Shown here: positions 1 to 64,000 of the stretch, one piece after another
Layout of the letters: every line of letters starts with the position of its first letter
Position numbering within the stretch: position 1 is the stretch's first letter
Assembly: GCF_000526335.1 (NCBI RefSeq)
Contig: NZ_JAFW01000001.1
Coordinates: 1,922,001-1,986,000, forward strand
Reading direction: 5' to 3'
DNA: 64,000 nt
DNA from: Arthrobacter sp. 31Y
GTDB lineage: Bacteria; Actinomycetota; Actinomycetes; Actinomycetales; Micrococcaceae
Program-made: the position numbers and the translations under genes
Notes under the pieces: model-generated
The model's input: the letters and a program-made list of their open reading frames with translations, nothing else
Database searches by the model: none
What the model was told of the DNA's origin: nothing

Positions 1-355
1 CCACCAGATGGACCTCGGCCGGAAGCCGGGAAACCGCTGCAAGGTCCCGCAAGGACCGCCCGGAGATGATGGCCGTGTGCGTGTTGGGCAAGGCTGCGAG
101 CGCACGGAGCGCCACAGCCGCACTGTCCAGCGGCAACGTTTCGGTGGACACGCCCTCAGCGGAGCAGAGCGTCCCCCCGTAGTTGCACGCCACCAGCAGG
201 CCGGGGACGCGCGCGAGCTCCCTGAGTTCCGCAAACAGCTGCGGCGTGATTCCGCTCTCCGCGTCAGATTGGAGAACGGTGCGAAGGAGGCCAAGCGGGA
301 GAGACTTCATGAGCAGCGCCGAGTCGGCTACTGCTTGGTTCAGGTGCGTGGGCAT
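1..355 (-). CDS. Trehalose-phosphatase-like HAD protein, N-terminal part (gene runs off the left edge)
   Basis: The minus-strand frame opens with ATG at 355 and stays open to the window edge (118 residues). It looks like the start of an OtsB-type HAD phosphatase, which would remove phosphate from trehalose-6-phosphate. Residues about 53-63 read LLVACNYGGTL, where the family has a DxDGTL nucleophile motif, and residues about 97-103 read HTAIISG, matching the family's segment before SGR and the following leucine. Both catalytic aspartates of motif I are missing (N and G instead), so the HAD domain may be inactive, or a further catalytic domain may follow outside the window; some actinobacterial OtsB-like proteins carry extra domains. 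The family call rests on motif order only. Confidence 0.6.
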   Translation of the reverse strand, partial: MPTHLNQAVADSALLMKSLPLGLLRTVLQSDAESGITPQLFAELRELARVPGLLVACNYGGTLCSAEGVSTETLPLDSAAVALRALAALPNTHTAIISGRSLRDLAAVSRLPAEVHLV

Positions 356-510
356 GGCGAATCCTTCCGGGGCGGATAGCTACAGTCTCCGCCCGTCCGG
401 TTTCGCTTGGCTACCTAGTAGATTGCAAATGCGTAAAGCTTTTCCTTGGATTTATGCGAGAAGGTCCCGCACTCCCTGCCCACGACGGGAGGCGGGACCT
501 GACTCTGCAA

Positions 511-1872
511 TCAGGCTGCGAACGTGTCCGCGATGTCTAGAACCTCGTCCAGAATGGCCAGGCCCTCCCGGGCATCCTCACCACTTATGTTGCACGGCGG
601 AACCACATGGATGCGGTTGAAGTTCGCAAAGGGGATGAGCCCGCGCGACTTGCACGCCGCCACCAGCTGGTTCATTTCAGGGCTGGATGAACCGTACGGA
701 GCCAGCGGTTCGCGGGTGGCGCGGTCCTTGACCAGTTCGATGGCCCAGAGAACACCCCGGCCCCGCACTTCGCCCACAGAGCGGTGGCGCTCGGCGAATC
801 CGGCGAGTGCCGGGCCGATCACGTTGGTACCGAGGCTTGCAGCATGCTGCACAATGCCTTCACGTTCCATGGCGTTAATGGTGGCGACGGCGGCAGCGGT
901 AGCTAGCGGGTGGCCGGAGTAGGTCAGCCCGCCGGGATAGGCGCGTGTACCAAAAGTGGCCGCGATTTCCGGGCTGATGGCTACGCCCCCCAGCGGTACG
1001 TAGCCGGAGTTCACCCCCTTCGCGAAGGTGATCAGGTCCGGGACAACATCAAAGTGCTCCACGGCGAACCACTTGCCAGTGCGCCCGAAGCCGGCCATGA
1101 CCTCGTCTGCGATGAAGACGATGCCGTGTTTGGTGCACAGATCCCGCACTCCCTTCATGTAGTCAACCGGAGGAACGTAGATTCCGGCCGTTCCGGGGAT
1201 GCTCTCCAGCATGATCGCGGCGATGCTGGATGGGCCTTCAAACTCGATGAGCTGTTCCAGGTGTTCCAAGGCCCGCTGGGCTTCTTCTGCCTCGGTGGTG
1301 GAGTGGAACGCCGTGCGGTAGAGGTATGGCGGGAAGAAGTGGATGGTGCCCGTGGATGCGTTGTCACTGGCCCACCTCCTTGGGTCGCCGGTGATGTTGA
1401 CTGCCAGGTGCGTTCCGCCATGGTAAGAGCGGTAGGCGGAAAGGACCTTGTGGCGGCCCGTGTGGAGCCTGGCCATCCGGACGGCGTGTTCGTTGGCATC
1501 CGCGCCACCGTTGGTGAAGAAGATCCGGTCCAGCTCCCCCGGGGTCCGCTCGGCGATCAACCGTGCGGCCTCCGATCGGGCATCGTTGACATAGCTGGGA
1601 GCAATAGTGCACAGCTTGGCTGCCTGCGCGGCGATGGCTGCCACAACGGCGGGGTGCTGGTGTCCGATGTTGGTGTTGACCAGCTGGGAAGAGAAGTCCA
1701 GGTACTTGTTGCCCTCACCGTCCCAGACGTGTGAGCCCTCAGCTGCGCTGATGACCATGGGATCCAGCGTGTCCTGCGCGGACCAGGAGTGGAAGACGTG
1801 TTTGCGGTCCAACTCGTAGGCGCGGAGGGCTGCGTCGCGGTCAGTCTGCGGTGGTTCAAGGATGGCGGTCAT
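511..1872 (-). CDS. Class III pyridoxal-phosphate aminotransferase (omega-amino acid type)
   Basis: A 453-residue fold-type I aminotransferase. It would move an amino group from an omega-amino acid such as beta-alanine to pyruvate or a similar acceptor. The PLP aspartate lies in FIADEVMAGFGRTG (about residues 253-266) and the Schiff-base lysine is probably K285 in ITFAKGVNSG; the NGGADANEHAVRMAR segment at about 121-135 is the usual cofactor phosphate region. Full length for the family. It sits 47 bp downstream of a semialdehyde dehydrogenase gene on the same strand, so the aminotransferase product would be that enzyme's substrate. Substrate identity cannot be read from the sequence; beta-alanine or beta-aminoisobutyrate is an inference from the neighbour. 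Confidence 0.85.
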   Translation of the reverse strand: MTAILEPPQTDRDAALRAYELDRKHVFHSWSAQDTLDPMVISAAEGSHVWDGEGNKYLDFSSQLVNTNIGHQHPAVVAAIAAQAAKLCTIAPSYVNDARSEAARLIAERTPGELDRIFFTNGGADANEHAVRMARLHTGRHKVLSAYRSYHGGTHLAVNITGDPRRWASDNASTGTIHFFPPYLYRTAFHSTTEAEEAQRALEHLEQLIEFEGPSSIAAIMLESIPGTAGIYVPPVDYMKGVRDLCTKHGIVFIADEVMAGFGRTGKWFAVEHFDVVPDLITFAKGVNSGYVPLGGVAISPEIAATFGTRAYPGGLTYSGHPLATAAAVATINAMEREGIVQHAASLGTNVIGPALAGFAERHRSVGEVRGRGVLWAIELVKDRATREPLAPYGSSSPEMNQLVAACKSRGLIPFANFNRIHVVPPCNISGEDAREGLAILDEVLDIADTFAA

Positions 1873-1919
1873 GGTGGTTGTCCTGACGTTCGTGGGCGCT
1901 GCGGATTTTGGGGGAACGC

Positions 1920-3407
1920 TTAGGAGTTCTGCGGGAAGCCGAGGTTGATCCCACCGTGGCTGGGATCCAGCCAGCGGGTGGTGACAGCCTTGCCCCGGGT
2001 GAAGAAACCGACACCCTCAGAGCCGTGGGCGTGGGTATCGCCGAACAGGGAGTTCTTCCATCCGCCGAACGAGTAGTACGCCATGGGCACCGGGACGGGG
2101 ACGTTGATGCCCACCATTCCCACCTCAACCTCGTTCTCGAAGCGGCGGGCCGCACCGCCGTCGTTCGTGAAAATTGCGGTGCCGTTGCCGTACGGGTTGG
2201 CGTTGATGGTGGCCAGGGCGTCGTCGTAGCTGTCCACCCGGACCACCGAGAGCACGGGTCCGAAGATCTCGTCCTGGTAGATGGACATATTCGTGGTGAC
2301 GTGATCGAACAGGGTGGGGCCTACGAAGAAGCCGTCGCCTTCAGCGTCGGGAACAACGCCGCGACCGTCGACGACGAGCGTGGCACCTGCCGCTTCACCG
2401 GCGTCGACGTATCCCGCTACCTTGTCCCTGTGCTGGGACGTCACCAAGGGGCCCATATCGCAACCACGCAGTCCGTCGCCGGTGCGCAGCGAGCGGGCGC
2501 GATCCGCGATCTTATCCACCAAAACATCGGCGATGTCACCGACGGCCAGGAGCGCTGAGACAGCCATGCACCTTTCACCAGCGGAACCGAACCCTGCGTT
2601 AATGGCGGCGTCGGCAGCGAGGTCAAGATCGGCGTCGGGCAGGACAATCATGTGGTTCTTGGCGCCGCCAAGCGCCTGGACCCGCTTGCCGTGGGCGGTA
2701 GCGGTCTCGTAGACGTACTTGGCGATCGGGGTGGAGCCCACGAAGGAAACGGCTTTGACATCCGGGTGCGTCAGCAGGGTATCCACCGCTACTTTGTCGC
2801 CGTGAAGGACGTTGAAGACGCCGTCGGGGAGGCCGGCTTCCTTCCAGAGCTCGGCCACCCAGTTGACGGCCGTGGGGTCCTTCTCGCTGGGCTTGATGAT
2901 GACGGTGTTGCCGGCCGCGATCGCGATGGGGAAGAACCACATGGGGACCATTGCCGGAAAGTTGAACGGGCTGATGATTGCCACGGGACCAAGTGCTTGC
3001 CGGATGGAGTGGATGTCCACTTTGGTGGAGGCGTTTTCGGTGTAGCTGCCCTTGAGCAGGTGCGGAATACCGCAGGCGAACTCCACCACTTCCTGGCCTC
3101 GGCTCACTTCGCCCAGAGCGTCGTCCAGGACCTTGCCGTGCTCGGAGGTGATGATCGCGGCGAGCTCGTCCTTGCGGGAGTTGAGGAGCTCACGGAAAGC
3201 GAAAAGGACCTGGGTTCGGCGGGCCAGGGAGGTATCGCGCCATGCCGGGAAGGCAGCTTTGGCGGCGGCGACGGCGTCGTTGCCCTCTTGGACGCTGGCC
3301 AGGGCAACCTGCCCGGTGACCTTTCCCGTGGCCGGGTTGGTGACGGGAGCGGTGCGGTCTCCGGCCGGGACGTAGCTGCCGTTGATCCAGTGCTCAATGG
3401 TGTTCAA
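1920..3407 (-). CDS. mmsA: CoA-acylating methylmalonate/malonate-semialdehyde dehydrogenase
   Basis: A 495-residue aldehyde dehydrogenase of the MmsA/IolA branch. These enzymes oxidise malonate or methylmalonate semialdehyde with NAD and CoA to acetyl- or propionyl-CoA plus CO2. The oxyanion asparagine is in SPFNFPAMVP (N149), and the catalytic cysteine is C280 in FGSAGERCMA, a motif typical of this branch. GGAKNHMIVLPDAD (about 247-260) is another branch marker. The start is TTG at 3407, preceded by AAGGAAA at good spacing. It is the first gene of a two-gene unit with the aminotransferase and is divergent from the PucR-type regulator. Confidence 0.92.
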   Translation of the reverse strand: MNTIEHWINGSYVPAGDRTAPVTNPATGKVTGQVALASVQEGNDAVAAAKAAFPAWRDTSLARRTQVLFAFRELLNSRKDELAAIITSEHGKVLDDALGEVSRGQEVVEFACGIPHLLKGSYTENASTKVDIHSIRQALGPVAIISPFNFPAMVPMWFFPIAIAAGNTVIIKPSEKDPTAVNWVAELWKEAGLPDGVFNVLHGDKVAVDTLLTHPDVKAVSFVGSTPIAKYVYETATAHGKRVQALGGAKNHMIVLPDADLDLAADAAINAGFGSAGERCMAVSALLAVGDIADVLVDKIADRARSLRTGDGLRGCDMGPLVTSQHRDKVAGYVDAGEAAGATLVVDGRGVVPDAEGDGFFVGPTLFDHVTTNMSIYQDEIFGPVLSVVRVDSYDDALATINANPYGNGTAIFTNDGGAARRFENEVEVGMVGINVPVPVPMAYYSFGGWKNSLFGDTHAHGSEGVGFFTRGKAVTTRWLDPSHGGINLGFPQNS

Positions 3408-3483
3408 GAGTTTTCCTTGGTGCGGGGTTGTTTGAAGGCTGGAATCAGTCTGTCCGCCGTCGAGCCTCCACAGTAGGGCCCAT

Positions 3484-3514
3484 GTGTAAAGGAATCCCGT
3501 GTGCGCCTTACACT
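3484..3514. promoter_or_regulatory. Inverted repeat overlapping the pucR-like promoter
   Basis: GTGTAAAGG at 3484-3492 and CCTTACAC at 3506-3513 form a near-perfect inverted repeat with a 13-nt spacer in the 113-bp gap between the dehydrogenase gene (minus) and the PucR-type gene (plus). A -10-like TACACT at 3509-3514 overlaps the right arm and ends 6 nt before the plus-strand ATG. A regulator bound here would cover that promoter. The operator role is inferred. Confidence 0.45.
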
Positions 3515-3520
3515 ATGTAA

Positions 3521-5161
3521 ATGCTGCCCACTGTGAGTGCCATCCTGGAGCTTCCTGTGCTGCGAGCCGCCGCACCCAGCGTGCTGGGCGGACTGAAGGG
3601 CTTGGACGCACCCGTTCGCTGGGTGCACGTCAGTGAAATTCTCGACGTCGGCGGCCTGCTGTCCGGCGGGGAATTGGTGCTGACTACGGGGCTGGAGCTG
3701 GAGAAGACCCCTGAAGAGTCGGCGTCGTTCATCCGCTCGTTGGAGAACGCTGGAGCGGCGGGACTGATCGTAGAACTCATCGGTCAGCGGCCCCGCAGCC
3801 GTAAGGCGCTGGAGAAAGCGGCCCGTTCCGCATCAATGCCAGTGATTGTGGTGGAGCAGCGGGTGCGCTTTGTTCAGGTCACGGAGATCGTCCACAGGAT
3901 GATCGTGGCCGAACAATTGGAGCGCGTGGAACGTGCCCGGGACGTCCATGAAGCGTTCACCGTGCTGAGTTTGGAAAGAGCCGACACCCAACGTGTGGTG
4001 GAGCAAGCTGCCACCATGATCGGCGCTTCAGTAGTGCTGGAAGACCTCTCGCACTTGGTTCTCGCCTACGCTGGGCAGCGCGTCTCCACCACCGATCTCC
4101 TGGAAGATTGGGAGCGTCGATCCCGGACTACGCCCTTCCCCGCTCACACCGCACGGTCCGGGCCGGAGCAGTGGCTCCAGGCGGCAGTGGGGGTTCGTCA
4201 ACAAGTGTGGGGCAGGTTGGTGGTGCCGATGCCGCCCGCGGCTTTGGACACTGATGAGGACATGGCCGTCATGGTTCTGGAACGGGCGGCCCAGACCTTG
4301 GCCATCAACCGGCTGGCGGATCGGGATCAACGCGAACTCAGCCACCACGCACAGGCCGGACTCCTGAACGCACTCCGCCAGCCCCGTGGCCTCAGCGAAG
4401 CGGAAGCACTGGCACGCGCGGGTTCCTTGGGGTTGAAGCGATCCTCCTACTATGTGCCGCTCGTTTTCAGGACCGCCCTCCCAGCCTGGGGTTCGCCCAT
4501 CCTTCCCGGTGACCCCTTCGCCGGGCAGCAGGACGAGCGCGAACTCCTGGAGAGGCTGGCCAAGGGATTGAAGTCCACCGCGGGTACGGCCTTGGCGGCA
4601 AGCATCCAGTCCGGATCAGTGGGGATGATCCTCTCCCTACCCGCCCGGCAGCAGGAGGAGCCGACGCTTCAAATCCTCGCCGAGGCTGCCGGCTCGGCGG
4701 AAGAAGCGGCACCCCCTGCCTGGATCATCGGGGTTGGCCGCATGAAGGCGACGCTTTTGGAGGCCGCAGCAGGCATAGATGAAGCAGCCCATGTGGCCGA
4801 AAGCGCTGCCACACTCCGGGATACGGGCAAGCCCTACTTTCGGGCTACGGACGTGCGCCTTCGCGGGCTGCTGGCACTCCTGCGCAAGGACCCCCGCGTT
4901 CAACAATTCGTGGAATCGGAGTTGTCCGCCGTCCTCCAAGCGGAGGCGGAAGGCAAAGGCGAGTACCTGGAACTGCTGGGACTCTACCTCGGATCCGGTG
5001 GCAACAAGGCCGCCATGGCACGCAGCGGATACCTGAGCCGGCCCACGCTATATGCCCGGCTCGCCAAACTGGAGGAACTACTAGGCGTGGACCTGGAGGA
5101 CGCCGAGTCGCGGACCTCACTGCATGTGGCGCTTCTGGCGCACCTCATCCGGGGACAGTGA
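3521..5161 (+). CDS. PucR family transcriptional regulator
   Basis: A 546-residue regulator. The N-terminal part (about 1-130, from LPTVSAILELPVLRA) matches the PucR sensor domain, the middle is GGDEF-like, and the C-terminus (about 480-540, with GGNKAAMARSGYLSRPTLYA) is the PucR helix-turn-helix. PucR proteins activate purine, pyrimidine or amino-acid catabolic genes in response to pathway intermediates. The first codons match the usual PucR start, and there is no Shine-Dalgarno sequence: a -10-like TACACT lies only 7 nt before ATG, suggesting a leaderless mRNA. It is divergent from the dehydrogenase and aminotransferase genes and is probably their regulator. Confidence 0.88.
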   Translation: MLPTVSAILELPVLRAAAPSVLGGLKGLDAPVRWVHVSEILDVGGLLSGGELVLTTGLELEKTPEESASFIRSLENAGAAGLIVELIGQRPRSRKALEKAARSASMPVIVVEQRVRFVQVTEIVHRMIVAEQLERVERARDVHEAFTVLSLERADTQRVVEQAATMIGASVVLEDLSHLVLAYAGQRVSTTDLLEDWERRSRTTPFPAHTARSGPEQWLQAAVGVRQQVWGRLVVPMPPAALDTDEDMAVMVLERAAQTLAINRLADRDQRELSHHAQAGLLNALRQPRGLSEAEALARAGSLGLKRSSYYVPLVFRTALPAWGSPILPGDPFAGQQDERELLERLAKGLKSTAGTALAASIQSGSVGMILSLPARQQEEPTLQILAEAAGSAEEAAPPAWIIGVGRMKATLLEAAAGIDEAAHVAESAATLRDTGKPYFRATDVRLRGLLALLRKDPRVQQFVESELSAVLQAEAEGKGEYLELLGLYLGSGGNKAAMARSGYLSRPTLYARLAKLEELLGVDLEDAESRTSLHVALLAHLIRGQ

Positions 5162-5197
5162 CGTCCGGGGGCAGTGACGTCCTGGGGCAGTGACGCC
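5151..5197. repeat. Three short tandem repeats spanning the pucR-like stop codon
   Basis: Three consecutive units of 17, 16 and 14 bp share GGGGCAGTGACG (the first has one extra A). The TGA of the upstream gene at 5159-5161 falls in the first unit, so units 2 and 3 repeat the stop region. This looks like local slippage duplication at a gene end. Confidence 0.7.
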
Positions 5198-5222
5198 GCG
5201 CCATTGGTGGCACCATGGACGG

Positions 5223-6140
5223 ATGGCCAAGCCCTTCACCCTGACGCAACTGCGGTACTTCGCCGTGGTGGCCGAACTCGAGAACATGACAGCTGCCGCT
5301 CAGCGGCTGATGGTGACGCAGTCTGCTTTGTCGGCTGCGATGGCACAGCTGGAAGCAAGCCTGGCTACACAGCTGTTCGTTCGCCACAAGTCCCGCGGAT
5401 TGCGGTTGACGCAGAGCGGCCGGCAATTCGCCCAGGACATTAAGTCCTTCCTGGAGCAGGCAGATTCGCTGTATGAGTCGGCGCGGGGACTTTCCACCAC
5501 GCTGGTAGGTGAGTTGAAAGTGGGTGTTTTTGCCCCCTTGGCGCCTTTCCGCCTTCCCGCCATCCTGCAGACCTTCGAAACCCGCCATCCCGGCGTCGAG
5601 GTTTCAATTCTGGAGGCGGACCTGGCCACGTTGCAGGACGCACTGATGGATGGCCGGTGCGATGTTGCCCTCACCTATGGGCTGGGTCTTGGCAAAGGGT
5701 TCGCATTCAAGGTGGTGGAGCGGGTTCCGCCGCACGTTCTGGTCCACCAGGGGCATCCGGCGGCGGAGCGCCCGGAACGCGAAATTTCCCTGAAAGAGCT
5801 CGACGGCGAGCCTTCCGTGGTGTTGGACCTCCCGCACAGCCGGGAGTACTACGAGCAGTTGTATGCCACAGCAGGGGTAGTCCAGAATGTCCGCCACCGA
5901 TTTGCCGGCTACGAAACGGTCCGCTCGTTTGTTGCCAAAGGTCACGGCTATGCCATCCTCAACCAGCGCCTGCACAGCGACGTGACCTACTCGGGCGGCA
6001 AGGTGGTGCCGTTGGCATTGACGGATGCGTTCCCCCCGATCGAGGTGATGCTGGTCAGGCCCGAGGGCGTCCAGGCCACCAAGCGCGTCCTCGCTTTCGA
6101 GGAGACCTGCCTGACCTTGTACGGAGCTGTACGCGACTAG
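5223..6140 (+). CDS. LysR family transcriptional regulator
   Basis: A 305-residue LysR protein. The N-terminal winged helix-turn-helix is plain in FTLTQLRYFAVVAELE and MTAAAQRLMVTQSALSAAM, followed by the linker and a substrate-binding domain from about residue 90. The ATG at 5223 is preferred over an upstream in-frame ATG at 5190 because the LysR fold normally begins a few residues before TLTQLRYF. It lies between the PucR gene and the transporter operon, all on the plus strand. LysR proteins usually control an adjacent operon, so the transporter-hydrolase-amidase genes downstream are the likely target. The effector is unknown. Confidence 0.9.
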   Translation: MAKPFTLTQLRYFAVVAELENMTAAAQRLMVTQSALSAAMAQLEASLATQLFVRHKSRGLRLTQSGRQFAQDIKSFLEQADSLYESARGLSTTLVGELKVGVFAPLAPFRLPAILQTFETRHPGVEVSILEADLATLQDALMDGRCDVALTYGLGLGKGFAFKVVERVPPHVLVHQGHPAAERPEREISLKELDGEPSVVLDLPHSREYYEQLYATAGVVQNVRHRFAGYETVRSFVAKGHGYAILNQRLHSDVTYSGGKVVPLALTDAFPPIEVMLVRPEGVQATKRVLAFEETCLTLYGAVRD

Positions 6141-6333
6141 GTTTCGTTTCACCTGCAATCAAATAAGTCGATCGCAGAATCAAAAACAATCAATTGGACA
6201 GATGTGACGTGGGTCACCGATGGTTGAACAAGTCCGGCATCGACATCAACGCGGAAGACCCCCAGGTCCCCGCCGCTGCAGGAAAGTCGCCTCGGCCGGA
6301 CCCCGGTTTGCCATCTTGATCAGAGGAGATTCG

Positions 6334-6483
6334 ATGGTGCAGAACAGCGTCGAAAATGTCCGCGCGGTTTCCCCGCATGGCCCCGCCCGCAACAACCAGG
6401 CAATAATCGCCCACATCATTTCCCACAGCCGAAACACTGAATCGGCAACAGGAAACCTGAGCAACCTAGCGTGGCAGTCATGA
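6334..6483 (+). CDS. Small 49-residue ORF translationally coupled to the transporter gene
   Basis: In the 340-bp gap after the LysR gene an ATG at 6334 is preceded by the strong ribosome-binding site AGAGGAG. The frame runs 49 codons and its TGA overlaps the transporter ATG as ATGA (6480-6483). The peptide (starting MVQNSVENVRAVSPHG) has no recognisable domain, signal or membrane segment. The transporter itself has no clear ribosome-binding site, so this ORF may serve mainly to deliver ribosomes to it. The 190 bp before it contain AT-rich AATCAA-like motifs and GTGAC-N4-GTCAC at about 6206-6219, possibly regulator sites. Confidence 0.45.
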   Translation: MVQNSVENVRAVSPHGPARNNQAIIAHIISHSRNTESATGNLSNLAWQS

Positions 6484-7823
6484 CCCTCAACAAGCTCGCC
6501 GAACACGAATCGGCCAAGGATCCGGCGGCCTCAAAGCCCTCAACCAGGGACAAGTCCACAACCATGCAGAAGCGTGTTCTGGCAGGCGGCAGCGTCGGTC
6601 AGTTCATCGAGTTCTACGACTTCACCCTCTACGGCCTCACAGCTGTGGTGTTCTCTCAACTCTTCTTCCCGGGCAGCAACCCGCTGACAGCCATGCTCGC
6701 CACGTTCGCAACCTTCGGCGTAGCTTTTGTGGTCCGACCCCTCGGCGGCCTGTTCTTCGGTGCACTGGGCGATCGGATCGGTCGGCGCCGCGTCCTCACC
6801 ATCACCCTCATAGCGATCGGCGGAGCCACTGCCCTCATGGGGCTGCTCCCCACCTACGCTCAAATCGGAGCTTGGGCACCGGGCCTCCTGGTGCTTTGCC
6901 GGCTTATCCAAGGATTCTCCGCGGGTGGCGAATCTGTTGGCGCCCCGTCCTTCGTGTTCGAACACGCACCCGTTAGCAAACGGGGCTTCTGGCTCAACAT
7001 CACCATCGCGGCAACAGCGCTGCCCTCGGTGGTGGCAGGCTCCATGATCCTGATCCTCAGCCAGTCCCTGCCCAACTCAGCATTCATGGAATGGGGATGG
7101 CGTCTTCCGTTCCTGCTGGCCCTCCCCCTTGCTTTGTTTGGAGTGTGGATTCGCAGCCGCACCGAAGAAAGCGATGTCTTCAAAAAGGCACAATCCGGTC
7201 AGACCAAGGAATTCAGCCCCATCCGCGAGGCCTTCCGCGAAAACAAGCTCCGCATGGTGCAGGTCATCTTCGTCATGGGCCTGACAGCCATGGGATTCTA
7301 TTTCCTCTCTGCCTACTTCGTTTCTTATGTGCAGACCACAGGAAAGCTCAGCCGCGAGCAGTCACTGATGGTCAACGCCGCGGCACTGGCGCTCTATGCC
7401 ATACTCCTGCCGATCGGAGGGCGACTCGGGGATCGTTTCGGCCGCAAGCCAATGTTGATTGCTGGTTCCGCCGCCTTGGCTTTGCTGTCCATACCGAGCT
7501 TCATGCTCGTCACCAGCGGCAGCCTGCCCCTGGCATTGCTCGGCCAGTCGATCTTTGTGGTGGCACTCTGCATCTACGGCGGCGGCTGCTACACGTTCTT
7601 CGTCGAAATCTTCACAACCAAAACACGTTTCACCTCGGCCGCGGTTAGTTACAACGGCGCCTATGCGATCTTCGGCGGCACCGCTCCACTGATCGGCACG
7701 GCTCTGGTAGGCGCTACCGGAGTACCGCATGCGCCGGGCCTGTACATGGCGGCAGCTGCCGCCGTCGTGCTTCTCCTGATCCTCTTCACCAAGGTGCCTG
7801 AGACCCGCGGCCGAATGGGCTGA
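6480..7823 (+). CDS. MFS transporter of the metabolite:H+ symporter (MHS) type
   Basis: A roughly 447-residue, 12-helix major facilitator. The loop motif GALGDRIGRRRVL after helix 2 and GGRLGDRFGRKPM in the second half are classic MFS signatures, and the opening SVGQFIEFYDFTLYG resembles MHS carriers for organic acids and zwitterions. It would import the substrate of the hydrolase and amidase downstream by proton symport. ATG at 6480 is chosen over a GTG at 6471 because it overlaps the stop of the preceding small ORF as ATGA. The first 30 residues are a hydrophilic cytoplasmic extension. Substrate is not identifiable. Confidence 0.88.
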   Translation: MTLNKLAEHESAKDPAASKPSTRDKSTTMQKRVLAGGSVGQFIEFYDFTLYGLTAVVFSQLFFPGSNPLTAMLATFATFGVAFVVRPLGGLFFGALGDRIGRRRVLTITLIAIGGATALMGLLPTYAQIGAWAPGLLVLCRLIQGFSAGGESVGAPSFVFEHAPVSKRGFWLNITIAATALPSVVAGSMILILSQSLPNSAFMEWGWRLPFLLALPLALFGVWIRSRTEESDVFKKAQSGQTKEFSPIREAFRENKLRMVQVIFVMGLTAMGFYFLSAYFVSYVQTTGKLSREQSLMVNAAALALYAILLPIGGRLGDRFGRKPMLIAGSAALALLSIPSFMLVTSGSLPLALLGQSIFVVALCIYGGGCYTFFVEIFTTKTRFTSAAVSYNGAYAIFGGTAPLIGTALVGATGVPHAPGLYMAAAAAVVLLLILFTKVPETRGRMG

Positions 7824-7867
7824 CGCAAACCGCACCCACCGCATTCCACAGCACACTAAGGACCTCC

Positions 7868-9100
7868 ATGACTTCCTCAGCTTTTCTTCAGGACTTCCAC
7901 CATGTGGCCACCATCGGCGCCACAGCCAACAACGGCGTGGACCGCCAGGCCGCCACGCCGGATGACGCCGAAACCCGTGCCTGGTTTGGGCAGTGGATTC
8001 ACGACGCCGGATGGCAGCTTCAGGTAGACGGCATCGGCAATATGTTCGGGCTGGTTGAGTGGACGCCCGGCGCGCCCTTCATCCTGATCGGCTCCCACTT
8101 GGACAGCCAACCCCTGGGCGGGCGGTTTGACGGCGCCTACGGCGTGATTGCCGCTCTGCACGCGGCCCGGGCCATTGACCTGGACGTCAAGACCACCGGC
8201 GACGCGCCCCGCTTCAACCTGGCCGTGGTCAACTGGTTCAACGAGGAAGGCGGCCGGTTCGCACCTTCGGTCATGGGAAGCTCTGTTTCCACGGGGCTGT
8301 TTGACCGCGAAGAGATGTTGTCCGTGAAGGATCTCCAAGGCGTCTCAGTCCGTGAAGCCTTGGAAGGCATCGGCTACCTCGGCACAGACACTGGACCGGA
8401 GGCCGCAGGGTACGCCGAGATCCACATCGAGCAGGGCCGGATCCTGGAGCGGGAAGGAATCAGCATCGGGCTCGTGGACAGCAGCTGGTACACGCAGAAG
8501 TTGGATATTGAAGTGCTGGGCGAACAGTCCCACACCGGTGCAACAGCAATGGCAGACCGCCACGATGCGCTGGTAGCTGCATCGAAAATCATCCTGATGG
8601 TCCACCAGGTCACCAAGGAATTCGCAGAAGAGGCCTTGGTCTCCTCCGTGGGCCAGCTGACGTTGGAGCCCAACTCGCCAATAGTCGTGGCACGTCGCGT
8701 TCACTTGGTGGCGGACCTGAGATCCGGTGAACCGGAAATCGTGAAGTCGGCCCGGGCCAAGTTACTGGCAGATATCCAAGCGCTGGCCGCTGAGCATGAC
8801 ATCAAGGTCAACGTCAAAGACTTCGATATCCGCCCCATCCGCCGGTTTCCGGAAGCCGGACTGGAGCTGTCCGCAAAGGTTGCTGCCAACCTTGGGCTGT
8901 CTTCCCGCCGCATCCAGACCATGGCTGGACATGATTCCGTGGCCATGAACACTGCTGTTCCCTCGGTGATGCTGTTTGTACCGAGTGTGGACGGCGTGTC
9001 CCACTGCGAGCGCGAATTCACCACCGACGAGGATATGGAGACGGGCGTTGGGATGCTGACGGGTGTTACCCGGGCTCTGGTGCAGGGAGAATTGGCATGA
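7868..9100 (+). CDS. M20 family Zn-dependent hydrolase (N-carbamoyl-L-amino acid hydrolase/allantoate amidohydrolase type)
   Basis: A 410-residue metallo-amidohydrolase. Metal ligands are visible as H77 (IGSHLDSQP), D88 (GRFDGAYG), E126/E127 (FNEEGGRF) and H186 (HIEQG), with a C-terminal ligand near SHCEREF. This subgroup removes carbamoyl groups from ureido acids such as N-carbamoyl-beta-alanine or allantoate, releasing ammonia and CO2. Its stop overlaps the amidase start by 4 bp (ATGA), so the two are co-translated. A role as beta-ureidopropionase would fit the aminotransferase and semialdehyde dehydrogenase nearby, but allantoate or hydantoin-derived substrates fit the motifs equally well. 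Confidence 0.87.
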   Translation: MTSSAFLQDFHHVATIGATANNGVDRQAATPDDAETRAWFGQWIHDAGWQLQVDGIGNMFGLVEWTPGAPFILIGSHLDSQPLGGRFDGAYGVIAALHAARAIDLDVKTTGDAPRFNLAVVNWFNEEGGRFAPSVMGSSVSTGLFDREEMLSVKDLQGVSVREALEGIGYLGTDTGPEAAGYAEIHIEQGRILEREGISIGLVDSSWYTQKLDIEVLGEQSHTGATAMADRHDALVAASKIILMVHQVTKEFAEEALVSSVGQLTLEPNSPIVVARRVHLVADLRSGEPEIVKSARAKLLADIQALAAEHDIKVNVKDFDIRPIRRFPEAGLELSAKVAANLGLSSRRIQTMAGHDSVAMNTAVPSVMLFVPSVDGVSHCEREFTTDEDMETGVGMLTGVTRALVQGELA

Positions 9101-10533
9101 CCGAATTGCACTACCTCGATGCCAGTACAGCGCTGGGTTTGTTCCGACGCCGTGAGCTCTCCCCCGTGGAACTCCTGCAATCGCTGATCCGCCGCATTGA
9201 GGAGGTGAATGGTGGCATCAATGCGTTGACGGAGACGCTCTTCGACGACGCTCTGCCGGCTGCGCAAAAGGCTGCCACGCGGTATGCCCGCGGACGCGAC
9301 ATTACTCCCCTTCTGGGATTGCCGGTGGCCGCAAAGGAAAAGCACGGGCTTCAAGGCCGCACACTCTCCCAAGGCCTGGTGGCGCGGAGGGACACCATTG
9401 CAGCGACGGACCATCCTGTGATCGAGAGAATTCAACGGGCCGGCGGGATCATTCATGCCCGGACCACCACCCCGGAATTGAGCTGCGCCACAGTGACGCA
9501 CAGCCCACTGTGGGGTGTCACCCGAAACCCGTGGAATCAGCGGTTGTCCCCCGGCGGGTCATCGGGAGGTTCCGGTGCGGCATTGGCTGCAGGTTTCGCA
9601 CCCCTGGCCACGGCATCAGACATCGCGGGATCAACCCGGCTGCCAGCGTCGTTCACAGGAACAGTGGGCTATAAGGCTCCCTACGGAAGGATTCCAGGTT
9701 TAGCCCCCTTGTCAGCGGACCACTACCGCGGCGATGGGCCCATGGCACGTACCGTGGCAGACACGGCGTTGCTGGCGAATATCATGTCCGGGCGGCACCC
9801 CGGCGACCACACCACTGTGGCGGACGCGGCGTCCATAGCCCCCGATCCTGCATTTGTGGCCGGTTTACGGGTTGCGCTGTGCGTACGCTTAGGCGATTAC
9901 CCCGTAGCTCCCGATGTTGAGGCCAACACGCGGCGAGTGGCTCAAGCCCTGACGATGGCGGGGGCCGTGGTGGAGGAGATCGTCCTCCCGTGGACCGTCG
10001 AGGAGATCAGCAGAACCATGTTCACGCATTTCGGATACCTACTGGGTCCTGCAATGGAGGACGACACGGCCGGGAATGAGCCCCAGCTCGCCGCCTACAC
10101 CCGGCGCTTTATGTCTGATGCCCGCGCGGCGGCCGAGGGTAACCGTTTTGTGGACGGGCTGCGGGCCGAAGCCCTCCTGCAGGGACAGCTGGCAGAGGCC
10201 ATGACCGGGTTCGATGCGCTGCTGTGTCCGGCGTCGGCTATTCCAGCTTTGGACGCTGACGCCGACTATCTCAACGGAATCGACGTCAATGGCCAGCACC
10301 TCAGCCATTATTGGCAGGCGCACATGACGGCACCTTTCAATATCGCCAACCGTTGCCCGGTCCTGGCCATTCCCAGTGGCATGGCGGACTGCGGTATTCC
10401 CACAGGCGTGCAGATTGTGGGCCATCCATTCGATGACGCCACCGTTTTCCACCTCGGGTCGGCCGTGGAATCTGTACTTCCGTGGGCTGATCGCCATCCC
10501 ACGGCTCCCGAATTCGCAGGGCACCTGGGGTAG
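9097..10533 (+). CDS. Amidase signature (AS) family amidase
   Basis: A 478-residue amidase with the Ser-cisSer-Lys triad: K80 in LPVAAKEKHG, the glycine/serine stretch PGGSSGGSG (about 152-160) and the nucleophile, probably S179 in SDIAGSTRLPA, where the family usually has DxGGSxR. It hydrolyses a C-N amide bond. It overlaps the M20 hydrolase by 4 bp and is the last gene of the transporter operon. The pair suggests sequential hydrolysis of a compound with both a ureido and an amide group, or two related substrates. Only 7 bp separate its stop from the convergent luciferase-like gene. Confidence 0.88.
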   Translation: MTELHYLDASTALGLFRRRELSPVELLQSLIRRIEEVNGGINALTETLFDDALPAAQKAATRYARGRDITPLLGLPVAAKEKHGLQGRTLSQGLVARRDTIAATDHPVIERIQRAGGIIHARTTTPELSCATVTHSPLWGVTRNPWNQRLSPGGSSGGSGAALAAGFAPLATASDIAGSTRLPASFTGTVGYKAPYGRIPGLAPLSADHYRGDGPMARTVADTALLANIMSGRHPGDHTTVADAASIAPDPAFVAGLRVALCVRLGDYPVAPDVEANTRRVAQALTMAGAVVEEIVLPWTVEEISRTMFTHFGYLLGPAMEDDTAGNEPQLAAYTRRFMSDARAAAEGNRFVDGLRAEALLQGQLAEAMTGFDALLCPASAIPALDADADYLNGIDVNGQHLSHYWQAHMTAPFNIANRCPVLAIPSGMADCGIPTGVQIVGHPFDDATVFHLGSAVESVLPWADRHPTAPEFAGHLG

Positions 10534-10540
10534 CGGGGTC

Positions 10541-11530
10541 CTACGCGCTCACAAGCCCCGCAACCTCAGCCACAAGTTCCACTGACCGCAGGCGCTCTTC
10601 GGTGCCGATGCTCTGGTGAGCCACAATCAGTTCATCAGCGTCAGCGAACGACGCAAACTCGTCAAGGTAATCGCGCACCACATCTTTGGTGCCCACAGCG
10701 GAGAACTTCATCATTTGCGCAATGTGCTGGCCCTGCGGGGAGTCGAGCACCATGTCCGCTTCATCATCGGTGAACTCGCGGCCGCCGCCGAAGAACAGTG
10801 AGACACGGGCGCGCTTCACAGCTAGATGGATCGCCTGAGCCTCGGAGTTTGAGTCAGCGGCAGTGACGTTCACACCGGCGATCACGTGCGGCGCGGACAA
10901 CTGGTCCGAGGGCTTGAATTCGCGGCGGTAAACGGCAACAGCGTCCTGAAGCGCGGCGGGGGCAAAGTGTGAAGCGAAAGCGTAGGGAAGACCCAACTGG
11001 GCAGCCAACTGGGCACCGAACAGCGAGGAACCCAAGATGTACAGCGGCACGTTGGTGCCCTTGCCCGGCGTCGCTTCAACACCTTGGATGCGGGTGGGAC
11101 CGGTGAGGTAGCCCTGTAGTTCCAGAACATCCTGGGGGAAGCGGTCCGAGGACGTGTGGTCCCGGCGCAGCGCGCGCATGGTGTTCTGGTCGCTGCCGGG
11201 GGCACGGCCCAGGCCCAGGTCGATCCGTCCCGGGTGCAGCGTCTCCAGAGTGCCGAACTGCTCCGCGATGGTCAGCGGCGAGTGGTTGGGCAGCATCACA
11301 CCACCGGCGCCGAGTCGGATGGTGTTGGTGTGGGCAGCAACGTGGGCGATCAGGACGCTGGTAGCGGACGAGGCAATCGCGGACATGTTGTGGTGCTCGG
11401 CGTACCAAACGCGGCGGTACCCCAGCTCTTCGGCTTTCTGCGCCATGGCAACACTGCCCGCAAGGCTTTCCGCCACCGTCTGGCCCTTCCCGATGGTTGC
11501 CAGGTCGAGGATGGAAAGAGGAACAGTCAC
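10541..11530 (-). CDS. Luciferase-like (LLM class) flavin-dependent oxidoreductase, MsnO8-type
   Basis: A 329-residue TIM-barrel flavin monooxygenase of the bacterial luciferase superfamily. It opens [12 protein letters not shown] and has [11 protein letters not shown] (about 38-48) and [12 protein letters not shown] (about 104-115), the pattern of single-component LLM enzymes close to MsnO8. These use FMNH2 and O2 to oxidise small substrates. The start is GTG at 11530, behind GAAAGG at good spacing; the frame extends 17 codons further upstream without support. It is divergent from the orphan binding protein gene at 11822, so both may belong with the larger monooxygenase operon. Confidence 0.85.
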
Positions 11531-11710
11531 GGGAAAGCCTTTCGGTACGTTTTGGTGCCCGCACGGTTGATTGCCGGGCACTCTAGCGACAACGACGGCG
11601 GCACCCGGCTTATTTCTGTGAGTTGCGTCGCGCGTTCATTTCCCATGGTTTCGGAGCAGTTTTGTGACCCAGTTCGACGCCCGATTAACTGCCGTGAACC
11701 CCTGTATCCC

Positions 11711-11751
11711 AGCGTTCCAAAACGCTTTGACCCGCCCGGGAACGCTGCCGG
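11711..11751 (+). promoter_or_regulatory. Possible promoter and operator of the orphan binding-protein gene
   Basis: AGCGTTCC at 11711-11718 and GGAACGCT at 11739-11746 are perfect 8-bp inverted arms. Between them lies a -35-like TTGACC (11727-11732), and a -10-like GATAGT follows after 18 bp (11751-11756). A regulator bound to the arms would bracket the -35. Inferred only. Confidence 0.35.
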
Positions 11752-11821
11752 ATAGTTGCAGCCACAAGTACGCATCAGACCTCCCTGTCGCGATGATCAG
11801 GGGAAATCCAAGGAGAAACAC

Positions 11822-12814
11822 ATGGCACGCTTCGCTCTCAAGACCGGCGCCACAGCGGCGCTGGCCGCCACGGCGTTACTGGGGCTGGCTGCCTGCTCCG
11901 ATCCTGGGGCGACCGCCGCAACCGGGGCGTCAGCTCCGGCGTCGAACTCTTCATCAAGCTCCTCCACCAAAGAGTTCAACCTGACCCCACAGCAGGACCG
12001 CATCAAGGTGACGGTGGACTCTGCTGCGGCCGCCCTGGTTCCCGACGCCATCAAGGCCGATGGCAAGCTGACCGTGGTGACCACCGGCGGCACTCCCCCG
12101 TTGAGCACCTTCGCCACGGATAACAAGACCCTCATTGGCAGCGAAGTGGATATTGCCTATGCAGTTGGCGAGAGCCTGGGCCTCCAGGTTGAGGTGTTGC
12201 CGGTAGCTTGGGCAGACTGGCCGCTGGGTGTCGAGTCCGGCAAGTACGAGGCCGTCCTCTCCAACGTCACCGTGACCGAGGCGCGCAAGGAGAAGTTCGA
12301 CTTCGCCACGTACCGCAACGACCTCCTGGGCTTCTACGCCAAGACTGACGCGGACATCGCACCCATCAAGGAAGCCAAGGATGTTGCCGGCAAGCGCATC
12401 ATCGTTGGCTCGGGCACCAACCAGGAAGCCATCCTGGTGCGCTGGGACGAGGAGAACAAGAAGAACGGCTTGAAGCCGGTTGAGTTCCAGTATTACGACG
12501 ACGACTCCGCCTCCCAGCTCGCCCTCCAGTCCGGCCGTGCGGACCTGACATTCGGCCCCAACGCATCCGCGGCGTACAAAGCTGCGAAGGACGGAAAAAC
12601 CAAAGAAGTGGGCACCCTGGAAGGCGGTTGGCCGCTGAAGGCTGAGATTGCTTTCACCACCCAGAAGGGCAACGGCCTTGCCGTGGCTGCCCAGGCTGCA
12701 CTCAACACCCTCATCAAGGACGGAAGCTACGCCAAGATCCTGGACCGTTGGGGCCTCTCTTCCGAGGCGATTCCCGCGTCCGAGCTGAACCCGGCAGGCC
12801 TGCCCAAGAAGTAG
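11822..12814 (+). CDS. ABC transporter substrate-binding lipoprotein (polar amino acid type), orphan
   Basis: A 330-residue periplasmic-binding protein of SBP family 3. A lipobox LGLAAC at about residues 19-24 marks it as a lipoprotein on the outside of the membrane. The binding domain begins near KLTVVTTGG and includes VGSGTNQEAILV. It is a clear paralogue of the binding protein at 20269-21270, sharing KLTV.TT, GSGTNQE, KGNGLA and LIKDGSY-like segments. ATG at 11822 follows AAGGAG. No permease or ATPase gene adjoins, so it probably delivers an alternative ligand to the ABC system encoded 8-11 kb to the right. Confidence 0.87.
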   Translation: MARFALKTGATAALAATALLGLAACSDPGATAATGASAPASNSSSSSSTKEFNLTPQQDRIKVTVDSAAAALVPDAIKADGKLTVVTTGGTPPLSTFATDNKTLIGSEVDIAYAVGESLGLQVEVLPVAWADWPLGVESGKYEAVLSNVTVTEARKEKFDFATYRNDLLGFYAKTDADIAPIKEAKDVAGKRIIVGSGTNQEAILVRWDEENKKNGLKPVEFQYYDDDSASQLALQSGRADLTFGPNASAAYKAAKDGKTKEVGTLEGGWPLKAEIAFTTQKGNGLAVAAQAALNTLIKDGSYAKILDRWGLSSEAIPASELNPAGLPKK

Positions 12815-12840
12815 GAACCGCTATGCCAGGGCCACCGCCG

Positions 12841-12908
12841 ACCCAACTGAGTAACAGCACATGTCGCAATGGCCCCTCAATGGAGCGATTGCTGTTACTC
12901 AGTTGGGT
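12841..12908. repeat. Large inverted repeat between convergent genes (likely bidirectional terminator)
   Basis: Perfect 19-bp arms (12841-12859 and 12890-12908, beginning ACCCAACTGAGT) enclose a 30-nt loop. It fills the 98-bp gap between two convergent genes. CCCAACTGAGT recurs in the palindrome near 25370, so this is one member of a dispersed element rather than a plain terminator. There is no long T-run. Confidence 0.75.
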
Positions 12909-12912
12909 GGGG

Positions 12913-13842
12913 CTAGAAGTGGGCGGGGTCGGTGTTGGCTCCGCAGAGGATGACCGCCACCGTCTCGCCGTCGCTTGGCTTGTACGCTCCTGAGAGCAGC
13001 GCCGCGTAGGCCGCCGCTGCACCGTGCTCCACCACGATGCGATGCTTCTCCCACAGGGCACTGCGTGCTTGGACAATATCCTCGTCCGTCACCAACACGC
13101 TCAGGACACCGGTACGCCTGGCAACTCCAAAGCCGATTTCGCCGATCCGCCGGGCGCCAAGGGAGTCCGCGGCGATTCCGGACACGGCCACATCCACTGG
13201 CTCGCCCTGGGCCAACGCGGTGTGCAAAGTGGGAACAGTCTCGGGTTCGACGCCCACCACCCGCGCCCTGCCCTCTGCGGCCGCCGCAATGCCACCCATC
13301 AGACCACCGCCGCCAACAGCAACAAGGATCGTGTCGACGTCGGGCAGTTCATCGAGGAGCTCAAGGCCCACACCGCCTGCGCCGGCCACGATCTCGGGCT
13401 GATCATAAGCGTGGCAGTAAACCGCGCCCTTTTCCTCGGCGAAGCGGACCGCAGCGGCATAGGCTTCCGCGTACTCCGCGCCGCCCTGGACCACGGTGGC
13501 ACCGATCGCGTAGAGCTTATGTACCTTGTTTGCCGGGGCCGACTCCGGAACGAACACGGTTGCCGGGACGCCGAGCTTGGCGGCGGCATAGGCATTGGCC
13601 AGTCCGGCATTGCCACCGGAAGCCACCACGATGCCCACCTCCGGGTTGAGCTCGCCGCTTTCCTTCGCTGTGAGGAGCCTGTTGAAGGCGCCGCGTGCCT
13701 TGAAGGAGCCGGTGTGCTGCATGTACTCGCATTTGAACCACAGATGGTAGGCCTCCTGGTCGCCGCTCTCGGCCAGCGGAGTATGCCGAACCCAACCTGC
13801 CGTCCGTGAGTAGGCTGCTTCTACTTCTTCGCGTGTGACCAT
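12913..13842 (-). CDS. Threonine/serine dehydratase-like PLP enzyme
   Basis: A 309-residue fold-type II PLP enzyme. The Schiff-base lysine is in GSFKARGAFNRL (about residue 45), SGGNAGLANAYAAA (about 72-85) binds the substrate carboxylate, and VGGGGLMGGIAAA (about 165-177) is the phosphate-binding glycine loop. Such enzymes deaminate threonine or serine to 2-oxoacids. It lacks a regulatory ACT domain, so it is the catabolic or short type. The open frame runs much further upstream, but ATG at 13842 has an AAAGGTG ribosome-binding site and matches the family's N-terminus. It is divergent from an acetyltransferase and its substrate could be another beta-hydroxy amino acid. Confidence 0.87.
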   Translation of the reverse strand: MVTREEVEAAYSRTAGWVRHTPLAESGDQEAYHLWFKCEYMQHTGSFKARGAFNRLLTAKESGELNPEVGIVVASGGNAGLANAYAAAKLGVPATVFVPESAPANKVHKLYAIGATVVQGGAEYAEAYAAAVRFAEEKGAVYCHAYDQPEIVAGAGGVGLELLDELPDVDTILVAVGGGGLMGGIAAAAEGRARVVGVEPETVPTLHTALAQGEPVDVAVSGIAADSLGARRIGEIGFGVARRTGVLSVLVTDEDIVQARSALWEKHRIVVEHGAAAAYAALLSGAYKPSDGETVAVILCGANTDPAHF

Positions 13843-13920
13843 CGTGGCTGCACCTTTCGTCCATTTCATCCTATGGTTTGCGTGGGCGTGCGACGTCCTG
13901 CCGGGCATAGGCTTGAACCC

Positions 13921-14364
13921 ATGTCCGTTGACTTCGTCCTTCGCCCCACCGTTGCCACCGATGCTGCCTGGATTGCCGAACTGCGCGCCGTGGTGATGCG
14001 CCCGGACCTCGAACGGCTGCAACGCTTCGACCCTGTTCGGGTCCGCGAGCGCTTCCTGAACGGCTTCCAGCCCGAGCACACGTACATCATCCATTCCGAC
14101 GGCGTGGACGCAGGCGTGATCGCTGTCCGCCCCGCCCCGGACGGCCGTTGGATTGAACACTTCTATGTGGCCCCGGCGCATCAAGGCAAAGGGCTGGGCA
14201 GTGCCGTGCTTCGCCACGTGATGTCCGCTTCGGTAGACGAGCGCCCGTTCCGTCTGGACGTTCTGCAAGGAAGCCCGGCCCGTCGCCTCTACGAGCGCCA
14301 CGGCTTCGTGCTGGAATCCGAGGACCCCGTTGATGTCTTCATGGTGGCTCCCGCCAAGCCGTGA
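13921..14364 (+). CDS. GNAT family N-acetyltransferase
   Basis: A 147-residue acetyltransferase. The acetyl-CoA pyrophosphate loop is seen in FYVAPAHQGKGLGSAVL (about residues 80-96), following the beta4 strand GRWIEHFYV, and the C-terminal motif ARRLYERHGF (about 119-128) is typical of the fold. ATG at 13921 fits the family N-terminus (FVLRPTVATDAAWIAEL). Substrate unknown. It is divergent from the dehydratase and followed by a 28-bp tandem duplication that includes its stop codon. Confidence 0.85.
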   Translation: MSVDFVLRPTVATDAAWIAELRAVVMRPDLERLQRFDPVRVRERFLNGFQPEHTYIIHSDGVDAGVIAVRPAPDGRWIEHFYVAPAHQGKGLGSAVLRHVMSASVDERPFRLDVLQGSPARRLYERHGFVLESEDPVDVFMVAPAKP

Positions 14365-14410
14365 CCGCCAACCCCTGACCGTCAAGCCGTGACCGCCAAC
14401 CCCTGACCCC
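14355..14410. repeat. 28-bp tandem duplication at an acetyltransferase stop codon
   Basis: Two adjacent 28-bp units (14355-14382, 14383-14410), each starting CAAGCCGTGACCGCCAACCC, differ only near the end. The TGA of the acetyltransferase gene lies in the first unit. The repeat is recent enough to be nearly perfect. Confidence 0.8.
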
Positions 14411-14478
14411 ACGGACGGAAGTGCGGTACCCTCAGCACACACCACGCGGCTACGACGCGATACTTTCCGGGGGGAAAA

Positions 14479-15684
14479 ATGGGGATCTTTGAAGCGCGCT
14501 CGTTGAGGCACGCCATCACTACCGCACTTGCCATGGGGCTGCTGGGCTCAGGGCTGCTCGCGGCTGGTCCGGCCACTGCGGCATCACAGCCGACACCGTT
14601 CATCGACGGCGTCCCTTACGTCGGTTCTGAAATGAGGCGGCAGTACAACTACGACTACTGGGGTTGCCGGAACCCGGACGGTTCCGGGGACGCGATCACC
14701 TTGGAGTGGTTGCGTGACGGAGCACCGCTGCCCGCGGAGCGTCAAGGTGAAACTTTGCGTATCCTCCCTGAAGACCAGGGCAGCCGCATCTCCTTGAGGG
14801 TTTACCCGCTCACTCCTGGGGAACAAGGCTGCCCCACTGGAACGCAACTCAGCGCCGAAACCAACCCCATCAAGGCTTCCAGCCGCGCCATGGGCTGGAC
14901 CGGGCGAGGCAATTTTGAGCCCCTGGCCCGCACCCATGACGGCAGGCTCATCCTGTACCCGCGCACGTACACCTATTACAAAGGCATGTGCGAGGGCCCG
15001 TGCCCGGTGTATTTCAGCTCGTGGGATGAGCCGCGGCAGGTGGGTGCCGGCTGGAATATGTTCAACATCGTCTTCTCCCCCGGAGATTTCGATGGTGATG
15101 GATTCAATGACCTCTTGGCAAGGAACGCGTCCGGCCAGTTGTTCCTGTACCCCGGTGACGGCGAGGGCGGCTGGCTTCCAACACGGCAAGTCGGCTCCGG
15201 CTGGAATGTCTTCGACTCGATCGTGGGTCCCGGGGATTTCACTGGCGATGGCACCAACGATGTCCTGGCCAGAAACGCCGCCGGTGAGCTGTTCCTCTAC
15301 CCCGGCGACGGTGAGGGCGGATGGCTCGCCCCGTCCAAGGTGGGTTGGGGTTGGCAGGTCATGAACAAGATCATCCCTGGCGGCGACATGAACGGTGACG
15401 GCACCGTGGAGGTCTTCGGCCGGGACATCAATGGCGGCCTCCAGCTGTACTCGGCCGACGGTCAAGGTGGCTGGGGTGCCCAAGCGTTCATGGGTGGTGG
15501 CTGGAATGAATTCCAGGATGTGGCGGGTATGGGCAGTTACGCCCACCAAAAGTACAACAACCTTGCGGCCGTCAACCAGAACGGCGATCTTGTGTTGTAT
15601 TCCACAGGCGCCGCCACCACCGGCCTCTACGGCCCTTACGGTCCCGTGGGCAATGGCTGGAACGTGTTCCGGGAACTCCTCTAG
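14479..15684 (+). CDS. Secreted FG-GAP/VCBS repeat protein
   Basis: A 401-residue exported protein. It has a signal peptide with basic start and hydrophobic core (about residues 1-36, cleavage probably after ATA of PATAASQ). From about residue 145 there are repeats containing GDFDGDGFNDLLARN, GDFTGDGTNDVLARN and GDMNGDGTVEVFGRD: calcium-binding DxDGDG loops of FG-GAP/VCBS beta-propeller blades, with intervening LFLYPGDGEGGW units. Such propellers bind ligands or partner proteins outside the cell. The ribosome-binding site GGGGGG lies just before ATG. No catalytic domain is seen in the N-terminal 110 residues, so it is probably a binding or structural protein. Confidence 0.87.
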   Translation: MGIFEARSLRHAITTALAMGLLGSGLLAAGPATAASQPTPFIDGVPYVGSEMRRQYNYDYWGCRNPDGSGDAITLEWLRDGAPLPAERQGETLRILPEDQGSRISLRVYPLTPGEQGCPTGTQLSAETNPIKASSRAMGWTGRGNFEPLARTHDGRLILYPRTYTYYKGMCEGPCPVYFSSWDEPRQVGAGWNMFNIVFSPGDFDGDGFNDLLARNASGQLFLYPGDGEGGWLPTRQVGSGWNVFDSIVGPGDFTGDGTNDVLARNAAGELFLYPGDGEGGWLAPSKVGWGWQVMNKIIPGGDMNGDGTVEVFGRDINGGLQLYSADGQGGWGAQAFMGGGWNEFQDVAGMGSYAHQKYNNLAAVNQNGDLVLYSTGAATTGLYGPYGPVGNGWNVFRELL

Positions 15685-15698
15685 TTTCTTGGGAGAAG

Positions 15699-15860
15699 CT
15701 AGAGGGGCTGGCTCCCCACCGTCAGCTGCAAGCTGACCGTCCCACGCCAAACGTCGACGACGGCGGCACTTGAGCCGCCGTCGTCGGGCGCTGTTGCTCC
15801 GCGGCGCGGCTGGAAGCCGAGCCGCGGCAGCAGGTTCTTCAGCAGGCGCTCAGCCTTCAT
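15699..15860 (-). CDS. Possible 53-residue ORF coupled to the NtaA-type monooxygenase gene
   Basis: On the minus strand the monooxygenase TGA (15860-15862) overlaps an ATG (15858-15860) as TGATG, and the new frame continues 53 codons to TAG. The peptide begins MKAERLLKNLLPRLGFQPRR, with a basic start and Ser/Gly/Val-rich middle, and has no recognised domain. The overlap is the type used for translational reinitiation. The strong hairpin at 15755-15786 lies inside this ORF, which argues either that transcription often stops here or that the ORF is not real. Confidence 0.35.
   Translation of the reverse strand: MKAERLLKNLLPRLGFQPRRGATAPDDGGSSAAVVDVWRGTVSLQLTVGSQPL
15755..15786. terminator. Strong hairpin between convergent genes
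   Basis: A 13-bp perfect stem (15755-15767 with 15774-15786) and a 6-nt loop lie between the secreted repeat protein gene and the monooxygenase operon. A second, 7-bp hairpin (GTCAGCT/AGCTGAC) sits at 15721-15737. It probably terminates the plus-strand gene and perhaps the minus-strand operon. Confidence 0.65.
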
Positions 15861-17203
15861 CAGACGTGTGCCGGTTCTTCGGACCGCACCGGCGTCTCCA
15901 GCCCCAGGTTTTCGCGCAGCGTCGTGCCCCGGTATTCCGTCGGGTAGACGCCGCGTTCCTGGAGCTCAGGCACCAGGTGGTTCACGATCTCGTCCAGACC
16001 TGTGGGGATGAGCCATGGTGAAATGTTGAAGCCATCCACTGCCCCAACACGTGCGTATTCTGCGAGGTGGTCTGCCACTGCGGTGTATGAGCCGGTAAAC
16101 GTGGAGTCGATGCGTGCCGTCTTGGACGTGACGAACTGTCGGATGGACAGGCCCTTGTCTTTGGCTTCGGCCCTCCACTGATCCGCAAGCTGGCGGGCCT
16201 TGGCACCGTGGAAACCGCTGCCGCGCGTCTCCGAGGTTTCCTCCACCACGGGGTCGATCTCCGGAAGGGGGCCATCGGGATCGTAGGAAGAGAGCTCCCG
16301 GCCCCAGAACTGTTCCAGGTAGGCGATGGCCTGCTGCGGCCCGATCTGCAAGCTCCGGACCCAAGCCTTCTTCTCCTGCGCTTCCTGATCGGTGGCGCCC
16401 AGGATGAACTCGCTGGCAGGCATGATTTGCACGGCGTTGGCACCGCGGCCGGCTGCGATGGAGCGTGCCACGATGTCGCGGCGGAACTCCACGGCGTCGT
16501 CGAACTTGGGGTGGGCGGAGAAGATCACGTCAGCTTGGCGGGCTGCGAAGTCACGGCCGTCCGGGGAATCACCAGCTTGGAAGAGCACAGGGCGGTACTG
16601 GGCGCTGCGCGGCAGGCGCGGAGAGACGTCAACGGTGTAGTGCTGGCCTTCGTGGAGGACCCGCCGCGCAGGTCCGGCGGGGGTTTCCCACGAGTCCCAA
16701 ATGCGTTTGGCGGTTACCACGAACGCTTCGGCGTGCTTGTAACGGTCGGCGTGGTCCAGATATCCACCGCGGCGGAAATTCGCACCGGTCCAGGCGTTGT
16801 CCGTGGTGACGATGTTCCACGCAGCCCGGCCGCCCGAGATCAGATCCAATGAGGACAAACGGTGGGCCAAGTCCGCGGGGTCGTTGTACGTGGTGTTTTG
16901 AGTAGCCACCAGCCCGATGTTCGTGGTGACTGCAGCGAGTGCGGCCAGCATGGTCTGGGCATCAGGCCGGCCCACAACGTCCAGCGCATGCGGCCGTCCG
17001 AGGTGTTCGCGCAGGCGCAGGCCTTCGCCCAGGAAGAAGGCGGCGAACTTACCGCGCTCGGCTGTCTGGGCGATGTGCCGGAACGACTCAAAGTCCGTCT
17101 GCGAGCCCGCTTGGGGTGCCTTCCAAATGGTGCCGGAGTTGACGCCCTGGAAGAAGATCCCGAACTGAATCTGGCCGCTCGGCTGGAAAATGTCGCGTGT
17201 CAT
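15860..17203 (-). CDS. NtaA/SnaA/DszA family FMN-dependent monooxygenase
   Basis: A 447-residue luciferase-superfamily monooxygenase of the NtaA/SnaA/DszA/SoxA group. Typical segments are FGIFFQGVNSGTIW near the N-terminus, DAQTMLAALAAVTTNIGL (about 80-97), DLISGGRAAWNIVTT (about 118-132) and the 220-270 FMN region. Members oxidise nitrilotriacetate, sulfones or S-substituted cysteines with FMNH2 supplied by a separate reductase. It is the penultimate or last gene of a minus-strand operon with an amino-acid ABC transporter and two further luciferase-like enzymes. A role in oxidative cleavage of a thioether amino acid (as for B. subtilis YtnJ/CmoJ) is an inference from this set. Confidence 0.87.
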   Translation of the reverse strand: MTRDIFQPSGQIQFGIFFQGVNSGTIWKAPQAGSQTDFESFRHIAQTAERGKFAAFFLGEGLRLREHLGRPHALDVVGRPDAQTMLAALAAVTTNIGLVATQNTTYNDPADLAHRLSSLDLISGGRAAWNIVTTDNAWTGANFRRGGYLDHADRYKHAEAFVVTAKRIWDSWETPAGPARRVLHEGQHYTVDVSPRLPRSAQYRPVLFQAGDSPDGRDFAARQADVIFSAHPKFDDAVEFRRDIVARSIAAGRGANAVQIMPASEFILGATDQEAQEKKAWVRSLQIGPQQAIAYLEQFWGRELSSYDPDGPLPEIDPVVEETSETRGSGFHGAKARQLADQWRAEAKDKGLSIRQFVTSKTARIDSTFTGSYTAVADHLAEYARVGAVDGFNISPWLIPTGLDEIVNHLVPELQERGVYPTEYRGTTLRENLGLETPVRSEEPAHV

Positions 17204-17212
17204 GGTGTTCCC

Positions 17213-18298
17213 CTACTTTCCGGCGGCGAGAGGAGCCGCGGCAGTGGTCGAATAGCGGTTCTCCGCCGGTGCAAGCCCGAGGACATCACGGAAAGTGCCG
17301 TCCTGGACCGGTGGCCGCAGGACCCCGCGGCGACGCAGCTCAGGCAGGACCAGGCGTGACAGTTCTTCCAGCTCCACGTCCAGGACGGCCGGGTGGAGTC
17401 GAACGCCGTCGGCTTCGCGCAAAAGCGAGTCGAGCAGTTCGGTGAGGCCTGCTGCCGAGCCAACAAACCGCGCAAAGCGGCTATCTTGAGGCGTCCCGGC
17501 TTCCTGCTCAGACAAGGCGCGTGATTCCGCAGCCTGACCGCGCGAGTCCAGAACGACGTCGAGCTCTGCCACAATCGCCACCGAAGAACCAAGCCGTGCC
17601 CGCGCGTCGCGGACTTCGGCAGCCAGCAGCTCCGGCGTGGGAGCAGACACCAGCACGGCGTCCACGGTATAGGCCGGAACCAGGCCCTCGCCCACCAGCG
17701 ACGCCGCGGCGAGCACCGGCAGCTGTCCCTGCAACGGACGCGGAATGATGGACGGCCCCTTCACCGAGTAGGCGGCGCCACTGAAGTCAGCGGGCGTTTC
17801 GAAGTCGGCGTAGTGCAGCTTGTCCACGTCGATGTACCGTCCGGTAGCGACGTCGCGGATCACGGCGTCGTCCTCCCAGGAGTCCCACAAGCGGCGGCTC
17901 ACTTCGATGGACGCGGCGGCTTCCTGCGCCAGCGCGTCACCCTCAACAAAAGAACGTCCGACGGCGGCAGCAGCCTCGGGTGACACCGCTGCGGTAGCGA
18001 TCCAACCAGCCCGGCCGCCGGACACGTAGTCCAGGCTGGCGAGCTGCGTGGAAACGTGGAAAGGCTCCGTGTAGACAGTGTCGATTTCCGGCACGACGGC
18101 GATGGTGCGCGTGACGGGTCCGGCAAAGGCGGCGCGCTGCAGGGCGTTGGTCCGTCCGGCTTCCGGGGTGTCCTTGAAGGTTGCCGCTTGGAAACCGGCT
18201 GATTCGGCTGCGAGGACGGCGGCGGCAATGTTCTTATACCCTGCGCCGTCGAGTTCGATGGCCAGGAACCCGGCCTTGCGTTCTTCGAAGGTACTCAC
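17213..18298 (-). CDS. Divergent luciferase-like (LLM) monooxygenase
   Basis: A 361-residue luciferase-superfamily protein. The barrel signature is recognisable in HVSTQLASLDYVSGGRAGWI (about 80-99), equivalent to the DLISGGRAAW segment of NtaA enzymes, and in SRRLWDSWEDDAV (about 133-145). The start region (MSTFEERKAGFLAIELD) is atypical and the barrel seems shortened, so it may be an accessory or non-canonical member. Its first codons overlap the DUF1684 stop by 4 bp, and 9 nt separate its stop from the next monooxygenase gene. It may act on the same substrate as that enzyme or form a heteromer with it. Confidence 0.78.
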   Translation of the reverse strand: MSTFEERKAGFLAIELDGAGYKNIAAAVLAAESAGFQAATFKDTPEAGRTNALQRAAFAGPVTRTIAVVPEIDTVYTEPFHVSTQLASLDYVSGGRAGWIATAAVSPEAAAAVGRSFVEGDALAQEAAASIEVSRRLWDSWEDDAVIRDVATGRYIDVDKLHYADFETPADFSGAAYSVKGPSIIPRPLQGQLPVLAAASLVGEGLVPAYTVDAVLVSAPTPELLAAEVRDARARLGSSVAIVAELDVVLDSRGQAAESRALSEQEAGTPQDSRFARFVGSAAGLTELLDSLLREADGVRLHPAVLDVELEELSRLVLPELRRRGVLRPPVQDGTFRDVLGLAPAENRYSTTAAAPLAAGK

Positions 18299-19122
18299 TT
18301 CTGGTCCTGACGTTCGTAGGGGATCTTTTCGCCGGCTTCAATGGCCACCGGAAGCCTGTTCTCGGCGGGCGGCAACGGGCAGGTGGCCAGGTCGGTGTAG
18401 GCGCATGGCAGGTTGACCGCCCGGTTGAAGTCGAGCTGCACCGAGCCATCGGCTGCAGGGACCACGGACAGCGAGCGGTTGGCTGCGTAGGTGGTCTTGC
18501 CGGAGGTCTGGTCGGTGAACAGCACGGACAACGAACCCGGCGCGTGGCCGTTGAACGCTGTCAGCGCCAATTCCTCGCCGGCGAGCTTGAAGCGGATCTC
18601 GCCGGGCGCCTCGTACACGTGCTGGATACCCTCAACGGCTGCACCCACTGTGGTGGGACGCGGCGCCTCAAAAGGCACGAACGTACCGGCAACGGCAAAC
18701 GCCGCGTTGGGTGTGTAGGCGGGCGTGCCCTGGTACTCCTGCAAGAGGGCATTGGACGGGTTCCGCGGGCGCACAATGTACTCGCCGCCGCGCTTGGCCA
18801 CCTCAATCACGGTGTCGCCCGAGACCAGGTTGATCCCGCCGCGTTCCTCGATGGGTCCAAGCTCAACCGGTGCTCCGGCGTTCAGTTCCACCCCGTCCTG
18901 CTGCAGGCTCTCGCCCGGCTCCAGGACAACACGTACGACGTCGGCGTCCACGCTCCAGGTGCCCGGCGCGCCTTCAAGCCGGATGGCGTCGCTACTGAGC
19001 CAGTGAAGGTGGGTCACGGCAAGGAAGCCGTGGGGGTGGGCACGGTGACGCTCGTGGGCGTCGTGCCACTCCTGCCATTCTTCGTCAAAGGCTTCGAGAG
19101 CTGTTTCAGTGTGCAAAGACAT
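18295..19122 (-). CDS. DUF1684 domain protein
   Basis: A 275-residue protein matching DUF1684 over its length. The hallmark C-terminal segment is visible as DFNRAVNLPCAYTDLATCPL followed by PPAENRLPVAIEAGEK, with two conserved cysteines. The N-terminus has EWQEWHDAHERHRAHPHGFL and a predicted beta-rich body. The function of the family is unknown. ATG at 19122 is chosen over an in-frame start at 19197 because the family begins at about this point; this leaves a 17-bp overlap with the preceding oxidoreductase. Placement inside a monooxygenase-transporter operon suggests a role in handling an oxidised intermediate. Confidence 0.8.
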   Translation of the reverse strand: MSLHTETALEAFDEEWQEWHDAHERHRAHPHGFLAVTHLHWLSSDAIRLEGAPGTWSVDADVVRVVLEPGESLQQDGVELNAGAPVELGPIEERGGINLVSGDTVIEVAKRGGEYIVRPRNPSNALLQEYQGTPAYTPNAAFAVAGTFVPFEAPRPTTVGAAVEGIQHVYEAPGEIRFKLAGEELALTAFNGHAPGSLSVLFTDQTSGKTTYAANRSLSVVPAADGSVQLDFNRAVNLPCAYTDLATCPLPPAENRLPVAIEAGEKIPYERQDQK

Positions 19123-20272
19123 GTGCGTTGTCCGTCCTGTTGAAGGCGTGGTCTGCTGTGACTGTTGCTGCGGCGTCCGGTTCGGTAGCCCCGGCAAACT
19201 CCGGCCGGCCGCCGAACGGATCGATGGATTCCCACAGCGTGCTCGGCGCTGAAGCCCGGACGGCTGGGATGACCTCCAGCGCGAAGCGTTCCAGGATCTC
19301 CAGCTGTTGTTCGAACGGCAGCGTGGTGGGCAAGGAGATGGACTGAAGATCGTGGTTGTACAGCGAGTGGTAACTGAGGATCTTGTCGATCACTTGCTCC
19401 GGGCTGCCTACCAGGGCCGGGCCCTCGGCTACGGCGTGCTGGATGTCCCGGAACGGCGAGTTGTTGCCGGGGACGTTGCGGTTGGCGGTGAGCCCTTCGT
19501 AAACCGGCCCGTACTGGCGGATGGCTTCCTGGGTGGTGTCTGCGATGAACACGCCACCTGCGCCACTTCCCGAGCCCAGGTACTGGTGCCGTGGATCGTG
19601 CCCGTGGCGCTCGTATTCTTCGCGGTAGTGGTCGATCAGGACCTTGTAGTTCTCGCGGGGCTGGATTGCGTTGGCCGTAAACAGCGGATCACCCCACTTG
19701 GCGGCGAGCGCAGCGGATGTCAGTGTTGTAGCCGAGCCGTGCCAAATCCGGGGCGAGCCAGCAAAGGGGCGCGGCGTCGTCGTGGTTGGCTCGGTCAGCG
19801 CGGGCCTGAAGCGGCCGGACCAGGTGACGCTTTCCTTACGCCACAGTGCCCGGAGCAGCGCATACTTCTCGGCCAGAAGGTCCCACTGATCGTCCAGGGA
19901 CAGGCCGAAAAGCGGGTACTGAAGTACCTCGTTGCCCTTGCCGATCACCAGTTCCAGGCGCCCCCGGCTCAGTTGGTCGATGGTGGCGTAGTCCTCGGCC
20001 ACGCGCACCGGATCCAGCACAGAGAGCACGGTAACGCCGGTTTGGAGGCGGATGCGGTTGGTGACGGCGCCAATCGCGGCGAGGACCGTCGTCGGGGATG
20101 ACGAGACGAACTCGCCGGCGTGCCGCTCCCCCACGGAGAAACTGTCAAAGCCGAGTTCTTCGGCCCGCTTCGCCGTTTCCACCACCTGGTTCAGCCGGTC
20201 AGCGGTGGAGACGATCTCCCCTGTGACCGGGTTCTTCAGGTGGGGAATGATGTCCAGGACTTGGAACTTCAT
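19106..20272 (-). CDS. Luciferase-like (LLM class) flavin-dependent oxidoreductase
   Basis: A 388-residue single-domain luciferase-like enzyme. LGFDSFSVGERHAGEFVSSS (about 39-58) and QLSRGRLELVIGKGNE (about 99-114) are the conserved strands of the FMN-binding barrel. It resembles B. subtilis YtmO/CmoO-type and alkanal-monooxygenase-like proteins. Its ATG overlaps the stop of the upstream binding protein gene as ATGA (20269-20272), so import and oxidation genes are co-translated. The two LLM enzymes downstream and the DUF1684 gene follow without gaps. Confidence 0.87.
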   Translation of the reverse strand: MKFQVLDIIPHLKNPVTGEIVSTADRLNQVVETAKRAEELGFDSFSVGERHAGEFVSSSPTTVLAAIGAVTNRIRLQTGVTVLSVLDPVRVAEDYATIDQLSRGRLELVIGKGNEVLQYPLFGLSLDDQWDLLAEKYALLRALWRKESVTWSGRFRPALTEPTTTTPRPFAGSPRIWHGSATTLTSAALAAKWGDPLFTANAIQPRENYKVLIDHYREEYERHGHDPRHQYLGSGSGAGGVFIADTTQEAIRQYGPVYEGLTANRNVPGNNSPFRDIQHAVAEGPALVGSPEQVIDKILSYHSLYNHDLQSISLPTTLPFEQQLEILERFALEVIPAVRASAPSTLWESIDPFGGRPEFAGATEPDAAATVTADHAFNRTDNAHVFAH

Positions 20273-21270
20273 TTAGTGGTCCCGGCGGGCGTGACAAAGG
20301 TGGCTTCAGTGACCGTCTTGGACTCAGGGATGGCCTCCTCGGAGAGGCCCCAGCGTTCCAGGACCTTGCCGTAGGAGCCGTCCTTGATGGTGGAGTTCAG
20401 GGCGTCGGTGATGGCCGGAGCCAGACCATTGCCCTTCAGGGTGGTGGCGGCAACCAGTGTTTCTGCAGGCCAGCCAGCGTTGACCTTGCCCACAACTTTG
20501 AGGTCATCGCGGGTGTTTTCGCGGTAGGTCACCGACGGGTACGGTGCCAGGTTCAGGTCCGTGCGGCCGGAGGAGAGCGCCAGGATGGTGTCGGCGTCTG
20601 AGGAGTAATACTGCAGCGTGGCCGGAGCCTTGCCCTTGTCCTCGAGTTCCTTGTTCCAAGCCAGCAGGATTTTCTCCTGGTTGGTGCCAGAGCCCACGGA
20701 GATCTTCAGCCCGGAAATGTCATCCGAGCCCTTGATGTCGTACGTGGAGCTCTTCTTCGCTTCGAAGCCCATGTACGCCGCACGGTAGGTGGAGAAGTCG
20801 AACAGCTTCACGCGGGCTGCGTTGATGCCCACGTTGGAGAAGACTGCTTCGAAGTCACCGGATTGGGTCTTGAGCGGCCAGTTCTCCCAAGACGTCACTT
20901 GGAGGTCCAGTTCCAGCCCGAGCTTGTCCGCAACGAGCTGGGCGATGTCCACCTCAACACCAATCGGCGTCTTGTCATCCGTGGCGTGGAAGGACAGCGG
21001 AATTGAACCCGCGGTGGTGGCAACGGTCAGCTTGCCGTCCTTGGCGATGGCCGCAGGAACGGCTCCTGCTGCGGCAGCGTCTTTCTCGCCACGGATCCGG
21101 TTCTGGTCCACGGACGTGTTGTACACAATCCCGTTCTTGGCGGCTTCGGACTCCGGCTGGGCTGCCGACGCTCCAGGATCGGAGCACCCGGCCAGCACTG
21201 GAAGCACGACGGCGGGAAGTACAGCGAGTGCCAGAAATTTGGTCTTGGTGGAGCTGGTGGTGCGAAGCAT
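20269..21270 (-). CDS. ABC transporter substrate-binding lipoprotein (polar amino acid type)
   Basis: A 333-residue SBP family 3 protein with lipobox LPVLAGC (about residues 23-29), so it is anchored to the outer face of the membrane. The binding domain starts at KLTVATTAGSIPL and includes SWENWPLKTQSGDFEAVFSN and VGSGTNQEKILLAW. It forms one transporter with the ATPase and permease immediately upstream. The closest relative in the window is the orphan binding protein at 11822-12814. A ligand related to cystine or another thioether amino acid is suspected from the operon, not from the binding site. Confidence 0.88.
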   Translation of the reverse strand: MLRTTSSTKTKFLALAVLPAVVLPVLAGCSDPGASAAQPESEAAKNGIVYNTSVDQNRIRGEKDAAAAGAVPAAIAKDGKLTVATTAGSIPLSFHATDDKTPIGVEVDIAQLVADKLGLELDLQVTSWENWPLKTQSGDFEAVFSNVGINAARVKLFDFSTYRAAYMGFEAKKSSTYDIKGSDDISGLKISVGSGTNQEKILLAWNKELEDKGKAPATLQYYSSDADTILALSSGRTDLNLAPYPSVTYRENTRDDLKVVGKVNAGWPAETLVAATTLKGNGLAPAITDALNSTIKDGSYGKVLERWGLSEEAIPESKTVTEATFVTPAGTTK

Positions 21271-21278
21271 GGGGTGTC

Positions 21279-22187
21279 CTAGATGTTGAAAGCTGGTTCG
21301 ATGACTTTGGAGAAGAAGCTGCGGGTGCGTTCCTCGCGGGGGTTGGCGAAGATGTCCTGAGGAGTGCCGGACTCCACAATCTGGCCCTGGTCCATGAACA
21401 CCACGGTGTCCGCGACGTCCCGGGCAAAACCCATCTCATGCGTCACCACAATCAAGGTGGTGCCGGACTTTGCCAGCTCACGGATCACGTCCAGGACCTC
21501 GTTCACGAGTTCCGGGTCCAGTGCCGAGGTTGGCTCGTCGAACAGGAGAATCTTGGGGTCCAGTGCCAGTGCGCGGGCAATCGCGACTCGCTGCTGCTGG
21601 CCGCCGGAAAGCTGGCGGGGGTACGCATCAGCGCGATCCTTCAGACCCACGCGGTCCAGGAGTTCCAGGCCACGCTTCCGAGCCTCAGCCTTGGACCGTT
21701 TCTGCGCCACGATGGGCGCCTCGATCACGTTCTCCAGGGCAGTGAGATGCGGGAACAGATTGAAGCTCTGAAACACCATGCCGATGTGGGTGCGCTGCTT
21801 GAGGATGTCCTTTTCACGAAGCTCGTGGAGCTTATTGCCGCGGACCTCGTAGCCCACCAGTTCGCCGTCGATGGTGATGTACCCGCCGTCGACTTTTTCC
21901 AAGTGGTTGATGGTGCGCAGCAGGGTGGACTTGCCGGAGCCGGACGGGCCCACAATCACGGCCACACCCCCTGGGGGCACGGACAAGGAGACACCCTTGA
22001 GGACCTCGGTGGCGCCAAAGGACTTCCGGACATTCGTGATGTCCACCTGGCCGCGGGTTGCTGCCCTGTCCGCTGAGGCGGGCTGCGCCGTCGTCGTGCC
22101 TTCAGGGGATGCCGCCGAAGCGGCAGCCTGCTTTTCCTCGACCTGCGCGGCCGCGGCGGAATCTTTGCGTGCAGCGATGATGCTCAT
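21279..22187 (-). CDS. Amino acid ABC transporter ATP-binding protein
   Basis: A 302-residue ABC ATPase. Walker [10 protein letters not shown] (about 89-97), signature [15 protein letters not shown] (about 189-203), Walker [15 protein letters not shown] (about 209-222) and the switch histidine in VVTHEMGFA are all present. The polar-amino-acid subfamily is shown by [20 protein letters not shown]. It has an unusual roughly 47-residue Ala/Thr-rich N-terminal extension before the ABC domain ([12 protein letters not shown]). Its ATG overlaps the permease stop as ATGA, and 8 nt separate it from the binding protein gene. Confidence 0.92.
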
Positions 22188-23149
22188 CGGGCGTCCTTCG
22201 TGGGAGAGGCAGCAACATGGGTGGTGAAGAACTTCCGGGCCTTCTGCAACGGCGTGAGCGGCAGGGTGCGCAGGGCGCCCTTGGAGAAGTGGCGCTCAAT
22301 GTAGTACTGGAAAACGCTCAGCACCGAGGTGATCACCACGTACCAGAGCGTGGCCACGAGCAGCAGCGGAAGCACCTGCTGGGTCCGGTTGTAGATGACC
22401 TGGACCGTGTAGAACAGTTCGGAGTAGGCCAGGACATAAACAATCGAGGTGCCCTTGACCAGGCCGATGATCTCGTTGAAAGCGTTCGGCAGGATGGCAC
22501 GCATGGCTTGCGGCAGCACAATCCTGGTGGACCGCTTCCATGCCGGGATGCCCAACGCGGAGGCAGCTTCGAGCTGGCCCTGGTCCACGGAGAGAATGCC
22601 GCCGCGGATGATCTCGGCAGAGTAGGCTGCCTGGTTCAGGGTGAGCCCCAGCACCGCAGCAGCGAACTGGCTGATGAGCGTGGTGGTCTGCGCCTCGAAG
22701 AAGCGGACGTCCGTGAAGGGGATGCCCAGGCTGATCTTTTCGTAGAGGTAGCCCAGGTTGTACCAGAGCAGGAGCTGGACCAGCAGCGGCGTGGAGCGGA
22801 AGATCCAGGAGAACGTCCAGGACACCGAGACCAACAGCGGAGATGACGACAGGCGCATGAGGGCCAGGATGAAACCGAGGACAAAGCCGAGGACACCGGA
22901 AATGGCTGTGAGCTTGAGGGTCTCGGTCAGCCCGTTGACTACCGACTGCGCGGTGAACCATTCTGCAACTACGCCCCACTCCCAGCGCGGGTTGGTAACC
23001 AGCGACCACGCAATGGCCGCCACGCCGGCAGCCACCAGTACGGTGCCCACCCAACGCCAGGGGTGCCGGGCCGGTACCAGCTGGTAGTCGGAGTAATCCG
23101 GGGTGGGCGGTGCAGTTTCCGCCGTGGCAGGCGGTGCGATTGCACTCAT
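22184..23149 (-). CDS. Amino acid ABC transporter permease
   Basis: A 321-residue membrane protein of the HisM/GlnP permease family. Five or more hydrophobic segments are seen: one near 30-50 ([17 protein letters not shown]), then from about 75 onward. The cytoplasmic EAA-type loop for the ATPase reads [20 protein letters not shown] (about 215-234) and [15 protein letters not shown] is the usual family motif. ATG at 23149 is preferred over one four codons upstream because GAGGTGG precedes it. First gene of the minus-strand operon; a single permease gene implies a homodimer. Confidence 0.9.
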
Positions 23150-23194
23150 GCGCCACCTCATTTCAGATCGGTTGTTGTCTATCGGATGGCTGCC

Positions 23195-23224
23195 AATCTA
23201 GGGCCGCGCGAAACCCGGCAGCAA
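23195..23224 (-). promoter_or_regulatory. Probable promoter of the ABC-monooxygenase operon
   Basis: On the minus strand TTGCTG (23219-23224) and TAGATT (23195-23200) are separated by 18 bp, about 45 nt before the permease ATG. The -10 lies in CCCTAGATTGG, which recurs exactly at the opposite promoter (23393-23403). The shared sequence supports a common promoter type for both directions. Confidence 0.5.
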
Positions 23225-23250
23225 GGCGGGAATTTGCACTTCTTCACTGG

Positions 23251-23280
23251 ACTTCGCGTGGCTTCGCAAGGGTTCGCACA
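23251..23280. promoter_or_regulatory. Three TTCGC motifs at 10-bp spacing (candidate operator)
   Basis: ACTTCGCGTG, GCTTCGCAAG and GGTTCGCACA follow each other with an exact 10-bp period between the two divergent promoters. One turn per repeat puts all motifs on the same DNA face, as expected for a multimeric activator or repressor. Which protein binds is unknown; no regulator gene adjoins. Confidence 0.4.
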
Positions 23281-23371
23281 GCGTCACAATCTCTGTCACG
23301 GGGCGCCATATGAGTCGGGATTTTGCGCTCGTTAACGCTGCGTGACGTGTGGTGAACGGCGGTTACTGCCG

Positions 23372-23401
23372 CCTCGACCGGCAGCCTGCTTCGTCCCTAG
23401 A
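23372..23401 (+). promoter_or_regulatory. Probable promoter of the FAD/NAD(P)-binding protein gene
   Basis: TCGACC (23372-23377) and TAGATT (23396-23401) with an 18-bp spacer lie about 37 nt before the ATG at 23438. The -10 region CCCTAGATTGG is identical to that of the divergent operon. Confidence 0.45.
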
Positions 23402-23437
23402 TTGGGCATCACCAACCACTGTTTTTCAGGAGATCCC

Positions 23438-25393
23438 ATGCCGTCACGAGTACCCGCCATCGCCTTCATCGGCGGCGGCCCGCGCACGGCCGGCGTCCTT
23501 GAACGGCTTGCAGCCAACCGTCCCGAACTTTTCGACGGTCCCCTGCACCTCCATGTCATCGAACCCCATGAGCCCGGCTCCGGGAGGATCTGGCGTTATG
23601 ACCAGGATCCCGGGCTGCTGTTGAACTCCACAGCTGCGGACGTCACCATGTTCACCGATGCCTCCGTGGCTTGCGATGGGCCATCGGTTGACGGACCCGG
23701 GCTGTCCACGTGGGCGTCGGGGGTCCTGGATGGCAGCATCCGCGACGTCCCGGCGTTGGAGCCGCACCTCCTGGACCAACTCCGCGCGCTGACACCTTCG
23801 TCCTTTCCCACCCGGCAACTGCAGAGCAAGTACCTTGAGTGGTTCTTCCGTCGGGCCGTGAGCAATCTTGGCCCCGAAGTCACGGTGACCGTTCACCGCG
23901 ACACGGCCACCGGCGTCGAGCGCCTTTCGGACGGCGAGGCTGCTTCGGTTGACGGGCACGACGACGGTGCGCACCGCGTGCGGCTGGCTTCCGGCGCCGA
24001 GGTGGTTGCCGACGTCGTGGTTTACGCGCTGGGCCACACCGATTCCCTGACTGATCCCGAGTCGGCGCGCCACAGTGAATTCGCGGCCCGGCACGGCGGG
24101 TTCCATGCGCCGCCGTCGTACACCACCGATGTGGACTACTCCGGGATTGAAGCCGGGCAGGACGTGATCGTCTCCGGCATGGGGCTCGCCTTCGTGGACC
24201 TGATGGTGCTGTTATTTGAGGGCCGTGGCGGCCGCTTTGAAGAAAGGCCCGACGGCCAACTGGACTATGTGCCCTCCGGCGCCGAGCCGCAGGTCTGGGC
24301 AGGGTCACGACGCGGCGTGCCGTACCACTCCAAGATCTCCTCCACTCTGCGCGGAGAGCCGGTATCCCGTCCGCGATACTTCACCGCCGAGGCCATTGAT
24401 GCCCTGTTGGCCACGCATCAGGAACTCGATTTCCGCACACACCTGTGGCCGCTGATCGCAAAAGACGCCGGCTATGCCTACTACCGCGAGCTGTTCACCG
24501 GCTACCCGTCGCGGGTGCTGGGGACGTGGGCGGACTTTGAGGCGCGGCTCGATGCCGTTGACTGGTACAGCGCTGCCCGGGAAGAACTGGCGGCCTTCTC
24601 CATACCGGATCCTGCGATGCGCCTGGACCTCGAAAAGCTGGACCACCCCCTGAGCGGCTGCGCTTTCGCCGACCATGAAACCGTCCAGCGCTCCGTGGCC
24701 GCCTACATCCAGAACGACCTGAACCTCCGCACCAGCCCGGACCATTCCGAGACCCTCGCCCTGTTCACCGCCCTGCTGTTCGTGTACATGGACCTGGGGC
24801 GTCTGGTCCCGCAAGAGCGGCTCAATGCACGCTCTCAACAGACCATCCATGGTTGGTGGCATGGCTTCTTCAGTTTTGTGGACTCGGGGCCGCCAGCGCA
24901 CCGGCTGCGTGAAATGCTGGCACTGCACAGGGCCGGGCTCCTGAAGTTCCTTGGCCCTGGCATGTGGGTCCGCGCCGACGACGCCGTTGGCAGGTTCGTT
25001 GCCGGTACGTTCCAGTCGCCTGTGGTGGTGGATGCATCCGCGTACATTGAGGCGCGGCTGCCGTCCGCCTCTGTGGAACGCTCCGCGAATCCCGCGTTAA
25101 CTGACCTGCACCACTCCGGATGGGGCACCGAACAACGGCTCCTCACCTCCGAGGGCGCCCACTCCACCGGCAAACTCCTGGTGTCCGGGAATCACGAGGT
25201 CTTGTCCCCTGTTGCTACTCCTCAGAAGGGGCTGTTCGCGGTGGGGCCGTGGACGTCTGGCTGGGGCGCGGGAGCTTTTGCCCGTCCCAACACCAACGCG
25301 GCACCCTTCCGGGAAAACGACGCCCTGGCACGCCGGATCCTCTCCACAGTTGCCGCCACCCGCCCAACTGAGTCGCACTTAACGTCGTTTTGA
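23438..25393 (+). CDS. FAD/NAD(P)-binding protein (NAD_binding_9 type)
   Basis: A 651-residue flavoprotein-like enzyme. The N-terminal dinucleotide-binding motif is IAFIGGGPRTAGVLERL (about residues 7-23). Further family signs are GSGRIWRYDQDPGLLLNSTA (about 48-67), a second Rossmann-type region near VIVSGMGLAFVDLMVL (about 246-261), and the closing LFAVGPWTSGWGAGAF (about 608-623). It resembles oxidoreductases that hydroxylate amino or organic acids, but the reaction is unknown. ATG at 23438 has AGGAGA. The last codons and stop lie in a palindromic repeat, so the C-terminal residues HLTSF may be a by-product of repeat insertion. It may supply a further oxidation step to the divergent operon. 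Confidence 0.78.
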   Translation: MPSRVPAIAFIGGGPRTAGVLERLAANRPELFDGPLHLHVIEPHEPGSGRIWRYDQDPGLLLNSTAADVTMFTDASVACDGPSVDGPGLSTWASGVLDGSIRDVPALEPHLLDQLRALTPSSFPTRQLQSKYLEWFFRRAVSNLGPEVTVTVHRDTATGVERLSDGEAASVDGHDDGAHRVRLASGAEVVADVVVYALGHTDSLTDPESARHSEFAARHGGFHAPPSYTTDVDYSGIEAGQDVIVSGMGLAFVDLMVLLFEGRGGRFEERPDGQLDYVPSGAEPQVWAGSRRGVPYHSKISSTLRGEPVSRPRYFTAEAIDALLATHQELDFRTHLWPLIAKDAGYAYYRELFTGYPSRVLGTWADFEARLDAVDWYSAAREELAAFSIPDPAMRLDLEKLDHPLSGCAFADHETVQRSVAAYIQNDLNLRTSPDHSETLALFTALLFVYMDLGRLVPQERLNARSQQTIHGWWHGFFSFVDSGPPAHRLREMLALHRAGLLKFLGPGMWVRADDAVGRFVAGTFQSPVVVDASAYIEARLPSASVERSANPALTDLHHSGWGTEQRLLTSEGAHSTGKLLVSGNHEVLSPVATPQKGLFAVGPWTSGWGAGAFARPNTNAAPFRENDALARRILSTVAATRPTESHLTSF

Positions 25394-25426
25394 GCGCTCA
25401 AAACGACGTTAACTGCTACCTACTTG
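25364..25426. repeat. Palindromic repeat carrying a gene's stop codon
   Basis: A perfect 30-bp palindrome (25381-25410; half-site AACGTCGTTTTGAGC) sits inside looser outer arms, CCCAACTGAGTCGCA at 25363-25377 and TGCTACCTACTTGGG at 25413-25427. The TGA at 25391-25393 within the palindrome ends the FAD protein frame. The outer arm shares CCCAACTGAGT with the repeat at 12841. It probably also works as a terminator. Confidence 0.75.
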
Positions 25427-25450
25427 GGTTCCACCTACGAAAGGCCTGAC

Positions 25451-25969
25451 ATGACCACCACGCCAACCCTGCCGACGTCGGGCCTGACCGTCCTCAGCCT
25501 GCCCATGCGCGATCCCCGCGTTCGTCCGCTCCTGGACGAGCTCGCCGTCGAGTACGAAACCCGCTACGGCAACCTGTTCGGCACCGGCGGCGCGGCCGAA
25601 GAACTGAACAGGTACCCGGCCGAGGAATTCGAAGCCCCGCACGGCGCCCTGATCATCATTCAGGAAAACGGCGAGTCAGTGGCTGGCGGCGCGTTCCGGC
25701 GCTACGACCAGCACACCGCGGAACTGAAGCGAATCTGGACGCATTCAGCCCATCGCCGCCGCGGATTGGCGCGGCTTGTGCTGACAGAACTGGAAAATGA
25801 AGCTCGACGCCGGGGCTACCGGAAGCTGTACCTCACCACCGGACCGCGCCAGCCTGAGGCCAAAAACCTCTACCTCGCCACAGGCTACAAAGCACTGTTC
25901 GACCTCACTGCGGACCCGGAAGACATCAAGCATTTGGCCTTCAGCAAGGATCTTGCCGTGCAGAGCTAA
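25451..25969 (+). CDS. GNAT family N-acetyltransferase
   Basis: A 172-residue acetyltransferase. The acetyl-CoA site is THSAHRRRGLARLVLTELE (about residues 98-116), where the usual Q/RxxGxG/A appears as RRRGLA, and the C-terminal helix-strand is RQPEAKNLYLATGYKALF (about 135-152). ATG at 25451 follows GAAAGG. In S-substituted cysteine catabolism of Bacillus, an N-acetyltransferase (SnaA) acts with flavin monooxygenases; this gene sits in the matching neighbourhood and could play that part, but it could equally be unrelated. It is 4 nt ahead of the HerA-like gene. Confidence 0.84.
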   Translation: MTTTPTLPTSGLTVLSLPMRDPRVRPLLDELAVEYETRYGNLFGTGGAAEELNRYPAEEFEAPHGALIIIQENGESVAGGAFRRYDQHTAELKRIWTHSAHRRRGLARLVLTELENEARRRGYRKLYLTTGPRQPEAKNLYLATGYKALFDLTADPEDIKHLAFSKDLAVQS

Positions 25970-25972
25970 GCT

Positions 25973-27697
25973 ATGCGCATGGCTAACAAAACCACTGCCG
26001 AGAAGCTCGCCACCATCCAGCAGGGGTACACCCTGGAAGGTGCCACCATTGAGCTGGGGGCGGCGATCGTTGACGGCGAGATCCATAAAGAGGCGCAAGT
26101 CCGGCTTCCGCTCGCCATGATGAACCGTCACGGCCTGGTGGCCGGCGCTACGGGTACCGGCAAGACAGTCACGCTGCACATGATTGCCGAGCAATTGTCG
26201 ACGGCGGGTGTTCCGGTTTTCCTCGCGGACATCAAAGGTGATCTGTCAGGACTGGCGACGCCCGCCACCGGCAGTGAGAAGCTGACCGCACGCACGTCGG
26301 CGCTGGGGCAGGAATGGTCTGCGAAGAATTTTCCGGTTGAGTTCCTGTCGCTCGGTGGGGACGGCCACGGGATCCCCGTCCGCGCCACCATCACCTCGTT
26401 CGGGCCCATCCTGCTCTCGCGCATCATGGATTTGAACGACACGCAGGAGTCCAGCCTCCAGCTGATCTTCCATTTCGCGGACCAGAACAACCTGGAACTG
26501 ATCGACCTCAAGGATCTCCGCGCCGTCATCCAATTCCTCACCTCGGACGAGGGCAAGGCCGAGCTCGCCAACCTTGGTGGGCTGTCCAAAGCCACGGCCG
26601 GCGTCATCCTGCGCGAGCTGGTCACCCTTGAGGCGCAGGGCATGGAGAAGTTCTTCGGCGAACCCGAATTCGATACCGCAGAGCTCCTCCGCACGGCACC
26701 GGATGGCCGCGGCGTCATCAGCTGCCTGGAACTTCCCACGCTGCAGACCAAGCCGCTGCTGTTCTCCACGTTCCTCATGTGGCTCCTGGCCGACCTCTTC
26801 GAGGACCTGCCCGAAGCTGGTGACCTGGACAAACCTAAACTCGTGTTCTTCCTTGATGAGGCACACCTGCTGTTCAACGGCGCGTCCAAGGCTTTCCTCG
26901 AAGCCATCACCACCACGGTCCGGCTCATCCGTTCCAAGGGCGTGGGCATCTTCTTCGTCACCCAGACGCCCAAGGATGTTCCCGCCGATGTCCTTGGCCA
27001 GCTCGCAAACCGCGTCCAACACGCCCTGCGCGCCTTCACCCCGGAAGATGCCAAGGCTTTGAAGGCCACAGTGTCCACCTTCCCGGTCAGCGACTACGAC
27101 CTCGAAGAGACACTCACCTCAGCAGGCATCGGCGAGGCCGTCATCACGGTCATGAACGAAAAAGGCGCGCCCACGCCCGTCGCCTTGACCCGGCTCCGTG
27201 CTCCCGAGTCCGTGATGGGGCCCAGCACTGACGAACTGATCCGAGGCGTCGTGGCCGCATCCTCTTTGCTGGCGAAATACGGCACCGCCGTGGACAACCT
27301 CTCCGCCTACGAGAAGCTCACTGGCCAGGCAACCGCTCCTACCGGAGATGCTGCGCCGGGGTTGCCACCGGTGCCCTCTTCGGTTGATTCAGGTGCTTCC
27401 GGCGCTTCGCAGGCGGACATCGACGCCGAAGCGCGCCGGATCGAGGAGGAAATCCTGGGCCGTCCCAGCTCACGGGCCTCGTCGCCTGAGCCTTTCCCGG
27501 CACCGCCTGCTCCTCCCGTTCCTTCCGCTCCGGCACCGCAGTCTTCACAGCAGGACGGCATGTTCGGTGACATCGCCGGCGCCCTCGGTGGAGCGCTGGG
27601 CGGCGGGCTCAAGAGCATGGTCCGATCCATGGGAACTCAGCTTGGCCGCGACCTCATGCGCGGGGTCTTCGGCACGTCCTCACGGCGTCGCCGCTAG
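25973..27697 (+). CDS. HerA-like ATPase (DUF853 family)
   Basis: A 574-residue P-loop ATPase. Walker A is GATGTGKT (about residues 57-64) and Walker B LVFFLDEAHLLFNG (about 288-301), with the FFVTQTPKDVPADVLGQLA sensor region near 325-343. The C-terminal third is a Pro/Ser/Ala-rich linker ending in a glycine-rich, basic tail (GGALGGGLKSMVRSMG...). DUF853/HerA-like proteins are DNA-translocase relatives of uncertain role in bacteria. Start is ATG at 25973, but ATG at 25979 (MANKTTAE) is equally possible. Only 3 nt separate it from the acetyltransferase stop. A strong terminator follows at 27721. Confidence 0.85.
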   Translation: MRMANKTTAEKLATIQQGYTLEGATIELGAAIVDGEIHKEAQVRLPLAMMNRHGLVAGATGTGKTVTLHMIAEQLSTAGVPVFLADIKGDLSGLATPATGSEKLTARTSALGQEWSAKNFPVEFLSLGGDGHGIPVRATITSFGPILLSRIMDLNDTQESSLQLIFHFADQNNLELIDLKDLRAVIQFLTSDEGKAELANLGGLSKATAGVILRELVTLEAQGMEKFFGEPEFDTAELLRTAPDGRGVISCLELPTLQTKPLLFSTFLMWLLADLFEDLPEAGDLDKPKLVFFLDEAHLLFNGASKAFLEAITTTVRLIRSKGVGIFFVTQTPKDVPADVLGQLANRVQHALRAFTPEDAKALKATVSTFPVSDYDLEETLTSAGIGEAVITVMNEKGAPTPVALTRLRAPESVMGPSTDELIRGVVAASSLLAKYGTAVDNLSAYEKLTGQATAPTGDAAPGLPPVPSSVDSGASGASQADIDAEARRIEEEILGRPSSRASSPEPFPAPPAPPVPSAPAPQSSQQDGMFGDIAGALGGALGGGLKSMVRSMGTQLGRDLMRGVFGTSSRRRR

Positions 27698-27720
27698 TCC
27701 TGTTTGACGACCGGAACCAC

Positions 27721-27759
27721 GACGCCGGGTGGCAGCAACGCCTGCTGCCACCCGGCGTC
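27721..27759 (+). terminator. Terminator after the HerA-like gene
   Basis: A perfect 17-bp stem (27721-27737 with 27743-27759) and a 5-nt loop, starting GACGCCGGGTGG, 23 nt after the stop codon. No long U-run follows. Confidence 0.8.
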
Positions 27760-27842
27760 GAGCCTTCTCCAATCGGTGGATATATGTCGTTCCGAGGCCT
27801 TCCTGCACGGCGTTGGCTGCCGTGGCAGGTAACGTAAAGGGC

Positions 27843-28841
27843 GTGCAGTTGAGTCAAGCGTTCGTCAAGACCGCAGCCGGATGGCTGCTCGGTCTGATGC
27901 TTGCTGCCGCCGGAGCCATCGTCTGCATCAACCTGGTGAGCTCCTCTGTTGCCAGCCCGCAGCAGCCTGTCAAGGAATATCTGGAAGCCCTGCAGAAGGG
28001 CGAAGGCGAAGAAGCACTGGGCTTGCTCCGCGCCAAAGTCCCCAGCGCGAACGCCGCCATGCTGGACGGCACAGCCCTGCAAACGGCTGCCTCCAAAATG
28101 TCCGATATCACAGTGGGAAACCCCGAATCCCGGGGCAGCAACCGGATGGCCGTGCCGGTGGACTACACCCTTGACGGCAGCCATCTTCACACCGAGTTCC
28201 TGATGGAACGGACCGGGACCCAGTGGCTGTTCTTCGCTAAGTGGGCTTTCGTCCCCACCACGCTTCCCACCATTGAAGTCACCGTGGTCAATTCCAGCGA
28301 GGCCACCCTCAACGGCGTACCCGTGAACATGCCCAATGGACGCAACAACTTTGCTGTCTTCTTCCCCGGCAAGTACGAGGCAAGCCTGAACGGCACGTAC
28401 TTCGAAGCCCCGGCAGCCTCGGCCTTGGTGTCAACGCGCGACGGCGGCCAAGCGCCCCTGAACCTGCAGACCCGGTCCACCCAGGCCATGAATGAAGCCG
28501 TCGCGGGCAAGGTCCGGGAATTCCTGGACACGTGTGCCGCCCAAGCCACAGAACAACAGCGCCTACAGCCAGATTGCCCGTTCTATCACGCCAGTAATGC
28601 CCGTGTGGCGGACGGAACCATCAAGTGGGCCATCACGGAGTACCCCAAGATCACCATTGAGCCGTTCGGCGGGAAGTGGGTGGTGGCCCCCCTTAACGGC
28701 AAGGCCACACTGACCGCCCGGGAGATCAACCTCTTCACCGGGTTCGTCAACGACCTCAACGTGGAGCACGATTTCAGCTTCACCACCCAGTTGGACGTGG
28801 GCGCAGACACTGTGACGGTCACACCGATGCTGACGTTCTGA
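27843..28841 (+). CDS. Membrane-anchored extracytoplasmic protein, TcaA-like, unknown function
   Basis: A 332-residue protein starting with GTG at 27843 behind AAAGG. One transmembrane anchor lies near the start (about residues 13-34, LLGLMLAAAGAIVCINLV). The outside part has a domain like DUF4878/lumazine-binding (PVKEYLEALQKGEGEEALGLL at about 42-62) and then a segment resembling the second and third domains of TcaA/YvbJ (VNSSEATLNGVPV, FFPGKYEASLNGTYF). Those proteins sense or respond to cell-envelope stress, but no function can be claimed here. An upstream in-frame start would run back to the terminator hairpin and is unlikely. Confidence 0.72.
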   Translation: MQLSQAFVKTAAGWLLGLMLAAAGAIVCINLVSSSVASPQQPVKEYLEALQKGEGEEALGLLRAKVPSANAAMLDGTALQTAASKMSDITVGNPESRGSNRMAVPVDYTLDGSHLHTEFLMERTGTQWLFFAKWAFVPTTLPTIEVTVVNSSEATLNGVPVNMPNGRNNFAVFFPGKYEASLNGTYFEAPAASALVSTRDGGQAPLNLQTRSTQAMNEAVAGKVREFLDTCAAQATEQQRLQPDCPFYHASNARVADGTIKWAITEYPKITIEPFGGKWVVAPLNGKATLTAREINLFTGFVNDLNVEHDFSFTTQLDVGADTVTVTPMLTF

Positions 28842-28945
28842 TTCTTCGGCTCCCTGCGTCACGCCACGCAACTTATTGGCTAGGTGTGCGCCCGAGTTCC
28901 TTGAATTCCCGGGGGTTCGCGCTTCCGGAACAGCCAGAAAGTTGC

Positions 28946-29782
28946 TCAGCGTGACGGCCCTTTGACCGGTTTCCTCCGTGCAAGCACCGACAAGACCTCC
29001 CGAACCATCGCCTCAGGGTTGTGGACTACATCGGCGTAGTAGTACCGGAGCACCGTGTAGCCCTTTACTGCTGAGACATTACCTCGACGATGGTCCTTCT
29101 TGACCTGCGTCCACTCAGAGTGGTGTCGACCATCGAGCTCCACCAACAACCAGTTCTCCAGGATGAGATCCACATAGCCCACGCCATCGAGGTGGAACTG
29201 CGTTTGTACACTGATCCCCGCCCGCCGAAAATGCGTTCTGGCCAACGTCTCCAGCAGCGATTCCGCTCCACGGTCCACCCATCCAAGGACAGCACGGGCT
29301 TTGCCATTCCTCCTGCCTTCAAGGTGCCGCAGCAGGAACTCCACCGTCATGTCGCCCCTGCCCACGGCGCACTCCACCATCACTAAGGCTTCGGTCCACG
29401 GCCGGCATCGCAAAGCATGGATCAACACATCACCCAAGGAAGCGACAGGTCGGTACGGGTGAGGCGGCAACAGCAGCCCACCATGATGGATACCCGGGCC
29501 AGCCCCGTTTTTTGCCTGATGAACGTGCAACGGATGACCACCCGCGTCCAGCACCCAGAGGTTGTGAAAGTTGGCGGCTGTGATGCAGGTGAGCAACTGA
29601 CGGTTCCTGATCAGCTCGATGTGTGAGGTGGTAGCGTCCGCCAAGGCGTATATGCCTCGCTCTGGTTGGAGGACTCCCGCGCGCACGCTACGCCGCAAGG
29701 CTGCGTCGCTGACACCCAATCGAACTAGTGCCGGCCGTCGGGCAACGCCACCCAATCGTCGCAAGGCTTCCTCGGGTTCCAT
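28946..29782 (-). CDS. AbiEi-like N-terminus fused to DUF559 (Vsr-like) nuclease domain
   Basis: A 278-residue protein. Residues 1-60 resemble an AbiEi-type winged-helix region (RPALVRLGVSDAALRRSVRA followed by GIYAL). From about 175 a DUF559 endonuclease-like domain runs: E in LLETLARTHFRRAG, then D in GVGYVDLILENW and E-x-D in LVELDGRHHSEW, the PD-(D/E)xK-type arrangement of the Vsr fold. Such fusions are common and solitary in actinobacteria; a defence or repair role is suspected but unproven. ATG at 29782 is chosen; a TTG start at 29824 would add 14 residues. No toxin gene adjoins. Confidence 0.75.
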   Translation of the reverse strand: MEPEEALRRLGGVARRPALVRLGVSDAALRRSVRAGVLQPERGIYALADATTSHIELIRNRQLLTCITAANFHNLWVLDAGGHPLHVHQAKNGAGPGIHHGGLLLPPHPYRPVASLGDVLIHALRCRPWTEALVMVECAVGRGDMTVEFLLRHLEGRRNGKARAVLGWVDRGAESLLETLARTHFRRAGISVQTQFHLDGVGYVDLILENWLLVELDGRHHSEWTQVKKDHRRGNVSAVKGYTVLRYYYADVVHNPEAMVREVLSVLARRKPVKGPSR

Positions 29783-29889
29783 CCCTCCAGCCTGCAGTTC
29801 CAGCCAAGGGGCCGGCAGTGCCAAAGCGGACTATGTGGATAAGCCACGGGCCTGGACTGGCCCAGTTTTGAACGGCCCGAAGGCATAAA

Positions 29890-29931
29890 AATGGCCCGGG
29901 CAACCTCATGAGAGGTCAAACCCGGGCCATT
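29890..29931. terminator. Terminator hairpin after the NHL protein gene
   Basis: AATGGCCCGGG at 29890-29900 pairs with CCCGGGCCATT at 29921-29931; a smaller ACCTC/GAGGT hairpin is in the loop. It lies 15 nt past the stop of the minus-strand NHL gene and upstream of the minus-strand nuclease gene, so it terminates the copper/thioredoxin operon. Confidence 0.7.
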
Positions 29932-29946
29932 CCAACCTAGTGAGGC

Positions 29947-31920
29947 TTAGTCCATGCCACGCAGGTCCAGCACCAGCTCGGACTCACCGTCGGCCTGCAG
30001 GACTACGGGAATGCCCCAGTCCTGCTGGTAGAGGTGGCAGGCAGCGTGGTCCGGGATCTCGCCGTCCTCAGTCTCGGGACCATCGCATGCGGCCGCGCGG
30101 GCTGTGATGTGAAGGATGCCCTCAGGAACGTCGGCAGACAGTTCGAGGGTGCGCAGCAAGCCCACCGAAGTGCCGCCGCCTGAGACCAGAAGCTCCGGAG
30201 GGGTGGAGGAAATCTTCAACTGCGTGGGGTCGCCCCAACGGTCGTCCAGCTTCTGTCCCGTGGGCGCCTTGAAACGTACCGCGAGCTCAAGGGGACCTGG
30301 GGTTACCGGGCTCTTGGGACGGTGCGTTTGCGATGCTCCCTCGTCCACTTGCAGGGCTTCCTTGGGAATGGGAACCAGAACCAGTTGGTGCTTGTTGGAC
30401 TCAACCACCACCAGCAGCGGATCGCTGCCTTCCACCTGAACTACGACGACGTCGCTGGGCTCCGCGAGGCCCCTCGCCAATGTGGATACAGACTTGGTTG
30501 CGGGGTCGTAGCGGCGCACGGCACCGTTGTAGGTGTCTGCGATGGCCACGGAATTGTCCGGCAGAACCGTGACACCCAAGGGGTGTTGCAGGCGTGCTTC
30601 ATCGGCCCCGCCATCGCGGAAGCCGAAATCGAACAGGCCCTTGCCCACTGCGGTTTCCACGGTCACACCGGAATCGCTGACCACCAGGCGACGCAAGGAC
30701 GACGTTTCCGAGTCGGCAACCCAGATGTTGTCTTCACCATCAATGGCCAAACCGGACGATTGGGCGAACCAGGCTTCCTCCGCTTTGCCGTCCAGCAGGC
30801 CTTCGAGTCCGGAACCGGCGAGAATGGAAACCTCATTGGCCAAAGGGTCGAAGGCGAAGATCTGGTGGGTTCCCGCCATGGCAATGACCACACGCTGCAG
30901 CTTTTCGCTCCAGACCACGTCCCACGGTGAGGACAGTGAAACCTCGGTGCCGAGACCCAGCCCCCCAACATCGATTGCATCGGCAGCGAAGTCAGCCGGA
31001 CCGCCGTCGTGGTGTTCAGACCACGTTCCGGCGCCGGTGTCCGTCACTCGGGCGGGGCCTGCGTCGAGCAGCCGCTGAACACCGTTGCCGGCGAGGGTCT
31101 GCACGTAGCCCGAGCTCAGCGTGACGCCGCGCAGGCGATGGTTGACGGTGTCGGCAACCACGGCGTCGTAGCCGAGCTTCCATGCCAGGTCCGACGGCAG
31201 GACGGTCACGCCCTGGGGTTCGTTGAACTGTGCGATCTCCGACTGTCCGTCCAGGAACCCCTTGGTTCCGGAGCCAATGACGCGCTCCACGGTTTCAAGA
31301 TCGGGGCGGAGTTCCACCAGCCGGTGATGGCCGGAATCCACCACCAAGTAGTTGCCGTTGGCGAGCTGCGTGGCCTTTCCGGGGAAACGCAAAGTGCCCG
31401 ACGTCGGCTCTGGAGCCACGTACGGTCCGTTGCCGCGGTGGAGGGTACCCTTTGCCTCGTGCTCTGCCACGAGTTCCTCCAGGAGGACGGCCAGGCCGCC
31501 TGCATGGCCCTCGCCGGAGAGGTGGGCAACGATGTAGCCCTCGGGGTCAATGACCACCAGTGTGGGCCACGCGCGGGCTGTGTAGGCCTTCCACGTTGCC
31601 AGCTCGGGATCATCCAGAACCGGGTGGTGAATTTCGTAGCGTTCAACGGCAGACGCCAGTGCTACGGGATCCGCTTCGTGTTCGAACTTGGGCGAATGCA
31701 CGCCGACTGTCACCAGGACGTCCGAGTACTTTTCCTCAAGGGGGCGCAGTTCGTCCAGCACGTGCAGGCAGTTGATGCAGCAGAAGGTCCAGAAATCCAG
31801 CAGAACGATCTTGCCGCGCAGGGATTCGAGGTCCAGCGATTTCCCGCCCGTGTTGAGCCAGCCGCGGCCCTCCAGTTCGGAGGCCCGGACCCGGTGTTGG
31901 GTACGTACGGTTTCGCTCAT
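29947..31920 (-). CDS. Thioredoxin-like/NHL-repeat protein (NHLRC2-like)
   Basis: A 657-residue protein. Residues about 25-165 form a thioredoxin-like domain with redox motif CxxC in FWTFCCINCLHVLDELRPL (C50 and C53 or so) and a cis-Pro in RAWPTLVV. From about 190 to 500 come NHL-type propeller repeats (YLVVDSGHHRLVEL, DNIWVADSETSSLRRL, NSVAIADTYNGAVRRY), then a C-terminal beta domain. The layout is that of NHLRC2. Its ATG overlaps the stop of the CopD/CtaG gene as TGATG, so the two are coupled. No signal peptide is seen, so it is probably cytoplasmic. A role with copper or oxidase maturation is inferred from that neighbour. Confidence 0.87.
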   Translation of the reverse strand: MSETVRTQHRVRASELEGRGWLNTGGKSLDLESLRGKIVLLDFWTFCCINCLHVLDELRPLEEKYSDVLVTVGVHSPKFEHEADPVALASAVERYEIHHPVLDDPELATWKAYTARAWPTLVVIDPEGYIVAHLSGEGHAGGLAVLLEELVAEHEAKGTLHRGNGPYVAPEPTSGTLRFPGKATQLANGNYLVVDSGHHRLVELRPDLETVERVIGSGTKGFLDGQSEIAQFNEPQGVTVLPSDLAWKLGYDAVVADTVNHRLRGVTLSSGYVQTLAGNGVQRLLDAGPARVTDTGAGTWSEHHDGGPADFAADAIDVGGLGLGTEVSLSSPWDVVWSEKLQRVVIAMAGTHQIFAFDPLANEVSILAGSGLEGLLDGKAEEAWFAQSSGLAIDGEDNIWVADSETSSLRRLVVSDSGVTVETAVGKGLFDFGFRDGGADEARLQHPLGVTVLPDNSVAIADTYNGAVRRYDPATKSVSTLARGLAEPSDVVVVQVEGSDPLLVVVESNKHQLVLVPIPKEALQVDEGASQTHRPKSPVTPGPLELAVRFKAPTGQKLDDRWGDPTQLKISSTPPELLVSGGGTSVGLLRTLELSADVPEGILHITARAAACDGPETEDGEIPDHAACHLYQQDWGIPVVLQADGESELVLDLRGMD

Positions 31921-34193
31921 CAGCGTCCTTCCAGCTTGGTGTTCGGTTCGGTCTGCCCGGCAGATTCTGTGGTGGCGCGTTCGGCGTTGCTGCGTTCCGG
32001 CTGCGCCGCCATGGATCCTTGGGCCTCCGTGGATGCCTGAGGCGTCCTGGCCGCCTGGGTAGCTCGAGTAGTGATCTTGGCGTCGCGATCAGCGAGCCGG
32101 GCAAACATATCGTTGTAAGCACTGAGATCGGCGTCGTTATTCCTGTCCGCGGCCCGATCCACCCGGCGGGTTTCCCGTTCGTCCGAACGGGACCACATCA
32201 CGGCGACGCCGATCGCAACCAGCAAGGTGGGAACCTCGCCGATGCCCCAGGCCACTGCACCGCCCAGTTGCTGGTCCCCAATGGCCGACGGACCCCAGGC
32301 CCTGCCCAGGTTTCCGAAGTAATCCGCGGCCAGCAGCCCTGTGCCACCCATGATGGCCACGCCAAAGAATGCGTGGAAGCCCATGGTGGCCAGCAAGAGA
32401 AGCAGGCGCATGGGGTACGGGGCGCGGCGGGGAAGAGGATCGCTACCGATCATGCTGAGCACAAAGATGTAGCCGGTCAGCAGGAAGTGCACGTTCATGA
32501 GCTCATGGCCAACGTGCTCACGCATCGCGAGGCTGAACAGGTCCGAGTAGTAGAACAGAACGATCGAGCCCGCGAAGTTGGCAGCGGCGAACAACGGGTG
32601 CGTCACGATCTGCGAGAACTTTGAGTGCACGAACAGCAGCAGCCATTCGCGGAGGCCCCGCGAGCCATGAACGCCTTCACCCCGGGCCGGCAAGGCCCGC
32701 AAAGCCAGGGTCACGGGGGAACCAAGGACCAGGAAGATCGGAGCCACCATGGTGAGGGCCATGTGATCCACCATGTGTGCAGAGAAGAGCACGCGTCCGT
32801 AAACAGCGGGCGGACCGGACGTGATGTACATGAGCACCACCAGCCCGATAAGCCAGTTCACCGTCCGGAACCACGACCACTTGTCGCCACGCTTACGGAC
32901 CTTGATGATGCCGAGGATATAGGACACGGCACCGAACAGGGCGACGCCCACCCATAGCCAGTCGAAGCGCCATTCAGTCAGCCAGCGTTCCGGGGTGAGC
33001 TCAGGTGGGAGCTCGTAGCCGGAGAGGATGAACGACGGCGAGGCATCGGGTGCGTAAGTGGTGGGCTGCGGCGGCGCCGAGCGTCCGAGCGCAACGGCGA
33101 GTCCCGACGTCGCGCCCATCACCAGCAGCTCAACCAAGACGAGTTGCCACAGCACTCGGCGGGCAGACATGGAACCGTTCTTTCCAAGCTGCGGGATAAC
33201 CCACTGGCGGTGCATGAAGCCGATACCACCCAGCACCAGCGTGGCTAGGGACTTGGCGATAATGAGCTGGCCGTAGGCGGAGCCGAAAAGGTCAGCGGGG
33301 TTTGTAACCCGTATGGCGGCGTTGATGACACCGGATGCGAACACCAGGACAAAGGCAAAACCGGCCAGCGACGAAAAACGGCGCAGGGTTTGCTCGGTGA
33401 TGTCCGGTGTTCCCTTGCTCCGGGAACCCGTGAGAATGCCGGAGAGAACCGCGAGCATGATGATGCCGCCCACCCAGGTGGACACACCCACGAGGTGGAG
33501 GCCCAGGGAGTTGATGGCACCCTCATGGTCGCTGGAGCTTGAGGAGTGCCCGATCAGTGCGGTGGGAATCAGGCCGATGAGGGCCAACAAGAGCGTGAAC
33601 GCCAGACCTGTCAGCGACCGGACGCCGAACAACGCAGTGGTGACAACGGCGGCGATGATGGTGACCGCGAGCCAGGCCTTGCCGGTCTCGATGTCCGTCA
33701 TGAAGTAGACCAAGGAACGTGTGAACTCCGCGTCCCCGGAGAGGCCCTGTCCTGCGACGTCTGCGTACGTCAGGACGAGAACCGCCACCGCGGACAATGT
33801 CCAGGCTGCGCCTGCTGCCGCCGCAACGGCCAAGGCCCGTGCGAAGGCCGGATGTTCGGGGGCTTCAAGGTCCTTTTCGCGGGACCGGGATCCGCCGATG
33901 TTCTTGGGTAGGATACCGACGGCAAAGATCAGGCCGCCAACCACCGTTGCCACCGACACATTGTGGATGGCTTTCGCGATGGGGAGGCCCCACCGGACCA
34001 ACTCGCCGGGATCGGAGACTTGCCGGGCAGCTGAGGCGCCGGAGAAGATGAGGGCCGCTGCGAGAGCCAGAAACAGCACCGCCAGACCAGCCAGTTGCCA
34101 CGGCAAGGAAATGCCCGCGACTGTAGTGCCTCCCCGCGCTCCTGGTTTGGGAACAGGCGAAGGGGCAGTAGCGGAGCTTCTTGCTGATGGCAC
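31920..34193 (-). CDS. Fused CopD-like copper protein and CtaG-type cytochrome c oxidase assembly protein
   Basis: A 757-residue polytopic membrane protein. The N-terminal half (about 30-370) has the eight-helix CopD/YcnJ-like pattern with SIGHNVS-like AIHNVSVATVVGGLIF and GLHLVGVSTWVGG. The C-terminal half (about 400-650) matches caa3_CtaG, with SAHMVDHMALTMVAP and NVHFLLTGYIFVLSMIG, histidines likely to bind copper. The last roughly 90 residues are hydrophilic. It would move or hold copper for cytochrome oxidase assembly. The GTG start at 34193 is taken from the open frame; no clear ribosome-binding site supports it. Confidence 0.87.
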   Translation of the reverse strand: MPSARSSATAPSPVPKPGARGGTTVAGISLPWQLAGLAVLFLALAAALIFSGASAARQVSDPGELVRWGLPIAKAIHNVSVATVVGGLIFAVGILPKNIGGSRSREKDLEAPEHPAFARALAVAAAAGAAWTLSAVAVLVLTYADVAGQGLSGDAEFTRSLVYFMTDIETGKAWLAVTIIAAVVTTALFGVRSLTGLAFTLLLALIGLIPTALIGHSSSSSDHEGAINSLGLHLVGVSTWVGGIIMLAVLSGILTGSRSKGTPDITEQTLRRFSSLAGFAFVLVFASGVINAAIRVTNPADLFGSAYGQLIIAKSLATLVLGGIGFMHRQWVIPQLGKNGSMSARRVLWQLVLVELLVMGATSGLAVALGRSAPPQPTTYAPDASPSFILSGYELPPELTPERWLTEWRFDWLWVGVALFGAVSYILGIIKVRKRGDKWSWFRTVNWLIGLVVLMYITSGPPAVYGRVLFSAHMVDHMALTMVAPIFLVLGSPVTLALRALPARGEGVHGSRGLREWLLLFVHSKFSQIVTHPLFAAANFAGSIVLFYYSDLFSLAMREHVGHELMNVHFLLTGYIFVLSMIGSDPLPRRAPYPMRLLLLLATMGFHAFFGVAIMGGTGLLAADYFGNLGRAWGPSAIGDQQLGGAVAWGIGEVPTLLVAIGVAVMWSRSDERETRRVDRAADRNNDADLSAYNDMFARLADRDAKITTRATQAARTPQASTEAQGSMAAQPERSNAERATTESAGQTEPNTKLEGR

Positions 34194-34260
34194 TTATCCA
34201 TTGTCCGCTACCTGCCGCCGGGCTGCGAATCGGAAGAGGCGCTATGTGCATTAACTAACA

Positions 34261-34294
34261 AAAGGGACGGCAACCAACAGGTTGCCGTCCCTTT
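34261..34294 (-). terminator. Terminator of the HU gene
   Basis: A perfect 15-bp stem (34261-34275 with 34280-34294, starting AAAGGGACGGCAACC) and a 4-nt loop lie just past the HU stop codon. In the minus direction the stem ends in CCCTTT, then TTGTTAG. Confidence 0.85.
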
Positions 34295-34315
34295 GAGGCA
34301 TTCGCCGAAGAGTAA

Positions 34316-34603
34316 TTACTTCTTCTTGGCGACAGCAGCCTTCAGCTTGGAACCAGCGGTCAGCTTGACGCTGTGGCCGGCTGCGATCTGGATGGTTTCG
34401 CCGGTCTGCGGGTTGCGGCCGGTGCGAGCTGCACGGTCGGTGCGCTCAACTGCGAGCCAGCCCGGGATGGTGATCTTTTCGCCAGCGGCGACAGAAGTCT
34501 CGAAAACTTCGAACAGTGCATCGAGCACGGAGTTGACTGCTGCCTGGCTGGTGCCAGCCTTGCCTGCTACCTCTGCAACGAGTTCACTACGGTTCTTAGC
34601 CAT
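34316..34603 (-). CDS. hup: HU family DNA-binding protein
   Basis: A 95-residue histone-like protein that bends and compacts DNA as a dimer. The signature is clear: [20 protein letters not shown] at the start, FETSVAAGEKITIPGW in the middle, and the minor-groove arm RTGRNPQTGETIQI (about residues 62-75) with the family's proline. It ends in AAVAKKK, without the long lysine-rich tail of mycobacterial HupB. The ribosome-binding site AGGAGG is 7 nt before ATG. Monocistronic, with its own terminator. Confidence 0.95.
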   Translation of the reverse strand: MAKNRSELVAEVAGKAGTSQAAVNSVLDALFEVFETSVAAGEKITIPGWLAVERTDRAARTGRNPQTGETIQIAAGHSVKLTAGSKLKAAVAKKK

Positions 34604-34832
34604 TTACGTCCTCCTGGACTCATACGTTTTTGAGCTTTCAAGCGGAATGCGAGCAAGCCACTGTTCGAAAACTTACCAGCTTGGGCTGGCATGGCCAGCA
34701 AATTCCGCGTGTTTCCGCGCCTTTTTGACCAAAATCACCGGATTTTCGGGCTTTTTAGGAGTGCTTTACGCCCTTGGCGTACCCTACGGCGTTGGCGTTG
34801 GGCACAAGCGGGCACTCCGCTGGCCGCCACAA

Positions 34833-35396
34833 CTAGAACAAAATGCGTTGAAACAACACGTGGTCCTGCCACTCCCCGGCTATCTGGAGATAGGACGGCG
34901 CTAGCCCTATCCGCTCGAATCCGGACCGTTTCAAGACGGCTTGGGAGGCTGCGTTGTGGGCCAGCGTAGCGGCCTGAATCCGATGAAGGCCGAGCTCCTT
35001 GGTGGCAATACTCGCGACGGCAGCTACCGCACCGGACGCTATGCCCTTGCCGGTGTATCCCTCATCCACCCAGTAGCCGAGGTTGGCGTTCAAGAAGGGG
35101 CCACGAACGATTCCGGAGAGCGTGAACATCCCCATGATTCCCTGTGCCGTGGTCAAAACCCAAGGCACCTCCGTGCCTTGTTCATAGAGATTCAGCTTGC
35201 CCTTTGTTACAGCCGCCTGACCCGCCGTACTGAAGAAGTCGTCAGCCCGGGCTGGTTCCCACGGTGCCAGGTGCGCACGGTTCCGCCGGTAAGCAGCGGC
35301 CAGGCCGGACGCGTCTGAAATTTCGAGCGGCCGCAGGATGAACGGAGCGGCGTCTCCGCCCGCTGATGCAATGTCCAGGTTTCGCGTGAGAATCAT
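34833..35396 (-). CDS. RimJ/RimL-type GNAT N-acetyltransferase
   Basis: A 187-residue acetyltransferase. FILRPLEISDASGLAAAYRR (about 20-39) and LGYWVDEGYTGKGIASGAV (about 106-124), with the acetyl-CoA loop GYTGKGIASG, then HRIQAATLAHNAASQAVLKR (about 139-158), place it in the RimJ/RimL group that acetylates ribosomal protein or small-molecule amines. It is divergent from the patatin leader region; the ATG (35396) has only a weak site. The roughly 230 bp downstream, up to the HU gene, contain nothing recognisable. Confidence 0.87.
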   Translation of the reverse strand: MILTRNLDIASAGGDAAPFILRPLEISDASGLAAAYRRNRAHLAPWEPARADDFFSTAGQAAVTKGKLNLYEQGTEVPWVLTTAQGIMGMFTLSGIVRGPFLNANLGYWVDEGYTGKGIASGAVAAVASIATKELGLHRIQAATLAHNAASQAVLKRSGFERIGLAPSYLQIAGEWQDHVLFQRILF

Positions 35397-35428
35397 TCCT
35401 GGACTCTACCGGCGGGCACCCGTGGCGA

Positions 35429-35457
35429 TTGCGCACCATTCAGCAGAGTGATAGTTT
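35429..35457 (+). promoter_or_regulatory. Promoter of the patatin leader transcript
   Basis: TTGCGC (35429-35434), 17 bp, TAGTTT (35452-35457). Transcription would begin at about 35464, exactly where the structured leader's first stem starts. Confidence 0.6.
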
Positions 35458-35463
35458 TCCGGT

Positions 35464-35596
35464 GATCGTGATTTTCGACAGGAGGTGAGTCCCATGAACG
35501 CAGTATCCATAGTGGGCGCTCCCCTGTCCACGATCCCGCGACTGAGTTAGTCGCTGTTGGGAGCGCCGGACAGGCAATTCGCGAAAGGCGACTCCC
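35464..35596 (+). promoter_or_regulatory. Structured leader RNA upstream of the patatin-like gene
   Basis: About 130 nt with several pairings that cannot all form at once. P1: GATCGTG (35464-35470) with CACGATC (35529-35535), continued by GACAGG (35477-35482) with CCTGTC (35523-35528), which would hide the leader ORF's ribosome-binding site. P2: GGCGCTCCC (35515-35523) with GGGAGCGCC (35559-35567). P3: CCTGTCC (35523-35529) with GGACAGG (35568-35574), which crosses P2 as a pseudoknot and competes with P1. P4: GCGACT (35538-35543) with AGTCGC (35549-35554); a second GCGACT lies at 35588-35593, next to the patatin start. Seen by inspection; no energy calculation was possible. Confidence 0.6.
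35494..35550 (+). CDS. 18-residue leader peptide ORF
   Basis: ATG at 35494 follows a near-ideal ribosome-binding site (AGGAGGTGAG) and the frame runs 18 codons (MNAVSIVGAPLSTIPRLS) to TAG at 35548-35550. The stop lies in the 3' arm of the small P4 hairpin and the ORF covers one arm each of P1, P2 and P3, so ribosome position would decide which pairings form. There is no codon run of a single amino acid as in amino-acid attenuators. The peptide itself need not have a function. Confidence 0.55.
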   Translation: MNAVSIVGAPLSTIPRLS

Positions 35597-36622
35597 ATGA
35601 ACACAACTCCTTCTTCTTTACACTTCACAGCGCCCTCTGACAGGCCCGGTTCCGATCAGCAGGTATCTCAGCAGCCCCACCCGACACTTGACGCGTCACA
35701 AAGAGTCCCCGCTGGCGAGCGGGCGCTGGTCCTCGGTGGGGGCGGGTCCACGGGCAACGCGTGGCTGATCGGCGTTATCGCTGGACTCTTCGACGCCGGG
35801 TTGGACGTAACCGCTGCGGACCTCACCGTTGGCACGTCGGCCGGTTCGACGGCGGCAGCTCAGTTGGTGGGGGAAACTCCCGTGGGGCTCTTTGATGCCG
35901 TCCTTGCCGCGGCGCCGCGGAAACCCGCAGTGATGGTTGGCACCGATTCCGCCCCAACCGTTGCTGCCAAACCGGCCAGCGAGCACAACGGAGCCGGGGC
36001 TGCGACCGACCATATGGAACGAACCGGCAAAATCCTGGAGGACTCCACGGACATGGCCGATATGCGACGCCGCATGGGTGCCGCTGCTTTGGACATGGCC
36101 TCAGCAATGGAGGGCTCCAGTGCTCGCTGGCGGGCCACCGTCGCAGCCCGGCTGTCCCATCAGGAATGGCCGGAACGACTGGTGCTACTCACCGCGGTTG
36201 ATGCCCGCACCGGTGAACCGGTAGTGTTCGACCGCCATAGCGGTGTGGACTTGGTTGACGCTGTGGCTGCCAGCTGTGCCAGTGGCTTCGCATACGCGGT
36301 AGGCAGCCATCACTATATCGACGGCGGCTACCGGGCAAACGCCGATAATGCCGACCTCGCGGCCGGGTACAGCCGTGTACTGGTGCTGTCACCCTTTGGC
36401 GGTAGGACACGGACTCCCCTGGCATGGGGCATGCACTTATCGGCACAAGTAGACGAACTACGCCGCAGCGGCAGCCGGGTTGAAACGGTCTTCCCGAGCA
36501 GCGAGGCTGAGCACCTGTTCGGCGTGAACGCGATGGACCTGTCGCTACGGCCGGCAGCTGCCCGGGCCGGCTTCGATCAGGGCAAAGCCTTGGCTGGTCC
36601 GCTCAGCGCATTCTGGCGCTAA
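35597..36622 (+). CDS. Patatin-like phospholipase family protein
   Basis: A 341-residue acyl hydrolase of the patatin fold. The oxyanion loop is GGGGSTGNAW (about residues 48-57), the nucleophile serine is in GTSAG (about 83-87), and the catalytic aspartate is in DGGYRANADNADL (about 240-252), completing the Ser-Asp dyad. The first 40 residues are hydrophilic without a signal peptide, so it is probably cytoplasmic or translocated by another route. ATG at 35597 is preceded by GAAAGG. It is expressed behind the structured leader. It ends 120 bp before the terminator of the first rRNA operon, which faces it. Natural substrate unknown. Confidence 0.9.
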   Translation: MNTTPSSLHFTAPSDRPGSDQQVSQQPHPTLDASQRVPAGERALVLGGGGSTGNAWLIGVIAGLFDAGLDVTAADLTVGTSAGSTAAAQLVGETPVGLFDAVLAAAPRKPAVMVGTDSAPTVAAKPASEHNGAGAATDHMERTGKILEDSTDMADMRRRMGAAALDMASAMEGSSARWRATVAARLSHQEWPERLVLLTAVDARTGEPVVFDRHSGVDLVDAVAASCASGFAYAVGSHHYIDGGYRANADNADLAAGYSRVLVLSPFGGRTRTPLAWGMHLSAQVDELRRSGSRVETVFPSSEAEHLFGVNAMDLSLRPAAARAGFDQGKALAGPLSAFWR

Positions 36623-36742
36623 CCCGTCGCCATGTCAGCCGCGACTGGAGGCCTTACAACCGCCAGTCGCGGCTGCTTGTAGATGCTTGAGGTCTTTATA
36701 GGTGGCATTCTGCCTGTGTGTGTTTTGGTTGTTAAATGCGGG

Positions 36743-36768
36743 GAGCCCCGACCGTGTGGTCGGGGCTC
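36743..36768 (-). terminator. Terminator of rRNA operon A
   Basis: GAGCCCCGACC (36743-36753) pairs with GGTCGGGGCTC (36758-36768), 15 nt beyond the 5S end. The counterpart of operon B is at 44163. Confidence 0.85.
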
Positions 36769-36782
36769 TCCGTGAATGGTTG

Positions 36783-36899
36783 TCCGGCGGTGTCCTACTC
36801 TCCCACACCCTCCCGGGTGCAGTACCATCGGCGCTGTGGGTCTTAGCTTCCGGGTTCGGAATGGGACCGGGCGTTTCCCCCACGCTATGACCGCCGTAA
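36783..36899 (-). rRNA. rrf: 5S rRNA, operon A
   Basis: On the minus strand it reads TTACGGCGGTCATAGCG at the 5' end, includes CCCGGTCCCATTCCGAACC and ends AGGACACCGCCGG, which pairs with the 5' end. About 117 nt, typical of actinobacterial 5S. Identical to the copy at 44203. Confidence 0.95.
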
Positions 36900-37010
36900 C
36901 TCTGTTACCCGTCCCCGTACGGTTTTTGGCCGTGGGGTGGGAAATCTTTGGGTTACAACTGTGGTGCTTGGTTGTTATTTTGTTGTGTTGGTTCCTGGAA
37001 CAAGGGATTT

Positions 37011-37038
37011 GTTGTTCGGGAACCACATAGTGGACGCG
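37011..37038 (-). other. 3' arm of the 23S processing stem, operon A
   Basis: On the minus strand this 28-nt stretch (CGCGTCCACTATGTGG...) is almost fully complementary to 40302-40329 upstream of 23S. The two would pair to form the stalk from which 23S rRNA is cut, probably by RNase III. The 5' arm contains the boxA-like TTTGAGAACT. The same arrangement exists in operon B (44427-44454 with 47738-47765). Confidence 0.7.
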
Positions 37039-37051
37039 TGCAGTGTGTTGT

Positions 37052-42250
<5,199 letters not shown>

Positions 42251-42708
42251 AAAACAAAAATCAAACAGACACAACCACACCCACCGGAAATAACGGCGAA
42301 CACGGCTGCACAAAATTCGAAACCAGCTGAAAACCAGACCACCACACACGGGGGTGCGCGACAATCCGGCCATAATTTCAACCAATCAATAAAACAATCG
42401 GCATCAACAAACTTGGCACACTATTGAGTTCTCAAACAACAGACCCCCCAAAACATCACCCACAGCACACCACACAAAGCAGCGCACCCAACAGGGCCAT
42501 TGGAAAAGAAGAGTTATTTTTGGCCGCCTACCGAACCGTACACACCTTCCGGCTTTCCGTTTCGCACCCGGCGACTCAGAAAACAATACACGCCCCACAC
42601 CCCCAACGCAAATCCACCCCCAACCCAACCCCACACACCACCAAAACCCCACCAAACCGCCGTCGAGCCTGCAGCCTGGCGCACGGGCGAGTCTGCAATC
42701 ACGCCACC
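42251..42708 (-). promoter_or_regulatory. Leader and promoter region of rRNA operon A
   Basis: The promoter is TTGCGT (42606-42611), 17 bp, TATTGT (42583-42588), followed by TTTCTGAGTCGCCG. The same layout is found before operon B. A boxA-type TTTGAGAACTCAA lies at about 42424-42437 (minus strand), and GTGCCAAGTTTGTTGATGCC just downstream is the likely 5' arm of the 16S stalk. The region begins directly after the sigma factor gene, which is on the same strand, so read-through from that gene into the operon is possible. Confidence 0.65.
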
Positions 42709-43665
42709 TCATGTGAGGGAATCGGGCATCCCAAAGTGTCGGTGCAACCCGTCGTCGAGGAATCGCATGATCGATGCGATCTTGCGCCCGTCCTGAGAAG
42801 GCTCAATGACCAGTAGTCCCCTCGCCCGCCCTTGCAGGTAACAGACGAAAGCCGGCCTGCCGCCTGCAGTGACAGCGGCCAGCGCGTAACTACCGCCAGG
42901 CCGTCCAGCCGCACTGGCACGCAGAAAGTTTCCAACGGCCTCACGCTCTACGTAGCATTCACTGGCCGGGGGCATAGCCAGCCAGCACTGATCGGTAAGG
43001 AGTTCCAAGACTGCATCGACGTCGTCTCGAGAGAAGGCGTCCGCAAACTTACGGGCCAGATCGCGGTGGCCTTCTCCCCTATCGACTGGCACAGGAGCAG
43101 GCCGAGCAGAGCGGGCGCGCTGCAGGAGACCCTTAGCTGCTGTCGGACCGATTGAAAGCATCTCCGCGGCTTCGCCAACGCCGAAGCCCAGCACATCGCA
43201 GAGCATCAACACCGCAGCTTGGCGCGGTGGCATTCGCTGAAGGGCCATCACAACGGCGAGCTCGATACTTTCGCGGGCAACCACCTGCGTTGCAGGATCA
43301 AGCTGGTTAACCAAGGCGTCGGGGTAAGGCTGCAACTGCGGTTGGTCGAACCGATCAGACGGGGCCGGCGGCTCGAAGGGCGCCAAGAGTGCGGGGCGAG
43401 GACGGCGGCCTCGATCCCTTCGTGCATTAAGGGAACGGGTAGTTGCAATCCGGTAGAGCCAGGTCCGCAAAGATGATCGGCCGGCAAATCCGGGCAAGCC
43501 CTCCCAGGCGGCGAGCAGGACGTCCTGCATTACATCGTCAGCATCATCAACGGAGCCTGTGATCCGGTAACAGTGCAGATGAAGTTCCCGGTGCAAGGGC
43601 GCAACCAGCGCGGCGAAGGCTTCCTTATCGCCGGACCGGGCTGCATCCAACTCCGCTGATGTCAC
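42709..43665 (-). CDS. ECF-type RNA polymerase sigma factor with SnoaL-like C-terminal domain
   Basis: About 318 residues. Sigma region 2 is seen in HCYRITGSVDDADDVMQDVL (about residues 30-49) and FAGRSSLRTWLYRIATTRSL; region 4 in MPPRQAAVLMLCDVLGFGVG and EAAEMLSIGPTAAKGLLQRA. From about 195 onward a SnoaL/NTF2-like domain follows (FADAFSRDDVDAVLELLTDQ), as in the SigG/SigJ-like and ECF41-like groups, where it controls activity in place of an anti-sigma factor. The GTG at 43665 is preferred; an ATG at 43767 would overlap the divergent gene. It lies alone with a SnoaL-like gene between two rRNA operons. Confidence 0.87.
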   Translation of the reverse strand: MTSAELDAARSGDKEAFAALVAPLHRELHLHCYRITGSVDDADDVMQDVLLAAWEGLPGFAGRSSLRTWLYRIATTRSLNARRDRGRRPRPALLAPFEPPAPSDRFDQPQLQPYPDALVNQLDPATQVVARESIELAVVMALQRMPPRQAAVLMLCDVLGFGVGEAAEMLSIGPTAAKGLLQRARSARPAPVPVDRGEGHRDLARKFADAFSRDDVDAVLELLTDQCWLAMPPASECYVEREAVGNFLRASAAGRPGGSYALAAVTAGGRPAFVCYLQGRARGLLVIEPSQDGRKIASIMRFLDDGLHRHFGMPDSLT

Positions 43666-43759
43666 GAGTTCAATCTTGGCACGTACCCAATCCCGCGTTC
43701 CGATTTGGCCGCTTGCGGTGTCTAAACAGAAGTAACCCTCTACGAAAGGAAACAGCACC

Positions 43760-44137
43760 ATGTCCAACTCTCAAGCTGCAGCCGTAAAGATCGCAGCGGC
43801 ATACCACCAGGCCTGGACTACCGGCACCCTGGACGCGGCAGCCAGCCACTTAGCCGAGGATGTCATTTGCTACGCACCTTCAGGCGTCATCGAAGGGAAA
43901 GCGGCGGTCCGGGCGTTCATGGAGCCCTTCGCCGCTTCGCTCACCCAATCCACGCTCCTTGCCGTCTTCGGCACGGACGAAGAAGCACCGCTCATGTACA
44001 ACACAGCCAATCGCGCAGTGCCGAGCGCTCCTGGCGCCGAACTCTATCGCATCCAGAACGATCTGATTGTTGAGATTCGCATCATCTTCGATCGCCTGCC
44101 CTTTGCATTGGCACGCGGCGACGTCATCGAGGTGTGA
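43760..44137 (+). CDS. SnoaL-like/NTF2-fold small protein
   Basis: A 125-residue single-domain NTF2-like protein: helical start (AAAVKIAAAYHQAWTTG), HLAEDVICYAPSGVIEGKAAVRAFM (about 31-55), then four beta strands ending FDRLPFALARGDVIEV. Such proteins act as small enzymes or ligand-binding modules. ATG at 43760 follows AAAGGA. It is divergent from the sigma factor gene with a 94-bp gap, so the sigma factor probably controls it; the fold is the same as that sigma factor's own C-terminal domain. It converges on the terminator of rRNA operon B. Confidence 0.85.
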   Translation: MSNSQAAAVKIAAAYHQAWTTGTLDAAASHLAEDVICYAPSGVIEGKAAVRAFMEPFAASLTQSTLLAVFGTDEEAPLMYNTANRAVPSAPGAELYRIQNDLIVEIRIIFDRLPFALARGDVIEV

Positions 44138-44162
44138 CTGCGGTGTTTGGTTGTTAAAGACG

Positions 44163-44191
44163 AAGAGCCCCAGCCAGTGGCTGGGGCTCTT
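44163..44191. terminator. Terminator of rRNA operon B and of the SnoaL-like gene
   Basis: AAGAGCCCCAGCC (44163-44175) pairs with GGCTGGGGCTCTT (44179-44191), a 13-bp perfect stem with a 3-nt loop. It stands between convergent units and ends in T-rich sequence in the plus direction, so it can serve both. Confidence 0.85.
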
Positions 44192-44202
44192 CTCAATTTA
44201 TG

Positions 44203-44319
44203 TCCGGCGGTGTCCTACTCTCCCACACCCTCCCGGGTGCAGTACCATCGGCGCTGTGGGTCTTAGCTTCCGGGTTCGGAATGGGACCGGGCGTTTCCCC
44301 CACGCTATGACCGCCGTAA
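44203..44319 (-). rRNA. rrf: 5S rRNA, operon B
   Basis: Same sequence as the copy at 36783, displaced by 7,420 bp. The spacer to 23S differs slightly from operon A (for example TTTGTGGGCC against TTTTTGGCC near 44343). Confidence 0.95.
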
Positions 44320-44467
44320 CTCTGTTACCCGTCCCCGTACGGTTTGTGGGCCGTGGGGTGGGAAGACTTTGGGTTACAACTGTGGTGTTGTTATTTTGTT
44401 GTGTTGGTTCCTGGAACAAGGGATTTGTTGTTCGGGAACCACATAGTGGACGCGTGCAGTGTGTTGT

Positions 44468-49686
<5,219 letters not shown>

Positions 49687-49941
49687 AGTAAAACAAAATC
49701 AAACAGACACAACCACACCCACCGGAAATAACGGCGAACACGGCTGCACAAAATTCGAAACCAGCTGAAAACCAGACCACCACACACGGGGGTGCGCGAC
49801 AGTACTGGCCATAATTTCAACCAATCAATAAAACAATCGGCATCAACAAACTTGGCACACTATTGAGTTCTCAAACAACAGACACACCCGGCACCACCAA
49901 ACCCCCACAAAGGGACAGGATCGCTCCGGAGCAACTTTTCA

Positions 49942-49970
49942 AACTTACCCGATCAATCAGATCTTCGCAA
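49942..49970 (-). promoter_or_regulatory. Proximal promoter of rRNA operon B (P2)
   Basis: TTGCGA (49965-49970), 17 bp, TAAGTT (49942-49947) on the minus strand, about 255 nt before 16S. No equivalent was found in operon A. Confidence 0.5.
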
Positions 49971-50117
49971 ATCAACGTTTCCGCGATTTTCGATCCAATC
50001 TTCAGCCCCACCCTGCGGTGGCACGCTCAAAAGCGAGCCTTTTTCCAGGCTGTTATCAAGGGGGTCGGCCTCCGCGGTTCTCAGCTCCAGGCTGTCTCAC
50101 TCGCGGCGACTCAGAAG

Positions 50118-50146
50118 ACATTACACGTCCGCCGCCCCCGGCACAA
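50118..50146 (-). promoter_or_regulatory. Distal promoter of rRNA operon B (P1), shared with operon A
   Basis: TTGTGC (50141-50146), 17 bp, TAATGT (50118-50123), then CTTCTGAGTCGCCG. The flanks GGATTTG and TTCTGAGTCGCCG match the operon A promoter, although most of the sequence between it and the boxA differs. This conservation is the evidence. Confidence 0.65.
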
Positions 50147-50354
50147 ATCCACACCAACACCATCCAAAACCCCGCAAACACAGGCCAAAAGGCCTCACAG
50201 TGCGGTCGAATCGCCTTCAGTCGAACGAAATCAAACAAGGTGAAGCCCATCACACCCTGATCGTGAGCGGAAACCCGACGGAATCCGAGAGGGCGTCCGC
50301 CCAAACACTGCGGGTGACTGCCGCCGTCGGCCGGCGCGTGATGGCGTTGCCGCT

Positions 50355-50520
50355 GACGGTGAGTGAGCGATGAGCCCAAACCCGAGGGACATGAGAGAGC
50401 GTCCGGCTCAAACCCGAGGGAAGTGAGAGAGCGTCGGAAGGGGGTGGCGGGGTTATCCGGAAGCGCGCGTCGAAGGTGCCCCACAGCGACCGAGCGCACC
50501 GAGGATGACGGCCGCCCCAG
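50355..50520. repeat. 32-bp-period repeat with conserved flank, copy 1
   Basis: Units at 50382-50413 (32 bp) and 50414-50437 share CCGAGGGA and GAGAGAGCGT; a decayed unit precedes at about 50358-50381. A flank to about 50517 (GGTGGCGGGG, GCGCGTCGAAG, CCGAGGATGACGGCCGCC) resembles the flank of the copy at 57811. The 350 bp between the rRNA promoter and the rpsN terminator hold nothing else recognisable. Confidence 0.65.
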
Positions 50521-50567
50521 CCGCCAGTAAGCCCAGGCGCCCCACCCACGCGCACGATTAAACGCAA

Positions 50568-50602
50568 AAAGGGCCGGCAACCATAACGGTTGCCGACCCT
50601 TT
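50568..50602 (-). terminator. Terminator of the rpmB-rpmG-rpsN operon
   Basis: AAAGGGCCGGCAACC (50568-50582) pairs with GGTTGCCGACCCTTT (50588-50602) with one mismatch, 14 nt past the rpsN stop. Confidence 0.8.
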
Positions 50603-50615
50603 CAGAGCTTCGTGA

Positions 50616-50921
50616 TTACCAGGAAGACTTGGTGATGCCCGGGAGCTCACCGCGGTGAGCCATGTCGCGGAAGCGAACACGGGAGATACCGAACTTCTGG
50701 AGCGTGCCACGGGGACGGCCGTCGATCTGGTCGCGGTTACGCAGACGGATCGGGGAGGCGTTGCGGGGCAGCTTCTGCAGGCCGAGGCGTGCAGCTTCGC
50801 GTGCTTCGTCAGTCGCGTTGGGGTCAACCAGGGTCTTCTTCAGTTCGAGACGCTTGGCAGCGTAACGCTCAACAATGACCTTGCGCTGCTCGTTGCGAGC
50901 AATCTTTGACTTCTTTGCCAT
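50616..50921 (-). CDS. rpsN: 30S ribosomal protein S14, zinc-independent form
   Basis: A 101-residue S14 of the long form, starting [20 protein letters not shown] and ending with [20 protein letters not shown] and [11 protein letters not shown]. It has no cysteine, so it lacks the zinc ribbon of short S14. It binds 16S rRNA in the head of the small subunit. It is the last gene of the L28-L33-S14 unit, with 4 nt between the L33 stop and its ATG. Confidence 0.96.
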
Positions 50922-50925
50922 GTGT

Positions 50926-51093
50926 TTAGCGCTCCTCTCGGAATTCGACGTGCTGGCGGATCTTGGGATCGTACTTCTTCAGGACCAGGCGGTCCGGATC
51001 GTTACGACGGTTCTTGCGGGTTACGTAGGTGTAACCGGTGCCCGCGGTGGACTTCAGCTTGATGATCGGACGTACGTCCTTGTCCTTTGCCAT
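50926..51093 (-). CDS. rpmG: 50S ribosomal protein L33, zinc-independent form
   Basis: A 55-residue protein reading [20 protein letters not shown] at the start, [20 protein letters not shown] in the middle and ending QHVEFREER. It contains no cysteine and so is the zinc-free type. Its ATG overlaps the L28 stop by one base (TAATG). Too short for most ORF length cut-offs, but the match to L33 is plain. Confidence 0.95.
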
Positions 51094-51329
51094 TAGAGCT
51101 TTACTCCTCGTGCCAGGATGTCAGCAACGACTGAGTCGATGCCGCGTACGTCGATTGTCTTGATGCCACGGGCCGACAGGGTCAGCGTGACGTTACGGCG
51201 CAGGGACGGAACCCAGTAGCGCTTCTTCTGAATGTTCGGGTCGAACCGACGCTTGTTGCGACGGTGCGAGTGCGAAATGCTGTGTCCAAAGCCCGGCTCG
51301 GCTCCGGTCACTTGGCAGTGTGCTGCCAT
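51093..51329 (-). CDS. rpmB: 50S ribosomal protein L28, zinc-independent form
   Basis: A 78-residue L28 starting [20 protein letters not shown] and including [21 protein letters not shown] single cysteine is present, so the zinc-binding cysteine pairs are absent; the opening is close to mycobacterial RpmB2. ATG at 51329 has the site TGGAGGAG. First gene of the three-gene unit. The frame continues upstream of the ATG without any similarity. Confidence 0.95.
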
Positions 51330-51624
51330 GACTCTCCTCCAAAGATTGAATGTAACGGCGTGCAGATGTTCCTGCGTTGCCGTGCGACAGGCAGCGTCCG
51401 CAGCCGGATCCAGACCATTTCGGTAGTTTCCGCAGCAAGTGCGGCGAAGAAGGCTGGCCTCAGGATGGTCAATGAAACACTGAATCAGGTCCTGGGATAC
51501 CGGGCGAATACAGGAATGCACGCAACTTGAGCCCCTAACTACCGGCCACCGGGACGTCAGTAAAACCGACAGTCACCACTAACCGGAGCAATTGCACACG
51601 ATCCGCACTACCTAGCGCCTAACT

Positions 51625-51654
51625 ATTCTACGGGCCAAGCCAAATTAAGACCAA
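51625..51654 (-). promoter_or_regulatory. Possible promoter of rpmB-rpmG-rpsN
   Basis: TTGGTC (51649-51654), 18 bp, TAGAAT (51625-51630) on the minus strand, about 295 nt before rpmB. No AT-rich Zur-type palindrome was seen between it and the gene. The long leader has no recognised motif. Confidence 0.4.
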
Positions 51655-51722
51655 TCAGGCATCATACGCCGCCTAAAGCTCTTTCACAGCAGAACCAAAG
51701 GATGCTTGGCGAGTCTTAGGTC

Positions 51723-53198
51723 ATGACCTCGTTACTGACTCCCGATACCCCGGTGGAAAGCGTTCCGGCGCCGGCACGGCAAACGCCGCCGACCGCCGTC
51801 GAACGTTTCCGTCCACAGGCCCGACGGCGGCTGGTCCGGGCCGATTTTCTCGGAGCACTGGGGTGGTTGTCCGGTGTGGCGGCGGTAACCCTGTGGCTGG
51901 CCGACGGCGGCGCGACCGGGTTCTCTTCGCTCGCTGGAACAATGACGGCGCTGGGAATCGTGGCCGGCCTCATCGGCATGGACTTGGTCCTGCTGATGCT
52001 CCTACTGGCGGCCAGAATTCCGTTCATCGACAACACCATCGGCCATGATCGTGCCCTCGAAATCCACAAGAAACTGGGCAAGCCGGCGCTCTACTTACTC
52101 CTGGCCCACGGACTTTTCATCGCCATTGGATACGGCGCAGCGGAGGGACTCGACCCCATCAGCGAGTCGGTCTCCCTATGGGTCAACGTGCCTGACATGT
52201 GGCTCGCGTTCGTGTCCATGGCCCTGTTCATTGCCGTGGTGGTCACCTCGCTAGTGGCAGTCCGCCGCAAGTTCCCCTACGAATTTTGGTACGCAGTCCA
52301 CCTGCTCACCTATGCGGCTGTTGCGACCGCGATCCCCCATCAGTTCAGCGTGGGTGGGCTGTTCGCCGAGGGTACCTGGCAGCGTTGGTATTGGTTGGCC
52401 TTCTGCATCGCCACGGGCGCCGCCCTCCTCTTCTACCGCGTGTATCAGCCACTGGCCGCAAGCTTCCGGCATCAGCTCACCGTCAGCCGCGTGGTCCGCG
52501 TGGCGCCGGACGTTTTCAGTATTGAAATGACGGGCCGGCACCTCGAACGGCTGGCCGGATCCGGTGGGCGTTTCTTCTTCTGGAGGTTCCTCGCTGCCGG
52601 GCACTGGTGGCAGGCACACCCGTTCAGTTTGTCCGCGGAACCGGTCCTGGCCATGTCAGCGGCCCAAAAATCTGCGCGCCAAGGAAAACTGCGCATCACA
52701 GTCCGGAACCTCGGCGACGGCTCCGCACGCCTTGCGAAGATCAACCCCGGCACCAAGGTGGCCATTGAAGGACCCTACGGAATGTTCAGCACGGCGGCCA
52801 GAACCCGCAACAAGGTGGTGATGATCGGAGCCGGTGTTGGCATTACCCCGCTGCGGTCGCTCCTTGAATCCACGCCGTTCGAACCCGGCCAGGCCACCGT
52901 CCTCCTCCGCGGTCACGACGAATCCGAACTCTTCTTGGGGCAGGAAATCATGTCCCTGTGCCAGGCGCGTGGCGTCACGCTCTTCTACCTGACCGGCCCT
53001 CGATCCGGTGGCAATCACGCCTGGCTTCCCCAGTCGGCGGCCGCGGCTGGCTTCACGCTCAGCTCCTACGCACCACACATCGCCGACGCCGATGTTTACG
53101 TCTGCGGCCCAACTCCGTGGGCTGCCTCCGTCATCCGGGATGTGCAGTGGGCGGGTGTCCCGGCGGAACAACTCCACTACGAAAGGTTTGACTGGTGA
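51723..53198 (+). CDS. Ferric reductase-like membrane flavoprotein
   Basis: A 491-residue protein. The N-terminal half (about 40-250) has six hydrophobic segments of the ferric-reductase/cytochrome b type with candidate haem histidines in IGHDRALEIHKKLG, LAHGLF, WYAVHLLTY and IPHQF. The C-terminal half is a ferredoxin-reductase module: FAD site HPFSLSAEP (about 300), NAD(P) site VMIGAGVGITPLRSL (about 366-380) and YVCGPTPW (about 459-466). It would pass electrons from NAD(P)H across the membrane. Its stop overlaps the start of the FMN-binding protein gene, making them an operon with apbE. Confidence 0.9.
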   Translation: MTSLLTPDTPVESVPAPARQTPPTAVERFRPQARRRLVRADFLGALGWLSGVAAVTLWLADGGATGFSSLAGTMTALGIVAGLIGMDLVLLMLLLAARIPFIDNTIGHDRALEIHKKLGKPALYLLLAHGLFIAIGYGAAEGLDPISESVSLWVNVPDMWLAFVSMALFIAVVVTSLVAVRRKFPYEFWYAVHLLTYAAVATAIPHQFSVGGLFAEGTWQRWYWLAFCIATGAALLFYRVYQPLAASFRHQLTVSRVVRVAPDVFSIEMTGRHLERLAGSGGRFFFWRFLAAGHWWQAHPFSLSAEPVLAMSAAQKSARQGKLRITVRNLGDGSARLAKINPGTKVAIEGPYGMFSTAARTRNKVVMIGAGVGITPLRSLLESTPFEPGQATVLLRGHDESELFLGQEIMSLCQARGVTLFYLTGPRSGGNHAWLPQSAAAAGFTLSSYAPHIADADVYVCGPTPWAASVIRDVQWAGVPAEQLHYERFDW

Positions 53199-53701
53199 GG
53201 ATCAGAGCAGCAATGGCAACGGCCTTGGCATCTGCGGGCATCCTGCTGGCCGGCTGGCAATCTGGGGCGCACGTTGCCGAGACGGGCACCTCAACCACCA
53301 CCAGCCTGAGCAGCAGTGCGACGACCGGCGGATCAGCTGGCGGCGGCAGCGCGGGCTCCGGCGGCAGCACCGGCTCCAGCGGCACCACCGGCTCCAGCGG
53401 CAGCGCGGCGTCGGGAAGCACGACGGCGGCAACGTACGACGGCGCGTCAGTCCAGACCCGCTTCGGAACGGTCCAGGTGCAGGTGACCATCCAGGACGGC
53501 AAGATCACGGAAGTTACCCCGCTCCAGCTCACGGATGCCGAGCGGAAGTCGGCACAGATCAGCAGCCGCGCAGCTCCGGTGTTAAGGTCCGAAGTGATCC
53601 AAGCCCAGTCAGCCAACGTCCAAACCATCGGTGGGGCAACGGTCACCAGCGACGCTTACCTCACTTCGCTCCAGGCAGCCCTCGATGCAGCCAATTTCTA
53701 G
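53195..53701 (+). CDS. Exported FMN-binding domain protein
   Basis: A 168-residue protein with a signal-like start (MATALASAGILLAGW), a Ser/Gly/Thr linker (about residues 28-80) and an FMN_bind domain (about 85-165). The flavinylation motif is IGGATVTSDAY; in this family ApbE attaches FMN to the threonine of the S/TGAT-type sequence, here T of GGAT. It starts with GTG inside a GTGA overlap with the reductase gene. It probably takes electrons from that reductase outside the membrane. Confidence 0.88.
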   Translation: MRIRAAMATALASAGILLAGWQSGAHVAETGTSTTTSLSSSATTGGSAGGGSAGSGGSTGSSGTTGSSGSAASGSTTAATYDGASVQTRFGTVQVQVTIQDGKITEVTPLQLTDAERKSAQISSRAAPVLRSEVIQAQSANVQTIGGATVTSDAYLTSLQAALDAANF

Positions 53702-54476
53702 GGGCCAGCAGCTCCGTGCCCGGACCTTCCGCAGCATGGGCACCGTGGTGAGCTTAACGGTGGCGAGCAACAGATACGCCCAAACTGCCGTGGACGAGCT
53801 CGAGTCCGCCGTCGACGTTGTTGAAGGTATTTTCGCGCATCTTGACCTGACGTTCAGCCTGTACCGGGCAGGTTCGGAAGCGAGCCGACTGGCCCGCGGG
53901 GAGATCATGCTGGCCTACACGTCAGAGACCATGCAGGAACTCTATGCAGAGGCATCGGAGTGGCGGTTGGCAACGGACGGCGCCTTCACGTCCGAGCGTC
54001 CGGACGGCATCCTGGACCTTTCCGGGATCGTCAAGGCCCATGCGATGCGTGAGGCTGCGTTTTCGCTCCGCGCGCTTGGCCTGAGGAACTGGTGCCTGAA
54101 CACGGGCGGGGATGTGTTGGTGAGCGGGTCACCCGGGCCCACCGCTCATGAACCGTGGCTCGCCGGCATCGCTGACCCCTCGGATCGCAAGGCTTTGCTG
54201 GGGGCGTTCCCGTTGGCATCCAAGAGTGCGCTGGCGACGTCGGGCTCAGCCGAGCGGGGTGAACATATCTGGGCAATCGGCGGCGCAGCACCGGAGTTCG
54301 CACAGGTCTCGGTGGCGGCCAGCGACATCGTCACTGCGGATGTCCTTGCCACTGCGATCGTTGCCGGTGGCACCCGGACCTTGGATCAGGCCGTCGAAAA
54401 GTGGGGCGCGGACGTTCTGGCGGTACGCCGGGACGGCACCCTGCTGGCCACACCGGAGTTCAGGAACGCAGCCTAG
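53685..54476 (+). CDS. apbE: FAD:protein FMN transferase
   Basis: About 263 residues. ApbE moves FMN from FAD to a threonine of a target protein using Mg2+. Visible motifs: FRSMGTVVSLTV at the start, ILDLSGIVKAHAMREA (about 117-132; family DLGGIAKG), WCLNTGGDVLVSGSP (about 145-159), SALATSGSAERG, and DIVTADVLATAIVAGG. ATG at 53685 overlaps the FMN-binding gene by 17 bp; a GTG at 53631 would add 18 residues. Its natural target is the FMN-binding protein encoded just before it. It converges on, and overlaps by 4 bp, the SGNH hydrolase gene. Confidence 0.9.
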   Translation: MQPISRGQQLRARTFRSMGTVVSLTVASNRYAQTAVDELESAVDVVEGIFAHLDLTFSLYRAGSEASRLARGEIMLAYTSETMQELYAEASEWRLATDGAFTSERPDGILDLSGIVKAHAMREAAFSLRALGLRNWCLNTGGDVLVSGSPGPTAHEPWLAGIADPSDRKALLGAFPLASKSALATSGSAERGEHIWAIGGAAPEFAQVSVAASDIVTADVLATAIVAGGTRTLDQAVEKWGADVLAVRRDGTLLATPEFRNAA

Positions 54477-55237
54477 AGCGGCCGGATCAGCTCAGGGTAC
54501 TTGGGGCTCAAACCGTCGCCGGAGGACACTCCCCGCACACGACGGGCAACCCATGGAGCCGCAGATTCCCGGAACCAGCGTGCGTTGGCTTTCAATGCCT
54601 CCACACGATTCATGAGACGAACCGGCGCCAGCTCGGGAACCTCAATCACGTGCTCGTGTTCAAGCACATCCAGGACGCGCTTTGCCATATTGACGTGGCC
54701 GGCGGTGGACATGTGCATGCGGTCCTCACCCCAGAGGCGCCAATCGTCGTATTCATCGAACCGCCAATAGTCCACCAGCAGGGCACCATGGTTTTCTGCG
54801 ATTTCACGCACCAGCTCGTTGTAGATCGCAGTGCGTCCGCGCATCGCGCTGAAAACCTTGGAGCCTTTCGCATCAAAGCCCGTGAAGAGGACCACGGTGG
54901 CGCCCGACGCGCTCAACTTGGCAATGCCGGCGTCGTACTCCTCCAAAAGCGAGTCAATGTCGATCTTGGGCCGCAGGATGTCGTTCGCGCCCGCATACAT
55001 CGTCACCAACGTGGGCTGCATGGCTACGGCGGCATCAACCTGCTCAGCCATGATCTGCCGGAGCTTCCGGCCACGAATGGCCAAGTTGGCGTAGCCAAAG
55101 TCCGCGTTGCTGTGGGCCAGCTGCCCGGCGACGACGTCGGCCCAGCCGCGAACACCGTTGGGGCGGGCCGGATCGTCGTCTCCGACGCCCTCAGTGAACG
55201 AGTCCCCCAGGGCAACATAACGGGCAGAAAAATCCAT
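54473..55237 (-). CDS. SGNH/GDSL hydrolase, paralogue 1
   Basis: A 254-residue esterase-fold enzyme. Block I GDSFTEGVGDD (nucleophile Ser about residue 13), block III YAGANDIL (about 81-88) and block V WGEDRMHMSTAGH (about 178-190, catalytic Asp/His) are intact. No signal peptide, so cytoplasmic. It would hydrolyse an ester or acetyl group on an unknown substrate. Two close relatives lie at 56102 and 56923. MarR and YciI genes stand between. Confidence 0.9.
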   Translation of the reverse strand: MDFSARYVALGDSFTEGVGDDDPARPNGVRGWADVVAGQLAHSNADFGYANLAIRGRKLRQIMAEQVDAAVAMQPTLVTMYAGANDILRPKIDIDSLLEEYDAGIAKLSASGATVVLFTGFDAKGSKVFSAMRGRTAIYNELVREIAENHGALLVDYWRFDEYDDWRLWGEDRMHMSTAGHVNMAKRVLDVLEHEHVIEVPELAPVRLMNRVEALKANARWFRESAAPWVARRVRGVSSGDGLSPKYPELIRPL

Positions 55238-55290
55238 GCCGTCAGTCTGCCACTTCAGCGCTCGAGGTCACAAAGCACCCGTTGAGGTGA

Positions 55291-55770
55291 TTACGAGTCA
55301 CGGAGGATCCAGTGATTGTTGTCCAGGCGGGCCACGATTTTCTCGCCGATGCGGGCAAGATCCGCGACGTCGTCCGGGCTGAGCGAATCGAGCATCAGCG
55401 TCCGCACTGATTCCACGTGTCCCGGGGCGAGGGACACAATGGTGGACATGCCGGCGTCGGTCAGGTGCGCTACGGTCACACGGGCGTCGCCGGGGTGCGC
55501 CTGCCGTTCCACCCAGCCGCGTTTCTGCAGCTTGGTGACAACGTGGGAAAGGCGCGACAAGGAAGCACTCGTGCGCGCAGCGAGCTCACTCATGGGAAGG
55601 TAGCGGCCCTCTGTTTCGGAGAGCATCGCGAGCACGTTGTAATCGAACAAGGACAATTTGCCGGCCGACTGAAGCTGGGTATCCAACGCCGAGGGGAGCA
55701 AGGTGTTGATGCTCAGCAGGGCCAGCCAGGCACGGCGTTCGTCGGCGTTCAGCCAGCGGGGTTGAGTCAT
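55291..55770 (-). CDS. MarR family transcriptional regulator
   Basis: A 159-residue winged-helix protein: LSLFDYNVLAMLSETEGRYL (about 39-58), recognition helix region LAARTSASLSRLSHVVTKLQ (about 63-82) and wing RGWVERQAHPGDARVTVAHL (about 84-103). MarR dimers repress neighbouring genes and respond to small phenolic or oxidising compounds. It lies upstream of, and on the same strand as, SGNH paralogue 1 and is divergent from the YciI gene; either may be its target. Confidence 0.92.
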   Translation of the reverse strand: MTQPRWLNADERRAWLALLSINTLLPSALDTQLQSAGKLSLFDYNVLAMLSETEGRYLPMSELAARTSASLSRLSHVVTKLQKRGWVERQAHPGDARVTVAHLTDAGMSTIVSLAPGHVESVRTLMLDSLSPDDVADLARIGEKIVARLDNNHWILRDS

Positions 55771-55838
55771 GCCTCCATCTTATGAGAATTCGCTGCTTTC
55801 TTAGGTCCAGTCCCCGGCTCAGGCGATAGGCTGACGGC

Positions 55839-56126
55839 ATGTTTGTCGTCTCATTGACCTACAAAGTTCCCGACGAAATCGTCGACTTCCACCGCCCGGG
55901 CCATATGGCCTGGCTTAAGGAAGCGTTCGACGCCGGGACTTTCCTTGCGTCCGGACGTCGCGTCCCTGCCACCGGCGGTGTCCTGCTCTCCAAAGTGGAC
56001 AGGGCCACGCTCGATGCATCGTTGGCCGAGGACCCGTTCTACAGCAATGGCGTGGCCGAGTTCGAGATCATCGAATTCACTGCCACCAGCGTGGCTGAGG
56101 GTTACGAAAACCTGCTCGATACCTGA
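55839..56126 (+). CDS. YciI family protein
   Basis: A 95-residue dimeric alpha/beta-barrel protein: MFVVSLTYKVPDEIVDFHRP at the start, with the family's conserved histidine, and HMAWLKEAFDAGTFLASGRR. The conserved DPF appears as AEDPFYSNGVAEFEIIEF. YciI proteins may be small hydrolases or isomerases. Its end overlaps the convergent SGNH gene by 25 bp. Confidence 0.88.
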   Translation: MFVVSLTYKVPDEIVDFHRPGHMAWLKEAFDAGTFLASGRRVPATGGVLLSKVDRATLDASLAEDPFYSNGVAEFEIIEFTATSVAEGYENLLDT

Positions 56127-56926
56127 GGTCTCTGCGCTTTTGCTGTGCCCAGCCGCTCAGGCAGCACCACCGGCATGAGTTCCGGCCAGCGAGCCATCAG
56201 GTGGTCGCCGCTTGAGACGCCGCGGACCCGCCGCGAAAGCCATGGCCCGACGTCGCGTCTCAGCCACGCGACGTCGTCGGCGATGCTTTCGGTGCGGGTC
56301 CGCGGACGGGGAGCTGCGAACGTTGGCGATTGGAGCGTGTGCGGAGCCCTGAGGACCTCAAGGACTTTCTTGGCCATATAGCTGTGGCCCGGAGTGGCCA
56401 TGTGGAGGCGGTCGGGAGCCCACATGCGCGGATCCTGGAACTTCTCGAAACACCAATAATCCACCAGTAGCGTTTGGTACGTGGCTGCGATACGGCGAAT
56501 CTGGCGGTTGTAAATAGCGGTGCGCACTTTGAGCGGTTCGAGCAACGGCGACAGGGGAACGTTGTAGCCGGTGAATAAGAGGACTGTGGCGCCACTGGCC
56601 TTGAGCCGCCTCACTGCTTCTTCGTAATCGCGCATGAGTTTGGCCATGTTGAGCCTTGCCATGAGGAGGTCGTTGCCGCCGGCGTAGAAACTGACCAGCG
56701 TGGGCTTCATGGCAAGGGCCGGCTCAATTTGTTCGTCGATGATGCGTTGAAGGCGCCGGCCCCGGATGGCCAAGTTGGCGTATTGGACGGTTGGATCGTG
56801 CCGTGCCAGTTCTTCGGCCACGCGGTCTGCCCAGCCCCGGCAGTTGTTGGGCAGCCGCAAATCGTTGTCGCCTACGCCCTCGGTGAAGGAATCACCGAGG
56901 GCCACAAACTTGATCTGTTCCGTCAC
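56102..56926 (-). CDS. SGNH/GDSL hydrolase, paralogue 2
   Basis: About 274 residues. Block I GDSFTEGVGDN, block III YAGGNDLL, block V WAPDRLHMATPGH. GTG at 56926 is preferred over the open-frame start at 56992, because it forms a GTGA overlap with the stop of the next SGNH gene and has AGAGG at suitable spacing. The C-terminal region keeps LSRRVRGVSSGDHLMARWPE, a tail also present in paralogue 1 (RRVRGVSSGDGLSPKYPE). Substrate unknown. Confidence 0.88.
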   Translation of the reverse strand: MTEQIKFVALGDSFTEGVGDNDLRLPNNCRGWADRVAEELARHDPTVQYANLAIRGRRLQRIIDEQIEPALAMKPTLVSFYAGGNDLLMARLNMAKLMRDYEEAVRRLKASGATVLLFTGYNVPLSPLLEPLKVRTAIYNRQIRRIAATYQTLLVDYWCFEKFQDPRMWAPDRLHMATPGHSYMAKKVLEVLRAPHTLQSPTFAAPRPRTRTESIADDVAWLRRDVGPWLSRRVRGVSSGDHLMARWPELMPVVLPERLGTAKAQRPQVSSRFS

Positions 56927-57753
56927 TTCAACGCCTCTTCCATGAGTTTCTTCAAACCGCCTTTGCGTGGCACCTTCACGGGTTCCGGCCACCGGGGGCT
57001 CAACGTGTCACCGAGAGTGACGCCCCGCAGTTTGCGCCCGAACAGCGGCACCACCCAGTCATTGACCCATCGGCGCTGCCGGCGTTCCCATTCGCGCACG
57101 GACATGCGGGTGGGCGGGCCCCATTCCTTCGGGGAGATCTTGTGGGGGACGTTGAGGTGGTCCAGGACTTGAGCGGCCAAGTACTTGTGGCCGGCTTTGG
57201 ACATGTGGAGTCGGTCCGGTGCCCACATCCGTTTGTCCTTGTAGGCGTCGAAGCACCAGTAGTCCACCAGGACGGCGTCATATCTGGCAGCAATATCGCG
57301 GACTCTCTGGTTGTAGAGAGTATTCCGCTTCTTGAAGGGTTCCAGGACCGCGGACACTTTCACATCAAAGCCCGTGAACAGAACCAGGGTGGCGCCGGTT
57401 TCGCTCAGGCGCGCTACCAGCAATTCGTAATCACTGAGGAGCGCCTCCATATCGGTGCCGAAATCGAGGATGTCATTACCGCCGGCATACAGCGTGATGA
57501 GCGTTGGCTCCATGGCGATGGCGGGCTCCAGCTGTTCATCGATGATGTGCCGGAGCCTCTTGCTGCGCACGGCCAAATTGGCGTACTCCCAGCCGGGCTG
57601 ATCCTTGGCCAACTTCTCGGCAACCCGGTCCGCCCATCCGCGGACCCCGTTGGGCAGGACCTTGCTTGGATCCCCAACGCCTTCGGTGAAGGAGTCCCCG
57701 ATGGCGACATAACGCCGTCGAACATTACTCCGGTCCCCGAGTTCCTCCCGCAC
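56923..57753 (-). CDS. SGNH/GDSL hydrolase, paralogue 3
   Basis: A 276-residue member. Block I GDSFTEGVGDPS, block III YAGGNDILDFG, block V WAPDRLHMSKAGH, and a tail with GRKLRGVTLGDTLSPRWPEP. It is upstream of paralogue 2 and coupled to it through the GTGA overlap. A KKGLKKLMEEALK-like basic end distinguishes it. All three keep the full catalytic triad and so are presumably active on different substrates. Confidence 0.88.
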   Translation of the reverse strand: MREELGDRSNVRRRYVAIGDSFTEGVGDPSKVLPNGVRGWADRVAEKLAKDQPGWEYANLAVRSKRLRHIIDEQLEPAIAMEPTLITLYAGGNDILDFGTDMEALLSDYELLVARLSETGATLVLFTGFDVKVSAVLEPFKKRNTLYNQRVRDIAARYDAVLVDYWCFDAYKDKRMWAPDRLHMSKAGHKYLAAQVLDHLNVPHKISPKEWGPPTRMSVREWERRQRRWVNDWVVPLFGRKLRGVTLGDTLSPRWPEPVKVPRKGGLKKLMEEALK

Positions 57754-57810
57754 CCCAGCGACGCTACCCGCCCCCGGTTACACCAGGGCCAACCCCAAGT
57801 GAACAAGCCA

Positions 57811-57985
57811 ACGGGATGTGAAAGAGCGATCGCCTGAAGCACGAGGGAAGTGATAGAGCGTCAGCCTGAAGCACGAGGGACGTGAAAGAGCGATCGGGAG
57901 GGCGGGTGGCGGGCATCTGGCAGCGTGCGTCAAAGCGACGAAGGAGCAGCACGCCGAGGATGGCCGCCACCCGGCCGTCCAACCG
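57811..57985. repeat. 32-bp-period repeat with conserved flank, copy 2
   Basis: Units at 57811-57840, 57841-57872 (32 bp) and 57873-57898 share ACGAGGGA and AAAGAGCGAT/ATAGAGCGT. The flank to about 57985 (GGTGGCGGG, GCGTCAAAG, CCGAGGATGGCCGCC) parallels the copy at 50355. It fills the 250-bp gap between SGNH paralogue 3 and the siderophore reductase gene. Confidence 0.7.
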
Positions 57986-58006
57986 CGGCGGACCAACGGC
58001 GCAGGC

Positions 58007-59062
58007 TTAGCCCTCTGCTTTGCCTCGTCGCCAGTAGCCCATGAAGGCCACTTGCTTACGGTCGATGCCAACATCCCGAACCAAGTACCGCCGCATTTCC
58101 TTGATGACGAACGCTTCACCGGCGATCCAGGCGTAGAACGGTAGGGCACCGGCCGGCAGCGTGGGGTTCTTGCTGGCTTCGATGGCTGCGGTGTCCATGC
58201 GCTGCGGGGTTTCCCAGAGGATTTCCTGGTCCACGTTGACGTCTTCGGGCTCGGGACCGGCGGCGGTCCCGGTGCCCTTGATGCCTACCCAGCCCGGAAC
58301 CGGAACAGCTTTGGCTACGGCTTCCTTGAGGAGTTCGCCGTGGGGACGGGAGCGTCCGATGGCGGCACCGCGGGCAAGCCAAGTGATTTCGATATCGGCC
58401 GCGGTGTTGATGTCCTGGAAGTCGCCGGCTGCGGGCACTTCGAGGAACGCGTGGCCGGTCATGTCGGCGGGCAGGCTTTCGAGGATGGCGCTGATGGCGG
58501 GGACCGCGGTTTCGTCGCCGGCCAGGAGCACGCGCTGGGCCAGGCCCGGACGCCATTCGATGCCGCCGTAGGCGCCGGCCGTGGTGCACTGCGCTGCCCG
58601 GTTGTTGGGGCCGATGATGGTGAGGGCGTCTCCCGGTTTCGCGGCAAGGGCCCAGTTGGCTGCGGGTCCGCCATGCCCGGCGTCGTCGAAGTGCATGACG
58701 AAGTCGATGTCGATCTCGGGGTACACAGCATCGAGGCGCTCGGAGCGGACGGTGTAGGTGCGCATGTCACCCCGGACGGATGGGTCCATGGCCAACCATT
58801 CCTGGTACCAGCCGGCCTGTTCCATCTTGAAGACAGGCAGCGGAATGATGTTGCCGGATGCGTCGCGCGACGGAATCATCAGCTTCACGCGGAGGTCCAG
58901 GGTGTCTCCGGCAACGCCAAAGTCACGCAGGGAGTAGCCGCCAAACGTGATGCGGCGGAAGCTGGAGCTGAGCTCCTGCACGGCCGTCACGGTGACGTCG
59001 AAGGCGAGGGTCATGGGCTCCACGGCGGCGCTTGCTTTTGCCTGGGTCGGTTGTGCACTCAT
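58007..59062 (-). CDS. Siderophore-interacting protein (NAD(P)H-dependent ferric-siderophore reductase)
   Basis: A 351-residue FAD protein of the ViuB/SIP family, which releases iron from imported ferric siderophores by reduction. RMRTYTVR-type FAD binding appears as GDMRTYTVRSERLD (about 127-140), the phosphate region as PGDALTIIGPNN (about 173-184), and the C-terminal FYAWIAGEAFVIKEMRRYL (about 318-336) is diagnostic. ATG at 59062 forms an ATGA overlap with the ATPase stop; the longer open frame upstream lies within the ATPase gene. It is the last gene of the uptake operon. Confidence 0.93.
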   Translation of the reverse strand: MSAQPTQAKASAAVEPMTLAFDVTVTAVQELSSSFRRITFGGYSLRDFGVAGDTLDLRVKLMIPSRDASGNIIPLPVFKMEQAGWYQEWLAMDPSVRGDMRTYTVRSERLDAVYPEIDIDFVMHFDDAGHGGPAANWALAAKPGDALTIIGPNNRAAQCTTAGAYGGIEWRPGLAQRVLLAGDETAVPAISAILESLPADMTGHAFLEVPAAGDFQDINTAADIEITWLARGAAIGRSRPHGELLKEAVAKAVPVPGWVGIKGTGTAAGPEPEDVNVDQEILWETPQRMDTAAIEASKNPTLPAGALPFYAWIAGEAFVIKEMRRYLVRDVGIDRKQVAFMGYWRRGKAEG

Positions 59063-59883
59063 GAGGCGATCTCCAGTTCGTTGGTTGAAGCGGGCTGTGC
59101 GTGGTGGCGTCCGATGGGGACGATCAGCGGGGTGCCTGAGATGGGGTCCGGAACCACTCGGGATTCCAGGCCGAAGACGTTGAAAACGAGTTCCTCGGTG
59201 ACCACTCTGGGTGCTGGTCCTTCGGCCACGATGCACCCGCCTTTCATGGCAATGACGTGGTCCGCGTAGCGGGCTGCGAGATTGAGGTCGTGGAGCACGA
59301 TTGCCACGGTGGTGCCGCGGCTTCGGTTGAGGTCCGTGATCAGGTCCAGGACTTCCACCTGGTGTGCCAGGTCAAGGTAGGTGGTGGGTTCATCGAGCAG
59401 CAGGACGTCGGTTTCCTGGGCGAGGGCCATGGCTATCCAGACTCGCTGACGCTGCCCGCCGGACAGTTCGTCGATGCTGCGGTCAGCGAGTTCCAGCGTG
59501 GAGGTGGCGTCGAGCGCGCGCTGCACCGCGGCGTCGTCGGCGGCTGACCAGCTGCGGAAGAAGCCTTGGTGCGGGTAGCGGCCGCGCCCTACGAGGTCGC
59601 GCACGGTGATGCCGTCCGGCGCGGTGGGGTGCTGCGGGAGCAGGCCGAGAGTGCGCGCCAGTTCGCGGGCCGGCCGGGTGTGGATGTCCTTGCCGTCGAG
59701 CGTCACGGATCCGCCGGCTGGCTTCAGGAGGCGCGAGAGGCCGCGCAGGAGCGTGGACTTGCCGCAGGCGTTGGCGCCCACGATCATGGTCACTTTGCCC
59801 TCAGGGATCTCGGTGGTGAGTCCCTCCACCACCTTGCGTGCCTCGTACTGGAGTGTGAGGTCCTTGGCATTAAGGATGGCCAT
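59059..59883 (-). CDS. Iron-siderophore ABC transporter ATP-binding protein (FecE/FepC type)
   Basis: A 274-residue ATPase. Walker A GANACGKST (about 37-45), signature LSGGQRQRVWIAMALAQ (about 140-156), Walker B DVLLLDEPTTYLDL (about 159-172) and switch His in VLHDLNLAARYADH. GxNACGKST is common in FecE proteins. ATG at 59883 follows AAGGAGG, one nt from the stop of the permease gene. Powers uptake with the two FecCD permeases. Confidence 0.95.
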   Translation of the reverse strand: MAILNAKDLTLQYEARKVVEGLTTEIPEGKVTMIVGANACGKSTLLRGLSRLLKPAGGSVTLDGKDIHTRPARELARTLGLLPQHPTAPDGITVRDLVGRGRYPHQGFFRSWSAADDAAVQRALDATSTLELADRSIDELSGGQRQRVWIAMALAQETDVLLLDEPTTYLDLAHQVEVLDLITDLNRSRGTTVAIVLHDLNLAARYADHVIAMKGGCIVAEGPAPRVVTEELVFNVFGLESRVVPDPISGTPLIVPIGRHHAQPASTNELEIAS

Positions 59884-59884
59884 G

Positions 59885-60994
59885 TCAGGCCTCCTTTCGA
59901 TTCGACGTGACCAGCAGCCACAGGAGGAAGGGTGCACCGAGGGCGCCGGTGATGACGCCCACAGGGAGGACGGTTCCGTCCAGGATGACGGGAGCGACGT
60001 TGGATGCGAAGAAGTCGGCGAGCAGCACGATCAAGGCACCGGTGAGGGCCGACGCCGGGAGGCTGGGTTTACGGACGATACGCCGGGCGATGGGTCCGGC
60101 GAGGAAAGCGACGAACGCTACCGGACCGGCTGCGGCAGTTGCGACGGCGGCAAGCCCGACGGCGGTCAGCACCAGTCCCAGCCGGGCGGCGTTGACCCTG
60201 ATACCGAGGCCGGCGGCCGCGTCGTCTCCGAGTTCGAGGATGCGCAACGGACCGGCGAGGCCAATGACGGCGGGGATCAGGACCAGCAGGGAGACTGCGA
60301 GGACGCCCGCCCGGTCCCAGGTTGCGGAATTCAGGGAGCCGTTGAGCCAGATGAGGGCATCCGCGGCGGCGCGGATGTCCGCGCGGGTCATGAGGAAGTT
60401 GACCACTGCGTGCAGTGCAGCGGCGATGCCAACGCCAGCAAGGATGAGGCGGTTGCCTGCAGCGTTGCCGCGGCTGCCTCCGCCCGCGCCGGAACCGCCG
60501 CGGGAGATTGCGTAGATGATGGCCGCGACGCCGAGCGCTCCACCCAGGGCAGCCCCGGAAACCACGGCTCCGGAAGCGCCGAAGATCACGATTGCCGTCA
60601 CGGCAGCGGCGCTGGCGCCATAGCTGATGCCGATGATGTCCGGGCTGGCCAGCGGATTGCGCAGCATGGTCTGGAACAGTGCGCCGGCCAGGCCGAATGC
60701 GATGCCGATCATGGTTCCCACAACCGCCCTCGGCAGTTTGTGCTCCATCACGATGAAGCTGGCCCCGGGGATCTTCTCCCCGCCGGTCAGGTGGTTGATG
60801 ACAATGGTGAAGAAGTCCGGGATGGTCACGGTGTAGCTGCCCAGGAGCACGTACACCGCGAACATGACCAGGAGCGCCAGCCCGAGGAAGAACGTGGGGC
60901 TCAGCACTCGCCGAAGTGGCATTTGATGATGATGTTGGGGGGAAACAATGTCATTAAGTGCCAACTCGGTGGGGAGCTTGTGGACGGTTGTCAC
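59885..60994 (-). CDS. FecCD-family siderophore permease, second subunit
   Basis: A 369-residue permease with about nine to ten membrane segments. Family motifs: PRAVVGTMIGIAFGLAGALF (about 89-108), NPLASPDIIGISYGA (about 113-127) and the ATPase-contact region with GPIARRIVR near 300. The start is GTG at 60994, overlapping the previous permease stop as GTGA, with AAAGGGGG upstream. It pairs with the product of the adjacent gene to make the translocation path. Confidence 0.94.
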   Translation of the reverse strand: MTTVHKLPTELALNDIVSPQHHHQMPLRRVLSPTFFLGLALLVMFAVYVLLGSYTVTIPDFFTIVINHLTGGEKIPGASFIVMEHKLPRAVVGTMIGIAFGLAGALFQTMLRNPLASPDIIGISYGASAAAVTAIVIFGASGAVVSGAALGGALGVAAIIYAISRGGSGAGGGSRGNAAGNRLILAGVGIAAALHAVVNFLMTRADIRAAADALIWLNGSLNSATWDRAGVLAVSLLVLIPAVIGLAGPLRILELGDDAAAGLGIRVNAARLGLVLTAVGLAAVATAAAGPVAFVAFLAGPIARRIVRKPSLPASALTGALIVLLADFFASNVAPVILDGTVLPVGVITGALGAPFLLWLLVTSNRKEA

Positions 60995-62106
60995 AGTCCG
61001 GCCCCCTTTCCGCGCCGGATGAGCCAGACGAAGACGGGGGCGCCAATGATGGCGGTCATGATGCCCGCGGGAACTTCACCGGGGAGCAAGATGACGCGGC
61101 CAACGATGTCGGCGATGATCAGCAGGATGGGGGCCGTGACCGCGGAGAACGGCAGGATCCAGCGGTAGTCCGGCCCTGTCAAAGAGCGGACAGCGTGCGG
61201 GATGACGAGGCCCAGGAAGGCGATCGGTCCGGCCACGGCTGTGGCGGACCCACAGAGCAAGACGATCCCCAGACCGGTGATGCTGCGGGCCAAGGTGACG
61301 TTCTGGCCGAGGCCGCGTGCAATATCGTCGCCCAGGGCAAGGCTGTTCAGGATGCGGCCGCCGGCCAGGACAATCACGGCCCCGACGGCGAGGAACGGCA
61401 GTGCCGGCACCAGGACGGACCAGTCGCGTCCACCAATGGTGCCCACCTGCCAGAAGCGGAAACGGTCAAAGGTGTCCTGGCTTGAAACCAGGATGACGTT
61501 CATGAGGGAAAACAGGCCTGCGCTGAGGGCTGCACCTGCGAGGGCGAGCTTGACCGGCGTCGCGCCGTCCCGCCCCAGGGAAGCGACGGCATAAACCACG
61601 ACGGCGGCTGCTGCGGCACCGATGAAGGCGAACCAGATGTAACCGGACAGCGAGCCGATACCGAAAACGTAGATCCCTACGACCACCGCGAGAGCGGCAC
61701 CGGCGTTGAGGCCCAGGATGCCCGGATCTGCAAGCGGGTTGCGGGCTACGCCTTGCATGGCTGCACCGGCAAGGCCAAGTGCGGCCCCGGCGAGCAAGCC
61801 CAGCACGGTGCGGGGAACCCGGGCGATGACCACAGCGTGGTTACCGTCTTCCGGATTGAAGTTGGTGAGCGCTTCCCACACGGTGTTGAGGGGAAGTCCG
61901 CGTGCGCCGATCGCCAAGGATGCGGCGCAGACTGCGGCGAGTACGACGACGGCGGCCAGCAGCCAAGCGGTGCGCTTGCCTGCCATGCTGCGGGAGACGG
62001 TTCCCCCTCCGGTTCCAGCAGTTTCAGGGGCGATGCCACCCGGGCCAGCCGACACCAAAGTGCCGTTGCCCCGTCCCTGGACTGCCGTCGTCGTACTCAG
62101 TTTCAT
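60991..62106 (-). CDS. FecCD-family siderophore permease, first subunit
   Basis: A 371-residue permease. RVPRTVLGLLAGAALGLAGA (about 99-118), NPLADPGILGLNAGAAL (about 127-143), LGDDIARGLGQNV (about 264-276) and FLGLVIPHAVRSLTGPDY (about 304-321) mark the FecCD family. A 45-residue hydrophilic Gly/Ala/Thr-rich start precedes the first helix. Five nt separate it from the binding protein stop. Confidence 0.94.
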   Translation of the reverse strand: MKLSTTTAVQGRGNGTLVSAGPGGIAPETAGTGGGTVSRSMAGKRTAWLLAAVVVLAAVCAASLAIGARGLPLNTVWEALTNFNPEDGNHAVVIARVPRTVLGLLAGAALGLAGAAMQGVARNPLADPGILGLNAGAALAVVVGIYVFGIGSLSGYIWFAFIGAAAAAVVVYAVASLGRDGATPVKLALAGAALSAGLFSLMNVILVSSQDTFDRFRFWQVGTIGGRDWSVLVPALPFLAVGAVIVLAGGRILNSLALGDDIARGLGQNVTLARSITGLGIVLLCGSATAVAGPIAFLGLVIPHAVRSLTGPDYRWILPFSAVTAPILLIIADIVGRVILLPGEVPAGIMTAIIGAPVFVWLIRRGKGAGL

Positions 62107-62111
62107 TGCAG

Positions 62112-63182
62112 TTACTTGCCCGCTGCGTCCGCAGCCTTACCCAGTTGCGGCAGGAACGTGTCCAGCGCCCACGGCAGGCTCAGCGGCGAAGAAGCGGAGA
62201 TGGAGAGAGTCAGCGTCTGGTCGGAATCAGCAACCAGGGCGCCCTTCTTGATGGCCGGGATCTGGCCAAGCAGCGGGTCGGCCTTGATGGCGTCGGCTGT
62301 GGTGGCGTCCGGAACCCAGGTGACAAAAACGTCGGATTCGAGCTCGTTGGCCTTTTCAGCTGACCACGGGATGAAGAATTCCGTGTTGCTCTTGGTGTTC
62401 TCACTAACCACCGGGGCCAGCTTCATGCCGATTTCGGAAAGGAAGCGGGGGCGGTTGTCGATGGCCGTGTAAACGTTGGCGCCATCGCCCTTGGCGGGCT
62501 CAAGGTTGCCGTAGATGAAGGTCTTGTCCTTGATCTGCGGGAACTTGGAAACCTTGTCCTTGACAGTGGTTTCGGTGTCCTCGATCAGCTTCTTGGCTTC
62601 GGCTTCCTTGCCTAGTGCCTTGCCGATCAGGGTGGTGCTTTCCTGCCACGGGGTGCCGTAAGCGAGCTCCGGCTGCGCCACAACGGGGGCGATTTCGCTG
62701 AGCTTCTTGTAGTCAGCCTCTTCCAGGCCCGAGTAGGCGGCCAGGATAACGTCCGGGTTGAGCTTGGCGATCTCGGTGAAGTTGATGCCATCGGCCTCGG
62801 AGAACTGGACCGGAGCCTTGTCGGTGCCAAAGCCGGCGCCGAGCTTCTCCAGCGCTGCGTCCTTCCAAGGGGTGGAGCCCTTGTCGTTATTGCCCCACTC
62901 GTTCTTCGGGACACCCACGGGCACAACGCCCAGTGCGATCGCGACGTCGTCATTGACCCACGAGACGGTGACTACGCGCTTGGGCTGTTCCTTGATGGTG
63001 GTCTCACCAAAGACGTTCTTGATGGTCACGGGGAAAGCAGAGGATGCTGCCTGCTCAGTGGCCGGTGCGGAAGTTGCCGGACCAGTGGAGCAGCCGGTGA
63101 GGGAAAGAGCGACGGCGGCCAGGGCGGCCGTCGCGGTTCCTGCTGTTTTCAGCAGGGCGCGGCGTGGGAGAAGGGAAGCCAC
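62112..63182 (-). CDS. Iron-siderophore ABC transporter substrate-binding lipoprotein
   Basis: A 356-residue FhuD/FepB-type binding protein. The start has a twin-arginine-like LLPRRALLKTAG and a lipobox SLTGC (about residues 27-31), so it may be exported by Tat and lipid-anchored. The PF01497 fold is seen in QPKRVVTVSWVNDDVAIALG (about 65-84) and LNPDVILAAYSGLEE. First gene of the five-gene uptake operon, behind a DtxR-like box. Siderophore type cannot be told. Confidence 0.93.
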   Translation of the reverse strand: MASLLPRRALLKTAGTATAALAAVALSLTGCSTGPATSAPATEQAASSAFPVTIKNVFGETTIKEQPKRVVTVSWVNDDVAIALGVVPVGVPKNEWGNNDKGSTPWKDAALEKLGAGFGTDKAPVQFSEADGINFTEIAKLNPDVILAAYSGLEEADYKKLSEIAPVVAQPELAYGTPWQESTTLIGKALGKEAEAKKLIEDTETTVKDKVSKFPQIKDKTFIYGNLEPAKGDGANVYTAIDNRPRFLSEIGMKLAPVVSENTKSNTEFFIPWSAEKANELESDVFVTWVPDATTADAIKADPLLGQIPAIKKGALVADSDQTLTLSISASSPLSLPWALDTFLPQLGKAADAAGK

Positions 63183-63214
63183 GGGACTCCTTAAGTAAGT
63201 GATGCGAACCTAAG

Positions 63215-63233
63215 TAAGGCTAGCCTAGCCTGC
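63215..63233 (-). promoter_or_regulatory. DtxR/IdeR-like iron box
   Basis: On the minus strand GCAGGCTAGGCTAGCCTTA matches 14 of 19 positions of the classic DtxR operator (TTAGGTTAGGCTAACCTAA). It lies about 33 nt before the binding protein ATG; CTTAGGTTCG next to it is a further half-like site. Iron-loaded DtxR/IdeR would repress the operon. Confidence 0.65.
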
Positions 63234-63297
63234 CGATAATTAAGAAACGTTTGCGTCACCTAATCCGCTCCACGGGTGGAATGGGATGCAGATCACA

Positions 63298-63404
63298 CCC
63301 TCTCTCACCTCCCGAGCCCTTCACCCGAACCGTCTCTCACATCCCGAGCCCTTCACCCGAACGCTCTCTCACATCCCAAGCCCTTCAGCCGAACCCTCTC
63401 TCAG
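63298..63404. repeat. 32-bp-period repeat, copy 3
   Basis: Two full 32-bp units (63311-63342, 63343-63374), each starting CCCGAGCCCTTCACCCGAAC, and partial units on both sides. On the minus strand the shared core is GTGAGAGAGCGT, as in the copy at 50355. The longer flank seen at the other two sites is absent. Confidence 0.75.
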
Positions 63405-63705
63405 TGGACATCTGCCCGGAGTCTTGAAAGTATTGGCGGCAGCGGACTACCGCTTCTTATGGAATCGAACGAGGGGATGAGCGTGCGCACTGTTTCAGCT
63501 GCTGCCGCCATGGTTGGCGAGGTGGCCGCATTGGCCTGCTTGGCACTCCCCCTCACGTCGGCATCTTCTTAGGCTCTTAACCGCGCACCCCCTTTCCGGG
63601 TCTCTTTGCTGCGCCCGCTCTCTCAGATGACCGACGACTTCTGCCATTTCCCGCGCGCCCACCTTCTGCGCACGGACGTCGACCATTTCCGAAAGAAGCT
63701 TTGCC
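63405..63705. other. Gap before the FBP-like gene
   Basis: No convincing gene. A 31-codon ORF at 63477-63572 (starting MSVRTVSAAAAMVGEVAALA) has GAGGGG before its ATG and a hydrophobic middle. Just before it the frame LPGVLKVLAAADYRFLW (about 63416-63466) faintly resembles the start of an MFS protein, but it stops after about 23 codons. Either may be decayed sequence. Confidence 0.3.
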
Positions 63706-64000
63706 ATGCAGAAAATCACTGCCCAACAAATCCGTTCGTCTTTTATCAACGCCAGCAGGTCCGAGGCCGCCAAGGTCAACCTGCCCCGCGACTTCGAAAC
63801 CCTCGACTGGGACAACCTGGAGTTCCTCGGCTGGCGCGACGAGAAAATGCCCCAGCGCGGTTACCTCGTGGTTTCGCACCGTGGCAAACTCACCGGAATT
63901 CTGCTCCGCGCTCCTGAAGGCGGCTCCGGTAAGCGGCGCGTGGTCCTCTGCGAACTATGCCGCGATGTTTTCTCGAAGGACGACGTCTACCTGTGGGTCG
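63706..64000 (+). CDS. FBP-like (EF-G-binding, FusB-related) protein, N-terminal part
   Basis: The frame opens with ATG at 63706 and runs off the right edge (98 residues seen). It starts MQKITAQQIRSSFINASRSE, includes LDWDNLEFLGWRDEKMPQRG, and reaches VVLCELCRDVFSK, where CxxC is the first half of a treble-clef zinc finger. This layout fits the FBP domain proteins of actinobacteria, related to the C-terminal domain of the FusB family that binds elongation factor G. The second half of the zinc site lies outside the window. Role in fusidic acid tolerance is not implied. Confidence 0.72.
   Translation, partial: MQKITAQQIRSSFINASRSEAAKVNLPRDFETLDWDNLEFLGWRDEKMPQRGYLVVSHRGKLTGILLRAPEGGSGKRRVVLCELCRDVFSKDDVYLWV

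Follow-up and report, generated by a model that had tools for sequence, protein, structure and literature searches.

In the translation attenuators of the erm and cat genes, a leader ORF is combined with alternative hairpins, the start of the resistance gene being hidden in one of them, and the ribosome stalls at specific codons of specific leader peptides. A related arrangement in E. coli is the upstream ORF (uORF) toiL of the topAI-yjhQ transcript, on which stalled ribosomes release the hidden ribosome-binding site of the main gene; as far as the accessible part of the source describes it, the system responds to several classes of antibiotics, of which tetracycline and retapamulin stall the ribosome at the start codon, and concerns a single E. 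coli transcript with Rho-dependent termination downstream (PMC12121999). In Streptomyces, start-codon stalling on the uORFs are5sc and tiaA is caused by lincosamide, streptogramin A, and pleuromutilin antibiotics, and for these uORFs, together with those of whiB7/wblC, a terminator/anti-terminator action has been proposed, to which a transcription reporter of tiaA did not fit (accessible parts of PMC12421871 and PMC7157823). Lastly, the rifamycin-associated element (RAE) is common to the 5′-regions of different actinobacterial resistance genes, rox included; it is a 19-bp DNA palindrome with unknown mechanism according to the accessible parts of PMC12802891 and PMC10719064.

The leader analyzed here lies in a window of 64,000 nucleotides from Arthrobacter sp. 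31Y. A preliminary description of this DNA had proposed that a patatin-like gene is preceded by a structured leader RNA that contains an 18-codon ORF, can form mutually exclusive pairings, and has the design of a translation- or ligand-controlled switch. Like toiL, it combines a short uORF with RNA structure over the main ribosome-binding site, which would be released when the ribosome stalls on the uORF; unlike toiL, it serves five actinobacterial enzyme families and has a separate anti-sequestor arm (“anti arm”). It differs from the erm and cat attenuators in that the peptide beyond approximately residue five is read in class-specific frames, whereas the anti arm is kept as RNA. With are5sc, tiaA, and whiB7/wblC, as far as the accessible parts of their descriptions allow the comparison, it shares actinobacterial uORFs and a possible link to the WblC regulon, but the uORF peptides are unlike and no U-run was seen after the sequestor when the leaders were read. 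Taken together, the reading-frame, compensatory-change, and three-arm complementarity tests support the central idea, namely, a structured RNA whose 18-codon ORF is real and whose exclusive pairings form a switch responding to translation.

Results and Discussion

The patatin locus

All coordinates and sequences given in the preliminary description were correct on re-reading; the features of the locus, including those recognized in the present analysis, are collected in Table 1. The gene downstream of the leader can be classed from its sequence as encoding a patatin-like phospholipase, as the protein matched PF01734 (E 1e-9; 39.3 bits over a cut-off of 27.7) and contains both the G-x-S-x-G (GTSAG) and the D-G-G motif; no NCBIfam match was obtained. 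An rRNA operon lies on the opposite strand, its 5S gene ∼160 bases from the end of the patatin gene (window 36619-36900).

Table 1. Features of the leader and the patatin-like gene in the window.
Feature	Position	Strand	Basis or partner
−35-like hexamer TTGCGC	35429-35434	+	read in sequence
−10 hexamer TAGTTT	35452-35457	+	17-bp spacer to TTGCGC
Predicted transcript start	about 35464	+	from −10 position
Leader, ∼140 nt	35464-35596	+	upstream of patatin ATG (35597)
P1 5′ arm GATCGTG	35464-35470	+	partner CACGATC, 35529-35535
P1 3′ arm CACGATC	35529-35535	+	partner GATCGTG, 35464-35470
GACAGG / CCTGTC	35477-35482 / 35523-35528	+	pairing over the uORF Shine-Dalgarno sequence in the preliminary description
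uORF Shine-Dalgarno AGGAGG	35480-35485	+	most columns invariant or almost invariant in alignments A1 and A2
P3 5′ arm CCCAU over uORF start	35491-35495	+	partner 35512-35516; minimum-energy fold
uORF MNAVSIVGAPLSTIPRLS, 18 codons plus TAG (35548-35550)	35494-35550	+	conservation of frame and stop
Anti arm (anti-sequestor) GGCGCTCCC, uORF codons 8-10	35515-35523	+	partner GGGAGCGCC, 35559-35567
Stop-codon hairpin GCGACT/AGTCGC holding the uORF stop	35538-35554 (arms 35538-35543 / 35549-35554)	+	substitution counts
Switch arm GGGAGCGCC	35559-35567	+	two exclusive partners: anti arm and sequestor
GGACAGG	35568-35574	+	alternative partner of CCTGTCC in the preliminary description; pairing 47% canonical
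Patatin Shine-Dalgarno GAAAGG	35583-35588	+	AAGG nearly invariant in alignment A2
Sequestor GGCGACTCCC, GGCG + CUCCC, across the patatin ribosome-binding site	35587-35596	+	minimum-energy fold; partner 35559-35567
Patatin-like phospholipase gene, 341 aa	35597-36622	+	Pfam PF01734; GTSAG and DGG motifs

The promoter proposed earlier, with transcription starting in the vicinity of position 35464, agrees with the conservation of its −10 element: TANNNT directly precedes 53 of 72 patatin leaders (36 of 1,554 control windows) and 106 of the 110 leaders of a sample from the class, 12 of which precede patatin genes (9 of 2,419 control windows). The leader RNA of the window was predicted to fold with −56.4 kcal/mol (z −2.62), which was matched by 1 of 200 dinucleotide shuffles; its minimum-energy structure includes P1, P3, the stop-codon hairpin, and the pairing of GGGAGCGCC with the sequestor, the last of which had gone unnoticed in the preliminary description.

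In line with the earlier statement that no known riboswitch or attenuator class could be recognized, no family of Rfam 15 matched the leader at E values up to 1 (window 33000-39000), and none was found in eight leader loci; the first search for RNA families yielded nothing but rRNA genes and, downstream of patatin, a weak match present on both strands. No published description of the leader was found in the literature searched, which took in a minority of subscription journals and preprints, nor is it described in the passages of PMC11109978 that deal with uORFs or Streptomyces.

Distribution of the leader

Searching with the DNA sequence identified the leader in 33 of 99 genomes, including its own, all of a single genus. 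Of 110 patatin loci in total, 30 had been retrieved by leader similarity and were therefore excluded from estimating how frequently the leader occurs; among the remaining 80, found by protein similarity, it was present at 67. The 13 patatin loci without it include Paraburkholderia, and at least two of them (L066 and L098) have little upstream sequence. A covariance model built from 72 patatin leaders (R1) matched 106 of 394 genomes of the class. Downstream genes were read at 110 of the about 140 places listed by this search and comprised 58 α/β hydrolase, 23 Rox-like monooxygenase, 16 GNAT acetyltransferase, and 12 patatin genes, and one gene for a PrmC-related methyltransferase. They were assigned by their similarity to a single representative or two of each family, themselves verified against family and structure libraries. 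A second model built from 59 leaders (R2) matched 38 of 297 genomes of the order; of 396 genomes of the phylum, it matched 17, none of them outside the same class. It yielded 52 loci, some of them repeats of earlier places, of which 51 were classified (22 hydrolase, 18 patatin, 8 PrmC-related, 2 GNAT, and 1 Rox); the remaining one (L269) was recognized as patatin by eye. The leader of the patatin gene thus belongs to a conserved control element, copies of which precede several unrelated enzyme genes in many actinobacteria. The preliminary description had tied the leader to patatin, but the same element stands before four other enzyme families as well.

In a plasmid collection, 14 records were found with the leader of the window as the query and 35 with a Streptomyces-type leader; two of the latter were typed as conjugative. 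A patatin gene with the leader is present on a contig labeled Albitalea terrae (L049, 2413-2559), presumably a betaproteobacterium, which reflects either inter-phylum transfer or contamination.

A divergent subfamily of patatin leaders (L071, L055, L052, L061, L109, L058, L090, L100, L103, L118, and L119) was also observed. Its uORF reads MHTLS or MHALS, and CUCYC, or a similar sequence, just 5′ of the Shine-Dalgarno sequence replaces the CUCCC at the ATG.

The upstream reading frame

Of 180 leaders, 25 were not parsed by the patterns used, so that the tests of frame, ribosome position, nascent RNA, and spacing employed 155 leaders or slightly fewer (151 or 152), none of them from the PrmC class. 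The first stop codon in the real frame was located in the zone of the hairpin, 9-20 nt before GGAGCG, in 153 of the 155 leaders, compared with 5 and 18 in the shifted frames; as the leaders had been gathered by models or similarity, conservation of spacing is in part selected, which does not affect the comparison between frames. The same RNA is read in different frames depending on the class, as ...MGAPLQSTIARLR and similar in patatin uORFs and as ...TWVLPSGVTVGR in hydrolase uORFs. In hydrolase and Rox leaders, the segment before the anti arm was shortened in 12 of 79 cases, always by three or six bases; spacing that differed by one or two bases was observed in 5 of 12 GNAT and 6 of 61 patatin leaders. 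The apparent start codon was AUU, AUC, or GUU in 5 of the 155 leaders. In the PrmC class, all seven uORFs that could be parsed appear to start with AUU or AUC, preceded by the same strong Shine-Dalgarno sequence as elsewhere (L236-L238, L241-L243, and L246; by eye also L245 and L220).

As far as can be judged from sequence, the 18-codon ORF of the preliminary description is a real, translated uORF, and most likely its translation decides whether the enzyme is made. Amino-acid attenuation was rejected, as no run of a single codon was seen in the uORF peptides that were read. The ORF could also be incidental to a riboswitch that binds a ligand, or to a leader bound by a protein. Very high nucleotide conservation, for example the 19 invariant columns among the 72 patatin leaders, would suit this reading; a conserved frame and stop position, uORF lengths that change in threes in hydrolase and Rox leaders, a leader common to five unrelated target enzymes, and the lack of an Rfam match speak against it, and we consider it distinctly improbable. 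Nothing in the leader sequence appeared to point to a small-molecule ligand.

Pairings and the proposed three-arm switch

Conservation of the individual pairings was assessed in 176 leaders by counting substitution events on a tree. This test replaced an all-against-all covariation test, a tree-based G-test in which no pair reached an E value of 0.2 or less, so that covariation is modest and would, by itself, be thin evidence for the pairings of the leader. P1 was canonical in 91%, and the pair was kept on seven of eight branches with double changes, compared with one of eight over six slid partners. Compensatory change, proposed earlier as a check, is seen for P1. The pairing GGCGCTCCC/GGGAGCGCC was 98% canonical, with 49 substitutions kept versus 34.6 expected, mostly one-sided, and with three slid controls also above expectation. 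These counts support P1 and GGCGCTCCC/GGGAGCGCC as probable pairings. The stop-codon hairpin was 85% canonical (51 kept versus 35.8 expected), with one slid control equally high. For the sequestor, GGGAG/CUCCC located 5′ of the Shine-Dalgarno sequence was 86% canonical, with 29 substitutions kept versus 24.1 expected and two of two double changes kept; at the ATG, taken over all classes, it was 72% canonical without an excess (13 kept versus 15.7 expected). All five GGGAG/CUCCC pairs are possible at the patatin start in 57 of the 72 patatin leaders. No excess of kept pairs was found for P2 or for P3 (89% canonical).

Two pairings named in the preliminary description did not hold up in relatives: the alternative pairing CCTGTCC/GGACAGG was canonical in fewer than half of the leaders (Table 1), and the copy of the hairpin arm close to the patatin ATG showed no clear excess (73% canonical; 26 kept versus 22.5 expected). 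The former takes with it the proposed H-type pseudoknot, whose other component, GGCGCTCCC/GGGAGCGCC, is the pairing retained here. The 6-bp hairpin around the uORF stop itself stands, with the reservation given above for its control. GACAGG/CCTGTC, proposed to hide the Shine-Dalgarno sequence of the uORF, was 70% canonical without an excess of kept pairs and is likewise unsupported. What remains of the switch design proposed earlier are the mutually exclusive pairings and a probable response to translation.

Stronger sequence-based evidence than covariation is provided by the complementarity of three arms. The 155 parsed leaders and nine of the PrmC class (164 in total) were scored for a six-base core of the switch arm, requiring at least 5 of 6 with G-U pairs counted as half. 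Complementarity of the core to a uORF segment was found in 162 of the 164 leaders (66 in shuffles); a second complementary segment, lying downstream of the core but ahead of the main start, was present in 136 (32 in shuffles). This second partner was weak in GNAT leaders (4 of 12) and in one hydrolase group (6 of 12). Its site differs, being 5′ of the Shine-Dalgarno sequence in Rox and hydrolase leaders and beside the ATG in the patatin leaders of Arthrobacter; complementarity is kept irrespective of whether the sequestor lies 5′ or 3′ of the Shine-Dalgarno sequence. Three of the nine PrmC-class leaders (L237, L241, and L242) contain the core and both partners as GAGAG/CUCUC, a scheme to which L238 and L243 do not conform.

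For 61 patatin leaders, the median energy required to open the region from the Shine-Dalgarno sequence to the AUG was 10.5 kcal/mol when the switch arm was present and 6.3 kcal/mol when it was absent, and in 53 of the 61 the patatin start was more than 1 kcal/mol cheaper to open without it. In Rox, GNAT, and hydrolase leaders, where the sequestor lies 5′ of the Shine-Dalgarno sequence, the same region was slightly cheaper to open with it; in these groups, the sequestor closes the region from −20 to +12, but not that from the Shine-Dalgarno sequence to the AUG. Mutually exclusive pairings appear to be present in most leaders, while closure of the main start is clearly predicted for patatin leaders and less clearly where the sequestor is located 5′ of the Shine-Dalgarno sequence. 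Conserved −10 and Shine-Dalgarno elements might also mark a 5′-UTR for strong expression that is kept for mRNA stability or insulation and does not switch at all; since this leaves both the two exclusive partners of one arm and the fixed uORF stop without explanation, it is very unlikely.

Ribosome position and proposed mechanism

A ribosome at a start codon reaches ∼15 nt downstream; in 151 of 152 leaders, the anti arm begins 17-21 nt past the start of the uORF and hence slightly beyond this reach. The effect of a ribosome on the uORF was modeled in five groups, that is, patatin, Rox, GNAT, and two hydrolase groups. In nascent RNA, defined as a transcript ending just after GGGAGCGCC (a model built after the first one and with the anti arm in mind, hence not blind), the mean pairing of the anti arm with the switch arm was 0.67-0.83 for a ribosome on the start codon and 0-0.19 without a ribosome. 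On codon 3, it was 0-0.14, and on codons 7 and 11, it was 0; at the last codon, it was 0.35-0.51 in four of the five groups and 0.01 in one hydrolase group. For the leader of the window, the corresponding values were 0.97 at the start, 0.00 without a ribosome or at those later codons, and 0.70 at the last codon.

Full-length RNA at equilibrium behaved differently. Here, the sequestor was the main partner of the switch arm at most ribosome positions, and with the ribosome at the start, pairing of the anti arm was 0.28-0.30 in patatin leaders, 0.20 or less elsewhere, and 0.00 in the window. In the latter, the ribosome at the start lowered pairing of the sequestor from 0.90 to 0.01, the core of the switch arm then being unpaired with the anti arm, too. 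Of the two models, that of nascent RNA favors stalling at the start codon, whereas equilibrium of the full-length RNA favors the last codons. Because the sequestor prevails at equilibrium, a model based on stalling at the start requires that the switch arm be captured cotranscriptionally.

Such a model, in which the leader is a translation attenuator and a ribosome held at the uORF start opens the patatin start, is the one we favor, with slightly more confidence than doubt. Without a ribosome, the anti arm would be trapped by the folding of P1 to P3, which would also hide the start of the uORF; with the anti arm trapped, the switch arm would pair with the sequestor, and the patatin start would be closed. 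A ribosome moving along the uORF would cover the anti arm, with the same closed outcome. If, however, an antibiotic or another translation stress kept a ribosome at the start codon of the uORF, this ribosome would open P1 to P3 and leave the anti arm free just past its footprint; GGCGCTCCC could then capture GGGAGCGCC during transcription, before the sequestor exists, and patatin would be translated.

Alternatively, the leader could sense termination, in that a ribosome paused at the uORF stop covers the hairpin together with the beginning of GGGAG, thereby opening the main start; the signal would be slow termination rather than slow initiation. In agreement with this, opening of the main start cost least in each of the five groups when the ribosome occupied the last uORF codons, conservation of the stop position is strong, and one of the target families is related to the release-factor methyltransferase PrmC. 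A ribosome at the last codon also lowered pairing of the sequestor, in one hydrolase group from 0.89 to 0.15, but the drop was small in Rox (0.98 to 0.74). Moreover, PrmC-related genes are a minority in both surveys, and sensing of termination does not by itself account for the complementarity between anti arm and switch arm or for the spacing of the anti arm from the uORF start. We regard it as unlikely, more so than attenuation by a ribosome held at the start.

Promoters and possible inducers

The consensus of WblC/WhiB7-dependent promoters, taken from the accessible part of PMC7157823, reads GAAAWY, 3 bp, TKGMNN, 16-19 bp, TANNNT. Its strict published form was found upstream of 5 of the 110 leaders. 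A relaxed WblC-like pattern, chosen after the sequences had been read, was present at 21 of 23 Rox, 14 of 16 GNAT, and 34 of 58 hydrolase leaders (69 of 97 together), compared with 0 of 12 patatin leaders, 0 of 1 PrmC leader, and 0 of 1,496 control windows; in the larger patatin set, 3 of 72 leaders carried it. The relaxed pattern suggests translation-targeting antibiotics as possible inducers, which has little bearing on the patatin copy. At most Rox and GNAT and many hydrolase copies, the stress that acts through the proposed attenuation would, by way of such a promoter, also induce transcription.

The presence of Rox among the targets raises the question whether the leader is the RAE, which controls rifamycin-resistance genes of actinobacteria and which, like the leader, is a 5′-region element common to different genes. 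Indeed, at 23 of the 110 leaders, the downstream gene resembles one that passes the cut-off for rifampin monooxygenase, and 13 of 15 leader-bearing Rox matched by place pass this cut-off themselves. Those 15, however, scored 792-847 bits, compared with 853-939 for the 30 top-scoring Rox loci, and at none of these 30 did the leader stand before rox; the single strong match belongs to a divergent hydrolase gene. As a rifamycin element of canonical rox, the leader is thus ruled out. The palindrome described in the accessible parts of PMC12802891 and PMC10719064 sets the RAE apart from the leader as well, and that the two are identical is hardly conceivable. In one locus (L283, 1100-1251, minus strand), the leader and its α/β hydrolase gene (L176) are oriented divergently from a high-scoring rox without the leader.

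Implications

The leader may represent an undescribed, horizontally portable class of actinobacterial attenuators, in which the arms are conserved more than the peptide. A single sensor of ribosome stalling would then control five unrelated enzyme families, which would make up a hidden regulon of candidate antibiotic-modifying enzymes; we judge the chances of this to be about even. If true, an RNA leader of ∼140 nt would mark a stress-induced enzyme regulon in the 106 genomes of the class sample in which it was found. To our knowledge, no substrate has been assigned to the hydrolase, GNAT, and patatin members, of which patatin and the small hydrolase would be direct candidates for acting on ribosome-targeting drugs. 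According to the accessible part of PMC10719064, the RAE was used as bait and led to helR; the present leader could likewise serve as bait for new antibiotic-inactivating enzymes. It also bears on the question whether simple spacing, rather than an arrest peptide, can suffice for sensing a ribosome stalled at a start codon.
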